57,680 nt of DNA from Bacteroidaceae bacterium. Its GTDB lineage: Bacteria; Bacteroidota; Bacteroidia; Bacteroidales; Bacteroidaceae. The stretch covers positions 1 to 57,680 of the forward strand of contig JAFYPU010000031.1 in the NCBI GenBank assembly GCA_017547385.1. Direction: 5' to 3'. The notes under the pieces are model-generated. The model saw only the letters and a list, made by a program, of their open reading frames with translations, was not told the DNA's origin and did no database searches. Positions 1 through 57,680 of the stretch are shown piece after piece (the first letter of the stretch is position 1; every line of letters begins with the position of its first letter). Both the position numbers and the translations under genes were made by a program.

Positions 1-79
1 AAGGAACGGCGGAGAGACCTAATAGAGGAATAAGTTTTTATCCTTACAGCTAGGGATGGTTTTCTCTCCGCTTCCTTTC
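1..79. other. Long imperfect inverted repeat, possible structured RNA
   Basis: Positions 9-17 (GCGGAGAGA) are the exact reverse complement of 63-71. They are flanked by an outer AAGGA/TCCTT pairing (1-5 with 73-77) and enclose a smaller AGGA-TAA hairpin. The whole folds as one long bulged hairpin on either strand. A -7-like box on the minus strand (TAGCTTTG, 127 to 120) would place it in the leader of a minus-strand transcript leaving the window. It could equally be the 3' end of a plus-strand RNA. I do not recognise an RNA family. Confidence 0.4.
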
Positions 80-189
80 TTTATTATTCGTTCGAAATTT
101 ACATCTTTTTTACTGACTGCAAAGCTAAGGTAAGGTAGGGGGACGAGCGAAGCGGAGGGGGTATGTAACTGAAGCTAAAAAGTAGGTGG

Positions 190-226
190 AAAAAGAAAGC
201 GGGCACCCCAAAAGGAGTGCCCGCTG
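190..226 (-). terminator. Rho-independent terminator of the efflux operon
   Basis: An 11-bp stem (199-209 with 214-224, one mismatch) has a 4-nt loop. On the minus strand it is followed by TTTCTTTTT. It lies about 30 nt beyond the stop codon of the LpxA-like gene and so ends the four-gene efflux operon. Confidence 0.8.
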
Positions 227-256
227 TGCCAAGAGGCGGCATGAGGAGACTGAAGA

Positions 257-1042
257 TTAGTCTTCCTTCATGTGGCGCACAATGCCGTGCTTTGTGTCCT
301 TGATGAATGCAAGGATGTTTTCGATTTCCTCGCTCATAGGAATTTGCTCGGGTATCTTGATAACCGCATCTTCCAGCGAGAAGTTGCCGGTGTAGATGAG
401 GCGATAGGTGTTGGCAATGTGGCGCAACACGCGATCGGACATGCCTTTTTTCTGCAGCACCACGGCATTGACACCATGGTAGGCTGCGGGGTTGCCACCC
501 AAGATGACGTAGGGGGGAATGTCCTTCTGCACACGGCAACCGCTCTGCACAAGGCTGAAACGGCCCACGCGAACTTTCTGCTGGATAACCACATCACTGC
601 TCTGGATGCAGCCGTCTTCGAGCTCGCTCTCGCCGGCCACAATCACTCCGATGCCGAGAATGCAGTGGTTGTGAATGTGCACGTCGTGGCAGATGTGCAC
701 TTGGTCCATCAGGAAGTTGCCATCGCCAATGACGGTGGCCTTGTCGTCGTAAGTGCTTCCGGCTATGACCACGTTCTCGCGGATGCGGTTGTCGTTGCCA
801 ATGACAACATGCGTTTTGCCTCCCTCAACAAAGTGGAAATCCTGGGGCGTGGCTCCAATCACGGTGTTCTGATACACAATGTTGTTGCAACCCATGGTGG
901 TTCCGTTGAGGATGCTCACGTGGGGATGTATCACACAATTGTCGCCAATCACCACATCGTCCTCGATGTATGCAAAAGGTTTCACTTCGACGTTAGCGCC
1001 AAGCTTCGCGCCCGGGGCTACATAAGCTAAGGGACTTATCAT
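257..1042 (-). CDS. LpxA-family left-handed beta-helix acyltransferase, probable paralogue
   Basis: The 261-residue protein has the hexapeptide-repeat N-terminal beta-helix (about residues 1-190) and helical C-terminal domain of UDP-GlcNAc O-acyltransferases, which begin lipid A synthesis. The H-I-C-H-D segment (His116, His119) matches the catalytic-histidine segment of LpxA. Other conserved LpxA positions differ: the usual AGH reads AGE (near residue 138), the VHQF segment reads VIQQ (about 152-155), and the HRGT stretch is absent. The gene is the last of an RND efflux operon, 40 bp after the outer-membrane factor, not in the usual lpxD-lpxC/fabZ-lpxA cluster. I see the fold directly. That it is a second, functionally shifted copy rather than the housekeeping LpxA is an inference. 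Confidence 0.75.
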   Translation of the reverse strand: MISPLAYVAPGAKLGANVEVKPFAYIEDDVVIGDNCVIHPHVSILNGTTMGCNNIVYQNTVIGATPQDFHFVEGGKTHVVIGNDNRIRENVVIAGSTYDDKATVIGDGNFLMDQVHICHDVHIHNHCILGIGVIVAGESELEDGCIQSSDVVIQQKVRVGRFSLVQSGCRVQKDIPPYVILGGNPAAYHGVNAVVLQKKGMSDRVLRHIANTYRLIYTGNFSLEDAVIKIPEQIPMSEEIENILAFIKDTKHGIVRHMKED

Positions 1043-1082
1043 AGTGTTTGTTGTTTTTATGGGATGAAAGATGGCTGTTTAA

Positions 1083-2474
1083 TTACTCGCGGCCACCGCC
1101 CAAAGCCTTGTAGAGGTTGATGCCGGCTTGCAAGCGGGTGTAGCGGTCGTTGATGAGCTTGAGCTGAGCGGAGAGGAGGCTCTGCTGAGCTGTGAGCGTT
1201 TCGAGATAGGTGGTAGTGTTGCTGTGGAGGAACAATGCGTTGACGTTCTCCAATGTCTGTTCGAGTTGACGCACTTCCTGCTCACGCAGCTGCAGGCTCT
1301 GATTGGCTGTATTGTAACTGCTCAGAGCGTTGCTCACTTCCTGACCGGCAATGAGAAGACGCTCGCGGAAGTCGAGCTCAGCGGCTTCGTAGTCGAGCTT
1401 GGCTATCTTGAGCTGTGCACGCAACTGGCCATTGGCGAAGATGGGCTGCACCACGGATGCCACAGCCGAAGCAATGATTTTACCGGGATTGAAGACCATG
1501 CCGCCGGCATTGTTGACCAAGGCACCGGTGCCGGTGATGTTCAAGCTGGGATAGAAAGCCGAGCGGGCAATGTTGACTCCATAGAACTGAGAGGCGAGCG
1601 CGTATTCGGCCACACGCACATCGGGACGGTTGGTGAGCAACTGCATGGGCACACCGGCTGAGAGCTGCTCGGGGAAGTGGTTGGCTGAGAGCGAACCGCG
1701 CTCGATGGCATGGGGCGCTTCGTCCAACAGCACGCAGAGGGCGTTCTCCACCTCGCGAACACTGTTCTTGAGCTGGGGCACGGAGGCCTGAAGCTCGATG
1801 TAGTTGGCACGAGCCTGACCAACGGCCGCTTCGTTCACCATTCCGGCTTCTTTCATGGCTTCCATCACCTCGACATTGCGTTTCCAAATCACAAGCGTTG
1901 ACTCAGTGGTCTTGAGCTGCTCGTCGAGCATTTCGAGTGTGTAGTACATATTGGCTACACCGCTGATGATGGCAGTCTGCGTGGCTTGCTTCACGGCGTG
2001 CATCTGCAGGAGGGTTACCTGCGCTTGCTTCTTATGGTTGCGCAACGCCCCCATAGAACCAAGGTTCCAGTTCACAGAAAGGGGAATGGTGTAGGTCTGC
2101 GATGCTTTACCAAAGTCGAACGAAGAAATGGTGCCTTGAGGCGCAAAGGCAATCGCAGGAATGTATGCGAGCTTGGCAATCTTCAAAGCGGCTTCCACCT
2201 TCTGAATGTTGAAGTCGGCCTTCTTCATGTCGATATTGTTGACCAAGGCTTTTTCAATCAGCCCTTGCAACTGCGGGTCGGTGAACACTTCGCGCCAAGG
2301 CATGCAGCCGAAATTGGCGGTGTCGGCAGCCGAAAGCACACCATCGTTTGTGAGCGTGTCGCGATAGAGTCCTTCCACCTCGGCAAGGCCTTCGGGACGC
2401 TCGTAATTCTTGTAGAGATTACAGCCGGACAACAGCGAGCAGGCTCCTATAATATATAAAATGTGTCTCTTCAT
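1083..2474 (-). CDS. TolC-family outer-membrane efflux lipoprotein
   Basis: The outer-membrane channel of a tripartite RND pump, 463 residues, NodT/OprM type. I chose the ATG at 2474 because it gives a lipoprotein signal ending in LLSGC; the open frame extends upstream without a signal. The two repeated coiled-coil/beta-barrel halves of the OEP family are visible, for example the repeated Q-L-x-x-Q/A-K-L-x-Y/E-A-A segments. It follows the pump gene by 78 bp and precedes the LpxA-like gene, all on one strand, so the channel is made with its own pump and adaptor. The substrate cannot be read from the sequence. Confidence 0.93.
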   Translation of the reverse strand: MKRHILYIIGACSLLSGCNLYKNYERPEGLAEVEGLYRDTLTNDGVLSAADTANFGCMPWREVFTDPQLQGLIEKALVNNIDMKKADFNIQKVEAALKIAKLAYIPAIAFAPQGTISSFDFGKASQTYTIPLSVNWNLGSMGALRNHKKQAQVTLLQMHAVKQATQTAIISGVANMYYTLEMLDEQLKTTESTLVIWKRNVEVMEAMKEAGMVNEAAVGQARANYIELQASVPQLKNSVREVENALCVLLDEAPHAIERGSLSANHFPEQLSAGVPMQLLTNRPDVRVAEYALASQFYGVNIARSAFYPSLNITGTGALVNNAGGMVFNPGKIIASAVASVVQPIFANGQLRAQLKIAKLDYEAAELDFRERLLIAGQEVSNALSSYNTANQSLQLREQEVRQLEQTLENVNALFLHSNTTTYLETLTAQQSLLSAQLKLINDRYTRLQAGINLYKALGGGRE

Positions 2475-2552
2475 GTTTAATGTTTCTGAAATTGAAGTGA
2501 AACTGTCGGCTCGGGAATGGCGCAACGGCCACTCCCGAGTGCGACGGCTGTA

Positions 2553-5500
2553 TTACTTACTGTATTGCTCAATGTCGGACATAGCATCGGCGTTGTTGAT
2601 GTCCTCCCACACGATGGGCTTCACCTTTTCCTGCAGATACTGGAAGATGACAAACAATGCAGGAATGATGAAAATCTGGAACAACATACCGATAAGCATA
2701 CCACCGATGGCGGTTGTACCGAGCGAACGGTTACCATTGGCACCTACACCGAAGGCAAACATCATGGGCAACAAACCGATGATCATGGCCAACGAAGTCA
2801 TCAAGATGGGGCGCAAACGAGCACCGGCTCCCAACACAGCAGCCCACGTGATGCTCATGCCCATCTTGCGACGCTCAAGGGCAAATTCCACAATAAGGAT
2901 GGCATTCTTGGCCAACAGACCAATCAACATAATCAAGGCAATCTGCACGTAGATGTTGTTGGCCGCTTCACCAAAGATGGGTACCACACTGTTCAGACCG
3001 CCCATACCCCAAATGAAGAGGAACGAACCGAGCAGACCAAAGGGAACAGAAAGCAGTACGCCCAAGGGCAAGATGTAGCTCTCGTATTGTGCAGCCAACA
3101 AGAGGTAAATGAAGACGAAGCAAAGGATGAACACGTATGCTGTGGTGCTTCCGCTGCTCTGGCTTTCCTCACGTGTGGTTCCAGAATACTCGAACGAATA
3201 TCCCTGAGGCAGGTACTGAGCCGCCACTTCATTGATGGCCTGAATGGCCTGACCGGAGGTGTAACCGCTGGCAGGGTTACCATTCACAGCCATTGAGGTG
3301 TACATATTGAAACGGTTGATGTTGTCAGGTCCGAACGAGGGCGAAATGGTTACGAACTCGGTGATGGGAGCCATCTCTCCCTTGTTGTTACGCACCTTAA
3401 TCTTATAGAGACTTTCGAAGTTGGTGCGGTCGCTCGGTTCACCCTGCACCATCACACGATAGAGCTTACCGAAACGGTTGAAGTTGGACGAATACAATCC
3501 ACCATAGTATCCCTGCAAAGTGGTAAGCACTTCGGCCGGCGAAATTCCGGCACGCTTACATTTTGCAGCATCGATGTCGATGAGATATTCAGGGAAGTTG
3601 GGGTTGAATGTAGTCTGTGCCGACTCAATTTCCGGGCGTTTTTCAAGTTCTGCCAAGAAGCTCTTAGCCACCTCGTGGAACACCTTGATGTCGCCACCGG
3701 TACGGTCCTGAAGGTTGAAGGTGAAACCGTTTGTTACACCATAACCCGGAATCATAGGCGGTTGGAAGAATAACACCTGTGCATCCTTGAAGACATCACG
3801 TGAACGGAGATACAAGTTGGCAAACACCACGGTGGAACTTTCCTTTAGTCCACGCTCTTCCCAGTCCTTCAACTTCACGATGAATGAACCATAGGAAGGA
3901 CCTTGTCCACCAATGAAGCTATAACCGGAAATCATGGTCGAACTTTCAACAGCGGGCACTGAACGCACCAAACTATCTACCTTGCTAAGCATGGCCTCAG
4001 TCTTGTCTTGCGAAGTGCCGGGAGGCATTGTTACGACACCCATGATGGTACCTGTATCTTCAGAGGGAACAAGCGCAGTGGGCGTGATATTCATCAAAGC
4101 AATCAGTCCGACAAGGCTGCATGCCACAATGATGAGCGTAAGCACGGGGCGCTGGATGAATTTGAGCACCGCCTTTTTGTACTTCTGCACCATGTTGTCG
4201 AACGAATTGTTAAAGGCATTCTTGAACTTGCGAGTTGAAAGTCCTATCAGCGCAAGAATACTTATCACAATCAACACGGTAGTAATCACGGGATGTTCTT
4301 CGATGTTGAACATGCCTGCAATCATTCCGATGATGGCAATGATAATAAAGAGCACAGTAATAATGGGATGCAGGAACTTACCTACAGATTCCACATACTT
4401 CTGCACCATGTTCTGACGCGCTTCCTTGAAAGCCACACCCATGCGCTCCTTCAACGTAGAGTCAGTGTGGTGGGGTTTCAACAGGATGGCACACAAGGCC
4501 GGCGAAAGTGTCAAGGCGTTGACAGCCGAGAAGGCAATCGCAATGGCCATCGTGATACCGAACTGACGGTAGAACGTTCCGCTGGTTCCGCTCATGAAGC
4601 TCACGGGAATGAACACAGCCATCATCACCAATGTGATTGATACAATGGCACCGCCCAATTCACGCATCGCATCGATAGACGCCTTGTTGGCTGATGTATA
4701 TCCTTGGTCGAGCTTGGCATGCACACCTTCCACCACCACAATGGCGTCGTCCACCACAATGGCAATGGCTAGCACCATCGCCGAGAGCGTCAACAGGTTG
4801 AGCGAGAAGCCAATCATGTTGAGTGCAAAGAAAGTACCGATAAGTGCCACCGGAATGGCAATGGCCGGGATGATGGTGGAGCGCATATCCTGCAAGAAGA
4901 TGAACACCACAACGAACACGAGGATGAATGCCTCGATAAGCGTTTTCACCACTTCATGGATTGAGGCAAAAAGGAAGTCGTTCACGTTCTGCGCGATATT
5001 GATTTCCAAGCCGTCGGGGAGGTCTTTCTTGCATTCCTCCAGCAATTGTTCGATATCCAACACAATCTGCGTTGCATTCGAACCGGCTGTTTGCATCACA
5101 ATGGCAGACACAGCGGGGTTGCCGTTCACCTTACCCGAGAACGAATAAACCATTCGACCCAGTTCCACGCGCGCCACGTCCTTCACACGCAGCACGGTTC
5201 CATCGGGATTCGAGCGAATTACAAGCTCTTCAAATTGGCTCGGCTCCTGCAAACGACCTCTGTAACGAAGCGTATATTGATATGTTTGGTTCTCGCGTTC
5301 ACCAATGCTACCCGGTGCTGCTTCAATGTTTTGTTCGGCCAAAATTCCGGCGATATCGGTGGGCACAAGTCCATACTCAGCCATCTTTTCCGGATCAAGC
5401 CAGATGCGCATTGAATAGTCGGCACCCATCACCATGGCATCACCTACACCTTTCACACGCTGAATTTGCGGAATGATGTTAATCTTGGCGTAGTTTTCAA

Positions 5501-5963
5501 TAAAGGCCATGTCATATTTGCCCGAAACGTCCGAAACAGAGAACACAACGAGCATGGAGCTTTGACGCTTTTGCGTAATCACACCCACCTTGGTAACTTC
5601 GGCAGGAAGCAAACCTTGCGCTTTCGACACACGGTTTTGCACGTTCACAGCCGCCATGTCGGGATCAGTGCCTTGCTTAAAGGTGATTGAGATTTCAGCG
5701 GAGCCGGTGTTGGTCGCAGTGGAGCTCATGTAGTCCATGTTTTCCACACCGTTGAGCTGTTCTTCCAGGGGAGCGATAACAGAGTTCAACACTGTTTGAG
5801 CGTTGGCACCCTGATATGTGGTTCGTACACTGATTGTGGGAGGTGCGATGTCGGGGTACTGGGTAATGGGAAGAGAAATCAATCCCAAAGTACCCAAGAT
5901 GACAATCACCACGGAGATAACCGTGGAGAGCACCGGGCGGTTAATAAAATTATCGAGTTTCAT
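2553..5963 (-). CDS. RND (HAE1/AcrB-like) efflux pump with extra membrane insertion
   Basis: A 1136-residue inner-membrane proton-driven exporter of the AcrB/MexB class. The N-terminal F-I-x-R-P-V-L helix, the porter domains and the VVDDAIVVVE segment in TM4 (which carries the paired proton-relay aspartates) are all present. AcrB homologues usually have about 1030-1060 residues. Here roughly 75 residues are added around 518-594, giving two extra hydrophobic segments. The insert is bounded by a repeated N-M-V-Q-K-Y...K-F...P...T-x-I-I pattern, which looks like an internal duplication. Adaptor and channel genes flank it in the same operon. Drug or lipid specificity is unknown. Confidence 0.95.
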   Translation of the reverse strand: MKLDNFINRPVLSTVISVVIVILGTLGLISLPITQYPDIAPPTISVRTTYQGANAQTVLNSVIAPLEEQLNGVENMDYMSSTATNTGSAEISITFKQGTDPDMAAVNVQNRVSKAQGLLPAEVTKVGVITQKRQSSMLVVFSVSDVSGKYDMAFIENYAKINIIPQIQRVKGVGDAMVMGADYSMRIWLDPEKMAEYGLVPTDIAGILAEQNIEAAPGSIGERENQTYQYTLRYRGRLQEPSQFEELVIRSNPDGTVLRVKDVARVELGRMVYSFSGKVNGNPAVSAIVMQTAGSNATQIVLDIEQLLEECKKDLPDGLEINIAQNVNDFLFASIHEVVKTLIEAFILVFVVVFIFLQDMRSTIIPAIAIPVALIGTFFALNMIGFSLNLLTLSAMVLAIAIVVDDAIVVVEGVHAKLDQGYTSANKASIDAMRELGGAIVSITLVMMAVFIPVSFMSGTSGTFYRQFGITMAIAIAFSAVNALTLSPALCAILLKPHHTDSTLKERMGVAFKEARQNMVQKYVESVGKFLHPIITVLFIIIAIIGMIAGMFNIEEHPVITTVLIVISILALIGLSTRKFKNAFNNSFDNMVQKYKKAVLKFIQRPVLTLIIVACSLVGLIALMNITPTALVPSEDTGTIMGVVTMPPGTSQDKTEAMLSKVDSLVRSVPAVESSTMISGYSFIGGQGPSYGSFIVKLKDWEERGLKESSTVVFANLYLRSRDVFKDAQVLFFQPPMIPGYGVTNGFTFNLQDRTGGDIKVFHEVAKSFLAELEKRPEIESAQTTFNPNFPEYLIDIDAAKCKRAGISPAEVLTTLQGYYGGLYSSNFNRFGKLYRVMVQGEPSDRTNFESLYKIKVRNNKGEMAPITEFVTISPSFGPDNINRFNMYTSMAVNGNPASGYTSGQAIQAINEVAAQYLPQGYSFEYSGTTREESQSSGSTTAYVFILCFVFIYLLLAAQYESYILPLGVLLSVPFGLLGSFLFIWGMGGLNSVVPIFGEAANNIYVQIALIMLIGLLAKNAILIVEFALERRKMGMSITWAAVLGAGARLRPILMTSLAMIIGLLPMMFAFGVGANGNRSLGTTAIGGMLIGMLFQIFIIPALFVIFQYLQEKVKPIVWEDINNADAMSDIEQYSK

Positions 5964-6097
5964 TATTTACTATGTTTTCAAAATATAGTTAATGTGTTGC
6001 CGCAGGAGGATAGCGATGTCTGAAAGTTGTGCTGCAACATGCCGGCACAACAAGTTCTCTGCCTATTTCTCCATCCGGCAACCTTTCGTTTCATTCA

Positions 6098-7273
6098 TTA
6101 GTTTTCACCCGGCATCTTACCGTCTTTCAAAGCCTGTTCGGCTTTTTTGCGATTGGCCTCAGCCTGCGCAGGAGTGATGGGCTTGATTACGTTACCGGTC
6201 TTGAGTTGGTTCACACCTTCCACAACAATGCGTTCGCCGGCTTTCAGACCTTTCACAACGATATAGTTCTGTCCGTCGTTTTGCACCAGCACTTCAATTT
6301 CGCGGCCGGTAACCTTGTTGTCATCACCCACCACATACACAAACTTCTTGTTCTGGATGTCGTATGTAGCCTTCTGAGGAACAAGGATGCAACCTTCACT
6401 CTTGACAGGCACAAGGATGGCACCGGCACCGCCACTGCGCAACACACGTTCGGGGTTGGCAAAGGTGGCACGCATCTGCACCGAGCCTGTTCCGGCTTCA
6501 ATCACTCCGCTGATGGCAGACACATTACCGGCGAGGGGATACTCGCTTCCGTCAGCCAACTGAAGCTTCACGGCAGGCATCTTGTCCATGGCCGCAGCGA
6601 TACCACCCTTTTCGCGTGTCAGGGCCAGCATCTGCTTCTCGGTCATTGAGAAATAGGCATACATCGTCTCGATGTTGGAAACCGTGGTGAGCGGCTGCGG
6701 TGTGCTGGCACTCACCAAGCTTCCGAGGCGATAGGGAATGCTACCCACCACACCGGAAACGGGGCTTGTAACAGTGCAGTAGCTCAAATTGTTGCGAGCA
6801 TCGGTCAAGCCGGCTTGTGCCTGTGCCAATTGCGCCTTCAGGCTTTCAAGTTGGTTCTCAGCCGACTGCAAATCGAAATTGCTGATAATGCCTTTGCCAT
6901 GCAGCATGCGCTTGTTCTCAAGGTTCAACTCCTGTGTTTTGATGTTGGTTTTGATCACATTCACATTGGCTTCGGCAGAGCGAACGGCAGCTTCGAATTG
7001 CACTCTCTCCAATTGGAAAAGAGGCTGACCCTTGCGAACAAAATCACCCTCGTCCACACAAAGTCTTGTAATGAAACCGCTCACTTTCGGACGGATTTCA
7101 ATGTCTTCCAAACCCTTGATGGTGGCAGGATAAGATGTTTCGAGCTGTGCATCGGTGGCTTGCACCGTAATCACAGCATACTCGTTGTTTGCCTCAGGCA
7201 TGCCCTGCTTCTCGCCGCAACTTACCAGCGCCAACAGCAGAGCCAGACTCATAATTTTACTTCTCATGTTCAT
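6098..7273 (-). CDS. RND efflux periplasmic adaptor (membrane fusion lipoprotein)
   Basis: The AcrA/MexA-type adaptor that links the pump to the outer-membrane channel. The start at 7273 (M-N-M-R-S-K) is preferred because it is followed directly by a lipoprotein signal with the lipobox ALVSC; 7267 is also possible. The lipoyl/biotinyl half-motifs, a central coiled-coil hairpin (about residues 90-160), the beta-barrel domain and a C-terminal membrane-proximal domain follow in the normal order. About 390 residues, normal for the family. It is the first gene of the efflux operon, 134 bp before the pump. Confidence 0.93.
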   Translation of the reverse strand: MNMRSKIMSLALLLALVSCGEKQGMPEANNEYAVITVQATDAQLETSYPATIKGLEDIEIRPKVSGFITRLCVDEGDFVRKGQPLFQLERVQFEAAVRSAEANVNVIKTNIKTQELNLENKRMLHGKGIISNFDLQSAENQLESLKAQLAQAQAGLTDARNNLSYCTVTSPVSGVVGSIPYRLGSLVSASTPQPLTTVSNIETMYAYFSMTEKQMLALTREKGGIAAAMDKMPAVKLQLADGSEYPLAGNVSAISGVIEAGTGSVQMRATFANPERVLRSGGAGAILVPVKSEGCILVPQKATYDIQNKKFVYVVGDDNKVTGREIEVLVQNDGQNYIVVKGLKAGERIVVEGVNQLKTGNVIKPITPAQAEANRKKAEQALKDGKMPGEN

Positions 7274-7343
7274 AATGATATGTTTTATGTTGATTTTTCT
7301 CATTCCGACTCGTATCACGACACAGCGCAACAAAAGTCGCCGA

Positions 7344-7351
7344 CAAAATTA
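7344..7351 (-). promoter_or_regulatory. Possible -7 box of the efflux operon
   Basis: On the minus strand this reads TAATTTTG, matching TAnnTTTG, about 70 nt upstream of the adaptor start. A TTTTG occurs 22 nt further upstream, slightly longer than the usual spacing. Low to moderate support. Confidence 0.35.
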
Positions 7352-7587
7352 CTCAATAAAACGCAAAGCGCAGCAAAAGTTTCCAACCTAAAACCTCGGA
7401 TGTTACAAATAATTAACAACCACCGCCGGCAGTATGGCCAATATGACACATAGAGTAATCAAATCTGTGCTATTATCGAGAGAAACTACGCTTTTGATGA
7501 ATGACAAAAACAAATCCAAAAGGCCTCTCTCGGAAAGGAATTTATGAAATGCGAGATATTTCAACGAAAAACGAAAGGCCGAAGCAC

Positions 7588-7655
7588 AAAAATCTGCAGT
7601 GCTTGCAGAATTTTCTGCAGTGCTTGCAAAAATTTCTACAAGCACTGCAGAAATT
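7588..7655. repeat. 21-nt-unit dyad element, copy 1
   Basis: Three consecutive 21-nt units: two direct units with core CTGCAGTGCTTGCA and a third inverted unit (CTACAAGCACTGCAG). The outer units can pair. Related copies lie at 28594, 45317, 51624, 56835 and 57112, always between genes. The unit length is seven codons, which explains the repetitive short open frames seen across it. Confidence 0.8.
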
Positions 7656-7827
7656 GAGGAATGCGCATAGGGATTTTCTCCTTTGGTCAAACCCAACCAA
7701 GGGAAGTGCAACAAGCCTCTGAAACTTCTTTCAAATCGTAAAGCAGCAAATGCTCACTTTTATCTCCTCACTCGCAAAAAGGTAAGAAGTAGAGTTCCTC
7801 CTCCCCTCTCCCACGCTCAAACTTTCA

Positions 7828-7871
7828 GAAACAACAATGGAGCCATTCGGCTTAATTCACCGAACAGCTCC
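7828..7871 (-). terminator. Terminator-like hairpin after hppA
   Basis: GGAGC (7839-7843) pairs with GCTCC (7867-7871) and TTCGG (7846-7850) with CCGAA (7860-7864). On the minus strand it is followed by ATTGTTGTTTC, a weak U-rich tail. It is 30-75 nt downstream of the hppA stop. Confidence 0.5.
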
Positions 7872-7902
7872 ACGCTTATTAAAATTCTGAGAATCGGAAT
7901 GC

Positions 7903-10101
7903 TTATAACAAGCTCCAAGCCACCGTAAGTCCGGCCATGACGATGCTGACCATGCTCATGAGTTTGATAAGGATGTTAAGGCTCGGGCCGGCTGTATCCT
8001 TGAAGGGGTCGCCCACGGTATCACCCACGATAGTGGCCTTGTGGGTATCGCTTCCCTTACCTCCGAAGTTGCCTTCTTCCACATACTTCTTGGCATTGTC
8101 CCAAGCGCCACCGGCGTTGGCCATAAACACTGCCAAAACAAATCCTGCGCTCAAACTGCCAATCAGCAGGCCCAACACACCGGCCACACCAAACACCAAA
8201 CCGGTGAGAATGGGAGCAGCAATGGCCAACAGCGACGGAACAACCATCTCGTGCTGTGCGGCACGGGTGGAAATCATCACGCAGCGACCATAATCGGGTT
8301 CGGCTTCACCGGTGAGGATGCCCTTGATTTCACGGAACTGACGGCGCACTTCGTCCACCATCTTTCCGGCGGCACGTCCCACGGCATTCATGGTCAGTCC
8401 GCAGAAAAGGAATGCCATCATAGCACCGATAAACATACCGGCCAACACCTTAGGATTCATCAATGTTACGTCATAATAGGTCATAAAGTCCGCAAAACCG
8501 GCTTCGGCCACTTTCACCACATGGTCGCCCATATCGAGAGTGGTTTGTCCGATGCGTTCCAAACCGATGCGCACTTCCTCAACATAGCTAGCCAAGAGTG
8601 CCAAGCCGGTGAGGGCGGCCGAACCGATGGCAAAGCCCTTACCCGTTGCTGCCGTGGTGTTGCCCAATGAATCGAGCGCATCGGTGCGACGACGCACTTG
8701 TTCGCCAAGACCGCTCATTTCGGCATTGCCACCTGCATTATCGGCAATGGGTCCGTAAGCATCGGTGGCCAAAGTGATGCCCAATGTCGAGAGCATACCC
8801 ACTGCCGCCATACCGATACCATAAAGGCCCATGGAAAGATTTTCAAAGTCGCCACCGCTCGCCAAAAGGAAAGAAGCAATGATACCCACCACTACGGCCA
8901 AAACGGGAACGGCAGTTGAAAGCATACCGAGACCCAAACCGGAAATGATGACCGTAGCCGAACCTGTCTGTCCGCTTTCCGACACCTTGCGAGTGGGCTT
9001 ATAGGATTGTGAGGTATAGTATTCCGTGGCTTGGCCAATCACGATACCAACCACCAGACCCACAGCCACAGTGCAACCCATCTGCCACCAGTTTTCCAAA
9101 CCGAGCCACCAAAGAATGAGGAATGATGCCCCGACAATGAGCAACGAACTCAGGTTGGTACCAAAAGAGAGGGCACGAAGCAAATCCTTCATCTTGGCAT
9201 CTTCGTGCGTGCGAACGGCAAAGATTCCTATGAGCGAGAGCAATATGCCCACCGCAGCCACAAGCATGGGAGCAATCACTGCCTTGTATTGCATCACCGC
9301 ATCGCCACCGGCCACAAAGGCTGCCGCACCAAGAGAGGCTGTAGCCAAAATCGAGCCACAATAACTTTCATACAAGTCGGCACCCATACCGGCCACATCG
9401 CCCACGTTATCACCCACATTGTCTGCAATGGTTGCCGGATTGCGAGGATCGTCCTCGGGAATGTTGGCTTCCACTTTTCCCACCAAGTCGGCCCCCACGT
9501 CAGCCGCTTTTGTGTAAATGCCACCGCCCACACGGGCAAAGAGAGCTTGTGTGGAAGCACCCATACCAAAGGTCAGCATTGTTGTAGTGATGATGCAAAG
9601 TTTGGTGGTAGGATTGGCACCATCGGAAATAAGCGCATCGAGCAACAGATACCAGAATGAAATGTCGAGCAAGCCCAAGCCCACAACCACAAGTCCCATC
9701 ACTGCACCCGAGCGAAACGCCACGCGCAAACCGCCATTGAGCGACGTACGTGCAGCATTGGCAGTACGAGCCGAAGCGGCAGTGGCTGTTTTCATACCCA
9801 GGAAGCCGGCCAATCCGGAGAAGAAACCGCCGGTCAGGAAAGCCACGGGCACCCATTCGTTTTGCACTTCGAAGACATAAGCCATTACGGCAAACAACAA
9901 CGCAAGGCCAATGAAAACAATAAGAACAATTTTGTATTGTTGCTTGAGGTACGACATCGCACCTTTACGCACAGCCTCAGCAATGTAAGCCATTCGCTCC
10001 GTTCCCTCGGAAGTGCGTTTCATTTGTCGATAAAAGAACCAGGCAAATCCCAATGCCAGCAACGAAGCTACCGGAATGAGCCAAAAAAGTGGTGTTTGCA
10101 T
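7903..10101 (-). CDS. hppA: Membrane-bound ion-translocating pyrophosphatase, K+-dependent type
   Basis: Hydrolyses cytoplasmic pyrophosphate and uses the energy to pump H+ and/or Na+ across the inner membrane. 732 residues with about 16 hydrophobic segments, normal for the family. The signature [11 protein letters not shown] and the Asp-rich [12 protein letters not shown] loop bind Mg-pyrophosphate. The G-N-T-T-A-A-T stretch has alanine where K+-independent enzymes carry lysine, so K+ stimulation is expected. Whether it pumps Na+, H+ or both cannot be decided by eye; Bacteroides relatives include dual pumps. It lies 65 bp downstream of the outer-membrane barrel gene and may share its transcript. 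Confidence 0.96.
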
Positions 10102-10166
10102 AATAATAGAATTAAGGTTAAGTATTAAGATTTATCGTTACTTCGTTCTTAGCGGCAAGTGGTTCA

Positions 10167-10937
10167 TTATTTCTTCCCCACCCCAAATAAATAGGACACC
10201 TTGGCCATCAGCGTGCCATGCGCCGAGCGGCCAAAAACGTCCTTCTTTGAGTTGCCGTAAATGTCGGAGAGTGCGTAATAGTATCGGCCCTCCAACAAAA
10301 TGTGGCCGGCACGTGTGTTCATCTCCACACCGACACCGGCTGTGATACCATAATCGAATTTGTTCTCGATAGGCATTTCATATTGTGCATACATGTTGTT
10401 GGGGCGGTCGGGGTTACCGTCTGCAGCCACGGTCCAAGTGTCGCCACGTTTTGAAGCCTCTCCCACACAAAAGCCTACTTGCGGACCGGCAAGGAAATAG
10501 CCCATAAAGCCCTGCTTCTCCTTTCCCCATGCCAAACGAGCCATGAAGGGAAGTTGCACATAGTGCTGATGACGCACATAAGTATCAGGCAGAGGTTCGC
10601 TTTTCGAGTTGAAAATCTCTTCTTTCCATCCCAACTGAGCATAGTTGAGTTCCACTTGCAATGCGCAATAAGTCTTGAAATACTTTTCACAAGTGTAGCG
10701 GAGTGTGAGTCCCGCATTGGGGCCCACATGCATCTTCTGTTTGATGGAAGGATCGAAGCTAAGGGAGTTGAGTGCCACACCGGCATTAAAGCCGATGGCT
10801 AAGTCTGAACGAAATTCCCCGACTTGTGCTTTGGCATTGCCTACAAACAAAAAACTCAATGCCAAACACAAAATCAGCGTTCGGGATAAAATTAAGAGAA
10901 AGGGGGCGCGAAATTTGCTGTCAGCATTCACCTTCAT
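10167..10937 (-). CDS. Secreted outer-membrane beta-barrel protein (PorT/OmpX-like family)
   Basis: 256 residues. After a basic N-terminus there is a hydrophobic signal segment (about 18-35) ending in N-A-K-A-Q. The rest alternates polar and hydrophobic residues, with aromatic-rich strands and a final strand ending in hydrophobic residues plus glycine. This is typical of the Bacteroidetes eight-stranded outer-membrane barrel family, which also contains the T9SS component PorT. I cannot say from sequence alone that it is PorT. Its ATG lies 2 bp after the stop of the LysM fusion gene, so the two are surely co-transcribed. Confidence 0.8.
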   Translation of the reverse strand: MKVNADSKFRAPFLLILSRTLILCLALSFLFVGNAKAQVGEFRSDLAIGFNAGVALNSLSFDPSIKQKMHVGPNAGLTLRYTCEKYFKTYCALQVELNYAQLGWKEEIFNSKSEPLPDTYVRHQHYVQLPFMARLAWGKEKQGFMGYFLAGPQVGFCVGEASKRGDTWTVAADGNPDRPNNMYAQYEMPIENKFDYGITAGVGVEMNTRAGHILLEGRYYYALSDIYGNSKKDVFGRSAHGTLMAKVSYLFGVGKK

Positions 10938-10939
10938 TG

Positions 10940-12472
10940 TTATTCCATTTTTTCGGTGATACCATCGGGACGCAAATGAATGATCATCATACTACGATTG
11001 ATGTATCCTCCTTGCTCACCCCCATACTTCATAAACACATGCGGACTTTGCAGAGCCTGCACATCTGCAGATTGCGTTGTAAAAGCTGAACCATGCTTCA
11101 GCAAAGCTCCCAAGAAAGATGTTCCGGCATCATACCCCAACATCGCCATGCGGGGATAGATAGGCAACTGTTCCACCTTGAACCACCGTTGATAATCAGT
11201 GTTGAAGTTGCGCGTCGGTATGGAGGTTGCATCATAGAAAAAGTTAGTAAAGAAATACGTATCGGCATCAAATGCATCCACTCCCATTTTTTCAGCATAA
11301 ACCTGCCAATCGGGATAACCAAAAAGGGCGGTAAGATATTCGGGGTAAGTGCTTCGGAATTGCTTCATGCGTGCCACAATTTCCTGGAATGTTTTTTTGT
11401 CGGAAGCATCGGGAATGATAAGATTCTGCGAAGTAAGCGACAACACAGCCATCAATTCCTCATCAGTGCACGACACATTCAAACTGTTCACATCTCCTCT
11501 TGCCGCTTTCAACTTAGCTTCCAACAAAGTGGTAAATGCGCTTTCATTAGCTTTGACGGTTTTAAGAACAACGACATTTGTTTTCTTAAACTTCTGCACA
11601 AACATATCGACTGCCAGTGAGTGCTTGCGATTTTCCGGGGCATTGGTCAGATAGATATTAGAGTGCGTTTCCACTTCCTTCACCTTTGAAGAGAAGGGTA
11701 TCAACACCTTGTAGTCGTGTGCCGGTGTGGCTTGTGAAATCTCAGACACATGCGAGGCATACAACGGACCGATGACCAAATGTGCCTTGTGCTGCACGAT
11801 TTTCTGCAACTCATTCTTTATACTTTCTTGTTGGGCCGGTTCGTTCAGAGCCAAGATGTTTACTTTCTTGCCTTGCTTCTTCAGATTTTCAACCGCCATG
11901 AGTAAACCGCGATAGTATTCCACACAACGCACCCCCTCGGGAGCGGTTGTTGCAAAAGGCAATAATAAAACCACATTGACACATTCGAGTGCATCGCCTG
12001 CGGTTGCAGCATTTCCCGGCACAACTGACAATTCTTCTATCTCCGAAACAATTGTATCGACATGCGTTGCCGCAGGATAAGGAATGCAAACAAATTTTCC
12101 TTTCTTCAGTTTGAAGCCTTCGGTTTGCATGGCAGGATTGGCACTCACCAGTGCTTCCACTGACACGCCATATTTCTGAGCAATGCCCCACACGGTCTCG
12201 CCTTTCTGCACCTTGTGCATTTCACGGCAATCGGCACCGGCCATTTTGTTGACAGGAATTTGGAGTACCTGACCGGCTTTTAGGTTTTCCGCCGTTAAGC
12301 CAGGATTTTGCTGCATGATACTTTCCACCGTTACAGCATAATTACGAGAAAGTGCAAAGAGTGTCTCGCCTTGCTGCACGGTGTGTTTAATGATATTTGT
12401 TTGGGCTGATGCCTGCAAAACAAAGGATAAGAAAAGCGTCAGAACGCATGTGATATTGCGAATAAAGCTCAT
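10940..12472 (-). CDS. LysM domains fused to a type-1 periplasmic-binding-protein fold
   Basis: 510 residues. The start at 12472 was chosen because it begins a clear signal peptide ending in Q-A-S-A-Q. Two LysM peptidoglycan-binding domains follow (about 28-72 and 84-130; both contain K-x-Q-x-G-E-T-L/V). From about residue 165 there is a receptor-like periplasmic-binding fold (V-V-L-L-L-P-F, H-L-V-I-G-P-L-Y, P-Y/F-S-S-K). In Gram-negatives this fold also occurs in LpoA, an activator of penicillin-binding proteins. An envelope sensor or synthase-activator role is therefore plausible but inferred. It heads an operon with the adjacent barrel protein. Confidence 0.85.
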   Translation of the reverse strand: MSFIRNITCVLTLFLSFVLQASAQTNIIKHTVQQGETLFALSRNYAVTVESIMQQNPGLTAENLKAGQVLQIPVNKMAGADCREMHKVQKGETVWGIAQKYGVSVEALVSANPAMQTEGFKLKKGKFVCIPYPAATHVDTIVSEIEELSVVPGNAATAGDALECVNVVLLLPFATTAPEGVRCVEYYRGLLMAVENLKKQGKKVNILALNEPAQQESIKNELQKIVQHKAHLVIGPLYASHVSEISQATPAHDYKVLIPFSSKVKEVETHSNIYLTNAPENRKHSLAVDMFVQKFKKTNVVVLKTVKANESAFTTLLEAKLKAARGDVNSLNVSCTDEELMAVLSLTSQNLIIPDASDKKTFQEIVARMKQFRSTYPEYLTALFGYPDWQVYAEKMGVDAFDADTYFFTNFFYDATSIPTRNFNTDYQRWFKVEQLPIYPRMAMLGYDAGTSFLGALLKHGSAFTTQSADVQALQSPHVFMKYGGEQGGYINRSMMIIHLRPDGITEKME

Positions 12473-12504
12473 AACGAAAGCTCTTAAAGGGGTTAAATGT
12501 CGGG

Positions 12505-12512
12505 CAAATGTA
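12505..12512 (-). promoter_or_regulatory. -7 box for the LysM fusion operon
   Basis: The minus strand reads TACATTTG (TAnnTTTG), 33 nt before the ATG at 12472. No well-placed -33 TTG is visible. It lies in the divergent gap, back to back with the plus-strand promoter 40 bp away. Confidence 0.4.
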
Positions 12513-12532
12513 CAAAAAAAAGCCTCAAGCAC

Positions 12533-12561
12533 TTGTAGTAACCAAAAAAAACGTACTTTTG
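12533..12561 (+). promoter_or_regulatory. Bacteroidetes-type promoter for the gene at 12591
   Basis: TTG at 12533-12535, an 18-nt spacer, then TACTTTTG at 12554-12561. The predicted start of transcription is about 25 nt before the ATG. Confidence 0.6.
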
Positions 12562-12590
12562 ACTTCAAAACAACAGTAACCAACACAATC

Positions 12591-13889
12591 ATGAGCCTGA
12601 AACAAATTCTTATATGCCTGCTCTGCACAACCATGCCGCTGGCAGGTTTTGCACAAAAGCGTACAAAGAAATCTACCACAAAAACGCGTCAAACAAATGT
12701 TACTCCCGAATACACCGGTCCGTCTGCACAAGTTCTCATGCAGGAATATCGGTTCACCGAAGCCATTGCCCGATTGGACACAGAGATTGCAGAGGCCAGA
12801 AAGAAGAACCTGAGCACCACTTCATTGGAAGCACAATTGCAACGGGCTCATATAGGAAAATCCATGTTGGAAGCCACGGAACGTGTCGTATTTATTGACA
12901 GCATAAGTATTGGTCGTGAGAATTTCTTGGAGGCGTTCCGATTGAGCCGCAACACCGGAAAGATTCTGCTTTCGGCTCTGATACCATCAGAAATGCGTCA
13001 ACAGATCTCCGGAACGCTCGGCGCCACTTTCTACATCAACGAATTGGGAGACCGCACTTTCTTCTCAAAAACCGACAGCACCGGACAGATGCGTCTGCAC
13101 ACATCCTACCGACATGGCAACGCATGGTCGCAGGCCGAGCCTTTGTCGGGAATTTCCACAGAAGCCTCAACGGGTGATGCCGACTATCCTTTTGTCCTTG
13201 CCGACGGTGTTACATTATATTATGCAGCGCAAGGAGATGAAAGCATCGGGGGATATGACATCTTCGTAACCCGATATAATTCCGACACACGCCGTTTTGT
13301 GAAGCCTGAGAACATCGGCATGCCTTTCAACTCGCCTTACAACGATTATCTCTACATCATTGATGAGACCACAGGCATCGGATGGTTTGTTTCAGACCGT
13401 TATCAACCGGCTGACAGCGTTTGTATTTATTCTTTCATCCCCAACGAAAGTCGCGAAGTGTATGATATTGATGCTTCCACAGAGCTAAGCGTCAGACAGG
13501 CTGCACTGCTCCGTCCTTTCAGCCAAAGCCAAGGCAGTGCCGAAGCCCTGGCTAAAGTCCGCCAACGCTTGGAAGCACTTCAAGATGAGGGAAGCGAAAA
13601 TGCACCGGCACTCTCGCGTTTCATCATCAACGACGAAAAGGTTTACACATCGCTCTCTCAATTCCGCGACCCATCAGCACGCCTCATAGCTTCGCAGGTG
13701 GTGGAAACAAAGAAGAAACTTAACGACAATGAAAGGGCCTTGGAAGAGAGCAGAAGGCAGTATCACGCAAAGCCCACCCCACAATTGAGAAGCACCATTC
13801 TTTCCTTGGAGAGCGAGAACGAAAAGCTGCATCGCACCATCGCCACATTGGAAAAGAACATGCGACAAGCCGAATTGAGAGCACAATAG
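12591..13889 (+). CDS. Exported protein with PD40-like beta-propeller blades and C-terminal coiled coil
   Basis: 432 residues. The ATG at 12591 gives a signal peptide ending G-F-A-Q; the open frame continues upstream into the divergent promoter and should be ignored there. Residues about 150-290 hold propeller-like blades of the WD40-like PD40 kind (A-D-G-V-T-L-Y-Y, G-G-Y-D-I-F-V-T-R, P-F-N-S-P-Y-N-D). A charged coiled coil occupies the last 60 or so residues. Similar blades occur in PorE-type and other T9SS- or OmpA-associated proteins of Bacteroidetes, but no OmpA domain is present. The function is unknown; the location is probably periplasmic. It is divergent from the LysM fusion. Confidence 0.8.
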   Translation: MSLKQILICLLCTTMPLAGFAQKRTKKSTTKTRQTNVTPEYTGPSAQVLMQEYRFTEAIARLDTEIAEARKKNLSTTSLEAQLQRAHIGKSMLEATERVVFIDSISIGRENFLEAFRLSRNTGKILLSALIPSEMRQQISGTLGATFYINELGDRTFFSKTDSTGQMRLHTSYRHGNAWSQAEPLSGISTEASTGDADYPFVLADGVTLYYAAQGDESIGGYDIFVTRYNSDTRRFVKPENIGMPFNSPYNDYLYIIDETTGIGWFVSDRYQPADSVCIYSFIPNESREVYDIDASTELSVRQAALLRPFSQSQGSAEALAKVRQRLEALQDEGSENAPALSRFIINDEKVYTSLSQFRDPSARLIASQVVETKKKLNDNERALEESRRQYHAKPTPQLRSTILSLESENEKLHRTIATLEKNMRQAELRAQ

Positions 13890-13947
13890 CCAACACAAAG
13901 CACGTTTGTTTGAAATTACCACATCGTATCACCAAAAGCATTCAGCC

Positions 13948-14826
13948 ATGAAAGAGAAAATTGAAGCGTCCGAACTCATTATCAACAGCGATGGTAGCAT
14001 TTTCCATCTGCATCTTCGCCCTGAACAATTGGCCGACAAAGTTATTCTCGTAGGCGATCCGGGGCGTGTGGCCTTGGTGGCCTCTCATTTCGAAAGCCGG
14101 GAATGCGAAGTGGAGAGCCGAGAGTTCCGCACCGTAACAGGTACTTACAAAGGAAAACGCATCACGGTTGTTTCCACCGGCATTGGCTGCGACAACATAG
14201 ACATTGTGGTAAACGAAATAGATGCTTTGGCCAACATTGACTTTGCAACGAGACATGTGAAGCCGCAGCTCAAAAGTCTTGAATTGGTACGCATCGGCAC
14301 CTGTGGCGGATTGCAGACTTACACCCCCGAAGGAACATTTGTTGCCAGTGTGAAAAGCATCGGCTTTGACGGCTTGCTCAACTTCTATGCCCGACGCGAC
14401 GAGGTTTGCGACCTTGAGACCGAACGTGCCTTTACCGCGGCCATGGGTTGGACAGGCAATCAATGTATTGCCCACCCCTATGTGGCAAAAGCGCATCCTG
14501 ATTTGGTGCAACGCATCGCGGGTAGCGACATGGTGCATGGCATGACCATTGCTTGCGGAGGCTTTTACGGACCGCAAGGACGCGAGCTGCGCCTACCTTT
14601 GGCCGACCCTCAACAAAATGAAAAGGTGATGCAATTTCACCACGACGGCTTGGACATTACCAACTTCGAGATGGAAAGCAGTGCACTGGCCGGACTCGCC
14701 TCGCTCATGGGACACAAGGCACTCACCTGCTGCATGGTGATTGCCAATCGGCGGGCCGGAAAAGCCAACCCCAACTACAAAAACTCCATCGATGCACTCA
14801 TCACGCTGGTGCTCGACAGAATTTAA
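13948..14826 (+). CDS. Nucleoside phosphorylase, uridine phosphorylase type
   Basis: 292 residues of the PNP/UDP family, which splits a nucleoside with phosphate into base and (deoxy)ribose 1-phosphate for salvage. Visible motifs are V-G-D-P-G-R-V (phosphate binding, about 33-39), S-T-G-I-G-C-D-N-I, R-I-G-T-C-G-G and N-F-E-M-E-S-S-A (ribose contact). The N-terminus chosen (ATG 13948) starts just before the family domain. It lies 58 bp after the previous gene and may be read with it. Substrate preference for uridine over other nucleosides is inferred from similarity to Bacteroides enzymes. Confidence 0.9.
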   Translation: MKEKIEASELIINSDGSIFHLHLRPEQLADKVILVGDPGRVALVASHFESRECEVESREFRTVTGTYKGKRITVVSTGIGCDNIDIVVNEIDALANIDFATRHVKPQLKSLELVRIGTCGGLQTYTPEGTFVASVKSIGFDGLLNFYARRDEVCDLETERAFTAAMGWTGNQCIAHPYVAKAHPDLVQRIAGSDMVHGMTIACGGFYGPQGRELRLPLADPQQNEKVMQFHHDGLDITNFEMESSALAGLASLMGHKALTCCMVIANRRAGKANPNYKNSIDALITLVLDRI

Positions 14827-14885
14827 CCAAACACGCTACTCCTACCCTCTGCTATACCATATATATTTATAATACATACGAACAC

Positions 14886-14931
14886 AACAAGTGCCGCCCG
14901 ACAAGAAAACTTTGTGGACGGCACTTGTTTT
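14886..14931 (+). terminator. Terminator of the nucleoside phosphorylase gene
   Basis: AACAAGTGCCG pairs with CGGCACTTGTT across an inner imperfect stem, followed by TTTT. It lies about 60 nt after the stop codon and faces the convergent gene at 14961. Confidence 0.75.
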
Positions 14932-14960
14932 ATGCCTAAATTGAAAGACTGAAAGCAACG

Positions 14961-15512
14961 TCAGAGACTCACTTCCTCAAATTTGTATCCCAAACGTTTC
15001 AGTTCGATGGCCGCTCCCACCCGATAGACCGCCTTGCAAGCACGTGCGAAAGCGTGAAAAGCCATCGGCGTTGAAGGTTCGATATGTTCACGACGGATAT
15101 ATTGAATGGCGGTTTCGGCCAATCTACGCATGACGTTTTCCAATCCTCGTGCCTCTTCCGAAGTGAGCGAAAGCCCCATGATTTTTTCCAGAATGTGCTC
15201 GTCCATATCGTCAAAGCCTTGCTTCCCATGAAAAATCGTGTAGGGTTTTGCGGCATAATATTCCCACGACTCATCCCAAAGGTGCGCCACTCCCATACCG
15301 AGATATCCGGCCCAAGCCACGGACACCGTAGGATATTGCTGCACCTGAGGCACGGCATCAGCCATGTATTCGGAAGCCAGTTTCTGCCAATGTTCATCGA
15401 TGTCGTCCGTAGCCAGAAGCACTCCTTCCAGCAAACGACACGAGGTGGCCACACGCAGCAATTCCTGCTGCAAGTTTGTTTCGAAGCGTCTCAATTGTTC
15501 GTTGTTGAGCAT
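14961..15512 (-). CDS. Conserved hypothetical protein, 183 residues
   Basis: I do not recognise the family. ATG 15512 was chosen because the frame upstream runs into the divergent gap and the antisense of the ABC-F gene. There is no signal peptide or membrane segment, so it is probably cytoplasmic. It is rich in charged helices, with a W-A-G-Y-L-G-M-G-V-A-H-L-W-D segment near residue 70 and a D-D-M-D-E-H-I-L segment near 105. It stands alone on the minus strand between two plus-strand genes, convergent with the nucleoside phosphorylase and divergent from the ABC-F gene. Confidence 0.75.
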   Translation of the reverse strand: MLNNEQLRRFETNLQQELLRVATSCRLLEGVLLATDDIDEHWQKLASEYMADAVPQVQQYPTVSVAWAGYLGMGVAHLWDESWEYYAAKPYTIFHGKQGFDDMDEHILEKIMGLSLTSEEARGLENVMRRLAETAIQYIRREHIEPSTPMAFHAFARACKAVYRVGAAIELKRLGYKFEEVSL

Positions 15513-15579
15513 AATAATCTGTTTTGTGCACCGCAAAGGTATGAAAATATCGTATCTTCGCGGCAAAACGTAAAAAGAT

Positions 15580-17217
<1,638 letters not shown>

Positions 17218-17256
17218 CCATCATCACCCCTTTATTCATTCATAAATTAACACACC

Positions 17257-17703
17257 ATGAACATTCAAGAACTTATTGAAAAAGCACCCTCCGACTATCC
17301 GAAGTGCTTGCAAGCCCACTGCCCCGCAGCTGAGCAATGCTTGCGCCACCTGATGGCTCGGACCATCTCGGAAAAGGCCATCACCATGTCCGTCATCAAT
17401 CCGAAGAACATCAAACCCGCACTCGGCACATCCTGCCCCTACTTTCACAGCACCCAACCCGTACGCATGGCACGCGGCTTCACTCAGGCACTCGACAGCG
17501 TGCGGCACGGAGAAGTGAAAAAGATTGTGGCAGAACTCACCGACCTTTTTGACAGACGTCTCTACTTCCGTTTCCGCAAAGGCGAACGCCTCATCACTCC
17601 TCAACAACAAGAAATCATCGCTGAAGTCTTGGCGCGACACGGAGCTTCACTGCCTGTGGAATTCGACAGCTACGAAGAAGACTTCAATTGGCTACAACTC
17701 TAA
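17257..17703 (+). CDS. Hypothetical cysteine-containing protein, 148 residues
   Basis: I do not know a function; it resembles small Prevotella proteins that I vaguely associate with DUF6078, an uncertain recollection. There is no signal peptide. Cysteines at 17, 22, 28 and 60 (pattern C-x4-C-x5-C...C-P-Y-F) could bind a metal ion or an iron-sulfur centre. The C-terminal half is helical and charged, ending in E-D-F-N-W-L-Q-L. It lies 39 bp after the ABC-F gene and is probably co-transcribed with it. A strong GC-rich hairpin follows 10 nt after its stop. Confidence 0.8.
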   Translation: MNIQELIEKAPSDYPKCLQAHCPAAEQCLRHLMARTISEKAITMSVINPKNIKPALGTSCPYFHSTQPVRMARGFTQALDSVRHGEVKKIVAELTDLFDRRLYFRFRKGERLITPQQQEIIAEVLARHGASLPVEFDSYEEDFNWLQL

Positions 17704-17713
17704 CAAACTAATA

Positions 17714-17744
17714 CTGCAACGGCGGAAACTCCCCGCCGTTGCAG
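17714..17744 (+). terminator. Strong hairpin after the gene at 17257
   Basis: A perfect 12-bp stem (17714-17725 with 17733-17744) with a 7-nt loop. It is not followed by a U run, because the 21-nt-unit dyad element starts immediately. It could still end or stabilise the upstream transcript. Confidence 0.45.
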
Positions 17745-17814
17745 CAAAAGTGGCAAGGCCTGCCACTATTGTGGCACGGCGTACCACAAAAGTGGCAGGC
17801 CTTGCCACTTTTGC
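17744..17814. repeat. Three-unit dyad element with unrelated sequence (GTGGC type)
   Basis: Three 21-nt units built on GTGGCa-GGC-CCAC. The outer arms (GCAAAAGTGGCAAGGCC... and its exact reverse complement) pair over 24 bp. The middle unit is itself a hairpin (TTGTGG...CCACAA). The design (three 21-nt units, A-B-A' dyad, intergenic) is the same as in the GCAGTGCTTG elements, but the sequence is different. Confidence 0.85.
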
Positions 17815-17889
17815 CAAAACGGGAGAGGAATTTTATGCAAAGCCCACAAAGCTTCCCTCAATACCCCCAACCTTTCACGAAGACCTACC

Positions 17890-18702
17890 ATGAAAATCAT
17901 CGAACACTTCAGCCAAGCCAAAACACCGCACTCCGATGGAGAAGACGGATGGGTGATGACCGAACACTATGCAGCCGTTATTGATGGAAGCACCAGCAAA
18001 GCCGGGCAAAACTTCCCAGACCATCTGGCACCCGGACGCAAAGCCATGCTCACCGTGCGTGAAGCCATCCGTTCGCTACACCCCGAGGCCGAACTGAACG
18101 AAGTGCTCGAACATCTCACGCAAGCACTGCACAACATCACTGCCCATGCAAGCACCATGCCTCCCGAATGGCGACCCACCTGCTCGGCTGCCATCTACAG
18201 CTCACATCGAAATTTGATTTGGCTCATCGGTGATTGCCAGTGCATTGCGAATAACCACCTCTACCAAAACTTCAAGCTCGTTGACAGCATTCTGAGCCAA
18301 GTCAGAGCCGACGTTTTGCACCACTTATTAGCACTCGGACACACCGAAACCGAACTCCGACAAAACGACCTCGGCCGACAATTCATCATGGATGCACTGC
18401 GCGACCAGACAGCCTTTGCCAACGACTACACCCCGTGCAACCCCTATGCCTACCCCGTGCTCAACGGAATGCCCATACGGCCGGCTGAAGTGGTGAGCAT
18501 CGAAGTTGAAAGTGCTGAAATAGTGCTCGCCACCGACGGCTATCCCGACCTGCGCCCCAACCTTACAGCCTCCGAAAGTGCACTGCAAACCCTGCTCACA
18601 GAAGACCCCTTGTGCATCCGGCGCAATGCATCCACCAAGGGGCTGACAGCTGGGAACGTCTCTTTCGACGACCGCACATACTTACGCTTACACCTTTGTT
18701 AA
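17890..18702 (+). CDS. PP2C/PPM-like phosphatase-fold protein
   Basis: 270 residues, cytoplasmic. Four short motifs in the right order suggest a metal-dependent protein phosphatase fold: A-A-V-I-D-G-S-T near residues 28-35, W-L-I-G-D at 111-115, V-L-A-T-D-G-Y at 212-218 and F-D-D-R-T at 259-263. These would provide the metal-binding aspartates 32, 115, 216 and 260/261. The usual G-G-H after the first D-G is missing, and a helical insert sits between motifs 2 and 3, so it is a divergent member. No kinase or anti-sigma partner is adjacent; the next gene is an amidase. The family assignment is an inference from motifs. Confidence 0.7.
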   Translation: MKIIEHFSQAKTPHSDGEDGWVMTEHYAAVIDGSTSKAGQNFPDHLAPGRKAMLTVREAIRSLHPEAELNEVLEHLTQALHNITAHASTMPPEWRPTCSAAIYSSHRNLIWLIGDCQCIANNHLYQNFKLVDSILSQVRADVLHHLLALGHTETELRQNDLGRQFIMDALRDQTAFANDYTPCNPYAYPVLNGMPIRPAEVVSIEVESAEIVLATDGYPDLRPNLTASESALQTLLTEDPLCIRRNASTKGLTAGNVSFDDRTYLRLHLC

Positions 18703-18753
18703 CCAACAGAATATCATATTTCATTTATCTCTTTACTATAAACACGCCTCGCT

Positions 18754-19515
18754 ATGAAAGTTTGTCTTCTCCAAACCGATATCCAATGGCAGGACACCCA
18801 AGAAAACATCCGCCAAGCCCAAACGCTGATGGACGCACAGCCGGGTGCCGACCTCTACGTTCTGCCCGAAATGTGGAACACCGGCTTCATCACTTCACCC
18901 ACTGAACAAGAACAAACCGGCAGCGCAGCAGCCCTGGCATGGATGGAGCGCACAGCCCGCGAGAAAGCATGCCACATCATCGGCTCTGTGGCCACACGCA
19001 TCGAAGGACGCTTTCGCAACCGCCTCTACGTCTTCGGACCACAAGGCGAAGTGGGACATTATGACAAACGCCACCTCTTTGGTTACGGCGGAGAGCACCT
19101 CCATTATGAAGCCGGCAGCCGGCGCGTCATCGTGGAATGCCAAGGCGTCAGAATACTGCTGCAGGTGTGCTACGATCTGCGCTTCCCCGTTTTTTCACGC
19201 AACAGAGGCGATTATGACATGGCCATCTACGTGGCCAGCTGGCCCGACAGCCGCCAACGTGTGTGGGACACCCTGCTACGAGCCCGAGCCATTGAGAACC
19301 AATGCTACGTTTGTGGAGTCAATCGTGTGGGCAGTGACCCCGCTTGCCAATACACCGGCGGAAGTGCCCTCATTGATGCTTATGGCCGAACAGTGCTCGA
19401 CCTCGGCACTCAATGCGGTGCACAAACGGCCGAAATCGACTTGACAAAACTAAAGAGTTTCAGAGAGAAATTTGCCGCATTGAACGACGCCGACCGCTTC
19501 ACACTTACATTTTAA
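18754..19515 (+). CDS. Carbon-nitrogen hydrolase (nitrilase family, omega-amidase-like)
   Basis: 253 residues with the catalytic triad Glu39 (L-P-E-M-W), Lys105 (Y-D-K-R-H) and Cys139 (Q-V-C-Y-D-L-R-F-P). These flanks match the YafV/Nit2 branch, which hydrolyses omega-amides such as alpha-ketoglutaramate and repairs by-products of transamination. The length fits the family. It is cytoplasmic, with no signal. It follows the PP2C-like gene by 51 bp on the same strand. The exact substrate is not proven by the sequence. Confidence 0.9.
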   Translation: MKVCLLQTDIQWQDTQENIRQAQTLMDAQPGADLYVLPEMWNTGFITSPTEQEQTGSAAALAWMERTAREKACHIIGSVATRIEGRFRNRLYVFGPQGEVGHYDKRHLFGYGGEHLHYEAGSRRVIVECQGVRILLQVCYDLRFPVFSRNRGDYDMAIYVASWPDSRQRVWDTLLRARAIENQCYVCGVNRVGSDPACQYTGGSALIDAYGRTVLDLGTQCGAQTAEIDLTKLKSFREKFAALNDADRFTLTF

Positions 19516-19548
19516 CACATAAACACGTGTAATTAGCGCACTTTGGTA

Positions 19549-19577
19549 TTGTTTTTCTAAAGAATAAGCTATCTTTG
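19549..19577 (+). promoter_or_regulatory. Promoter of the rsmG operon
   Basis: TTG at 19549-19551, an 18-nt spacer, then TATCTTTG at 19570-19577. Transcription from here gives an unusually long leader of roughly 130 nt before the rsmG ATG. Confidence 0.65.
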
Positions 19578-19710
19578 CCGCGCCAAGACAAAGGCAACGG
19601 AAAGTGCTACAAAAACAAGGGAAACCCGAGGAGAAAAATTCATATACTCCTCACACAAAGTTGCACACCGCATTTTTAATAATAATTCTCTGAAAACACA
19701 CTTCATCACT

Positions 19711-20355
19711 ATGACCGAAACGGCCCGTCAGCAATTGCAAGCCATCTACGAATTGTTTCCCCAACTCACCGACAAACAACGTGAACAATTGGAAGCACTC
19801 GATGCGCTTTATCGCGACTGGAATGCAAAAATTAACGTCATCTCCCGAAAAGATATTGACAACTTGTATTCACACCATGTGCTTCACTCGCTCGGCATTG
19901 CCAAAGTTGCCAACTTCCGACCGGGCACAAGCATCATGGACGTGGGCACAGGCGGTGGTTTTCCGGGGATTCCTTTGGCCATTCTCTATCCTGAATGCCG
20001 CTTCCTGCTGGTTGACAGCATCGGAAAGAAAATCCGCGTGGCCTCCGATGTCATTGAGCAACTCGGACTGACCAACGTGAAAGCCGTGCATCGCAATGTG
20101 ATGGAGGAGAAAGGTAAATACGATTTCGTGGTTTCAAGAGCCGTGATGGACACCCGCGACTTGGTGCGTCTGGTCAAGAAAAACGTTTCGCGCGAACAAC
20201 ACAACGCACTCCCCAACGGGCTGATTTGTCTGAAAGGAGGCGACCTCGCCACCGAATTAGCACCGTTCAAAAACACAAGTGAGATTTGGAATCTTTCAGA
20301 CTTCTTCTCCGACGATTTCTTTGAGACCAAGCAGGTTATATATGTTCAGTTATAA
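19711..20355 (+). CDS. rsmG: 16S rRNA (guanine527-N7)-methyltransferase RsmG
   Basis: 214 residues, normal for RsmG (GidB), which methylates G527 in the 530 loop of 16S rRNA using S-adenosylmethionine. Features are N-V-I-S-R-K-D near residue 45, the SAM loop D-V-G-T-G-G-G-F-P-G-I-P (about 76-87), the acidic strand L-L-V-D-S-I-G-K-K and the late V-S-R-A-V motif. It is the first gene of a run of four plus-strand genes with gaps of 9-44 bp, behind a good promoter. Confidence 0.96.
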   Translation: MTETARQQLQAIYELFPQLTDKQREQLEALDALYRDWNAKINVISRKDIDNLYSHHVLHSLGIAKVANFRPGTSIMDVGTGGGFPGIPLAILYPECRFLLVDSIGKKIRVASDVIEQLGLTNVKAVHRNVMEEKGKYDFVVSRAVMDTRDLVRLVKKNVSREQHNALPNGLICLKGGDLATELAPFKNTSEIWNLSDFFSDDFFETKQVIYVQL

Positions 20356-20389
20356 TTTTACACGAACATTCCTTAAGACTTCTCACCCC

Positions 20390-21766
20390 ATGTCAAGACT
20401 TCTTCAAAAGTTTTCCGTGCTCCTTTTCTGCTTTGGTTGGGTGCTGCCAACCATGGCTGCAGACAATAGTGCCAACCGACGCGTGTCAAAACACAAGTTG
20501 CAAGAAGCTTTCATCAATTATCTCAATGGTAAAAACCCGGTTGACTTCTCCGAATACCGTTTGCGACTCTCCGAAATCGAAAGCATGCAGCAACGAGTGT
20601 GGAACGCTTGGTGCGAAGCCAATCGCCAATATCAGGAAGAAAAACTTATGCCCCTCATGCTGCTTTCCGACAGCACACAAAGCCGTTGGGTGCTTCCCGA
20701 CTCTTTGGAGAAAAATGCCGTGATGCCTTATTATTATGGTCGCAAGGGTTCTCAAAAGCCCGATAACGGATATCCATTATTTATCTATCTGCACGGATCC
20801 GGCGACAAGCATCAAGAATGGGCCACAGGCTTAATTCTCGCTCAACGTTTTGCCGATGCCCCTTCTGCCTATTTCGTTCCGCAAATCCCAAACACCGGTG
20901 AGTATTACCGCTGGTGGCAAAAGGCCAAACAATTCGCTTGGGAACGTGTGCTGCGTCAAGCTTTAGTTTCCGGTGAAATCGACCCCGACCGCATATATAT
21001 GTTTGGTATTTCCGAGGGAGGCTATGGCAGTCAGCGCTTGGCTTCCTATTATGCCGATTATTTGGCAGGCGCAGGTCCGATGGCCGGTGGTGAGCCTCTC
21101 ATCAATGCTCCGGTGGAAAATCTTTGCAACACCGCTTTCTGCCTCCGCACAGGCGATAAGGATTTCGGCTTCTTCAGAGAAACGCTGACACGTCTCACCG
21201 GTGAGCGACTCGACTCGTTGCAAGCCAAACACCCCGGAAGCTTTACCCATTGGGTGGACCTGATTCCGGGACGCGGACATGCCATCGACTATTCCCCCAC
21301 CACACCTTGGCTCAAGCAGTTCAGCCGCAACACGTTCCCGAAGAAAGTGATGTGGGAAAACTTTGAAATGGACGGAAACAAACGTCGCGGTTTCTACAAC
21401 CTGCAAATGGAAGAAGAACCCACGTTGCAAGACGGCGGAAGAGCCTATATCACAATGGAGATACAAGGTAACAACGTCAATATCACTGCACAAGAGATGC
21501 GTTACACCACCATCGAGAGCAGACAAGGCATTCCCATTCGTTTCCACAGAAGTTACACTCCGCTGCAAGACGGAAAACTCCGCGTCTACCTTAATGAGGA
21601 ATTGGTGGACTTGAAGAAAGAAGTAAGAATCACTATCAACGGAAAGGAACAAAAGGTCTGCAAACCGCAAGCCACATTGGGCGACATGGTGAACAGCCTC
21701 ACTACTTTTGGCGACCCGCACCGCATCTTTCCGGCCTCAATTGTGGTATCATTAGATAACAAATAG
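20390..21766 (+). CDS. Secreted alpha/beta-hydrolase (esterase-like)
   Basis: 458 residues. ATG 20390 yields a signal peptide (hydrophobic L-L-F-C-F-G-W-V-L, cleavage near T-M-A-A-D). The oxyanion segment H-G-S-G-D, the nucleophile elbow G-I-S-E-G-G and a late G-R-G-H-A-I-D histidine give a serine-esterase/PHB-depolymerase-like catalytic domain (about 60-320). A beta-rich C-terminal domain of about 130 residues follows. The substrate is unknown. It is 34 bp after rsmG, so co-transcribed, although functionally unrelated. Confidence 0.82.
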   Translation: MSRLLQKFSVLLFCFGWVLPTMAADNSANRRVSKHKLQEAFINYLNGKNPVDFSEYRLRLSEIESMQQRVWNAWCEANRQYQEEKLMPLMLLSDSTQSRWVLPDSLEKNAVMPYYYGRKGSQKPDNGYPLFIYLHGSGDKHQEWATGLILAQRFADAPSAYFVPQIPNTGEYYRWWQKAKQFAWERVLRQALVSGEIDPDRIYMFGISEGGYGSQRLASYYADYLAGAGPMAGGEPLINAPVENLCNTAFCLRTGDKDFGFFRETLTRLTGERLDSLQAKHPGSFTHWVDLIPGRGHAIDYSPTTPWLKQFSRNTFPKKVMWENFEMDGNKRRGFYNLQMEEEPTLQDGGRAYITMEIQGNNVNITAQEMRYTTIESRQGIPIRFHRSYTPLQDGKLRVYLNEELVDLKKEVRITINGKEQKVCKPQATLGDMVNSLTTFGDPHRIFPASIVVSLDNK

Positions 21767-21810
21767 GATTTCACAACATCCATAACGCAAAAACAAAAAC
21801 AGCACAAGCC

Positions 21811-22461
21811 ATGCTAAACATCCAACGATTTGTTTTCAACTTCATTGAAGTGAATTGCTATCTGCTTTGGGACAAAACGGGAGAGGCTGTGGTCATTGAC
21901 TGCGGTGCTTTCAGCGAAAACGAACGCCAAGAGATAACATCTTTCATTAGGGAAAACAATCTCACACTGCGTCATCAGCTCTACACACATGGACATTTCG
22001 ACCATATTTTCGGTGCGCAACACATAGCAGACAGTTATGGTATACTGCCAACTTTACATCGTGATGAGGCCGATACTTATCGTGCTGCCGCTCAACAGAT
22101 GCAAGCTTTTCTACATCGCAGTCTGCCGCTTTCCATCCCCCCTGTCGGAACTTTGCTCAGCGATGGCGAAATCATCAAGTTCGGCACACACACTTTGCGC
22201 GTCATATCCACTCCTGGACACACTGCCGGTGGGGTTTGCTACTATTGCGCCGAAGAAAACATTCTGCTAAGCGGCGACAGTTTGTTCCTTTGTTCGATTG
22301 GCCGCTGCGACTTGCCGGGCGGCAACGAAGCCACCCTCATTGCAGGCCTGCAACAACGAATCTTGGTGTTGCCTCCCGAAACAAAAGTGCTTCCCGGACA
22401 CGGAGATGCCACTACCATAAAGAACGAACAACAAACAAATCCATATTTACAAACCTTTTAA
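21811..22461 (+). CDS. Metallo-beta-lactamase-fold hydrolase (glyoxalase II-like)
   Basis: 216 residues, cytoplasmic. The metal-site motif T-H-G-H-F-D-H (about 51-57) is followed by P-G-H-T-A-G-G, S-G-D-S-L-F and L-P-G-H-G-D, the full set for a two-metal hydrolase. The size matches the YcbL/glyoxalase-II-like group, which hydrolyses thioesters. The physiological substrate is not known. It is 44 bp after the esterase gene and 9 bp before the Omp28-like gene. Confidence 0.92.
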   Translation: MLNIQRFVFNFIEVNCYLLWDKTGEAVVIDCGAFSENERQEITSFIRENNLTLRHQLYTHGHFDHIFGAQHIADSYGILPTLHRDEADTYRAAAQQMQAFLHRSLPLSIPPVGTLLSDGEIIKFGTHTLRVISTPGHTAGGVCYYCAEENILLSGDSLFLCSIGRCDLPGGNEATLIAGLQQRILVLPPETKVLPGHGDATTIKNEQQTNPYLQTF

Positions 22462-22470
22462 TTAAAGTTT

Positions 22471-24501
22471 ATGAAAACACAATTACTTACTCTTTGCATG
22501 CTGTTAGCACTTTGCTTCAGCACAAATGCTCAAGCTCAAATGGCTCCCCCGCCCAATGCCAAGCCCGAGAGATTTATTGATGGCAATTTCTTGAAAGCCT
22601 CAAAAGAGTTCAAGAAATCCGGAAAAGTTACTCGCTCACTCACTGACGGTGTGCAAGAACCCAAGTGGTTAACAAATCTACCTTGCGACTCTGCTATCTA
22701 TTCTTTTAGAATGTATGGCTTTTCCGATAATTGCTCTGCATGGTACAGCACCATGATGGAAAAAGATTTGACAAGCCGTTTTGTTGGTAACAAGGTTACA
22801 ACAATCAAAACTTATATTCCTGCCGGAGGATACGGACTTGAGTTCTACATCATGGACAACGACTCTGCTAAAATCCTGTGGTCAGCCTATGTTGGTAATG
22901 GATACCCTGCCGATTGCATTGTAGACGTTCCCTGCGATTGGGTCGTTGATACACCGCGCAGTTTGCAGGTAGGATTCAAATTAGATTGGGATGGCGGCGG
23001 TCCGGACATTTATCTTGGCATCGTTCCTTGCTTCCGCGATTACACTTGGATGATTAGCTCAACTTCGCAAGACTTTGTACAAGGAAAGGTATACGACTAT
23101 AGTTACATCCCCATGTACATGGGTAAAACCACCTACTTCGGATTACCTTTCTACCTTATTACAGAAGGTGAAGCAGGCCTTAGCAACAATGGTATAGAAA
23201 TCAGTGGTGTTTCCCACTCACGTGTATTCATGGGTGAAAAAGCCGACTTCACAACTACATTTGTGAACTACGGTTGCATGCCTATCAAGAGTGCAATTTT
23301 CGAAAGCCGTTGTGGTGACAACAGTACGGTTTACGAGCACAATGCCCCTATTCCTTTCTTGGGTAGTGGTAGTTTTGAAACCAAAATCAACACCGAAGAT
23401 GCTGCTGCACGCCTTCCGTTGAGTGTTAAGCTTCTGAATGTAAATGGTGAAGAACCTGCAGAAAACATTATAGCCGAAGGTAGTATCACCACCATCGACC
23501 CGAAAAAGTCAGTACAACGCACAGTCGTAATGGAAGAATTCACCGGCACATGGTGTGGATGGTGTCCGCGCGGTCAGGTGGCCATCGATTTGCTTTCTGA
23601 TGAGTATGGTGATAAGTTCATTCCCATAGCAGTTCACTCCGGTCCCGGTGACAACATGCAGGCAGCCGACTTCAATGATGTGCTCACCTACTTCGCTGGT
23701 ACAGGGTTCCCTTATGCCAACCTCAATCGCGTTGTGTATGGCGATCCTTATGCAGGCTCACGCGGCGGAGACATGGGTATCGACAACGATGTTAACGACA
23801 TCTTCGCCCGTCCCACAGAAGCCACTCTGAGCATCGACAACATGAGTTTGAGCGAAGACAAAAAGACTATCAATATCACAACCTCTACTTCGTTCTCTAT
23901 CAATTGCGATGACACTCCTTACGGCATATCTTACGTTCTCACAGAAGACGGTATCACCGGCTCACAATCCAATTATTTCGCTATGTACGCCAGCGACTAC
24001 GCTAACAATCCTTACTTGGGAGACTTAACAAAGCTTGGAACATACTACAAAGCCACTTTCAATCACGTAGGCCGTGCTTTGTATGGCACATGGGGCATTG
24101 AAGGAAGTCTTTCCGGTGCTATTGTTCCCGGTGAAACCAAGACCCACACTTACGACATTGCAGTATCTGACAATATCAAGGACATCAATAATGTGCACGT
24201 TGTTGCTATGTTAGTTGACAACAAGACCGGCGAAATCATCAACGCTGCCAGCATGAAAGTCTCTGACATTACAGCTATCAAGAATGTATTTGGCAACAAC
24301 CAAGCTGCTACCATCAACGTTGAGGCCGGTAGTTTGCACATCAATGCAGCCAATGCCGTTGCCACAGTCTATACCACAGATGGTCGCACAGTTGTTTCAC
24401 GCAATGTAAACGGCAACATCGGTTTGCACTTGCCCTCCGGCAGCTACATTGTTCGCGTGGACGATGGCAAGAACACCACAGTGAAGAAGGTACAGTTCTA
24501 A
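22471..24501 (+). CDS. Omp28-like secreted protein with T9SS C-terminal sorting domain
   Basis: 676 residues with an N-terminal signal peptide (about 1-22, L-A-L-C-F-S-T-N-A-Q-A-Q). The middle (about 350-560) is an Omp28-type thioredoxin-like domain with E-E-F-T-G-T-W-C-G-W-C, so it carries a CxxC redox pair. The last 75 residues form a type-A T9SS sorting domain: T-D-G-R-T-V near the end, L-P-S-G-S-Y-I-V-R-V, and a basic K-K-V-Q-F terminus. The protein should cross the outer membrane through the type IX system. The systems genes are not in this window. It is the last gene before a strong terminator. Confidence 0.9.
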   Translation: MKTQLLTLCMLLALCFSTNAQAQMAPPPNAKPERFIDGNFLKASKEFKKSGKVTRSLTDGVQEPKWLTNLPCDSAIYSFRMYGFSDNCSAWYSTMMEKDLTSRFVGNKVTTIKTYIPAGGYGLEFYIMDNDSAKILWSAYVGNGYPADCIVDVPCDWVVDTPRSLQVGFKLDWDGGGPDIYLGIVPCFRDYTWMISSTSQDFVQGKVYDYSYIPMYMGKTTYFGLPFYLITEGEAGLSNNGIEISGVSHSRVFMGEKADFTTTFVNYGCMPIKSAIFESRCGDNSTVYEHNAPIPFLGSGSFETKINTEDAAARLPLSVKLLNVNGEEPAENIIAEGSITTIDPKKSVQRTVVMEEFTGTWCGWCPRGQVAIDLLSDEYGDKFIPIAVHSGPGDNMQAADFNDVLTYFAGTGFPYANLNRVVYGDPYAGSRGGDMGIDNDVNDIFARPTEATLSIDNMSLSEDKKTINITTSTSFSINCDDTPYGISYVLTEDGITGSQSNYFAMYASDYANNPYLGDLTKLGTYYKATFNHVGRALYGTWGIEGSLSGAIVPGETKTHTYDIAVSDNIKDINNVHVVAMLVDNKTGEIINAASMKVSDITAIKNVFGNNQAATINVEAGSLHINAANAVATVYTTDGRTVVSRNVNGNIGLHLPSGSYIVRVDDGKNTTVKKVQF

Positions 24502-24524
24502 TTCGTACTTCTCACATAAAACAC

Positions 24525-24560
24525 CAATTGCGGGAGACCCGACCGGGCCTCCCGCAATTG
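24525..24560. terminator. Hairpin between convergent genes
   Basis: A 12-bp outer stem (CAATTGCGGGAG with its complement) plus CCC/GGG inside, with a four-base loop. It serves the convergent ends of the Omp28-like gene and rlmI. There is no long U run on either side. Confidence 0.7.
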
Positions 24561-24596
24561 TATCTATAAGGTTGTTGACGGTTTTCAGCAACGCTC

Positions 24597-25781
24597 CTAC
24601 TCTACCTGCAAAACCAACCCTTTGAGGTATTCACCCTCGGGATGGTAGATATTGATGGGATGGTCAGCCGGCTGATGCAGCTGATGCAAGATGCGAACAT
24701 GGCGACCGCTTTGGGCAGCCGCAGTGAATACAGCCAAACGGAACTGATCCTTGTTGACTGCTTGCGAACAACTGAATGTGAAAACAATGCCTCCCGGCTT
24801 GATTTTCTCAAAAGCTATGGCGTTGAGTCTTGTATATCCTTTGAGAGCATTGCGAAGGGCTTCCTTGTGTTTGGCAAAAGCCGGCGGATCGAGAACAATG
24901 AGGTCGTAATCATTGCCGGCGCGTTGCAGATAGCGGAAAGCATCTTCGGCAAATGCGTCATGACGAGTATCACCGGGGAAATTCAATTCTGCATTGGCTC
25001 GTGTGAGATCGATAGCTTTTGAGCTGCTATCCACCGAATGCACCAAGGTGGCTCCACCTCGCAGAGCATAGACCGAGAAACCGCCGGTATAACAGAACAT
25101 GTTCAGCACGCTGCGCCCTTTGGCATAGTGTTCCAGCAGACTGCGGTTGTCGCGTTGGTCAACAAAGAAACCCGTTTTCTGACCTTTCAGCCAATCGATG
25201 TGAAATTTCAGGCCATTCTCCGTTGCGATGTTGGCCGGCGAGCCACCACGCAAGAATCCATTTTCTTGTCCTAAATCCGCCTTATAGGGAAGTGTCGTCT
25301 CCGACTTGTAATACACATTCCGAATGTTTCCCTCTGTGGCTCGGATGATTGCATCGGCAATTGCCTCACGCTGCACATGCATCCCCACCGAGTGGGCTTG
25401 CATCACGGCTGTAGCTCCATACACATCGACCACAAGCCCGGGCAAACGGTCTCCCTCACCATGCACAAGGCGATAAACATCGTTGTCTTCGCGGCCGGCC
25501 AACTTCAACACTCGACGTAAAGAATAGGCTTCGCCGATTCGTTCCACCCAAAAGTCGTCATCGATATTGCGGCGGTCGAACGAAAGAACGCGCACGGCAA
25601 TCGAACCAATCTGATAATGCCCCACTGCAATGAAGTTACCTTGGTCATCGAGCACTTGCACCAAGTCGCCTTCTTGCAAATCACGACTCTGGGCAGCAAT
25701 GGCTCCGGAGAACACCCAAGGGTGAAAGCGGCGCAGGCTCTCTGCCTTTCCACGACGCAGTTGTATGGTTTTCAAATCCAT
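24597..25781 (-). CDS. rlmI: 23S rRNA cytosine-C5 methyltransferase, RlmI type
   Basis: 394 residues. An N-terminal PUA domain (about 1-80; H-P-W-V-F-S-G-A-I) is followed by a SAM-dependent methyltransferase domain: N-M-F-C-Y-T-G-G-F-S (SAM loop), D-S-S-S-K-A (acidic contact), L-D-P-P-A-F (catalytic) and T-F-S-C-S-Q (second cysteine motif). RlmI methylates C1962 of E. coli 23S rRNA; the exact site here is inferred. It is the last gene of the DUF5063-exonuclease-rlmI operon, 15 bp after the exonuclease stop. Confidence 0.93.
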   Translation of the reverse strand: MDLKTIQLRRGKAESLRRFHPWVFSGAIAAQSRDLQEGDLVQVLDDQGNFIAVGHYQIGSIAVRVLSFDRRNIDDDFWVERIGEAYSLRRVLKLAGREDNDVYRLVHGEGDRLPGLVVDVYGATAVMQAHSVGMHVQREAIADAIIRATEGNIRNVYYKSETTLPYKADLGQENGFLRGGSPANIATENGLKFHIDWLKGQKTGFFVDQRDNRSLLEHYAKGRSVLNMFCYTGGFSVYALRGGATLVHSVDSSSKAIDLTRANAELNFPGDTRHDAFAEDAFRYLQRAGNDYDLIVLDPPAFAKHKEALRNALKGYTRLNAIAFEKIKPGGIVFTFSCSQAVNKDQFRLAVFTAAAQSGRHVRILHQLHQPADHPINIYHPEGEYLKGLVLQVE

Positions 25782-25796
25782 AGAATGTATTTCGTT

Positions 25797-26447
25797 TTAT
25801 GATATTTTCTTTTCTTCGTTTTCTTCAGTTGCAGGAGCAGCGATGCGATAAGCTCCCGAAGCACGCAAAGCCGACAATTCGTCATAGAGTTGCAAGCAGG
25901 TGTAAGCATCGGTGGCTGCATAGGTTTTCTGAGAGTCGCTCAACGGATGCGCTTCCCAATTGCTGCGTTGCGCTCGCTTGGAAATGCGTTTCCCAAACAC
26001 ATTGGCATAAAGTTTCTGCAGACTTCGGTCAGCAATTCCCATGTCTGCCACATATTTTTGCAGGTCAATCCATCCTTGCGGTTGCAAAGCATATCGTCCA
26101 CGCAGGGCCGACAAATCATCCGTCAATGACAGACCGACTTTCAGCACCGAAGGGTCGGCTAGAAAGTCGGCAATCTCATCCGTCAGGTCTATCATGTTGA
26201 GCCGAAAAAGAAAACAAACGGAATGTGTAGACAGCTGCAGCAGAGCAACTTTGTGCTTTTCGCCTTTTTTGAACGAAGGACGCGTTTCAGTGTCGAAACC
26301 CACCACAAGTTCACGTCGCAACACGCTGAGTGCTTTGCGGACTTCGGCTTGCGACTGCACCACCACGATTTTTCCACCAAAACTAAAACGTGGCAGCGTT
26401 TGTATGTACGCTTTATCGGTTTGCTGCTGAAGAGTTCGTATTTGCAT
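25797..26447 (-). CDS. 3'-5' exonuclease domain protein (RNase D-like, DEDDy)
   Basis: 216 residues of the DnaQ-like 3'-5' exonuclease fold. Motif I is G-F-D-T-E-T (about 54-59), motif II covers K-V-G-L-S-L-T-D-D (Asp), and motif III is Y-A-A-T-D-A-Y (DEDDy type, about 180-186), so all metal-binding acids are present. It lacks the HRDC domain of full RNase D. It is a single-domain nuclease of unknown target, probably RNA processing or repair, translated between DUF5063 (11 bp gap) and rlmI (15 bp gap). Confidence 0.9.
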   Translation of the reverse strand: MQIRTLQQQTDKAYIQTLPRFSFGGKIVVVQSQAEVRKALSVLRRELVVGFDTETRPSFKKGEKHKVALLQLSTHSVCFLFRLNMIDLTDEIADFLADPSVLKVGLSLTDDLSALRGRYALQPQGWIDLQKYVADMGIADRSLQKLYANVFGKRISKRAQRSNWEAHPLSDSQKTYAATDAYTCLQLYDELSALRASGAYRIAAPATEENEEKKIS

Positions 26448-26458
26448 GAATAAAGATT

Positions 26459-26974
26459 TTATCGGTCGCCGAAACGAACGTCATGCAAAGCACGCAACGC
26501 ATTCAGCACGGTTTGTCCCCAATAAGTGGAGAACTGCTCACGCACCTCGTAGATGGCCACCTGCATCGACTCTTCATATCCTTCGCGGAAGCATTCCACC
26601 AATTCGCGAAGCACTTGGTAAAGGTCTGCCAGGTCTTCACTGATGGTGCAGAGTATGGGTTTGTCGGAGAACTTGAAGTCTTCAACAAACACGTCCAAGT
26701 ATTCGTCAAACTCGCCCATAATGGTGCAAACCTGTGCCCGAATGTAATTGTAATCCTCCTCGGTTACACGTTGTTCGTTATATCCTGGCACTTCGGGAAC
26801 AGCATGCAGCAGCGAGCCTTTCAGATAGAGCATCGGCAGAAGTCCGCGCATCACATCTACAAACTCTTCGCGCTCAGTACCAGCCACTTGTTCCAAAAAG
26901 CGGCAATACTCTGTGCAAACTCGCACAAAGTCGAGCACGTTTTGCGAATACAGATAATTATCTTCGTGTTCCAT
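26459..26974 (-). CDS. DUF5063-type protein
   Basis: 171 residues, acidic, helical, cytoplasmic. The start at 26974 (M-E-H-E-D-N) was preferred; an in-frame ATG at 26995 adds seven residues and would overlap the -7 box. It contains N-V-L-D-F-V-R-V-C-T-E-Y-C near the start and ends R-A-L-H-D-V-R-F-G-D-R. I recall this family as DUF5063, and in Bacteroides it lies beside the same exonuclease gene. The function is unknown; the conserved linkage suggests an RNA-related role. Confidence 0.82.
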   Translation of the reverse strand: MEHEDNYLYSQNVLDFVRVCTEYCRFLEQVAGTEREEFVDVMRGLLPMLYLKGSLLHAVPEVPGYNEQRVTEEDYNYIRAQVCTIMGEFDEYLDVFVEDFKFSDKPILCTISEDLADLYQVLRELVECFREGYEESMQVAIYEVREQFSTYWGQTVLNALRALHDVRFGDR

Positions 26975-26992
26975 CTTTTTCGTGTTTGTCTG

Positions 26993-27000
26993 CAAATTTA
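26993..27000 (-). promoter_or_regulatory. -7 box of the DUF5063 operon
   Basis: The minus strand reads TAAATTTG, 19 nt before the ATG at 26974. No clear -33 TTG at normal spacing. If used, it rules out the longer ATG at 26995. Confidence 0.4.
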
Positions 27001-27063
27001 CAAAAAATCACATTAGCCGACCGACATACAAGGGAGAATATGGAAAAAGCAGACATGTCCACA

Positions 27064-27102
27064 CAAAAACGAGTGCCGCCCGGCAACATTCCGGACGGCA
27101 CT
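27064..27102 (-). terminator. Terminator of the OmpA-family gene
   Basis: AGTGCCGCCCGG pairs with CCGGACGGCACT (12 bp, one mismatch, 7-nt loop). On the minus strand it is followed by CGTTTTTGTG. It starts 25 nt after the stop. Confidence 0.8.
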
Positions 27103-27126
27103 TTATGTTCAGTGGTGATGCAATGT

Positions 27127-28296
27127 TCACTGCAGTTTCACCGTGGCACGACGATTATAGTAGTAAGGTGTAAGGGTGTCCACTCCGCCTTGGGCTTCCA
27201 CCACGATGTTTTCACGCGGCACACCCATGGTTTCGAGTTCGGCTGCCACCATTTCGGCACGGCGCAAGCTGAGTTGATGGTTGTAATCGGCATTGCCGGT
27301 GCGGCTGTCGGCATATCCGCTGACCACCACCTTACGATTGTTCTCGATGGCATAGTTCACAAGTTCTGTCAGGTTGACAAGATCTTTGCGCGATGCTATT
27401 TTTGAAGAACCAAGTTCGAAGAAAACTGAGAGGGTCGGTGCCACCACCTCCGTAACTTGCGCCGGCTCGCTCGGGATGTAGGCCGGAAGTGTTACCTTGC
27501 CCTCACTGCGCAAGCGCTTATTGTCTTCTTCAAGTTCGGCCATGGCCAACGTCATCGCTTCCATCTGTTCGCGATGGATGGCCATCAAGGCATCGACATC
27601 GGGAGCTTTCTGCCAAGTGTGTTTTCCCAAGCGATAGGTTACGCCCACCGAAGCACCCACCAGCTTGTCCCAATGACGGCTGTGGCTCTTCTTGTGCTCT
27701 GCCCAACCATCGGCTGCGGCAGCATCGAAAGTGCCTTCCACCGCGGTGGCATACACGTCAAGGAACAAACTGACACGCTTGCTGACGCGGAAGTTATTGA
27801 GCAAACCTGCATTGTAAGAGAAATCGTAATTTCTGCCGCTCATGTTGCGAGCCACTCCAAGGCCTACATAAGGAACGAGGTTCCACACGCGGTGTTCCTT
27901 GTAGCCGAACAAAAGGTTGTGCACATCGAACATCACATCTTCATGCAGATTCCAGTAGGTAAATGCATGGTGATCGTTTTCCGTGTTGACCTGTTTGGCC
28001 CAAACACCTTCCATCTTGGTGCGCAAACCGATGCCCGGTGTGAACCACTTACCCACCGAAACATCAAAGCCAAAAGTGCCTCGCTTGCTGCTGAAAGGAT
28101 TTCCACTGAGGCCCGATGCTTCCTGCGAACTATAAGCCGCATTGAAGTCGCCACCAGCTGAAATGTACCAATTCGCCCAAAACGAGTTGGTGCTTACGCT
28201 GTAACGCGAGCGAGGAATGTCCGTCTCTTGCGCTTTCACTCCCACAGCCAGGCTGACAAGAGCGAGTGCTAACATCATCTTTTTCATAATGCTCAT
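27127..28296 (-). CDS. OmpA-family outer-membrane protein
   Basis: 389 residues from ATG 28296 (M-S-I-M-K-K); 28287 is an alternative that starts directly at M-K-K. A signal peptide ends near V-K-A-Q. Residues about 30-230 form an outer-membrane beta-barrel with alternating aromatic strands. A short predicted coiled segment precedes the C-terminal OmpA-like domain (about 290-389), with V-V-V-S-G-Y-A-D and Q-L-S-L-R-R-A, which binds peptidoglycan. It anchors the outer membrane to the cell wall. It is a single-gene unit with its own good promoter and terminator. Confidence 0.92.
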   Translation of the reverse strand: MSIMKKMMLALALVSLAVGVKAQETDIPRSRYSVSTNSFWANWYISAGGDFNAAYSSQEASGLSGNPFSSKRGTFGFDVSVGKWFTPGIGLRTKMEGVWAKQVNTENDHHAFTYWNLHEDVMFDVHNLLFGYKEHRVWNLVPYVGLGVARNMSGRNYDFSYNAGLLNNFRVSKRVSLFLDVYATAVEGTFDAAAADGWAEHKKSHSRHWDKLVGASVGVTYRLGKHTWQKAPDVDALMAIHREQMEAMTLAMAELEEDNKRLRSEGKVTLPAYIPSEPAQVTEVVAPTLSVFFELGSSKIASRKDLVNLTELVNYAIENNRKVVVSGYADSRTGNADYNHQLSLRRAEMVAAELETMGVPRENIVVEAQGGVDTLTPYYYNRRATVKLQ

Positions 28297-28346
28297 TTTT
28301 TTGTTTGTTGTGTTTTCGGCGGTTCTCAATTCGTCCACCGATGCTG

Positions 28347-28376
28347 CAAAGGTAGAGAAAAAGCATGCGCATGCAA
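28347..28376 (-). promoter_or_regulatory. Promoter of the OmpA-family gene
   Basis: Minus strand: TTG (28376-28374), exactly 19 nt, then TACCTTTG (28354-28347). This is a full match to the Bacteroidetes promoter pattern, with a leader of about 47 nt. Confidence 0.75.
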
Positions 28377-28593
28377 TTTGGCAATGCCAAAAAGTGTGAA
28401 CAAACTTGCTTTTTCGCACTATTTAAACTTTGAACTGCTTACCTCATCCTTTATTTAAGGTTACGCAACATTTGGCTTCTATAGCAGCTCTTTCCCCACC
28501 GCTTTTCTAAGAAAAAACAGCCTTTGATAAATGTTGCCTCTGCTCTTCGCGGAATACTTTCCGATAAGCCGTTTTTTACCACCGCATGCACCG

Positions 28594-28661
28594 AAAATCT
28601 GCAAGGCGTTTAGAAATTTCTACAAGCACTGCAGAAAATTCTAAACGCCTTGCGGATTTTT
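28594..28661. repeat. 21-nt-unit dyad element, copy 2 (altered arms)
   Basis: The middle unit is the standard TTTCTACAAGCACTGCAGAA. The outer units read CTGCAAGGCGTTTAGAA and TTCTAAACGCCTTGCGG. Both arms differ from the other copies but still pair with each other (one mismatch). Confidence 0.82.
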
Positions 28662-28714
28662 GCCCATCGGGCAGGCAGTTTTCACAAATGAGTTGAGAAG
28701 AACTCTTTTCGCTT

Positions 28715-30565
28715 TCAGTCGAACATGCGCTCCACCTTTTCGTTGGCCAAAATGGTCAACACAAGCTTGCCATTGGGGGTGTAATTGGGCGTTTCGCAAA
28801 GAAAGAGTTTTTCCACGAGATCCTCCATTTCTTCAGACGAGAGGGCTTGCCCCACAGGGATGGCAGATTTTCGTGCCAACCCCAGAGCCATCACACGGTG
28901 CACCTCTTCTTTCACGTCCACCTTATCGCCGGTTTCTGCCACCAAGGTCTGCAGCAGTTCCACGGGATTGAGCCCTTCCGTTCCGGCCGGAATGCCCGAC
29001 ACGGAATAGTCGCCACCGCCCATGTTTGAGACATCGAAACCTAAGGCTGAGAGTTCGGGAAGGATTTTCTCGAGCACCGGTTGCTGCGAGGGAGGCAGAC
29101 TGAACAACTGCGGAAAGAGCAAACCTTGCACCACACCGTTGCGCTCGTTCAATTGCCGACGATAGATGTCATAAAGCACACGCATGTGCGCCCTGTGTTG
29201 GTCAATCAGCATGAGTCCCGACTTCACCGACGTGATGATGAAGCGGCCTTTGTATTGAAAGTATTCGGACGAACCTTTTTCCCACGACTGCTTTTCTGCT
29301 CCTGCCAAGTCATCATATAGTTTGGGAGAGGCTGCTGTGGCCGACTCTTCAGACTGACGGGCTATGTCATAAAGTTTTTGCCAATCGGTGGTTGTTCCTC
29401 CCGAACGTTGCACAGATGTGGACATGGGCACAGCGTGACCGGTCTTTCCCGAAGGGGATGAAAACGGATTGAAGGTGGTGTCGATGCTGACTGTGGGGGG
29501 AGCCACTTCTGACGATGGTGCAAACACCGGAATGTCGGGACGGTTTTCGGTGTCGAAGTCGATGGTAGGAACTGCACTGAAACGACCGATAGCCTCACGC
29601 ACGGCAGCTTGCAGTATCTGCCACAGCGGTTGTTCGTCTTGGAATTTGATTTCGGTCTTGGCCGGATGTATGTTCACATCGATGCGAGCCGGATCCACTT
29701 CAAACTTCAAGAAGAAAGACACTTGCTCGCCTTCGGGAACAATGCGCTCGTAGGCCGACTGCACGGCTTTGGCGAAATAGGGATGCCGCATATATCGGCC
29801 GTTGACAAAAAAGAATTGGTGCATGCCGCGCTTGCGAGCCGTTTCGGGTGTACCGACGAAGCCGGAAATGCATCCCAGAGGGGTTTCAACCTGAACCGGC
29901 ACCAAATGTTGGTCAAGACGCTTTCCGAAAACACCCACGATGCGTTGACGGAAATTGCCAACGGGAAGGTTCAGCATGGAAGTGCCATTGCTATGAAGCG
30001 TGAAAGCCACATCCGGATGAGCCAACACAATGCGTTCGAACTCCGCAAGAATGTTGGTGAGTTCGGTCTGGTTGGACTTAAGGAATTTGCGGCGGGCAGG
30101 AATGTTGAAAAACAAATTTCGCACTGCAAAATTTGCCCCTTCGGGACATGCCACCGGCTCCTGACTGACGACCCGACTGCCTTCGATGGTGATGGCAATG
30201 CCGAGATCGTGCCCACGCAGCTTAGTCTTCAGTTCCACCTGTGCCACTGCAGCTATGGAAGCAAGTGCTTCGCCACGAAAGCCCATGGTGCGCAGCGCAA
30301 AGAGATCCGCCGCGGCCGAAATTTTGGACGTAGCATGCCGTTCGAAAGCCATGCGTGCATCGGTTTCGCTCATGCCTTTGCCATTGTCAATGACCTGTAT
30401 GCATGTTTTTCCGGCATCGCTGACAAGCACTTGCACCTGCGTGGCTCCGGCATCAATGGCATTCTCCACCAACTCCTTAATGACAGAAGAAGGTCGCTGA
30501 ATGACTTCACCGGCAGCTATCTGGTTGGCTACGCTGTCGGGGAGAAGATGAATGATGTCGCTCAT
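28715..30565 (-). CDS. mutL: DNA mismatch repair protein MutL
   Basis: 616 residues. The GHKL ATPase N-terminus shows [29 protein letters not shown] and [13 protein letters not shown]. The C-terminal dimerisation domain follows a variable linker. The motif corresponding to the endonuclease D-Q-H-A-x2-E-x4-E reads [12 protein letters not shown], so the glutamates are not where they are in nicking MutL proteins. The gene ends the guaB-ppiC-surA-OstA-mutL run, 22 bp after the OstA-like gene. Confidence 0.96.
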
Positions 30566-30587
30566 GAGTGAAAGAAAATATAGGTGG

Positions 30588-32234
30588 CTAATCCAAAGTT
30601 TGAAGAGGGGCGTTGCGACGCACAGAAGGCTTCAGCTCTGCTCCGGCATGCTTGGGCCGCCACTCAAACAGGTCGTGCTTGTCGCGCGGACGAATGTAGT
30701 CGAACCAAGCAAAACTTTCAAGAAAACAATGCTCGCGCGGTGCAGCCCCGATGGGGTAAGTGCATCCGGTGGGTTCGGGGCCTGCCCACACACGCTTGAG
30801 TTTGCGCTTTTGAAGATAAGTGCGCATCTTCGGAGCTTCGGTATAGTTCTGATAAAGTATGAGGCTGTCTTTTTCCAACGGGTAATAAATTATGCGGACA
30901 TTGCCATTGACATGGTTCTCACGCATCTCGCCATCCACGAAATAAGACTTCATCAATTGCCCTCCCACCTGGTTGTAATGGAGCGAGTCGAGGCGTTCCA
31001 CAAGCAGCGCCTGGCGTTCCACATACACGCTGTCAATGGTTGAATCATTGGTGAAAACACTTATCTCCTCACCGACAAGCTGCCGATGGTCGCTCCAAAC
31101 AATCGGGTCGCGGAAAAGGGTGAGACGACGCTCCTTGGAATTAAACACCAAAGAGTCGCAAACGGCCTGCACATCGGAGCGGTAAGCCCGCACATGGAAA
31201 TAGCCGTGCAGCACACGATAAACGGAATCTGTCTTCAGGTTGTAAGAGTAGAGGCGCAAACTGTCGGCATGCACAAAGAGCGTGTCCTGACCATTGGAAT
31301 AGTCTTTGGCCAATGCGCTATCGGTGGCCAAAGCCTCACCCGTCTGTTCGTTATATCGGCAATAATTTCCCGTCAGGATGTTCTTGCTTTGCGTGTCCTC
31401 ATAATAGATGTTGCGAAAGAATGTTGCCACTCCATTCGCCTTGTCATAGTGAAGACTGTCGCCACTCATGCGACGGCCTTTGTTGAAAAGCTGAGGGCGG
31501 TCATACAATCGGGCGCGCTGTGTGTTGGTGTTGTAGAGGCCGTTTTCGGTATAGATGCGGCTTTCACCCGAAACAACGTTGGAAGGACCGCGAACATCTG
31601 CCCATTTCGTAGCAAGGTCATAATGCAACGTGTCAGAGGTTAACTCGAACTTAGGATTGACCAAGCGAACATTGTAATTGAATGTTGATTTTTTCTGAGA
31701 CAGATAGTATTCTCCCCAATCGGATGTGAGTTCGTTGGAACCGTCCACCAACTTTCCTCCATCAAAGAAATAGCCCACGTCATACAGGCGGTCATAGTTC
31801 AGACTATCGGTTGTAAGCACAGACTTGCGGTGCTTCATCACCACATTGCGACGAATTTGCGCCATCTGCACTTCACCATCATAGAAAAGGTACTCGCCCA
31901 CAAGCGAAAGCGTATCGCCTTGCAGCATCTTCACATGTCCAAACGCCTCAAATGAGTTGGTGGTTTGATAATAGACGGCACTGTCGCAATACATCCGCAT
32001 GCCGTTGTGCAAGAACTCGACGTTTCCGCTTGCCATTTGGGCATCGGGATGCGCAAACTGATTGTGGCGAAGATTATCGGCATGAATGAGATAAATGCGT
32101 TCGTCACCTTTCTTTTGCGGACGCTTATCATAAGGCATAGCAAAAGCAATTGCCCGGGCCAACATCAATCCCACAAGGATTAACAATGCCGGGGCAAGAG
32201 TTCGTTTGCTATATATATATTTAATGTATGCCAA
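30588..32234 (-). CDS. OstA/LptA-like lipopolysaccharide-transport protein
   Basis: 548 residues. The only start that keeps the signal region is a TTG at 32234, since the first in-frame ATG falls inside the hydrophobic segment. The signal runs through [15 protein letters not shown]. The rest consists of repeated beta-jellyroll strands of the OstA family, with many Y-x-x-x-D/N-G-x-V-x-x-x repeats, longer than E. coli LptA. A role in carrying LPS across the periplasm is inferred from the fold. It is translated between surA (21 bp gap) and mutL. Confidence 0.88.
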
Positions 32235-32255
32235 TGAGATAAATTTATCGGCTTA

Positions 32256-33608
32256 TTACTTCACCCATCCGGGATATTTGAAATCGCAGTTGCGCCAATC
32301 GGGATTGATGCGTACGTAGGTGGATTTCTGCTTCTCGCGAATCCAATTTTGCAAGCACCGTTCACGACGCTCGTTGAGCACCACTTCGCGCAACACCTGG
32401 AAGTCCTCGGTGATGCCGGCACGGTGTCCGGGAATACGGTTCTTGAGGCGAATGATGGCGCAATACTCCTGACCTTTCTCGTTTATCATGCGGAAAGGTT
32501 TAGACACCTCTCCCACTTGCATACCCTCAACAACGCGAGCCACGTCCTGCGGAAGGTCTTTCATCTGAAAGCGTGAAGTGATGCTTCCATCCTCTTCAGA
32601 AGTGTTGACCATGAGTCCGTGATTGTTGCGAGTGTCTTTGTCGTCCGACAGAGCGAGCACAGCCTCGTCAAAAGTAAACTTTCCGGCACGAATGTCTGCA
32701 GCCACAGAATCAAGACGTGAGATGCCAAGTGCAAACTCGCTTTCTTCAATTTCGGGCTTCAGAAGAATATGGCGAACACGGACTTTGTCGCCTTTTCTAT
32801 CTACGAACTGAATGATGTGAAATCCGAACTCTGAACGCACAATCTTGGAGACCTTTTTCGGATCGTTCAAGGAGAAAGCCACATTGGCAAACTCCGGCAC
32901 CCACTGATTGCGTCCGTTATATCCCAAATCGCCTCCCTGACGAGCACTGCCGCACTGCGAATACAGACGGGCAAGGGTTGAAAATTCGCTCTCGCCATCA
33001 TTAACGCGGCGAGCGTATTCGCGAAGTCTCTCCTCGATACGTTCGACTTCCTGACGCGACACTTCAGGTTGGTAAGTCAAGATCTGAACTTCCACCTGTG
33101 TAGGGATGAAAGGCAGACTGTCCTCCGGAACATTCTTGAAGTATTCACGAACTTCTGCCGGGGTAACCTTGATATTCTTTGTGAGATTGCGCTGCACCAT
33201 CTGCACGCGCTGATTGTCGCGCATGGTTTGCTTGAGTTGTTCGCGCAGCAAGGCGTAAGGTTTACGAGCTTGGGCTTCGATGTTCTCACGCGACCCGAAG
33301 TTTTGCAGATAGAAGTTGAGTCGCTCGTCCACAGCACGTATAATGTCGCCCTCGCTCACGGTGATACTGTCAAGGTCTGCCTGATGCAGGTAGAGTTGCT
33401 GCAAAGCCAGCTGCTCGGGGATTTCACAATATGGTCTGGCAAACGGATTGTTGTCCATCTCAGCGCTGATACGCGTTTCCTCAACATCGGAAAGCAGAAT
33501 GGCATTGTCGCCCACCACCCATATCACTTCGTCCACGATGTTGCGTTGCGCCAATGTGGAAACGGCTGCAAAACAAAAGAGGAGGGTGCTTAGGAAAGTC
33601 TTCTTCAT
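32256..33608 (-). CDS. surA: SurA-type periplasmic peptidyl-prolyl isomerase
   Basis: 450 residues from ATG 33608, which starts a signal peptide (L-L-F-C-F-A-A-V-S-T-L-A-Q). An N-terminal chaperone part (about 25-170) is followed by two parvulin-like domains: one with S-Q-C-G-S-A-R-Q-G-G-D-L-G-Y (about 250-270), the other starting V-R-V-R-H-I-L-L-K-P. SurA escorts outer-membrane barrels through the periplasm. It is the third gene of the guaB run, between a second parvulin protein and the OstA-like gene, an envelope-assembly setting. Confidence 0.9.
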   Translation of the reverse strand: MKKTFLSTLLFCFAAVSTLAQRNIVDEVIWVVGDNAILLSDVEETRISAEMDNNPFARPYCEIPEQLALQQLYLHQADLDSITVSEGDIIRAVDERLNFYLQNFGSRENIEAQARKPYALLREQLKQTMRDNQRVQMVQRNLTKNIKVTPAEVREYFKNVPEDSLPFIPTQVEVQILTYQPEVSRQEVERIEERLREYARRVNDGESEFSTLARLYSQCGSARQGGDLGYNGRNQWVPEFANVAFSLNDPKKVSKIVRSEFGFHIIQFVDRKGDKVRVRHILLKPEIEESEFALGISRLDSVAADIRAGKFTFDEAVLALSDDKDTRNNHGLMVNTSEEDGSITSRFQMKDLPQDVARVVEGMQVGEVSKPFRMINEKGQEYCAIIRLKNRIPGHRAGITEDFQVLREVVLNERRERCLQNWIREKQKSTYVRINPDWRNCDFKYPGWVK

Positions 33609-33629
33609 TTGGTGTGTTTTACTGAAAGG

Positions 33630-33676
33630 AAAGAGCACCAACAGCATCATTAGAAGGTGCTTGAGAAGTGCTCTTT
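33630..33676 (-). other. Intercistronic hairpin between the two isomerase genes
   Basis: AAAGAGCAC (33630-33638) pairs with GTGCTCTTT (33668-33676). There is no U run after it on the minus strand, so an RNA-processing or stability element is more likely than a terminator. Confidence 0.4.
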
Positions 33677-33720
33677 CGTTTGTTTGGAGTCTGTACGAAC
33701 AAGTCGGTACGCCTTGTGCA

Positions 33721-35226
33721 TTAATGATTGTTGACCGTGGCAAGCACTTCTTCGTTGATTTCAACTTTATACTTGGCACGCAACTCTTCCAACCAAGCCT
33801 TCATCATCACGTCTTGGTAATCGCTTACGACCAAAGACTTGACGTCCAGATAGCCGGAAGGCTTTTTGAGCAATTTGCCATAGACATCAGTGATGGGGAA
33901 CTTGGCAACGGGTTTCACAGCCTCTTTGCCAAACACCACCATGTCGATGTATTTGTTTTCGCCTTGCTTTGCCAAATACGGACCGGTAACAAAGACTTGA
34001 GTGGAGTCGCGGTTCACGGTTTTCTTAAGCTCTGCACGCCAATCAGCATCGGCATACTTCTTAAGGATTTTCTGCACGGGCTTTTTCAGAGATGCATCTT
34101 TGAGAAGCAACACAAAGCCTTTGAAACGCGGTTCGTCCCACTGATAATTCTTCTTGTGCTTCTTATAGTATGCCTCAAGAGCTTCTGCATCATTGGCAGC
34201 AGGATCGAGCACTTTGATCTTGGTGATTTCGAAAGCCAAAGAGCCGTCGTGATACTCCTTGATGAGATATTTCAGTTCGGGACGGCTGTTGACCTCCGTG
34301 TTCATCACTTGCTCAATCACTTCCTCACGAGTGAGACGACCACCCGAAGCTTCAATCATCTTTTTGATGCGGTATTCCATCGACGCTTCCTCAATGCCCT
34401 GACGCTTCAAGTTGGTGATAAGCATTGAGCGAAGGCTTTCATAGCTTTCGAGCGTCTTGCGTTCTTTCATCAAAATGATGTGATAACCAAACTGCGTGAG
34501 CACCGGTTGCGACATTTCGCCGGCTTGAAGTGCGTAGGCGGCGGTTTCGAACTCCTTCACGGTGTTGTTGGGACCAATCCAAGGGAGCAATCCTCCTTGG
34601 CGTGCCGAACCGGGATCCTTGGAGTGTTGCTTGGCCAATGCAGCAAAGTCGGCACCGGCTTTCAGAGCGGCATACAGAGAATCAGCCGTTTGCTTGGCAG
34701 CTTCGGCCTGCTCAGCCGTGGCATTCTGAGGAACGGCGATGAGAATATGCGCCGGGCGCAGCATGTCCTGACCAGCCAGGGCTGTTTCGATTTGCTTGTA
34801 TTGCGAATGTGCAATGGAGTCGATGAAGCAGGTGTCCACGAGGAAAGGCGTGAGCTGCATATCGCGGTTGGCACGATACTCCTGACGGAAGGCTGAAACG
34901 GTGTCAAGACGCGCATCGAGGGCGGCTGCCACTTTGAGACGATAGTCAACATACATGTCGGCAAACTCTCTGACGCTCTTCTGCTCCACGGCACCTTCGA
35001 TGTCGCGGTTTTTGTTGTAGGCATATTCGAATTCGGAACGCGTAACGGGCACTCCGTTGACGGTGAGCACCACGGGGTCGTTATCGGGTGTACCGACAAC
35101 ATGAGCACTTCCGATGTAGGAAAATCCCGGTACGGGCAGAATGTTCACGGCCTGCACTCCGGAAGCGGCCAACAGCAGAGCCGAGAACGTGAGCAGCAGT
35201 TGCTTGCGAAGCTGAAACTTTCTCAT
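33721..35226 (-). CDS. Periplasmic parvulin-type peptidyl-prolyl isomerase
   Basis: 501 residues with a signal peptide (L-L-A-A-S-G-V-Q-A). One parvulin domain occupies about 150-245 (R-P-A-H-I-L-I-A, G-S-A-R-Q-G-G-L-L-P-W, F-G-Y-H-I-I). A long helical C-terminal region may be the chaperone part. It differs from the next gene in having a single clear catalytic domain. It lies between guaB (49 bp) and surA, so two different periplasmic folding catalysts are made together. Confidence 0.9.
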   Translation of the reverse strand: MRKFQLRKQLLLTFSALLLAASGVQAVNILPVPGFSYIGSAHVVGTPDNDPVVLTVNGVPVTRSEFEYAYNKNRDIEGAVEQKSVREFADMYVDYRLKVAAALDARLDTVSAFRQEYRANRDMQLTPFLVDTCFIDSIAHSQYKQIETALAGQDMLRPAHILIAVPQNATAEQAEAAKQTADSLYAALKAGADFAALAKQHSKDPGSARQGGLLPWIGPNNTVKEFETAAYALQAGEMSQPVLTQFGYHIILMKERKTLESYESLRSMLITNLKRQGIEEASMEYRIKKMIEASGGRLTREEVIEQVMNTEVNSRPELKYLIKEYHDGSLAFEITKIKVLDPAANDAEALEAYYKKHKKNYQWDEPRFKGFVLLLKDASLKKPVQKILKKYADADWRAELKKTVNRDSTQVFVTGPYLAKQGENKYIDMVVFGKEAVKPVAKFPITDVYGKLLKKPSGYLDVKSLVVSDYQDVMMKAWLEELRAKYKVEINEEVLATVNNH

Positions 35227-35275
35227 TTATTATATTATTATTGTATACAATTAAACTTGGGGAAGCCCCACCCCA

Positions 35276-36769
<1,494 letters not shown>

Positions 36770-36779
36770 TTATTGCGTG

Positions 36780-36787
36780 CAAATTTA
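36780..36787 (-). promoter_or_regulatory. -7 box of the guaB operon
   Basis: The minus strand reads TAAATTTG, 23 nt before the guaB ATG. The upstream element is weak (TTTTC at about 18 nt). Confidence 0.5.
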
Positions 36788-36950
36788 TGTATTTTCCGCA
36801 GAAAACCGCATGCTCACGGCCAAAAATAACACCTCAGTTCAGGTTTTTTATGATGCTTTTCGCCCAATGCATGCACCTACCCGCCTCACCGGCATCGCAC
36901 AGAGGGGCAAACAAAAGGCCGGAAAGGGACAACAAAACGCAAGAAAAGTG
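36788..36950. other. Divergent gap between guaB and the HU-HIG gene, left part
   Basis: No gene and no clear structure is seen here. Together with the palindrome array it makes up the 383-bp space between the two divergent start codons. Confidence 0.5.
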
Positions 36951-36958
36951 TATCTTTG
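36951..36958 (+). promoter_or_regulatory. -7 box of the HU-HIG gene
   Basis: TATCTTTG matches TAnnTTTG exactly. No good -33 element is visible, which is common for promoters that need an activator. The palindrome array begins 16 bp downstream. Confidence 0.5.
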
Positions 36959-36974
36959 TGGCACTCTTGATGAA

Positions 36975-37060
36975 TTATCATGCGCATGATAAGAAATTAT
37001 CATCAGCATGATAAGAACGTCTCATGCGCATGAGAAGAACGTTTCATGCGCATGATAATA
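36975..37060 (+). promoter_or_regulatory. Array of four palindromic sites with 22-bp spacing
   Basis: Four dyads with cores CATGCGCATG (36979-36988), CATCAGCATG (37001-37010), CATGCGCATG (37023-37032) and CATGCGCATG (37045-37054); core starts are exactly 22 bp apart. The first site is a perfect 18-bp palindrome (36975-36992). They lie in the leader of the HU-HIG gene, downstream of its -7 box. They would act either as operator DNA on one face of the helix or as a row of RNA hairpins. Confidence 0.9.
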
Positions 37061-37140
37061 AAACGAGAAGCACTGCAACAAGCACTAAAACGCAATTACA
37101 CAACCACTTAGAAGCATTCACAAAACTTATAAGAAACAAC

Positions 37141-37791
37141 ATGGCTATCAATTACGACATTTACAAAAATTCCGGATGCCTCAGAAGTGAAAACAAGCAC
37201 CACTTGCGCATCATCGAAAACAAGACCACCACAAGCATCACACTGGCCGAGCGCATCGAAAAGGCCTGCTCGCTCACCACCTCCGATGTCAAGGCTGCTC
37301 TGTCGGCACTTGCCTCCTCTGTGCGCGAAGAGTTGCTGGCCGGCAACGGCATTCACCTGGAAGGACTGGGCTATCTCTCGCTCGCCATGGAGGGCGAAAT
37401 CGAACCCGACCGCAACGGACGGCTTCGGGTGAAGCATCCCCGCGTGAGCAACGTGCTCTTCAGACCCGAAAAAGCATTGATGCGAAAACTGCAAGACGCG
37501 CAGTTCACCATCACAAAGCACGCCGGAAAGCACTCGCGCAACCTGAGCGAAGCCGAAACCGAACAGATTGTCTCCCGACTGCTCGAAAAGCGCACATTCT
37601 TCACAGCCCAACAATTTGCCACTGCCTCCGGCATGACACAAGCCACCGCTTACCGCACACTGCGCAAGCTGTCGGACAACGGAACACTGAAGAACATAGG
37701 CACACCCTCGCGCATGATTTTCACTCATGCCGACAGTGCTTCTTCCGACAGCGTGGAGAATCCTCAACAACCAACAAACTCGCAACAATAA
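37141..37791 (+). CDS. HU-HIG DNA-binding protein with C-terminal winged helix
   Basis: 216 residues from ATG 37141. Residues about 1-125 form the HU-HIG domain typical of Bacteroidetes (M-A-I-N-Y-D-I-Y-K-N near the start, V-K-A-A-L-S-A-L in the helical part, H-P-R-V-S-N-V-L-F-R-P in the arm region). Residues about 135-195 add a helix-turn-helix (F-T-A-Q-Q-F-A-T-A-S-G-M-T-Q-A-T-A-Y-R-T), so the protein has two DNA-binding units. The tail is Q/S/N-rich. The four-palindrome array immediately upstream is the obvious candidate binding site, suggesting autoregulation. A 63-residue gene follows 30 bp downstream. Confidence 0.88.
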   Translation: MAINYDIYKNSGCLRSENKHHLRIIENKTTTSITLAERIEKACSLTTSDVKAALSALASSVREELLAGNGIHLEGLGYLSLAMEGEIEPDRNGRLRVKHPRVSNVLFRPEKALMRKLQDAQFTITKHAGKHSRNLSEAETEQIVSRLLEKRTFFTAQQFATASGMTQATAYRTLRKLSDNGTLKNIGTPSRMIFTHADSASSDSVENPQQPTNSQQ

Positions 37792-37821
37792 ACTCCTAAA
37801 ACCCAAACAAAAAGCACCTAC

Positions 37822-38013
37822 ATGAGCGACGGAAACTTCAACCGAAACCTACTGCCCTATCGCAACTATCAGAGCGGCCTGCGAGCCGGCCGAGCCACCC
37901 TGCGCACCCAGGCACTGCAAGCCCTGGAGGAACTGCTCCCCACCCACATCCCTGAAGCCACGGAGGAGCAACGTGCCGCCCTCATGGCAGCGTTGCGAAA
38001 GCAGCTGGAATGA
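37822..38013 (+). CDS. Small hypothetical protein downstream of the HU-HIG gene
   Basis: 63 residues, mostly helical, with R-x-x-Y-Q-S-G-L-R-A-G-R near residues 13-24 and E-E-Q-R-A-A-L-M-A-A-L-R-K-Q-L near the end. No signal, membrane segment or known family. It is 30 bp after the HU-HIG gene with no terminator between, so probably co-expressed. It may be a partner protein; the function is unknown. Confidence 0.65.
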   Translation: MSDGNFNRNLLPYRNYQSGLRAGRATLRTQALQALEELLPTHIPEATEEQRAALMAALRKQLE

Positions 38014-38046
38014 ACCAACTGACCACATTTCAAAAGACCCATATAC

Positions 38047-38087
38047 CATTCAGGCTGCACCAAATTGAGAGTGGTGCAGCCTGAATG
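38047..38087 (+). terminator. Hairpin after the HU-HIG unit
   Basis: A perfect 16-bp stem (38047-38062 with 38072-38087) with a 9-nt loop, 34 nt after the small gene. The U run is weak (GCATTTAC). Confidence 0.6.
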
Positions 38088-38094
38088 CATTTAC

Positions 38095-38130
38095 AAAAAG
38101 AGCGCCCCACATGCTGTATGCGAGGCGCTC
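38095..38130 (-). terminator. Terminator of the fimbrillin-like gene
   Basis: GAGCGCC (38100-38106) pairs with GGCGCTC (38124-38130). On the minus strand it is followed by TTTTTG. It lies 25 nt after the stop codon. Confidence 0.7.
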
Positions 38131-38154
38131 AAAGTTCAGAAGCAGGAACTCACC

Positions 38155-39876
38155 TTACTTCTCTCCATACTTAATGCGTAACTCATGCACAGTCGAAACC
38201 GGACCTATTGCACCATATTCATGATTGAGAAGAAGGCATTGCATGGTAGGCGTCATGGTTACCACCTTTGACTTGTCCGAAGAGTAATCGTCTGAATCCA
38301 GCTTTTTACTTAAGAACGAGGGCAGTCCATGTTTGTTGTCATAGATGTCAGACAGATAAAGAGACACTGTGGTAGCTATCCAGCCGGAATGAGACACAGC
38401 CCAGTAAGCATAAATATCAATACCCTTGTCGGAAGGAATATGGAAAGCCGGCGAGAGCACCTGCGGCCAACGGGAAACGCCTTCCATTGTCAGTCCATCG
38501 TGCCCCTTAAAGCGCACAATCGTAGCCACATCCGCCTCTCCATTGTCCGCATTGCGCCAAGGATAATAGTGTGCCTTGGTTACATCATCGTCGGAATAGA
38601 AGCCATAACAGTCATTTTTGCTATCGGTTTTGTAGGGAATACCGGTAATATGCACCAACTTGGTGTGCGTATAGCGTGTTCCGTCCTTCAACACCACATA
38701 AGCAGTAACAGCATGACTTCCCCAACGCAATTGCGGATGTTTGATGCCCTTCTCCGTGTTATAGCCAATGATGCCATCCTTAAACGGCATATCATATTCA
38801 ATTCCATTCACCAACAGACCGGCACGCTGGATATAATCATCGTTTATTCCCTCATAAGTGGAGTGTGCATCGGAGAATGTTCCTGAGCCGTCTATCCACA
38901 AATCGCCAATCACAAGCGCATTGTTAACCATATAGTTGGCACGTTCGATGTCGCCCTCCAAGTAATAGTCGTAGCTGGTACGTGCGCCGCAAGTTACCTT
39001 AGGCTCAGAAGTACACCAGTCTATTCTGGCACGATAAGTGTACCCCCTTTTGAAAGTCATGGCCGAGAATTCCTTTTTCATTAACCGGTCTTCCGTGTAC
39101 AACTCAATCACAAAGTCGTTCAACGCCAAATCGGGGGGAAGCGAAATAAAGAAGCCTTCGGACGAGGGATTCTTGATAGTAATAGCATTGCCACTGGCTC
39201 CGGTTTTGTAACACTTAGCTTCAACAATATCCCAAACATATTGCGTGATGAAGTTTTCGTTATTCTTCTGTCGCAAAACGGCTTGCTTGAGCGCGCCCGG
39301 AGCACCCACAACTTCAACCCGCAGCAAAGAATTGACAGGATAGAACTGCAAATGCATGTTCTTGATTGAGCCAACAGCATGGGCAGCCAACAAAGCGGAG
39401 TTCTGAGGAGTACCATCTTGCGCTACGACATCCACAACAAAGCGCCCTCCTCCCTCAATACCGGCAGCACCGGACGACAAAGTCTCATTATAGGGATAAA
39501 CTGCGTAGAAAGCCTCGTTTGCGATGTTATATGTGCTGAAATCTGTGGAAAATTTCACATTGTCCGTGCCGGAAGTCATAGCCGTCATTGTCTCTACGCT
39601 TTTGAGGCTATAATGTGAGGTGATAGCAACTTTATCACCAACTTCCCAAGAGTACTGCGTATAATCAGCACCACCGATAGTTACTCCCAGCGAAGGCAAA
39701 TTAGAGTCTAAGCCGGTGTCATCGTCTTTGTCATCATTTTCTGCTGATGTATTTCCCACAATCTTCACAGACGAACAGATTACGCCATTCTCTTCCGGAT
39801 ATTTAGGCCCGTCATCCTCTGAACACGAAACCATAGCAGCTACCGCCGCCACAATCCATAATAAACCTTTCTTCAT
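38155..39876 (-). CDS. Fimbrillin-like surface lipoprotein
   Basis: 573 residues with a lipoprotein signal (A-A-M-V-S-C at residue 18). The N-terminal half follows the pattern of Bacteroidales fimbrillin-family proteins (W-E-V-G-D-K-V-A-I-T, then N-V-K-F-S-T-D-F, then F-Y-A-V-Y-P-Y-N-E), beta-rich and Gly/Ser-rich. The C-terminal 270 residues are an additional beta-rich region without a recognised domain. It is probably outer-membrane and surface exposed, either a fimbrial component or a related adhesin. A 59-residue gene lies 27 bp upstream on the same strand. Confidence 0.75.
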   Translation of the reverse strand: MKKGLLWIVAAVAAMVSCSEDDGPKYPEENGVICSSVKIVGNTSAENDDKDDDTGLDSNLPSLGVTIGGADYTQYSWEVGDKVAITSHYSLKSVETMTAMTSGTDNVKFSTDFSTYNIANEAFYAVYPYNETLSSGAAGIEGGGRFVVDVVAQDGTPQNSALLAAHAVGSIKNMHLQFYPVNSLLRVEVVGAPGALKQAVLRQKNNENFITQYVWDIVEAKCYKTGASGNAITIKNPSSEGFFISLPPDLALNDFVIELYTEDRLMKKEFSAMTFKRGYTYRARIDWCTSEPKVTCGARTSYDYYLEGDIERANYMVNNALVIGDLWIDGSGTFSDAHSTYEGINDDYIQRAGLLVNGIEYDMPFKDGIIGYNTEKGIKHPQLRWGSHAVTAYVVLKDGTRYTHTKLVHITGIPYKTDSKNDCYGFYSDDDVTKAHYYPWRNADNGEADVATIVRFKGHDGLTMEGVSRWPQVLSPAFHIPSDKGIDIYAYWAVSHSGWIATTVSLYLSDIYDNKHGLPSFLSKKLDSDDYSSDKSKVVTMTPTMQCLLLNHEYGAIGPVSTVHELRIKYGEK

Positions 39877-39903
39877 AATCGTATTATTTTCTATTTAGTC
39901 TTT

Positions 39904-40083
39904 TTACTCTTCCTCTTCACTATGAACAGATGCACCCCAAAGCAAATGTCTTTTCCGCGTTGGTTTAACACTCTTGATTTCACCTCCGCCTTGTCCGGGA
40001 GTGATAGAACCGGAGACTGCCAGCACCTTTTCCGATTGCAGTTCTGCAGTCTCCATATTGGGAACGACGTAGTTTTTTTTCAT
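39904..40083 (-). CDS. Small peptide gene upstream of the fimbrillin-like lipoprotein
   Basis: 59 codons plus stop. The peptide starts M-K-K-N-Y-V-V-P-N-M-E-T-A-E-L, continues with K-V-L-A-V-S-G-S-I-T-P-G, then a G-Q-G-G-G stretch, a basic segment (K-P-T-R-K-R-H) and an acidic E-E-E-E end. There is no signal peptide or membrane helix. Bacteroidales genomes have many short proteins with this leader-like M-K-K-x-Y-x-x-P start and glycine-rich tail of unknown role. The 27-bp gap to the lipoprotein gene suggests one transcript. I recognise the pattern but not a family name. Confidence 0.6.
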   Translation of the reverse strand: MKKNYVVPNMETAELQSEKVLAVSGSITPGQGGGEIKSVKPTRKRHLLWGASVHSEEEE

Positions 40084-40163
40084 AAATTGGTCTTATCGTT
40101 TTGAGTTTTTATTTCCGATTTGCTATACCATATATTATATATAGACGCACATGACTACAGTTT

Positions 40164-42386
40164 TCAGCTGCGCGAAACTGCCTTAACACCGCGCACGGTT
40201 CGTATTTTCTTGATGAGAGAAGAGAGCACTTGGGTGTCGTCCACCAACACTGTGAGGATGCCACTGAAAAGTCCGTCATAACTATCAATGTTGATACTTC
40301 GGAGCATAATCTTTTCTTCCTTGGAGATGATGGATGTGATGTTGTTCACAATTCCTAAATCGTCCTGCCCCACGATGTGCAACGTGATGCTATATTTTCC
40401 TCCTCCCTTTCCGGCCCAACGGGCTTTCACCACACGATAGCCGAAACGCTCGCGCAAGGCCGGAGCATTGGGACAATTGGTGCGGTGAATCTTGATGCCA
40501 CCGCCCGAAGTTACGAAGCCGAACACCTCATCGCCATACACGGGATTGCAGCAGCGTGCCATCTGAAAGTCAATGCCCTTCAGGTTTCTGTCGATCACCA
40601 GCACATCGTCCTCCCCTTTCACCTGCTTTTCGCGCTCTGCCATGAAGTTGTATTCCTCCGCCGAACGTGCGGCGGCTCTCTCGGCCAAACCCATTTCGCG
40701 TCGCGCCAACTCAATGTAAAGGTCAATCAGCTCGTTCACGTCCACCTTCTCGTCGGCTATAGCCTTGAAGAATTCGCTCGACTCCTTGAAGCCGGCCTTC
40801 TTCACCAAGCGGTTGATGTTGTCCTCATCCCATTCAATTTTTCGGTTCTTGAGTTTACGTTCCAACAATTCGCGGGCCAACACCCCCTCACGGGCTTGCA
40901 ATTCTTTGACCGATTGACGTATTTTGGCCTTGGCATGCGAGGAGACTACCGAAGATATCCATTCCATTTTCGGAGTCTGCGTGTTCTGCGTCAGAATTTC
41001 CACCGTAGCTCCGCTTTCAAGCTGTTGGCGAATGGGAACAGCGCGTCCGTTGATACGACCACCCACACAGCGATTTCCCACAGCCGTATGGATGTGATAG
41101 GCAAAGTCGAGCACAGTGGCACCGGCCGGCAGTCGGAAGAGGTCGCCCTTGGGAGTGAAAACATAGACCTCATGCTGCTGCGTGCCGCTACTCAGGTTTT
41201 CCGTGAGCAAAGCCTCATCGCCACTCTCAAGCGCCGAACGTATCCCGGCCAACCATGCATCAACACCTCCCCCACTCTGCTTCACACCTTTGTATCGCCA
41301 ATGCGCAGCCAGCCCGTGTTCAGCCACCTCATCCATACGCTCAGTGCGGATTTGCACCTCCACCCATTTGTCTTCCGGTCCTCGCACGGTGATGTGCAGA
41401 CTCTCATAGCCATTGCTCTTGGGCACAGTGATCCAATCGCGCAGTCGCTTCAAGTTGCTTTCATATTTGGCAGTGATGAGCGAAAAAGCCTTCCAGCATT
41501 GTTCCTTCTCCTTTGACGGCGGTGCATCGATGATGATTCGAATGGCAAAAAGGTCATACACGCCATTGAAACCGCACTGCTGCTTTTTCATCTTTTGCCA
41601 GATGGAATGTATGCTCTTGGTGCGGCCTTTCATGTGATACTTCAATCCTTCGGCATCGAGCATTTCGCGAATTGGTGCAATGAAACGTTCGATATAGGCA
41701 TCGCGGCTCTTCTTTGTAGCATTGAGGTTGTCCTTAATCATATAGTAAGCCTCACGCTCCATATACTTCAATGAAAGATCCTCCAATTCGCTTTTCAGTT
41801 TATAGAGTCCCAACTTGTGCGCCAAAGGAGCGTATATGTAAGCTGCCTCGGTGGATGTTTTCAGTTGCTGCTCGCGCGCTTCGGTGTTCTTAATGCGACG
41901 CATCACACTCACATTGGCAGCTATCAACAGCAGAACCACACGCATATCGCCGGCCTGACTCACCAAAAGATTGCGAAAGTTGTCCGTACGCATGGCCTCG
42001 GTTTTCACTTCCAAGGCCTCCACACGGCGCAAGGCTGCCATGGCATTCACCACGTCGGTACCCATGAGTTTGCACAGCTCTTCATGGCGTTCGTCCGCTC
42101 CGACAGCGCAAAGCAAATAAGCCTTGAGCACTGCACCACGCAGCCCAATCTCACTCACAGCCAATTCGATGGTTTGAAGTGCCAACACCACACGGTTTAT
42201 GCCAAAGACATCGCGAGGCACTTCGTTGGCACAAGCCGTTGCAAGAAAATCATAAAGCTTTCGCGCTTCTCCATACTCCATACGGGCATTCGGCAAACGC
42301 CATAAAGCCAACAGACACCGCCGCAATTCGGCAGCCTCCTGCGGCGTAAAACCATTAGATATGCTTGAAGTTTTCAGTTGAGCCAT
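40164..42386 (-). CDS. RelA/SpoT-family (p)ppGpp synthetase lacking the hydrolase HD motif
   Basis: 740 residues from ATG 42386. In order: a degenerate HD region (about 60-170), a synthetase domain (about 235-350; G-R-T-K-S-I-H-S-I-W-x-K, P-K-S-N-G-Y-E-S-L-H, V-E-V-Q-I-R-T, H-G-L-A-A-H-W), TGS (about 395-455), a helical/conserved-cysteine part (M-A-R-C-C-N-P-V-Y-G-D) and ACT (about 665-740). The hydrolase H-D-x-x-E-D motif is missing, and the usual A-D-R-L-H-N-M-R reads A-N-V-S-V-M-R-R. It should therefore make alarmone but not degrade it, like RelA. A separate hydrolase is expected elsewhere in the genome. Confidence 0.92.
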   Translation of the reverse strand: MAQLKTSSISNGFTPQEAAELRRCLLALWRLPNARMEYGEARKLYDFLATACANEVPRDVFGINRVVLALQTIELAVSEIGLRGAVLKAYLLCAVGADERHEELCKLMGTDVVNAMAALRRVEALEVKTEAMRTDNFRNLLVSQAGDMRVVLLLIAANVSVMRRIKNTEAREQQLKTSTEAAYIYAPLAHKLGLYKLKSELEDLSLKYMEREAYYMIKDNLNATKKSRDAYIERFIAPIREMLDAEGLKYHMKGRTKSIHSIWQKMKKQQCGFNGVYDLFAIRIIIDAPPSKEKEQCWKAFSLITAKYESNLKRLRDWITVPKSNGYESLHITVRGPEDKWVEVQIRTERMDEVAEHGLAAHWRYKGVKQSGGGVDAWLAGIRSALESGDEALLTENLSSGTQQHEVYVFTPKGDLFRLPAGATVLDFAYHIHTAVGNRCVGGRINGRAVPIRQQLESGATVEILTQNTQTPKMEWISSVVSSHAKAKIRQSVKELQAREGVLARELLERKLKNRKIEWDEDNINRLVKKAGFKESSEFFKAIADEKVDVNELIDLYIELARREMGLAERAAARSAEEYNFMAEREKQVKGEDDVLVIDRNLKGIDFQMARCCNPVYGDEVFGFVTSGGGIKIHRTNCPNAPALRERFGYRVVKARWAGKGGGKYSITLHIVGQDDLGIVNNITSIISKEEKIMLRSINIDSYDGLFSGILTVLVDDTQVLSSLIKKIRTVRGVKAVSRS

Positions 42387-42425
42387 AGTTTCATACTTAT
42401 TGAATGTGTTTAGCACCATCGGCGA

Positions 42426-42433
42426 CAAAGATA
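42426..42433 (-). promoter_or_regulatory. -7 box of the RelA-type gene
   Basis: The minus strand reads TATCTTTG, 40 nt before the ATG. It is the first part of an 84-bp repeat, and the second repeat copy carries an identical box (42517-42510), so two tandem starts are possible. Confidence 0.5.
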
Positions 42434-42568
42434 GTGAAAGGTGAGTGGAAAGTGTGAAAATGAGCTTGCGAATTTTCTAAAACTTTCCCGAACCGCAGCC
42501 TATCTTATCCAAAGATAGTGAAAGGTGAGTGGAAAGTATGAAAATGAGCTTGCGAATTTTCTAAAAAC
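42427..42568. repeat. 84-bp tandem repeat upstream of the RelA-type gene
   Basis: The segment 42427-42483 recurs at 42511-42568 with one internal difference, a period of 84 bp. The linker contains GAACCGCAGCCTATCTTATCC, which also marks the repeats at 45043 (GAGCCGCAGCCTAACTTC). Each copy begins with the promoter box. Confidence 0.9.
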
Positions 42569-42612
42569 AAAAAGAAATCCGAAACATCTTGAAAGACATT
42601 TCGGATTTCTTT
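42555..42612 (-). terminator. Terminator of tRNA-Asp
   Basis: A perfect 14-bp stem (42571-42584 with 42599-42612). On the minus strand TTGTTTTTAG follows. It starts right after the tRNA 3' end. Confidence 0.85.
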
Positions 42613-42613
42613 G

Positions 42614-42687
42614 CGGTATGGACGGGACTCGAACCCGCGACCCCCTGCGTGACAGGCAGGTATTCTAACCAACTGAACTACCACACC
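42614..42687 (-). tRNA. tRNA-Asp (anticodon GTC)
   Basis: A 74-nt cloverleaf on the minus strand. The acceptor GGTGTGG pairs with CCATACC, with G as discriminator. The D arm contains the A-G-T-T-G-G-T-T-A-G loop. The anticodon stem CCTGC/GCAGG encloses CTGTCAC with anticodon GTC, and the T arm is GCGGG-TTCGAGT-CCCGT. The 3' CCA is not encoded. It stands alone with its own promoter and terminator. Confidence 0.97.
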
Positions 42688-42728
42688 AACTCTTTGGTTG
42701 CAACGGTTGTTTTTCCCGATTGCGAGTG

Positions 42729-42759
42729 CAAAAGTAGGAGATTATTTTCAAACATGCAA
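42729..42759 (-). promoter_or_regulatory. Promoter of tRNA-Asp
   Basis: Minus strand: TTG (42759-42757), 20 nt, TACTTTTG (42736-42729). The transcript would start about 35 nt before the mature 5' end. Confidence 0.6.
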
Positions 42760-42777
42760 GCACTGAGGGCAGAAATG

Positions 42778-43314
42778 TTATATTTTTTTCAAGAAAATGC
42801 TTACCGGAAAGAAGTTCTCCCCTCTCCGCTCCCAATCGGGGAGCACTGCAACTTCCTGATACCCTGCTGCGAGAAAAAGATTTCGGCAAGGCTCATTGTG
42901 CGTTTGAGACACATGAGCGTAAAGCAGGCGAAGACGAAAGATTTCTGCCACATAACGTTCCAAAAGACACAGAGCACGTTGCGCATATCCTTGTCCACGC
43001 TCCGAGGCCAGCACCACAATGCCCACTTCTGCCCGAGCATGCTGCGGTTCGTAGGACGTGAGGTCTATCAAGCCCAAAGCTTTGCCATCACTTTTTCGCA
43101 CAATCAGCAAGCGCAATTGTCGCTGCTCGTAAAAATCTGCCGGCTGCGAGGCTATGTATTGTTTCAATGCATAACGTGAATACGGCACATCCGTACATCC
43201 CTTCTGCCACAGCGTTGTGTCGTTCTCGATGGTGTAGAGCAATTCCAAGTCTTCCGGTTCAAGTGCCCGCAACTTCACCACCTCATCTTCCAGGTATAAA
43301 AAGTCTGCCTCCAT
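42778..43314 (-). CDS. GNAT-family N-acetyltransferase
   Basis: 178 residues of the RimJ/SpeG-like acetyltransferase group, which moves acetyl from acetyl-CoA to an amine. It contains V-K-L-R-A-L-E-P-E-D-L near the start, G-L-I-D-L-T strand 4, and the acetyl-CoA loop R-G-Q-G-Y-A (about 106-111) followed by L-L-Y-A-H-V...N-x-P-C-R-N-L-F. The length is normal and it is cytoplasmic. It is 26 bp downstream of the glycosyltransferase on the same strand. The substrate (protein N-terminus, polyamine or other) is unknown. Confidence 0.92.
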   Translation of the reverse strand: MEADFLYLEDEVVKLRALEPEDLELLYTIENDTTLWQKGCTDVPYSRYALKQYIASQPADFYEQRQLRLLIVRKSDGKALGLIDLTSYEPQHARAEVGIVVLASERGQGYAQRALCLLERYVAEIFRLRLLYAHVSQTHNEPCRNLFLAAGYQEVAVLPDWERRGENFFPVSIFLKKI

Positions 43315-43340
43315 ACTCTATCTTGCAGCGCTGTTATGTA

Positions 43341-44558
43341 TCACTCTGCGGTAATGTCTTTGTTTTCGAACACTTGGTCCTTGGTGATAATCACACCGGT
43401 GGAAGAATCATAAGTGCCCAACATATATTTACCCGGAGCCTTTTGCAAGAAGTCAAGCACTTGCCGAGTGGAGAACGAGCCAAGGTCGTAAACCACACAG
43501 TAATACTTCGACATCCCTTCCTTTATCGACAAATGTCCTTCCGGCATCGAAGCGGCATCTGCTTCCACAAAATCCATTCTCAGCACCCACGCATGTGCCA
43601 GTTTCTTCGCTTCCCTGATGCTCTGAGCGCTTCCCAGAAAGAGATAACGCTTCTCGTCCATGCGCCGATTGACCGAAAGAAATTTCCGGAAATCTTTGCA
43701 CCATTGTCCGATGAGCGATAGCAACCCCTTCACCACGATGGCAAAACGTATGGGCAGCGATACGAGCGGCCCGAAACGGTGGAAATGTTTGTTGAAGAAA
43801 ATGAGCATGGCATCGTAGAACACATGCACATACCTGAAAGAACTACGATGCGTGCTTTCGCCTTTGTAGTGAATGATGGGGGTGGGCAGATAATAATTGT
43901 GATAACCGGCAAGTATCATTCTGTAAGACAAATCAATGTCTTCTCCGTACATGAAGAATTGTTCGTCAAAGCTGCCATATTTTTCTAAACGGCATCGCGG
44001 CACCATGAAATAAGCCCCCGAAAGTATTTCAATCCGCTCGGCCTTGTTTTCGTCAAGATAGCGCATATAGTACTTGCCGAACTTTCGCGAACGCGGAAAC
44101 AACGAACAGAGACCACTCATCTTGCAAAAAGCCGTCCAGGGAGTGGGCAGACCACGTCGCGACTCAAAGGCAAAACTTCCGTCTGCACCAAGCATCTTCA
44201 CACCGAGGCCACCCATATCCGGATGTGCATCGGCAAATTGCAAGCAATCCTTCAACGTGTTTTCGGTAATCAGTGTGTCGGGGTTTAAGAACAACACATA
44301 TTCTCCCCGGGCACGTTCCACTGCTTGATTGTTGGCACAGCCATATCCCACATTGCGAGCATTCTGAATGAAATTAATATGGGGATAATCGGCCACAGGA
44401 AAACGTGAACGCAGGTGCGGGATGGTGTTATCGTCCGAGGCATTGTCCACCACAAACACCTCTGTTGCGATACCATCAGCAGCTCTCAACACCGAGCGGA
44501 GACTTTGCTCCACATAATGCTTCACGTTATAGCTAACAATAATCACCGAAAGTTTCAT
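43341..44558 (-). CDS. Family 2 glycosyltransferase
   Basis: 405 residues, ATG 44558 overlapping the previous stop codon (T-G-A-T-G arrangement), so translation is coupled. The GT-A core has S-V-I-I-V-S-Y-N at the start, V-V-D-N-A-S-D-D (nucleotide-sugar site), F-L-N-P-D-T and G-E-D-I-D-L-S-Y-R near residue 200, the layout of rhamnosyltransferase-like WbbL proteins. A hydrophobic segment near 270 suggests membrane association. The last 110 residues are extra and unassigned. It probably adds a sugar to a surface polysaccharide or lipid carrier. Confidence 0.92.
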   Translation of the reverse strand: MKLSVIIVSYNVKHYVEQSLRSVLRAADGIATEVFVVDNASDDNTIPHLRSRFPVADYPHINFIQNARNVGYGCANNQAVERARGEYVLFLNPDTLITENTLKDCLQFADAHPDMGGLGVKMLGADGSFAFESRRGLPTPWTAFCKMSGLCSLFPRSRKFGKYYMRYLDENKAERIEILSGAYFMVPRCRLEKYGSFDEQFFMYGEDIDLSYRMILAGYHNYYLPTPIIHYKGESTHRSSFRYVHVFYDAMLIFFNKHFHRFGPLVSLPIRFAIVVKGLLSLIGQWCKDFRKFLSVNRRMDEKRYLFLGSAQSIREAKKLAHAWVLRMDFVEADAASMPEGHLSIKEGMSKYYCVVYDLGSFSTRQVLDFLQKAPGKYMLGTYDSSTGVIITKDQVFENKDITAE

Positions 44559-45019
44559 CACGCCTGATTTTTCGGTTCTTGCGATTGGGGAGCACGCATG
44601 GTCTCAAACGTTGCCTGCGAAGGCCAACAGAAGAGTGAAGCCACTACCGTGATGAGGAAACAATAGAACAAGGTGGTGCTGAAATCAGCCAAATAATACA
44701 CCAACAGGTTATACCAAATGGCAATGGCCACAAGGAGCGTCCGCACTATGCAAAGTGTGGCGTAAGTATGCAATGCCGGCATTTCTTCCTGACTCCGCAC
44801 CGATTGCTTCACACCACTGAAAGCCATCAGACGCATCGAAACATAACTACCGAGAAGCGTCAGCACCACTGCCACAACTTGCAAGGCGTATGCTTGTTCA
44901 ACATCGGGTTGAAAATACATCGTAGGCAGTGCTCCGCTTTCGAATGCCAAGAACAGCATCACCGTAACAAGCCACACAAAGAGATGCATCCAACGCGGTA
45001 TTTTTAGAGTTGTTTTCAT
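44558..45019 (-). CDS. Four-helix integral membrane protein of unknown function
   Basis: 153 residues with four hydrophobic segments (about 10-28, 43-64, 85-107 and 115-135) and a short basic N-terminus, so an inner-membrane protein. I do not recognise a family. It shares one base with the start of the glycosyltransferase and has a complete promoter upstream at 45042-45073. Coupling suggests it assists the glycosyltransferase or its lipid-linked substrate, which is an inference. Confidence 0.82.
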   Translation of the reverse strand: MKTTLKIPRWMHLFVWLVTVMLFLAFESGALPTMYFQPDVEQAYALQVVAVVLTLLGSYVSMRLMAFSGVKQSVRSQEEMPALHTYATLCIVRTLLVAIAIWYNLLVYYLADFSTTLFYCFLITVVASLFCWPSQATFETMRAPQSQEPKNQA

Positions 45020-45041
45020 ACTATTTATATATAAACGCCCA

Positions 45042-45073
45042 CAAAGTTAGTGCAAGGCGAGAGAAAAGCCAAA
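45042..45073 (-). promoter_or_regulatory. Promoter of the membrane protein-glycosyltransferase operon
   Basis: Minus strand: TTTG (45073-45070), 20 nt, TAACTTTG (45049-45042). Both boxes fall inside the first 85-bp repeat unit. The leader is about 20 nt. Confidence 0.7.
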
Positions 45074-45240
45074 CTTGTTTGAGCTTTTCCGAGCCGCAGC
45101 CTAACTTCAACCGAACGAAGAGAGGAAAAAGTTAGTGCAAGGCGAGAGAAAAGCCAAACATGTTTGAGCTTTTCCGAACCGCAGCCTGACTTCAACCGAA
45201 CGAAGAGAGGAAAAAGTTAGTGCAAGGTGAGTGAAATACA
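45043..45240. repeat. 85-bp tandem repeats at the promoter of the gene at 45019
   Basis: Units begin with AAAGTTAGTGCAAGGCGAG at 45043, 45128 and 45213, a strict 85-bp period; the third unit is cut short near 45240. Two full copies differ at only a few bases. The GAGCCGCAGCCTAACTTC part shows kinship with the 84-bp repeats before the RelA-type gene. Confidence 0.92.
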
Positions 45241-45316
45241 AAGCAAATTATGAAGGACCGGTATGTGCTTTCCCAAACTGCGATTGGCTTCTTCTCATCG
45301 CCAACCCCATTCCCAT

Positions 45317-45383
45317 AAAATCTGCAGTGCTTGTAGAATTTTGCGGAAGCACTGCAAAAAATTCTACAAGCACTGCAGATTTT
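45317..45383. repeat. 21-nt-unit dyad element, copy 3 (most regular)
   Basis: The outer arms, AAAATCTGCAGTGCTTGTAG plus four more bases, are exact reverse complements over 24 bp. The middle unit carries GGAAGCACTGC. It lies 75 nt after the stop codon of the lipocalin-like gene. Confidence 0.88.
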
Positions 45384-45457
45384 AGCACATCAGGCATCTG
45401 AGGCCCGACAACATATTTAAGAAAAGGCAAGAAGCACATCCGCCTCTCGCCCTACTT

Positions 45458-45922
45458 TCAGAATTTCCTAAATACCAACCGATTATATTCCGAACAGAGA
45501 ATGAGTTGTTTACTCGTGAGCTTCTCCACGGAATATGATGCCCGATTCGAGCGGATATAAAGCGGTTCGAAAATGGTTGTTGCCGGGTCAAGAATCAGGC
45601 TGTCGCGATTGTCATAATGAACATACATCTCGGTGAGTTCCAAGCGACCACCTTCGTGTCTGAAACGGGTTGCCGTATCAAACGTATAGCCATTGAGCGG
45701 TTGATGCTGGGAGTGAATGACGAGCAGGTCCAATTGAAAATTCCAATAAATACCCTCTCCCTTTGTTGACTTTGCTTGCGCCCAACCACTTTCTGCTGCA
45801 AGCGATTTCTCACTCACCTCCATGAGTTGCCACATACCATCAAGCGCTCCATTAACGGGTGTCTTTTCGCAAGCCGTCAAGGCAAACATGACCACAAAGG
45901 CCATCAAAAATATCTTTTTCAT
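45458..45922 (-). CDS. Lipocalin-like lipoprotein
   Basis: 154 residues with a lipoprotein signal (F-A-L-T-A-C, Cys18). The mature part begins G-A-L-D-G-M-W-Q-L and continues as short beta strands to a final L-I-L-C-S-E-Y-N-R-L-V-F-R-K-F, the outline of a small lipocalin-like barrel. The family assignment rests on the G-x-W start and strand pattern only. It follows wzi by 15 bp on the same strand, so it is likely an envelope protein co-made with Wzi. Confidence 0.78.
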   Translation of the reverse strand: MKKIFLMAFVVMFALTACEKTPVNGALDGMWQLMEVSEKSLAAESGWAQAKSTKGEGIYWNFQLDLLVIHSQHQPLNGYTFDTATRFRHEGGRLELTEMYVHYDNRDSLILDPATTIFEPLYIRSNRASYSVEKLTSKQLILCSEYNRLVFRKF

Positions 45923-45937
45923 AATCTGTGCTGTTGA

Positions 45938-47452
45938 TTAACGGGTAAGAAATCCTGTCTTGCTGATGGTCAGCTGGAAACCGGTGTTGTTACCAATCTG
46001 AGTGCTGCGGTCGAGCGCGAAAGCAGCCTTCACGCTCCAGCCCCTCAAATCGACACGCCCCACGCGAGGCAAGGCATAACTCACTTCGGCCAGGAAGCTG
46101 TTGGTATACTTCACGTCGTCAAACGGAACGGCATAACGCCCCCAACCCGAAATGTAGCTATAAAGAAGCCGATAGTGCAAACCTGGCAACGGATCGCCCG
46201 ACAAACCGAAATGATGCGCGATGAAACGATTTCCGGTAAAGGTGAGATTGTGTCCGGGATTGTAGAGCGGAGAAGTGAAAAGCGGATTGCCAAATGCCTG
46301 TCCCCAATGCTGCCATCCCTGATAGAGGTTGTGATTATAGTAGTTGTCGATGGCACTGATTTGGTCGGGAATGGCTTCTGTGTGATCATGATACACGGGG
46401 CCGGACTGGTGCTTTGTGTGCAAATACTCATAGACCAGCGAGGAGACAAAACGATTCTTCGGCAACTGCACTTCTGCTCCGATGAGTCCGTCTCTCCAAC
46501 CATATTCCCAAAACATTTGACTATGATCTTCAAAATAGTGATCATAATAAGCACGGATGCTCCAATCTTTTCCTGCATACTTCAGGCTGAGCAGCCATGA
46601 GCCTAAAGTATTGCCTGCGGCATTAGCATATTCTCCATCCGTGGCATCGCTGCCCGTCCCGAGTGTAGCATCAATAATATCTCCCAAACCTGTGCCCATT
46701 TGCAATGGTTCTGCCAGCACACCCGTGCGACCCACAGCATTGTAGATGGTTCCGCCAAACAGACAAGCCATCTCCAGACCGCCCTCAAACACCAATGGAA
46801 ATTTCTCTTCATTACCGATGCGCAAGTATCCGGCTTTGCTATGAAATAACGCCTTCTTGGCATAATGCGCCCCTGCCGACACATAATCTTCCTGCCAACG
46901 TCCATCGGTCATCCAGCCGTAACCGATATGACCTTTCAAGCCTACCCAATTGCTGCGTCCCGTCAAAGAAATATATTCTGGGAGTTCGAAGCGCATCATC
47001 GGCACCGGACGCGCATTGATGCCCAACGTCTGACTGCCGGAACTGAGTTCAGGATTCTTCAGCTCGGCAGGGCGTTCTTTGCTGCCCACAGACAAGCGTA
47101 CCTTCTTGTACTCGAAATCGGCGTAAGCCTGCTGCACGACAAAACTGCCGGTGAAGTTGTAAGCGGCCGCCAAATCAAGACCGTAACCGATGCGCCAATG
47201 ACGAGCGGAGTCGACCCTTGTGGAACGGAACAAGCCGGCACGTATGTAGCCGTTGTCGCCTGCAACACTCGACAGGCCATACTTATTGGCATTCAGCCAT
47301 AGAGGCGACTGACCGGAAGAAGCTGTCAGTTGCACCTCCGCATCATAGGAAATCCCCTTTCCCACTCCCTGGAAAACACTCTGCGCTCCGGTTGTCATTC
47401 CCACCAGAAGAAAAGACATAAGGAGCATCATCATTTTTCGCAATATGTTCAT
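45938..47452 (-). CDS. Wzi-family capsule-assembly outer-membrane protein
   Basis: 504 residues with a signal peptide (L-L-V-G-M-T-T-G-A-Q) and an outer-membrane beta-barrel rich in aromatic strand ends. It matches the Bacteroidetes capsule-assembly Wzi family: N-A-N-K-Y-G-L-S early, then V-S-V-G-S-K-E-R-type strands, M-R-F-E-L-P-E-Y, and a terminal barrel strand. In E. coli Wzi binds group 1 capsule at the cell surface. Here no capsule cluster is adjacent, though a glycosyltransferase lies 1.4 kb away. The role in capsule attachment is inferred from the family. Confidence 0.85.
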   Translation of the reverse strand: MNILRKMMMLLMSFLLVGMTTGAQSVFQGVGKGISYDAEVQLTASSGQSPLWLNANKYGLSSVAGDNGYIRAGLFRSTRVDSARHWRIGYGLDLAAAYNFTGSFVVQQAYADFEYKKVRLSVGSKERPAELKNPELSSGSQTLGINARPVPMMRFELPEYISLTGRSNWVGLKGHIGYGWMTDGRWQEDYVSAGAHYAKKALFHSKAGYLRIGNEEKFPLVFEGGLEMACLFGGTIYNAVGRTGVLAEPLQMGTGLGDIIDATLGTGSDATDGEYANAAGNTLGSWLLSLKYAGKDWSIRAYYDHYFEDHSQMFWEYGWRDGLIGAEVQLPKNRFVSSLVYEYLHTKHQSGPVYHDHTEAIPDQISAIDNYYNHNLYQGWQHWGQAFGNPLFTSPLYNPGHNLTFTGNRFIAHHFGLSGDPLPGLHYRLLYSYISGWGRYAVPFDDVKYTNSFLAEVSYALPRVGRVDLRGWSVKAAFALDRSTQIGNNTGFQLTISKTGFLTR

Positions 47453-47508
47453 AGCATCTTGGGATTTGAATTAAAACACTATTCTTTCACTTCATGATTT
47501 TGATGCAC

Positions 47509-47559
47509 AAAAACAAAAAAACATGGCCGGCATTTCCTACATCAGAAATACCGGCCATG
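47509..47559 (-). terminator. Terminator of rny
   Basis: A 15-bp stem (47522-47536 with 47545-47559, one mismatch). On the minus strand it is followed by TTTTTTTGTTTTTG. It is 10 nt after the stop codon. Confidence 0.88.
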
Positions 47560-47568
47560 AAAATCTTC

Positions 47569-49101
47569 TTATTTTGCGTAGCTTACCGAACGGGTCTCAC
47601 GAATTACCGTAATCTTCACCTGTCCGGGGTAAGTCATTTCGTCCTGAATTTGCTTGGCAATCTTTCCGCTCAAGTCTTCAACCTGCTTATCGTCCACCTT
47701 GTCGGCTCCAACGATAACACGCAGTTCGCGACCGGCCTGAATGGCATAGGTTTTCGTAACACCGGGATAGCTCATCGCAATGTTCTCAAGATCATTCAAG
47801 CGCTTGATGTAGGCTTCCACAATCTCACGGCGTGCACCGGGACGAGCACCACTGATGGCATCACACACCTGAACGATGGGAGCCAAAAGCGTGGTCATTT
47901 CCATTTCGTCGTGGTGCGAACCAATGGCATTGCATATCTCAGGTTTCTCCTTGAAGCGTTCCGCCAACTTAGCACCATAGAGAGCGTGCGGGAGTTCGTT
48001 CTCCTCATCGGGCACCTTACCTATATCGTGCAACAAACCGGCTCGCTTGGCTTTCTTGGGGTTTAATCCTAACTCTGCTGCCATCACCGAACACAGATTG
48101 GCTGTTTCGCGTGCGTGCTGCAGGAGGTTCTGACCATAAGAAGAACGGTATTTCATCTTACCTATGATGCGAACGAGTTCGGGATGCAACCCATGAATTC
48201 CTAAATCAATCGTGGTGCGTTTTCCGGTCTCGATCACTTCTTCTTCCACCTGTTTCTTAACCTTGGCAACCACTTCCTCGATGCGCGCCGGGTGAATACG
48301 GCCATCAGCAATGAGTTGGTGGAGCGCCAAACGGCAAATCTCACGACGCACAGGGTCAAAAGCAGAAATCACAATGGCTTCGGGAGTATCGTCCACAACA
48401 ATTTCAACACCGGTAGCGGCTTCCAAAGCTCGAATGTTGCGACCCTCGCGGCCGATAATGCGTCCCTTAACCTCATCATTATCGATATGGAAAACGGTTA
48501 CGCTGTTTTCGATTGCGGTCTCTGTAGCCACACGTTGAATGCTCTGGATAACGATGCGCTTGGCCTCCTTGTTGGCTGTCATCTTGGCATCGTCCATAAT
48601 TTCGTTGATGTATGACTGAGCATCGCTCTTCGCTTCGTCTTTCAGCGACTCCACGAGACGTTTCTTGGCTTCCTCTGCCGAAAGACCGCTCAGCTCTTCC
48701 AACTTTTCGCGTTCCTGAGCCTGCAGTTTTTCAAGCTCTTCTTCTTTGTGCGTCAGCATTTGCGCCTGATTGTTCAGACGGTTCTGCGTGTTGTCGAGTT
48801 CGGACTTTCTGCGTCCCAATTCCTCTTGGCGTTGGTTCAGACCGATTTCGCGTTGTTTCAGTTTGTTTTCTACTTGCAAAATCTTCTGGTTGCGCTGCTG
48901 CACTTCCTTTTCCAATTCTGCTTTCTTGTTGAGAAATTTTTCTTTTACCTCAAGGAGTTTTTTCTCCTTAATGACATTGGCCTCTCTCTCGGCTTCTTCA
49001 AGCGTGGCGCGATATTTGTTCTTCATCACATATCTGAAGAAACAATATCCGCCCACCGCTCCTATCACCAAACCAGCCACGATAAATATCACTGCTTCCA
49101 T
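47569..49101 (-). CDS. rny: Ribonuclease Y
   Basis: 510 residues, full length. An N-terminal membrane anchor (about 3-24) is followed by a long coiled coil (about 30-200), a KH domain ([11 protein letters not shown], about 215-225) and an HD domain with the metal motif L-L-H-D-I-G-K (near 355). RNase Y is a membrane-attached endoribonuclease that starts mRNA decay. Gene order with zapA and a structured intergenic region upstream is typical of Bacteroidetes. Confidence 0.97.
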
Positions 49102-49120
49102 TTCTTTTTGTTGTTATTGT

Positions 49121-49180
49121 AAATAAAAATGCACCACAACCGCTCTCGCCTTTCTTCAAGGCTTGGGCAGCAATGGTGCA
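49121..49180 (-). terminator. Terminator after the zapA-linked RNA
   Basis: TGCACCA (minus 49180-49174) pairs with TGGTGCA (49136-49130) over an inner GCCTT/AAGGC stem. The minus strand continues TTTTTATTT. It closes the zapA transcript upstream of rny. Confidence 0.8.
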
Positions 49181-49322
49181 CGTTGGCTCTCAATGGGGTT
49201 ATGAAAGGATGAAATCGTTCGTTGCATTTAGCAACCTGTGGTTGCCTCACAACTCATCAGCGTTTCTTTCATGGCATTTATAGGTCTCACTTAGGTCTTT
49301 CTGAATGGGCATTGGCATTTTC
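49181..49322 (-). ncRNA. ssrS: Long hairpin RNA between zapA and rny, 6S RNA candidate
   Basis: On the minus strand ATGAAAG (49272-49266) pairs with CTTTCAT (49207-49201). GATGA/TCATC, GTTG/CAAC and the apical GCAACC-ACA-GGTTGC lie inside, and a tentative outer CAATG/CATTG closes it (49315-49191). The result is one long interrupted hairpin of 6S RNA shape, followed by a terminator. In gammaproteobacteria the 6S gene also neighbours zapA, and I recall the same in Bacteroidetes. The stems are seen; the name is an inference. Confidence 0.45.
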
Positions 49323-49610
49323 TTATTTGCCCAAGACATCTTCCATTTCCTTTGTGAGTTGTTCCAAAGTTTCCTGATAAGGTCCTTTGTCGTTATCTTC
49401 TCCGGCTTGCAGCACTCCCACAGCCAATTCAAGCAATGCCATCGACATGTACTTTTCATACGGCTGATGCTGGTAAGCCTGTTGATACTTGCTCAGTTTG
49501 CCATTGATCAGCTTCGCGGCTTTACGGAAAATTTCTTCTTGATCGCGTCTTACCGTTACGGGATACATTTGATTCCCGATGAGAAGCTGAATCGTAAACT
49601 TATCACTCAT
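49323..49610 (-). CDS. zapA: Cell division protein ZapA
   Basis: 95 residues from ATG 49610 (M-S-D-K-F-T-I-Q); the longer open frame upstream overlaps the previous gene and is not used. The N-terminal [10 protein letters not shown] segment and the C-terminal coiled coil are typical of ZapA, which cross-links FtsZ filaments at midcell. It is preceded by a small coiled-coil gene (20 bp gap) and followed by the structured RNA. Confidence 0.9.
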
Positions 49611-49630
49611 TCCTTCCATCGCGCTATCTC

Positions 49631-49924
49631 TTAAACATTCAACAGCGCGATACACTTATCGACATCGCGCACCAGCTTCGACAATCTTGTTTTGGCGTTT
49701 TTCAAGTCGTTATCGCCAATTTCTATCATCTTTGCCAGTTTCAGGTTAGCGTAGTCTCGGCGAACAGTTTCTGTTTCTGCCTTAGCCTGCTCCAATTCGC
49801 GTTCCTTCTGATCCACCAATTCATAAAGCTCTCGGTTTTCGGCTTCGAGCTCTTTGTATTGCAGAATCATCTGACGGACTCTGGTTTCAAACTTGCGTAA
49901 CAGTATCTCTTCCTCCTTGGTCAT
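49631..49924 (-). CDS. Small coiled-coil protein upstream of zapA
   Basis: 97 residues, nearly all coiled coil (heptad-rich, E/K/L/A, about 5-75), with a short end [15 protein letters not shown]. No signal or membrane segment. Its position before zapA in one transcript and its coiled-coil nature suggest a partner of the Z-ring, similar in concept to ZapB. I cannot show homology to ZapB by eye. Confidence 0.85.
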
Positions 49925-49999
49925 TTTCTTTCAAAAAAAAGGACTACACTTAAGGCCTACGTGCATTTCACAGAAGTGCTTAAGGCATCTTGTTTTGCG

Positions 50000-50030
50000 C
50001 AAAGGTAGATAATAAAATCCTGTCTTGCAA
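50000..50030 (-). promoter_or_regulatory. Promoter of the coiled-coil-zapA operon
   Basis: Minus strand: TTG (50030-50028), 20 nt, TACCTTTG (50007-50000). The leader is about 70 nt and contains two copies of GCCTTAAG. Confidence 0.68.
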
Positions 50031-50039
50031 GAAAGTTAA

Positions 50040-50681
50040 TTATTTTTTCTCTTCCAAATCTGCAGGTTTGGGTTCTTTTTTCGCCAAAGCCACAATGTTA
50101 TAAACATACTCTGTCATCCAGGATGCGCTGTAGCCGAGTGTATGCTGATACTGGCGAATCACAAGACACGCCTTGCGCACTCCGTCATCTTTCCAAGTGT
50201 CTTTGGTCAGCACATCGTTGACTGTTTTTTCAGTCATCGCACGCAGGGCTTTCTGCATAAAGCCGGGCACTCTGAACTTCCACTTCATCAGGTTGCCCAT
50301 CAGCATCATCAAATCCTGGCTAAAACCCTGAAAACGGAACAGATAGTTGCGAACATCGTTCACGCTTTTGCAGTTTTTCTTAATGCTTGCATCAATTTCC
50401 TTGAAGAAGCCTTCGCTCAAGCCATAAATCTCCATGAGCATCTTCTGACACTTTTTCTTCTCGCCCAAACCGAGTTTATTGTTCACTGTGGGCACATGCA
50501 GTGTTTGCTTAAAGATGCGAAGGTCGGGCAATGCTGCCAGATTGCTGATGCCCAAGTTTGCAGCCATTACCGACTGGTAGTAAACGCGTATGAGTGTCAT
50601 GAAATCTTCCATACCACCGACGCGCCAACCTTGTTCATTGACTTTAACTTTTTTCTTGAATATATTAGAAAGTATTCCCAT
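50040..50681 (-). CDS. Conserved hypothetical protein, 213 residues
   Basis: I do not recognise the family. It has no signal and no membrane segments, and is basic and helical (M-G-I-L-S-N-I-F-K-K-K start; E-K-K-K-C-Q-K-M-L-M-E-I-Y near residue 75; C-terminal A-K-K-E-P-K-P-A-D-L-E-E-K-K tail). It is probably cytoplasmic, possibly nucleic-acid or membrane associated through the basic N-terminus. It stands between the DUF4827-like lipoprotein gene (54 bp upstream) and the zapA operon promoter. Confidence 0.75.
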   Translation of the reverse strand: MGILSNIFKKKVKVNEQGWRVGGMEDFMTLIRVYYQSVMAANLGISNLAALPDLRIFKQTLHVPTVNNKLGLGEKKKCQKMLMEIYGLSEGFFKEIDASIKKNCKSVNDVRNYLFRFQGFSQDLMMLMGNLMKWKFRVPGFMQKALRAMTEKTVNDVLTKDTWKDDGVRKACLVIRQYQHTLGYSASWMTEYVYNIVALAKKEPKPADLEEKK

Positions 50682-50735
50682 GTTTATTTAATGTGTAAGT
50701 ATTCTTATTTTGACATTCTCATCACAACGTCCGTT

Positions 50736-51422
50736 TTATCTTCCGCGTTGATAACTGATTTCATAGAAGCAAGGATAAACGTTGCTCAAGGCATCGCTCT
50801 GCCCCTCTGTGCTGGGCAAGATGAGACGCACCAAAGCGATTTCCGAATCGGGAGAAGCCTGACGTCCCAAACGGATAAAGCTCAACGGGATAAGCCAGCC
50901 GGAAGGCACAGACGAGGTGGAATAAAGTGTCTTCATCAGTCCGCTCGTGAACGAAGCCGTGAAAACACCAAACGAGTTGGAACAATTCATGATGTCCGGT
51001 GTCGTTTCATAAGCCAACACCCTGTTGGTACTCTTCAGAGTATCACTGGCAATATCAAACTCATAGTAGCGACAGATGATCGTGGCCGCCTGACCATTCT
51101 CCAACTTCTGTCCGGTTCCTTTACGCACAATCTGCATGTAAACACCCGAACCTTTGAACAACACATATTCATTGTTGGCCACATCCGTGGTGCTATCGTT
51201 GGCATAAAAGTCCTCTTCACTTATCACCTTAATATCGCCGGGAACATCCAAAAGCACGACGCTTTTTTCTGTATCCATCACCCGACATCCTTTCTTCAGA
51301 AAACTGCTGATTTGTGCCCTTTCGCGCTCTCTGCGTTCTGCGTATGTATCATCCTCATCACAAGAAGTAAACATCCACGAGAGACTCACCAGCGTAATAA
51401 GTAGAAACCATATTTTCTTCAT
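50736..51422 (-). CDS. Lipoprotein, DUF4827-like, with FKBP-like outline
   Basis: 228 residues from ATG 51422, giving a lipoprotein signal (S-W-M-F-T-S-C, Cys21). The mature protein has an E/R-rich helix, then a beta-rich domain with V-Y-M-Q-I-V-R-K-G-T-G-Q and C-Y-E-I-S near the end. This resembles FKBP-type isomerases, although catalytic aromatic residues are not obvious. I recall similar Bacteroides proteins as DUF4827. It is probably in the periplasm, anchored to a membrane; the function is unknown. Confidence 0.78.
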   Translation of the reverse strand: MKKIWFLLITLVSLSWMFTSCDEDDTYAERRERERAQISSFLKKGCRVMDTEKSVVLLDVPGDIKVISEEDFYANDSTTDVANNEYVLFKGSGVYMQIVRKGTGQKLENGQAATIICRYYEFDIASDTLKSTNRVLAYETTPDIMNCSNSFGVFTASFTSGLMKTLYSTSSVPSGWLIPLSFIRLGRQASPDSEIALVRLILPSTEGQSDALSNVYPCFYEISYQRGR

Positions 51423-51452
51423 TCGATTTTTGTTTTCAGCATTAAAACGTGG

Positions 51453-51460
51453 CAAATGTA
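51453..51460 (-). promoter_or_regulatory. -7 box of the DUF4827-like gene
   Basis: The minus strand reads TACATTTG, 30 nt before the ATG. No TTG at normal spacing. Confidence 0.4.
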
Positions 51461-51623
51461 GCAATTTATGCCGATGTTTCTGCCTTGCTTATGTGAAAAG
51501 ATGCTGCAAATAAGCAGGGAATGTGTCAAAATGTGCGTTTTTCCGCAACGCTTGCTGATTTATGATTTATCCCATTTCGGTTACGGCTTAACAATGGGTA
51601 AAAACACCTCGTGCTTTTCTCAT

Positions 51624-51688
51624 TCTGCGCAGTGCTTGCAGAAATTTCCGCAGTGCTTGTAGAAAATTCTGCAAGCACTGCAGATTTT
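51624..51688. repeat. 21-nt-unit dyad element, copy 4
   Basis: Two direct units with GCAGTGCTTG cores and one inverted unit (GCAAGCACTGCAGATTTT), a total of about 65 bp. It lies beyond the terminator of the yceD-der operon. Confidence 0.82.
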
Positions 51689-51721
51689 CATCCCTCGCGC
51701 CTATGCATTTTCATTATGAAG

Positions 51722-51762
51722 AACAAAATAAGAGGGCGCATCCGCAAATGCGCCCTCTTATT
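51722..51762 (-). terminator. Terminator of the yceD-rpmF-fabH-era-der operon
   Basis: A perfect 15-bp stem (51727-51741 with 51748-51762). On the minus strand TTTGTTCTT follows. It is 65 nt after the last stop codon. Confidence 0.82.
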
Positions 51763-51826
51763 GATAAGATATTTTCACCGCTACAAATCACGGCTTATGT
51801 CAAGACTCAATTCCTCGCCGGGGCTA

Positions 51827-52252
51827 TCAGCGAATGCGCCACTCGCCGTTCTTTTTCACAACCGGGAAAAGGATTTCTTCTTCCGTGCTGTCCTTATATA
51901 CCACATTGAGATAAACATTCACCATGCTATCCCCGGGTTGCGGCTCCATGCGAGCCACACTCACGGCACTCACTCCGCCCTTTTCTTTACGCATTTTGTG
52001 CGCTTGCATCTTCAGCATAAACTGCATCTGCTGGCGATAATTCATAGGCATACTATCACATGAGGCCATGGCGGCAACATAGCCGGAATAATCACCTCGG
52101 ACATAGAGATTGTAAAGATAAACCACGTTCTCTTCTTCAGGCAGCCCATTATTGTCGCCATTGTTACCACAAGACACTGAAAGTCCTGCAAAAATTACGG
52201 CCACGCACAAAGCAAAGCTTCGACAGATTACGGATATTCTTTTTTGCTTCAT
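51827..52252 (-). CDS. Small lipoprotein, NTF2/DUF4878-like outline
   Basis: 141 residues from ATG 52252. A lipoprotein signal ends at L-S-V-S-C (near residue 28). The mature part has a helix pair followed by a beta sheet (V-N-V-Y-L-N-V-V-Y, E-I-L-F-P-V-V-K-K-N-G-E-W-R-I), the outline of NTF2-like DUF4878 lipoproteins. Its ATG lies one base before the stop of der on the same strand, so it is the last cistron of that operon. The function is unknown. Confidence 0.75.
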   Translation of the reverse strand: MKQKRISVICRSFALCVAVIFAGLSVSCGNNGDNNGLPEEENVVYLYNLYVRGDYSGYVAAMASCDSMPMNYRQQMQFMLKMQAHKMRKEKGGVSAVSVARMEPQPGDSMVNVYLNVVYKDSTEEEILFPVVKKNGEWRIR

Positions 52253-52253
52253 A

Positions 52254-53567
52254 TCACTTCTGACGAATAAATATGTTAATCGGAGTACCGCAGAAATTCC
52301 AACGCTCACGGATTTTGTTTTCAAGGAAACGGCGATACGGTTCTTTCACATATTGCGGCAAATTGGCATAGAACACAAACGAAGGTATCTGCGTGGCAGG
52401 CAACTGTGCGCAATACTTGATTTTGATGTATTTACCCTTGATGCTGGGAGGTGGATATGCCTCAATCAAAGGCAGCATCTCTTCATTAAGTTTTGAAGTG
52501 CTGATACGCGACTTTCTGTTCAGATAGACTTCTTTCGCGGTCTCAAGCACCTTGAATATGCGCTGCTTTGTCAAAGCCGAAGCAAAGATGATGGAAAAAT
52601 CCGTAAAGGGTGCCATACGACTGCGAATGGCATTTTCAAAATGCGTGATGCCCTGCTGGGATTTGTCTTCCACCGTATCCCATTTGTTAACCACCACAAC
52701 AATACTCTTGTTATTGCGCTGAATAATTTGGAAGATATTCATGTCTTGCGCCTCAATGCCTCGTGTCGCATCTATCATCAGTATGCAAACATCAGAGTTC
52801 TCAATGGCACGAATGGAGCGCATCACCGAATAAAACTCAAGGTCTTCCGTAACCTTGTTCTTCTTTCTGATACCGGCAGTATCCACCAAATAAAAGTCAA
52901 AACCGAACTTATCGTAACGTGTCAGAATGCTATCGCGTGTTGTTCCGGCAATATCAGTAACGATATGACGATCCTCACCAATGAAAGCATTGATCAGACT
53001 GCTCTTACCGGCATTCGGACGTCCCACCACCGAAAAGCGAGGAATGTCAAGCTCTACCTCCTCAACCACATTAGCCGGCATCTTTTCAAGGATCAAGTCC
53101 AACAAATCACCGGTGCCGCTACCCGTTGCTGCAGAGATGCAATAGGGATCGCCCAAACCGAGCGAATAAAATTCCGCTGCAGTGTATCGATCTTCATTAT
53201 TGTCTGTCTTGTTGGCACAAAGGATAACAGGAATTTTGGTGCGGCGCAAGATGGATGCCACTTGCATGTCCAAATCGGTTACTCCGTTCTTAATGTCCAC
53301 CAAGAACAGAATGACATCAGCCTCTTCCGTAGCAAGCAACACCTGCTTACGGATTTCTTCTTCAAAGATGTCGTCTGAGTTTACGACCCATCCGCCCGTA
53401 TCAACCAAAGAGAATTCACGCTGCCCCCATTCGCACTTTCCATATTGACGGTCGCGAGTGGTGCCGGCCTCATCGCTCACAATGGCCTGACGCGTACCGG
53501 TCAGACGATTAAACAAAGTGGATTTTCCCACATTGGGACGCCCCACGATTGCTACTAAGTTTGACAT
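52254..53567 (-). CDS. der: Ribosome-assembly GTPase Der (EngA)
   Basis: 437 residues with two GTPase domains in tandem and a C-terminal KH-like domain. First G domain: [17 protein letters not shown]. Second (from about 175): [19 protein letters not shown]. Der is required for 50S subunit maturation. It lies 88 bp downstream of era in one operon with yceD, rpmF and fabH. Confidence 0.97.
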
Positions 53568-53655
53568 AAAAAGTTCTCTCTTATCTTTTTAACTTGCAGA
53601 GCGACATTTTGATTTTCGCTCAACAAATATGTTATATTCACTATACGGAAGCTCC

Positions 53656-54537
53656 CTAATCAAGCTTATACCCGTAATTCTCCAGACGGCGTGTGGAATT
53701 GCGCCAATCCTTGTCCACTTTCACAAATATCTCAAGGAAAATGCTCTTGTCAAAGAATTTTTCCAGCGTCTTGCGAGCTTCGGTCGATACTTTCTTCAGC
53801 GCTACGCCTTGATGGCCTATGATAATTCCTTTTTGGCTTTCGCGTTCCACATAAATCACCGTGCTGATGCGTATGTTCTTTTCCGTTTCTTTGAACTGCT
53901 CCACCACCACTTCCACAGCGTAGGGTATTTCCTTGTCATAGTAGAGCAAGATTTTCTCACGGATAATTTCGGTAACAAAGAAACGTGCCGGCTTGTCCGT
54001 CCATTGGTCCTTATCAAAATAAGGAGGACTTTCAGGCAGCAAACTTTTGATGCGCGCCAACACATTGTCCACATTAAATCGCGCCTTAGCCGAGATCGGA
54101 TATATTTCCGCCTCCGGCAGAATTTCTTTCCAAGCTGCAACAAGCGCCTCCAGGTCTTTCTGATTTGAAAGGTCAATCTTATTAATCAGCAAGAGCACCG
54201 GCACATCCATTTTCACCACTTTGGCCAAGAACACACTGTTTTTATCAGGTTTCTCAACCACATCGGTTACATAAAGAAGCACATCTGCATCTTTCAATGC
54301 CGATTCTGAGAAAGCCAACATCGATTCCTGCAACTTGTAATTGGGTTTCAAAACACCCGGAGTGTCGGAAAAGACAATTTGGGCATCATCGGAGTTTATG
54401 ATACCCATGATGCGATGACGTGTGGTTTGCGCCTTGAATGTTGCAATCGAGATGCGCTCTCCCACGAGAAGGTTCATCAAGGTTGACTTTCCCACATTGG
54501 GATTTCCCACAATGTTTACAAAACCTGCTTTGTGCAT
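53656..54537 (-). CDS. era: GTPase Era
   Basis: 293 residues. The G domain has GNPNVGKST, D-T-P-G and N-K-I-D. A C-terminal KH domain has the G-x-x-G loop I-I-G-H-Q-G (near residue 243) and the final W-R-N-S-T-R-R-L-E-N-Y-G-Y. Era binds the 3' end of 16S rRNA during 30S assembly. The stretch between fabH and era contains two hairpins that may separate transcripts or set their ratio. Confidence 0.97.
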   Translation of the reverse strand: MHKAGFVNIVGNPNVGKSTLMNLLVGERISIATFKAQTTRHRIMGIINSDDAQIVFSDTPGVLKPNYKLQESMLAFSESALKDADVLLYVTDVVEKPDKNSVFLAKVVKMDVPVLLLINKIDLSNQKDLEALVAAWKEILPEAEIYPISAKARFNVDNVLARIKSLLPESPPYFDKDQWTDKPARFFVTEIIREKILLYYDKEIPYAVEVVVEQFKETEKNIRISTVIYVERESQKGIIIGHQGVALKKVSTEARKTLEKFFDKSIFLEIFVKVDKDWRNSTRRLENYGYKLD

Positions 54538-54564
54538 ACTTTTGCGTTACGCTTGTTTCAGATT

Positions 54565-54647
54565 GCAAGGCACGGATGCACGCTGACGCGCGGCCCGTGC
54601 CTTGCCGTTGTTCTTTATCTAATGGGAATAGTTGCAAGAAGCATTCC
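54565..54647 (-). other. Two hairpins between fabH and era
   Basis: GCAAGGCACGG (54565-54575) pairs with CCGTGCCTTGC (54595-54605). TGGGAAT and ATTCCCA form a second stem close to fabH. Neither is followed by a strong U run on the minus strand, so they look like attenuation or processing signals. Confidence 0.45.
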
Positions 54648-54663
54648 CAAATTCATAGCTTTA

Positions 54664-55662
54664 TTATTGAGCTGTGTATCCCCACTTCAGATATGCAGCA
54701 CCCCAAGTGAAGCCAGCGCCAAAAGCTGTGAGAATAAGGTTGTCGCCTTTCTTGAGTTGTTTCTCATAATCCCACAAAGCCAAGGGGATTGTGGCAGCTG
54801 ACGTGTTGCCGTAACGCTGAATGTTCATCATCACTTTCTCCATCGGCAGTTCCAAGCGGTTGGCCACGGCTTCGATGATGCGAACATTGGCTTGGTGAGG
54901 AATTACCCACGCAATGTTGTCCTTGTTAAGTTCATTGCGTTCAGCAATCAAGGCACTGGCATCGCTCATGTTTGTAACAGCAAACTTGAACACCGTGCGA
55001 CCTTCCTGATGCAAATAGTGCATGCGGTGATCGATGGTGAAATAGCTCGGTGCACACACCGAACCGCCGGCTTTCATGCAAAGGAACGGAAGCCCTTTTC
55101 CGTCTGTGCGAAGGTAAGAATCCTTCCATCCGAAATCTTCAGTGGTAGGCTCCACCAAAACGGCGGCAGCTCCGTCACCAAAAATCGGGCATGTGGCGCG
55201 GTCGGTATAATCAACAATGCTCGACATCTTATCAGCACCGCATACCACTATCTTCTTATATCTTCCGCTCTGTATCATGCCGGCTGCAGCATCCATGGCG
55301 AACAGAAAACCACAACAAGCGGCTTGTAGGTCAAAGGTAAATGCATTTTTCATTCCCAAACGCCCAACAACAATGCTGGAGGTAGTGGGAAAGTGATAGT
55401 CAGGCGTGGTTGTCGCCACAATCAAGCAGTCCACTTCCTGCGGGTCTGTGCCGGTCTTTTCGAGCAATTGTTTCACAGCCTTACGAGCCATGTAGCTCGC
55501 GCCAAGACCTTCTTCGTTAAGGATGCGACGTTCCTTGATACCGATACGCGTCATGATCCACTCATCGTTGGTATCCACCATACGCGAGAGTTCGTCGTTG
55601 TTGAGAACATATTCGGGCACATATCCACCCACACCGGTAATCACCGCATTTATCTTTTCCAT
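54664..55662 (-). CDS. fabH: Beta-ketoacyl-ACP synthase III
   Basis: 332 residues from ATG 55662 (M-E-K-I-N-A-V-I), the start used by homologues; an in-frame ATG at 55686 is less likely. It starts fatty-acid synthesis by condensing acetyl-CoA with malonyl-ACP. The catalytic set is visible: Cys116 (A-A-C-C-G-F), His in V-I-P-H-Q-A-N, Asn in Y-G-N-T-S-A-A. It follows rpmF, as in many bacteria where plsX/fabH and rpmF are linked, although plsX is absent here. Confidence 0.97.
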
Positions 55663-55754
55663 ATATTCTTCCTTTTTGTTGGCCATTTCGCTTTCGACCC
55701 CTTGTTTAATTTCTTTCACACAAGGGCTTGGCAGTGCACCAACGAGAGTTTATA

Positions 55755-55806
55755 AAAGAAAAAAAACGAGCAGACGAGCACCATCCTGATGGGTTCGTTC
55801 ACTCGT
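55755..55806 (-). terminator. Partial terminator between rpmF and fabH
   Basis: ACGAG (55766-55770) pairs with CTCGT (55802-55806), with an inner CATC/GATG pairing. The minus strand then has a run of T followed by CTTTTA. It could cut part of the transcripts so that L32 is made in excess of FabH. Confidence 0.65.
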
Positions 55807-55834
55807 TAATTTCGTTTGCTTGTCCGCTACCGGA

Positions 55835-56017
55835 TTATGCTTCTTCCTTCACGATTGCCAACTTGCCACGGTAATAGCCGCAAGTGGGGCATACGGTGTG
55901 GTAGATGTGCCAAGCACCGCAGTTGGCGCAGAGTGCCAATGTGGGGGCAACTGCCTTATCGTGAGTTCTGCGCTTCAAGGTACGAGTCTTTGACTGTCTT
56001 CTTTTAGGATGTGCCAT
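55835..56017 (-). CDS. rpmF: 50S ribosomal protein L32
   Basis: 60 residues. It starts M-A-H-P-K-R-R-Q-S-K and has two C-x2-C pairs (C-A-N-C and C-P-T-C), so this is the zinc-binding form. It lies between yceD and fabH. Confidence 0.97.
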   Translation of the reverse strand: MAHPKRRQSKTRTLKRRTHDKAVAPTLALCANCGAWHIYHTVCPTCGYYRGKLAIVKEEA

Positions 56018-56053
56018 TGTCTTTTATTCTTTTTATATATTAGTAATTCAAAA

Positions 56054-56542
56054 TTAATCCTCGGTTTCTGCCTCATGCTCCTCGTCGGCCATATTTATCT
56101 GTGCCAACATTTCGTCATTGCAACCTCCCGGCTGATGCACTCGTTGCATGGGCAAGGCCAAAGCTATCATTTCGTAGAGTTCCCAAGCAAAGTTATAGTC
56201 GGTGGCTCTTGGCGAGAGCATCACCACATCACTATCTTCCAACTCGGCCGACAACTCATTATCTTCGTAACACAAGCGCAATTCATCTTCGCCCTCCACA
56301 TCGATTTCCACAGGCTCAAGGCATCGATCACACAGCACCTGCACCACACCTTCGAAACGGAATTCCAAACGAAAAATATCGCCTGCCACTTCACGAGCTG
56401 CCAAACTGACACTCACATCACCACCTTTTATTTCGTCTTGATCCAAACCTTGAAAGAAAGCATCTCCCACGTTGAATTCTTGCTTACCAACGGTGCGACT
56501 TATGTCCTTGATGTCTATTTTTAGTTGGTCTACTCCATGCAT
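56054..56542 (-). CDS. yceD: YceD/DUF177-family protein
   Basis: 162 residues, acidic. The C-D-R-C-L-E-P (about residues 70-76) cysteine pair and the E-D-E-L-R-L segment are hallmarks of DUF177/YceD, a family linked to 23S rRNA accumulation and almost always encoded beside rpmF, as here (36 bp). The C-terminus has an acidic tail. The promoter at 56551-56580 leaves only about five nucleotides before this ATG. Confidence 0.93.
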   Translation of the reverse strand: MHGVDQLKIDIKDISRTVGKQEFNVGDAFFQGLDQDEIKGGDVSVSLAAREVAGDIFRLEFRFEGVVQVLCDRCLEPVEIDVEGEDELRLCYEDNELSAELEDSDVVMLSPRATDYNFAWELYEMIALALPMQRVHQPGGCNDEMLAQINMADEEHEAETED

Positions 56543-56550
56543 AGCGGCTG

Positions 56551-56580
56551 CAAAGTTAGAACTTTCTCAGAAGCTGACAA
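56551..56580 (-). promoter_or_regulatory. Promoter of the yceD-rpmF-fabH-era-der operon
   Basis: Minus strand: TTG (56580-56578), exactly 19 nt, TAACTTTG (56558-56551). It gives an mRNA with an almost absent leader. Confidence 0.75.
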
Positions 56581-56834
56581 AGGCATATCAGCATTATTTT
56601 TTACCATAAACCGGCACTTTCATCAAAATTCTGCACCCAAACAAGAACACAAGCACCTGAAAAGAACTTCTTCACCCATGCCACCTCCGTCATCTCTCTG
56701 TCACCAAAAAAGGCAAGCACAGACCTATATAATATAAATAAGGAATAACACTATTTCATCATCCCTCAACGAAATCGGACTTACAAAGCACCGCAAACCT
56801 CTACCGGAACACCAAAAGCACACACCCATTGCAG

Positions 56835-56903
56835 AAAAATCTGCAGTGCTCGTACGATTTCCTACAAGCACCGCAGAAATTTCTGCAAGCACTGTAAATT
56901 TTT
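56835..56903. repeat. 21-nt-unit dyad element, copy 5
   Basis: Units with CTGCAGTGCTCGTA, CTACAAGCACCGCAG and CTGCAAGCACTGTA cores; one direct and two inverted. It has diverged more than the copies at 45317 and 51624. Confidence 0.75.
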
Positions 56904-57111
56904 GCACGCGAAACAGCCGTTTTTCCATCAAAGTGTAAGTAAAAAAAACAAAGCATCACATCAACAAAATAGCCACGACCTCACCGCCCTACCCGCTCTC
57001 GCCATGCTTGCATGATGACCGCCTCATCACCACAACCTCCCCGTCCCGGCACAGGAAGCCTGAGAATGTTGCCCTTTCCACGTGCCCCCTGCACCGCCCC
57101 TGCGACGCAGG

Positions 57112-57201
57112 AAAATCTACTCGGCGAGTAGATTTTTCTGCGAGCACCGCGCATTTTTCCCCGAGCACCGGAGAAATTTCTGCGAGCACCGGAGAATTTT
57201 G
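57112..57201. repeat. 21-nt-unit element, copy 6 (extended array)
   Basis: It begins with a closed palindrome (AAAATCTACTC-GGC-GAGTAGATTTT), then three or more same-direction units with GCGAGCACCG cores. It ends 19 bp before the -33 box of the next gene. Confidence 0.72.
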
Positions 57202-57220
57202 CACGAAAACACCCCGAAAA

Positions 57221-57252
57221 TTTGTTCCTATAGGAAGAAAGGCATATATTTG
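57221..57252 (+). promoter_or_regulatory. Promoter of the small membrane-peptide gene
   Basis: TTTG (57221-57224), a 20-nt spacer, TATATTTG (57245-57252). A complete match to the Bacteroidetes promoter pattern with a leader of about 25 nt. Confidence 0.75.
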
Positions 57253-57280
57253 TAACACAAACCATTAAAAACTTGATATT

Positions 57281-57391
57281 ATGTTTGATATTATAATGGG
57301 TATTCTAATCGTTTACATCTGGATCCGACTCGACAAATTTTCTGGAAATTACAAAGGAGACGGAAAGGATATGTTTGGAAATCCTATGTAA
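57281..57391 (+). CDS. 36-residue membrane peptide
   Basis: The ATG at 57281 encodes 36 residues: a hydrophobic helix (F-D-I-I-M-G-I-L-I-V-Y-I-W-I) followed by a charged, glycine-rich tail (N-Y-K-G-D-G-K-D-M-F-G-N-P-M). It has its own promoter (57221-57252) and a strong terminator (57425-57467), which makes it a complete transcription unit. I know no family. It could be a regulatory membrane peptide or a toxin-like peptide; no antisense RNA partner was identified. Confidence 0.65.
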   Translation: MFDIIMGILIVYIWIRLDKFSGNYKGDGKDMFGNPM

Positions 57392-57424
57392 TTCACTTAC
57401 GCTGTCCTTTATTCTACATATATA

Positions 57425-57467
57425 AGAGTGTTACTTCGCAGAGAACGAACGTAACACTCTTTTTTTA
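57425..57467 (+). terminator. Terminator of the small membrane-peptide gene
   Basis: AGAGTGTTAC (57425-57434) pairs with GTAACACTCT (57451-57460) over an inner TTCG/CGAA step, followed by a run of T. Confidence 0.9.
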
Positions 57468-57565
57468 TGGCATCAAACGAACAAATCACCATCACGTTCC
57501 ACGTCAACGGAAAACCCGTGGAGCAAGAACTCAAAAAACGGCAGGGTGGACAAAAAGTAGGATGA
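57467..57565 (+). CDS. Possible 32-residue open frame at the window edge
   Basis: An ATG directly after the terminator U run opens 32 codons (M-A-S-N-E-Q-I-T-I-T-F-H-V-N-G-K-P-V...). The peptide looks like the start of a beta-rich domain that stops early, so it may be a gene remnant. No promoter was found in front of it. Beyond it, a TACCTTTG box at 57591-57598 may belong to a gene outside the window. Confidence 0.25.
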   Translation: MASNEQITITFHVNGKPVEQELKKRQGGQKVG

Positions 57566-57680
57566 AATCTCTGTAATTATATGATTTACTTACCTTTGTG
57601 GAAATCATCATTGATATGCTAAAAAAAATGCTTTTATTGTAGTTCTTCTAAGGTGGTTAAGAATGGCTTGAGAGGACGTA

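Follow-up and report, generated by a model that had tools for sequence, protein, structure and literature searches.

The window, by which we mean the whole stretch of 57,680 nucleotides analysed here, carries at 36975-37058 an array of four dyads whose centres, on inspection of the sequence, lie exactly 22 bp apart. This array, called a ladder below, stands between a -7-like element and a gene whose product is a candidate ladder-binding protein. The features of the locus are the following:

36951..36958, forward strand: TAnnTTTG (-7-like) element TATCTTTG, 5' of the ladder and also present in the nearest relative of the window's genome
36975..36992, no strand: ladder dyad 1, TTATCATGCGCATGATAA, a perfect 18-bp palindrome
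36997..37014, no strand: ladder dyad 2, TTATCATCAGCATGATAA, core imperfect
37019..37036, no strand: ladder dyad 3, core TCATGCGCATGA at 37022-37033
37041..37058, no strand: ladder dyad 4, core TCATGCGCATGA at 37044-37055
37141..37791, forward strand: gene of the candidate ladder-binding protein, HU-HIG plus winged-helix-like domain, 216 amino acids

The 12-bp cores start at 36978, 37000, 37022 and 37044 (spacing 22, 22 and 22) and read CATGCGCATG in three of the four dyads and CATCAGCATG in the second. A sequence-only reading of the window had reported four palindromes at exact 22-bp spacing, the first of them a perfect 18-bp dyad (36975-36992, TTATCATGCGCATGATAA), and a -7 box at 36951. All of this can be seen in the sequence, with TATCTTTG present at 36951-36958 and TAnnTTTG being what we take to be the -7-like consensus. 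The same reading had placed the core starts at 36979 and onwards, which gives the spacing correctly and marks the starts of CATG, the 12-bp cores beginning at 36978; it had also assigned one palindromic core to all sites, which is true of three and wrong for the second. The linkers of the array are partly self-pairing as well, so that dyads recur at a half-pitch of 11 bp. Scored as an 88-bp ladder, the array reaches 86/102 (0.84), and one block-shuffled copy of 446 kb of the window's genome held no place at 0.54.

The gene at 37141-37791 lies beside guaB and near a RelA/SpoT gene, with no obvious mobile island. Its product matches HU-HIG (PF18291) over residues 1-123 with 95.1 bits (cut-off 26.2), and profile A2, used below for an order-wide search, matches HU/IHF chains. 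The C terminus is winged-helix-like: HTH_11 reaches 23.1 bits, under the 25-bit Pfam cut-off, with other HTH families weaker, and the order H-E-H-H-E-E is predicted at residues 137-197 (two-row alignment; block pLDDT about 62-81) in a structure model whose mean pLDDT is 48.5 as a whole and whose HU part is of low confidence. A 2017 analysis of the HU-HIG family by Burroughs and co-workers reportedly proposed a link to the recognition of invasive DNA. Pfam describes PF18291 as 'HU domain fused to wHTH, Ig, or Glycine-rich motif', a description line that names neither a DNA target nor a repeat. The 63-residue ORF that had been taken for a downstream partner of the gene was rejected as a conserved partner, as it is nearly confined to the window's genome and its nearest relative (among 74 homologue loci it occurs only in these two, plus one hit with E = 0.04).

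The array is one of many. In the window's own assembly (G000; 2.35 Mb, 86.5% complete), TTATCATGCGCATGATAA has 71 sites at no more than 3 mismatches, against 2 for the reversed-pattern control, and four TCAN6TGA dyads at 22 bp, again with up to 3 mismatches, give 38 overlapping matches in G000 and 15 in its nearest relative, G008, with controls of 0 in both. This dispersal led us to reject the array as the private operator of one gene, and the earlier idea of a 'self-contained regulatory unit' is not supported either, given the many copies elsewhere in all gene orientations. The 22-bp copies examined in G000 are intergenic, in convergent, tandem and divergent settings, and two or three of them overlap short, doubtful ORFs; none of the genes starting within 330 bp of the examined 22-bp arrays is recognisably HU-like by eye. 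An ordinary autorepressor with dispersed arrays as the operators of its target genes would account for the array before its own gene and for a protein with a winged-helix-like domain. We regard such a classical regulon as rather unlikely, since the convergent, tandem and divergent intergenic positions of the arrays in G000 are unlike those of promoter operators and, by eye, no shared function is apparent among genes starting no more than 330 bp away.

We scored ladders with a period of 21 or 22 bp in a 446-kb sample of G000, comprising one whole contig and parts of others with the window included and some stretches picked for holding HU-HIG genes or arrays. In this sample 45 ladders reached 0.54 or more, and in a single block-shuffled copy of it none did; judged by eye, a few of the 45 are coding sequence or simple repeats. 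By eye, the ladders of G000 form at least six classes, of which class A (22 bp) is that of the window array and the others are these:

Class B: TCAAGCGCTTGA, 22 bp
Class C: TCATCCGCATGA, 22 bp
Class D: TCTGCAAGCACTGCAGAAA, 21 bp, the commonest
Class E: GTGGCAAGGCCTGCCAC, 21 bp
Class F: only before the second HU-HIG/winged-helix gene of G000

No HU-HIG/winged-helix gene for classes B-E was found in the G000 assembly. Arrays of classes B and C (for example L143, L145, L148-L151 and L153-L157), having no recognised cognate in this 86.5%-complete assembly, are orphans or have lost their partners. The window itself holds five more ladders, of 21-bp period, at 7570-7653, 17727-17810, 28596-28679, 51603-51686 and 57114-57197; they score at least 52/99, three of them pass 0.54, and they belong to classes D and E with mostly three units each and no cognate HU-HIG/winged-helix gene found. 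A scan of 399 genomes with the TCAN6TGA pattern matched 117 and was used as a lead only; in some genomes the reversed control outnumbered the pattern (1 match vs 86 control matches in G280). The maximum of that table, 528 forward matches of the four-dyad pattern with a control of 25, was reached in G425 (genus g54).

Ladders are the usual finding upstream of HU-HIG genes fused to a winged helix, with a different sequence in each case. HU-HIG homologues were listed in 53 of 101 genomes. Within 450 bp upstream, a score of at least 0.54, on a scale that mixes dyad and tandem similarity and favours AT-rich repeats, was reached for 52 of 69 proteins of at least 180 amino acids, 2 of 16 shorter HU-HIG proteins and, in the same loci, 4 of 70 other promoters. 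Among the 17 of 69 winged-helix-fused genes below this cut-off, one fails for lack of upstream sequence and a few others look like worn ladders by eye. The dyads thus recur before the close orthologue and before many distant homologues, as opposed to the absence that would have spoken against a link between array and gene. A phylum-wide protein search returned, beyond G000, full-length matches only in G059 and G128, both of its own family; it was profile A2 that extended the set of homologues across the order.

We also applied a strict rule, by which the dyad and tandem parts are both required and the ladder must score above 100 shuffles of the same sequence. We drew up this rule with the first set already in view, and settled on the 0.54 cut-off before scoring the second, out-of-sample set; the latter consists of previously unused A2 matches from an order-wide search, with at most nine candidates scored per genome. 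Under the strict rule, ladders precede 43/67 winged-helix-fused genes and 1/16 HU-HIG genes without a winged helix in the first set, 21/33 and 5/18 in the second, and 4/100 and 3/100 control promoters from two genomes (n = 200). By eye, two or three of the five passing HU-HIG genes without a winged helix are genuine and one is a simple repeat. The 0.54 cut-off gave 23/33 and 7/18 in the second set. With the loosest rule, which asks only for a score above shuffles, the counts were 59/67 and 28/33 for the winged-helix-fused genes of the first and second sets, 5/16 and 7/18 for those without the fusion, and 17/100 and 7/100 for the control promoters, some of which perhaps hold dispersed ladders. 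Duplicates (L208, L210 and L212, identical to L031, L038 and L042) were dropped, and L211 and L038, which have short upstream sequences, were left out of the strict-rule table and counted among the 69. In named records the upstream ladder scored above 40 shuffles in 11 of 11 homologues and at least 0.54 in 9 of them; these come from Bacteroides finegoldii (four), Parabacteroides distasonis (one), Phocaeicola massiliensis (two), Bacteroides sp. CACC 737 (one) and gut phage scaffolds flagged as unverified (three).

A row of four RNA hairpins in the leader had been offered as the alternative to DNA sites; such hairpins would attenuate or stabilise the transcript. The TAnnTTTG element just upstream implies that the array is transcribed here if that promoter is used. 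Of 50 homologues, by contrast, 19 have this element downstream of the ladder, 15 have it no more than 80 bp upstream and 8 have none, and the mismatches in the sense-strand dyads are not clearly biased towards wobble pairs (G.T 143, A.C 120 and other 320, of 1800 pairs). Because a clear wobble bias is missing and TAnnTTTG occurs on either side of the ladder, we favour an action as DNA over one as RNA. The dispersed copies in all orientations, the lack of any Rfam match at E <= 1 and the strict pitch of 21-22 bp, for which there is no obvious RNA reason, likewise speak against hairpins, and we consider an RNA function very improbable.

The pitch of the ladders follows the protein tree. On a quick tree of 50 winged-helix-fused proteins, 48 of them labelled (L028 and L187 have no period label), the period of 21 or 22 bp changes 3 times, compared with a mean of 11.5 for shuffled labels and none of 500 shuffles as low, a comparison that asks only whether the period is clustered on the tree. 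Twelve of the 13 rows with a 21-bp period fall in one clade of 13. We infer that the protein may set the pitch of its ladder. Mantel tests of ladder similarity against protein similarity gave rho 0.13 for the winged helix (1/500 permutations; partial 0.10, 6/500) and 0.12 for the HU part (2/500; partial 0.08, 20/500). These correlations are weak, with the winged helix hardly above HU, and we give them little weight. L038 and L043, whose repeats show no dyads by eye, were left out of both the tree and the Mantel test.

In the cases tested, the ladders are private to their genomes. The promoter ladder of the HU-HIG gene in G057 has 26 forward and 25 reverse sites in that genome, its own promoter included and the rest at about 13 further places, and 0 sites in six other genomes. 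The corresponding ladder of G090, which belongs to another family, has 26 and 22 sites at home, spread over the promoter and about eight further places; in six other genomes it has no more than one site per strand. By eye, the leader ladders of G013 and G045 resemble dispersed arrays of their own genomes.

The genome G918 allows paralogues to be compared with each other, as it has eight full-length paralogues and one partial one at E <= 1e-15 among the matches listed. We scored 400 kb of it, roughly a tenth of the genome and leaving out the promoters, and obtained 37 ladders at 0.57 or higher, compared with 0 in one shuffle; by eye, four or five of the 37 are simple repeats. Seven promoter ladders were compared with these arrays, and clear dispersed matches were found for L315 (0.80), L325 (0.83 and 0.86), L326 (0.81-0.85) and L327 (0.77), with the best foreign ladder reaching 0.40-0.64 against the matched arrays. 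For the ladder of L284 the dispersed match is weak (0.70 vs 0.64 for the best foreign ladder), and several other ladder classes in the sample had no match among the seven.

A comparison with G008 indicates which parts of the array are conserved. The orthologous gene there is 90% identical, and the array occupies the corresponding position. If the six bases at the centre of each dyad are set aside, the two arrays differ at 3 of 64 positions; the intergenic flank on the 5' side differs at 32 of 212 and the leader on the 3' side at 8 of 80, and within the cores 19 of 24 bases differ. At the window locus the half-sites and linkers therefore appear to be under constraint, and the cores appear to have been exchanged together. 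Both genomes have the same predicted recognition helix despite the 19 changed core bases, and the core is thus probably not what the protein reads. In four other ortholog pairs, 11, 1, 18 and 0 of 24 core bases, 7, 9, 18 and 0 of 64 non-core positions and 0, 4, 26 (not aligned) and 0 of 40 right-flank positions differ, so the constraint seen outside the cores at the window locus is no general feature. Both core types occur in G008, even in a single array. By flank similarity, eight of 10 G008 array regions pair with array regions of G000, with varying quality and in one case on one side only. At array C12 of G000 the flanks are about 360 bp apart, and the same flanks in G008 are about 110 bp apart; the latter is possibly an empty site. 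Between L138 (5337-5424) and L166 the two genomes show almost no difference in the array and in roughly 300 bp of its surroundings, possibly through recent exchange, as their homologous regions are otherwise about 80-90% alike.

Repeats that move without any tie to the protein have to be weighed at this point. The ladders might be passive, MITE- or BIME-like elements spread by an unlinked transposase or by recombination, with one copy placed by chance before the HU-HIG gene and the protein not their binder. They are intergenic and numerous, flank homology extends 33-296 bp past the array in several copies, at one locus G008 seems to lack the array between aligned flanks, and the published account of BrickBuilt in Porphyromonas gingivalis classes it as a MITE that has a leader, a tail and terminal inverted repeats (PMC4596501). 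Chance settling nevertheless leaves unexplained why ladders precede most HU-HIG/winged-helix genes, each with a different sequence, why the pitch follows the protein tree and why several classes in one genome (G918) are matched to paralogues, and we consider passive spread unlikely.

BrickBuilt is the closest described repeat that we found and may be a member of the ladder class described without its protein. As given in the main text and Table 1 of its description, it comprises 23-nt tandem repeats in 19 intergenic copies, with BrickBuilt_14 between PGN_0871 (minus strand) and PGN_0872 (plus strand, 'DNA-binding protein (PF00216)'); no word beginning 'palindrom' is found in that main text, and the abstract and the passages on the element name no cognate protein (PMC4596501). 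The window's ladder family shares the intergenic position, the many copies and the copy before a HU-type gene. It differs in its 22-bp period and four units, compared with a 23-nt unit accompanied by leader, tail and terminal inverted repeats.

RAYT genes encode a Y1 transposase and are flanked by two inverted REPs, with several species-specific pairs in which repeat and protein coevolve, according to the passages on these elements in PMC2817692. As there, a gene comes with a palindromic repeat of its own that abounds in its genome (the window's genome, G057, G090 and G918); here, however, the protein combines HU and a winged helix, and the 21-23-bp ladder of 3-4 dyads is confined to the upstream side. 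Apart from the upstream 22-bp ladder, nothing in the loci L016-L045 scored above 49/102, so that no REP-style flanking on both sides was seen. The likeness to REP and RAYT (PMC2817692), together with the presence of Y1_Tnp genes in 5 of 8 ladder-bearing genomes searched, could be taken to mean that a Y1/HUH transposase copies the ladders, recognising the palindromes as single-stranded hairpins. Yet the gene at the ladder is a HU-HIG/winged-helix gene and no transposase, and G019, G045 and G013 (89-94% complete) carry ladders with Y1_Tnp not found in them. We give copying by such an enzyme almost no chance.

Among bound repeats, the BIMEs of Escherichia coli are presented in the same source as intergenic palindrome mosaics bound by IHF and gyrase (PMC2817692). 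The resemblance, as far as that account goes, lies in palindrome mosaics bound by a protein of the HU superfamily. IHF is one general protein, and to our knowledge private, paralogue-specific ladders and a gene-tied autoregulatory copy are not part of the BIME description. Noc, MatP and ParB are site-specific proteins with many short palindromic chromosomal sites that are conserved over wide taxa, whereas the ladders are phased arrays with a sequence particular to each genome and paralogue. A 2025 survey of extragenic palindromes gives many in three Bacteroidota genomes, two of them Flavobacterium, and its main text makes no mention of Prevotella or Porphyromonas (PMC12306157). In the open-access literature searched, we found no paper that links HU-HIG to repeats.

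These observations would be explained best if the adjacent protein bound the phased sites as DNA, along one face of the helix, and in this way controlled its own gene. We consider it likely that the array is one copy of the dispersed class-A ladder family, situated in the control region of the gene for its probable binder, which would regulate its own expression there and coat the dispersed intergenic copies. Each HU-HIG/winged-helix dimer would read one dyad through half-sites TTATCA/TGATAA, and a pitch of two helical turns would bring neighbouring dimers onto one face of the DNA, where they could stack cooperatively. Bound at 36975-37058 the protein would autoregulate its gene, and at the intergenic copies it may form nucleoid-type or insulating complexes. 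The comparisons across genomes suggest that HU-HIG/winged-helix genes and their own ladders constitute many privately matched pairs of protein and DNA site. Bacteroidales would hold many such pairs, each paralogue with a ladder sequence private to its genome or close relatives, and protein and ladders would drift together. What appears to be new is that a non-catalytic HU/winged-helix family is paired with ladders that are both private and dispersed, neither half being new alone.

A wider idea, which we put forward tentatively and would not call probable, is that the ladders are open-ended private 'address codes'. HU/winged-helix paralogues, each recognising one ladder sequence and hardly anything besides, would spread and re-diversify together with their ladders and mark the chromosome with lineage-specific nucleoprotein sites, which may organise the nucleoid or tell own from foreign DNA; the logic would be that of RAYT-REP pairs, with no transposase involved. 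If the pairing is confirmed, a class of intergenic repeats in Bacteroidales that has lacked an explanation would gain a cognate factor, and HU-HIG/winged-helix proteins would gain a likely function. The many natural pairs of protein and phased DNA sites would then also be useful for studying the evolution of DNA specificity, and genomes with several paralogues would supply their own control, the ladder of one paralogue against that of another.

Several minor observations concern the surroundings of the ladders. Some class-A arrays lie within a longer dispersed repeat of approximately 300 bp, with copies about 70-97% identical (L133, L135 at 4462-4756 and L140, and L160 and L163 in G008). Four contigs, L134 (G000:C4), L137 (C8), L141 (C17) and L147 (C30), begin in their first 150-180 bases with a common end sequence, TGTCAACTTTTTTCAGTACACCT, which is probably that of an insertion sequence; this end joins class-A arrays at an AGTG motif beside the ladder, and the element seems to target the flank of the class-A repeat. 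In the Bacteroides records L371, L372, L374 and L376, a divergent VapE, DUF3874 or BT4734/BF3469 gene faces the HU-HIG/winged-helix gene across the ladder. Finally, NZ_OY725757.1 (L373), a Parabacteroides distasonis 'plasmid' in PLSDB, carries rpsL, fusA and ribosomal protein operons and is probably a chromosomal piece mislabelled as a plasmid.
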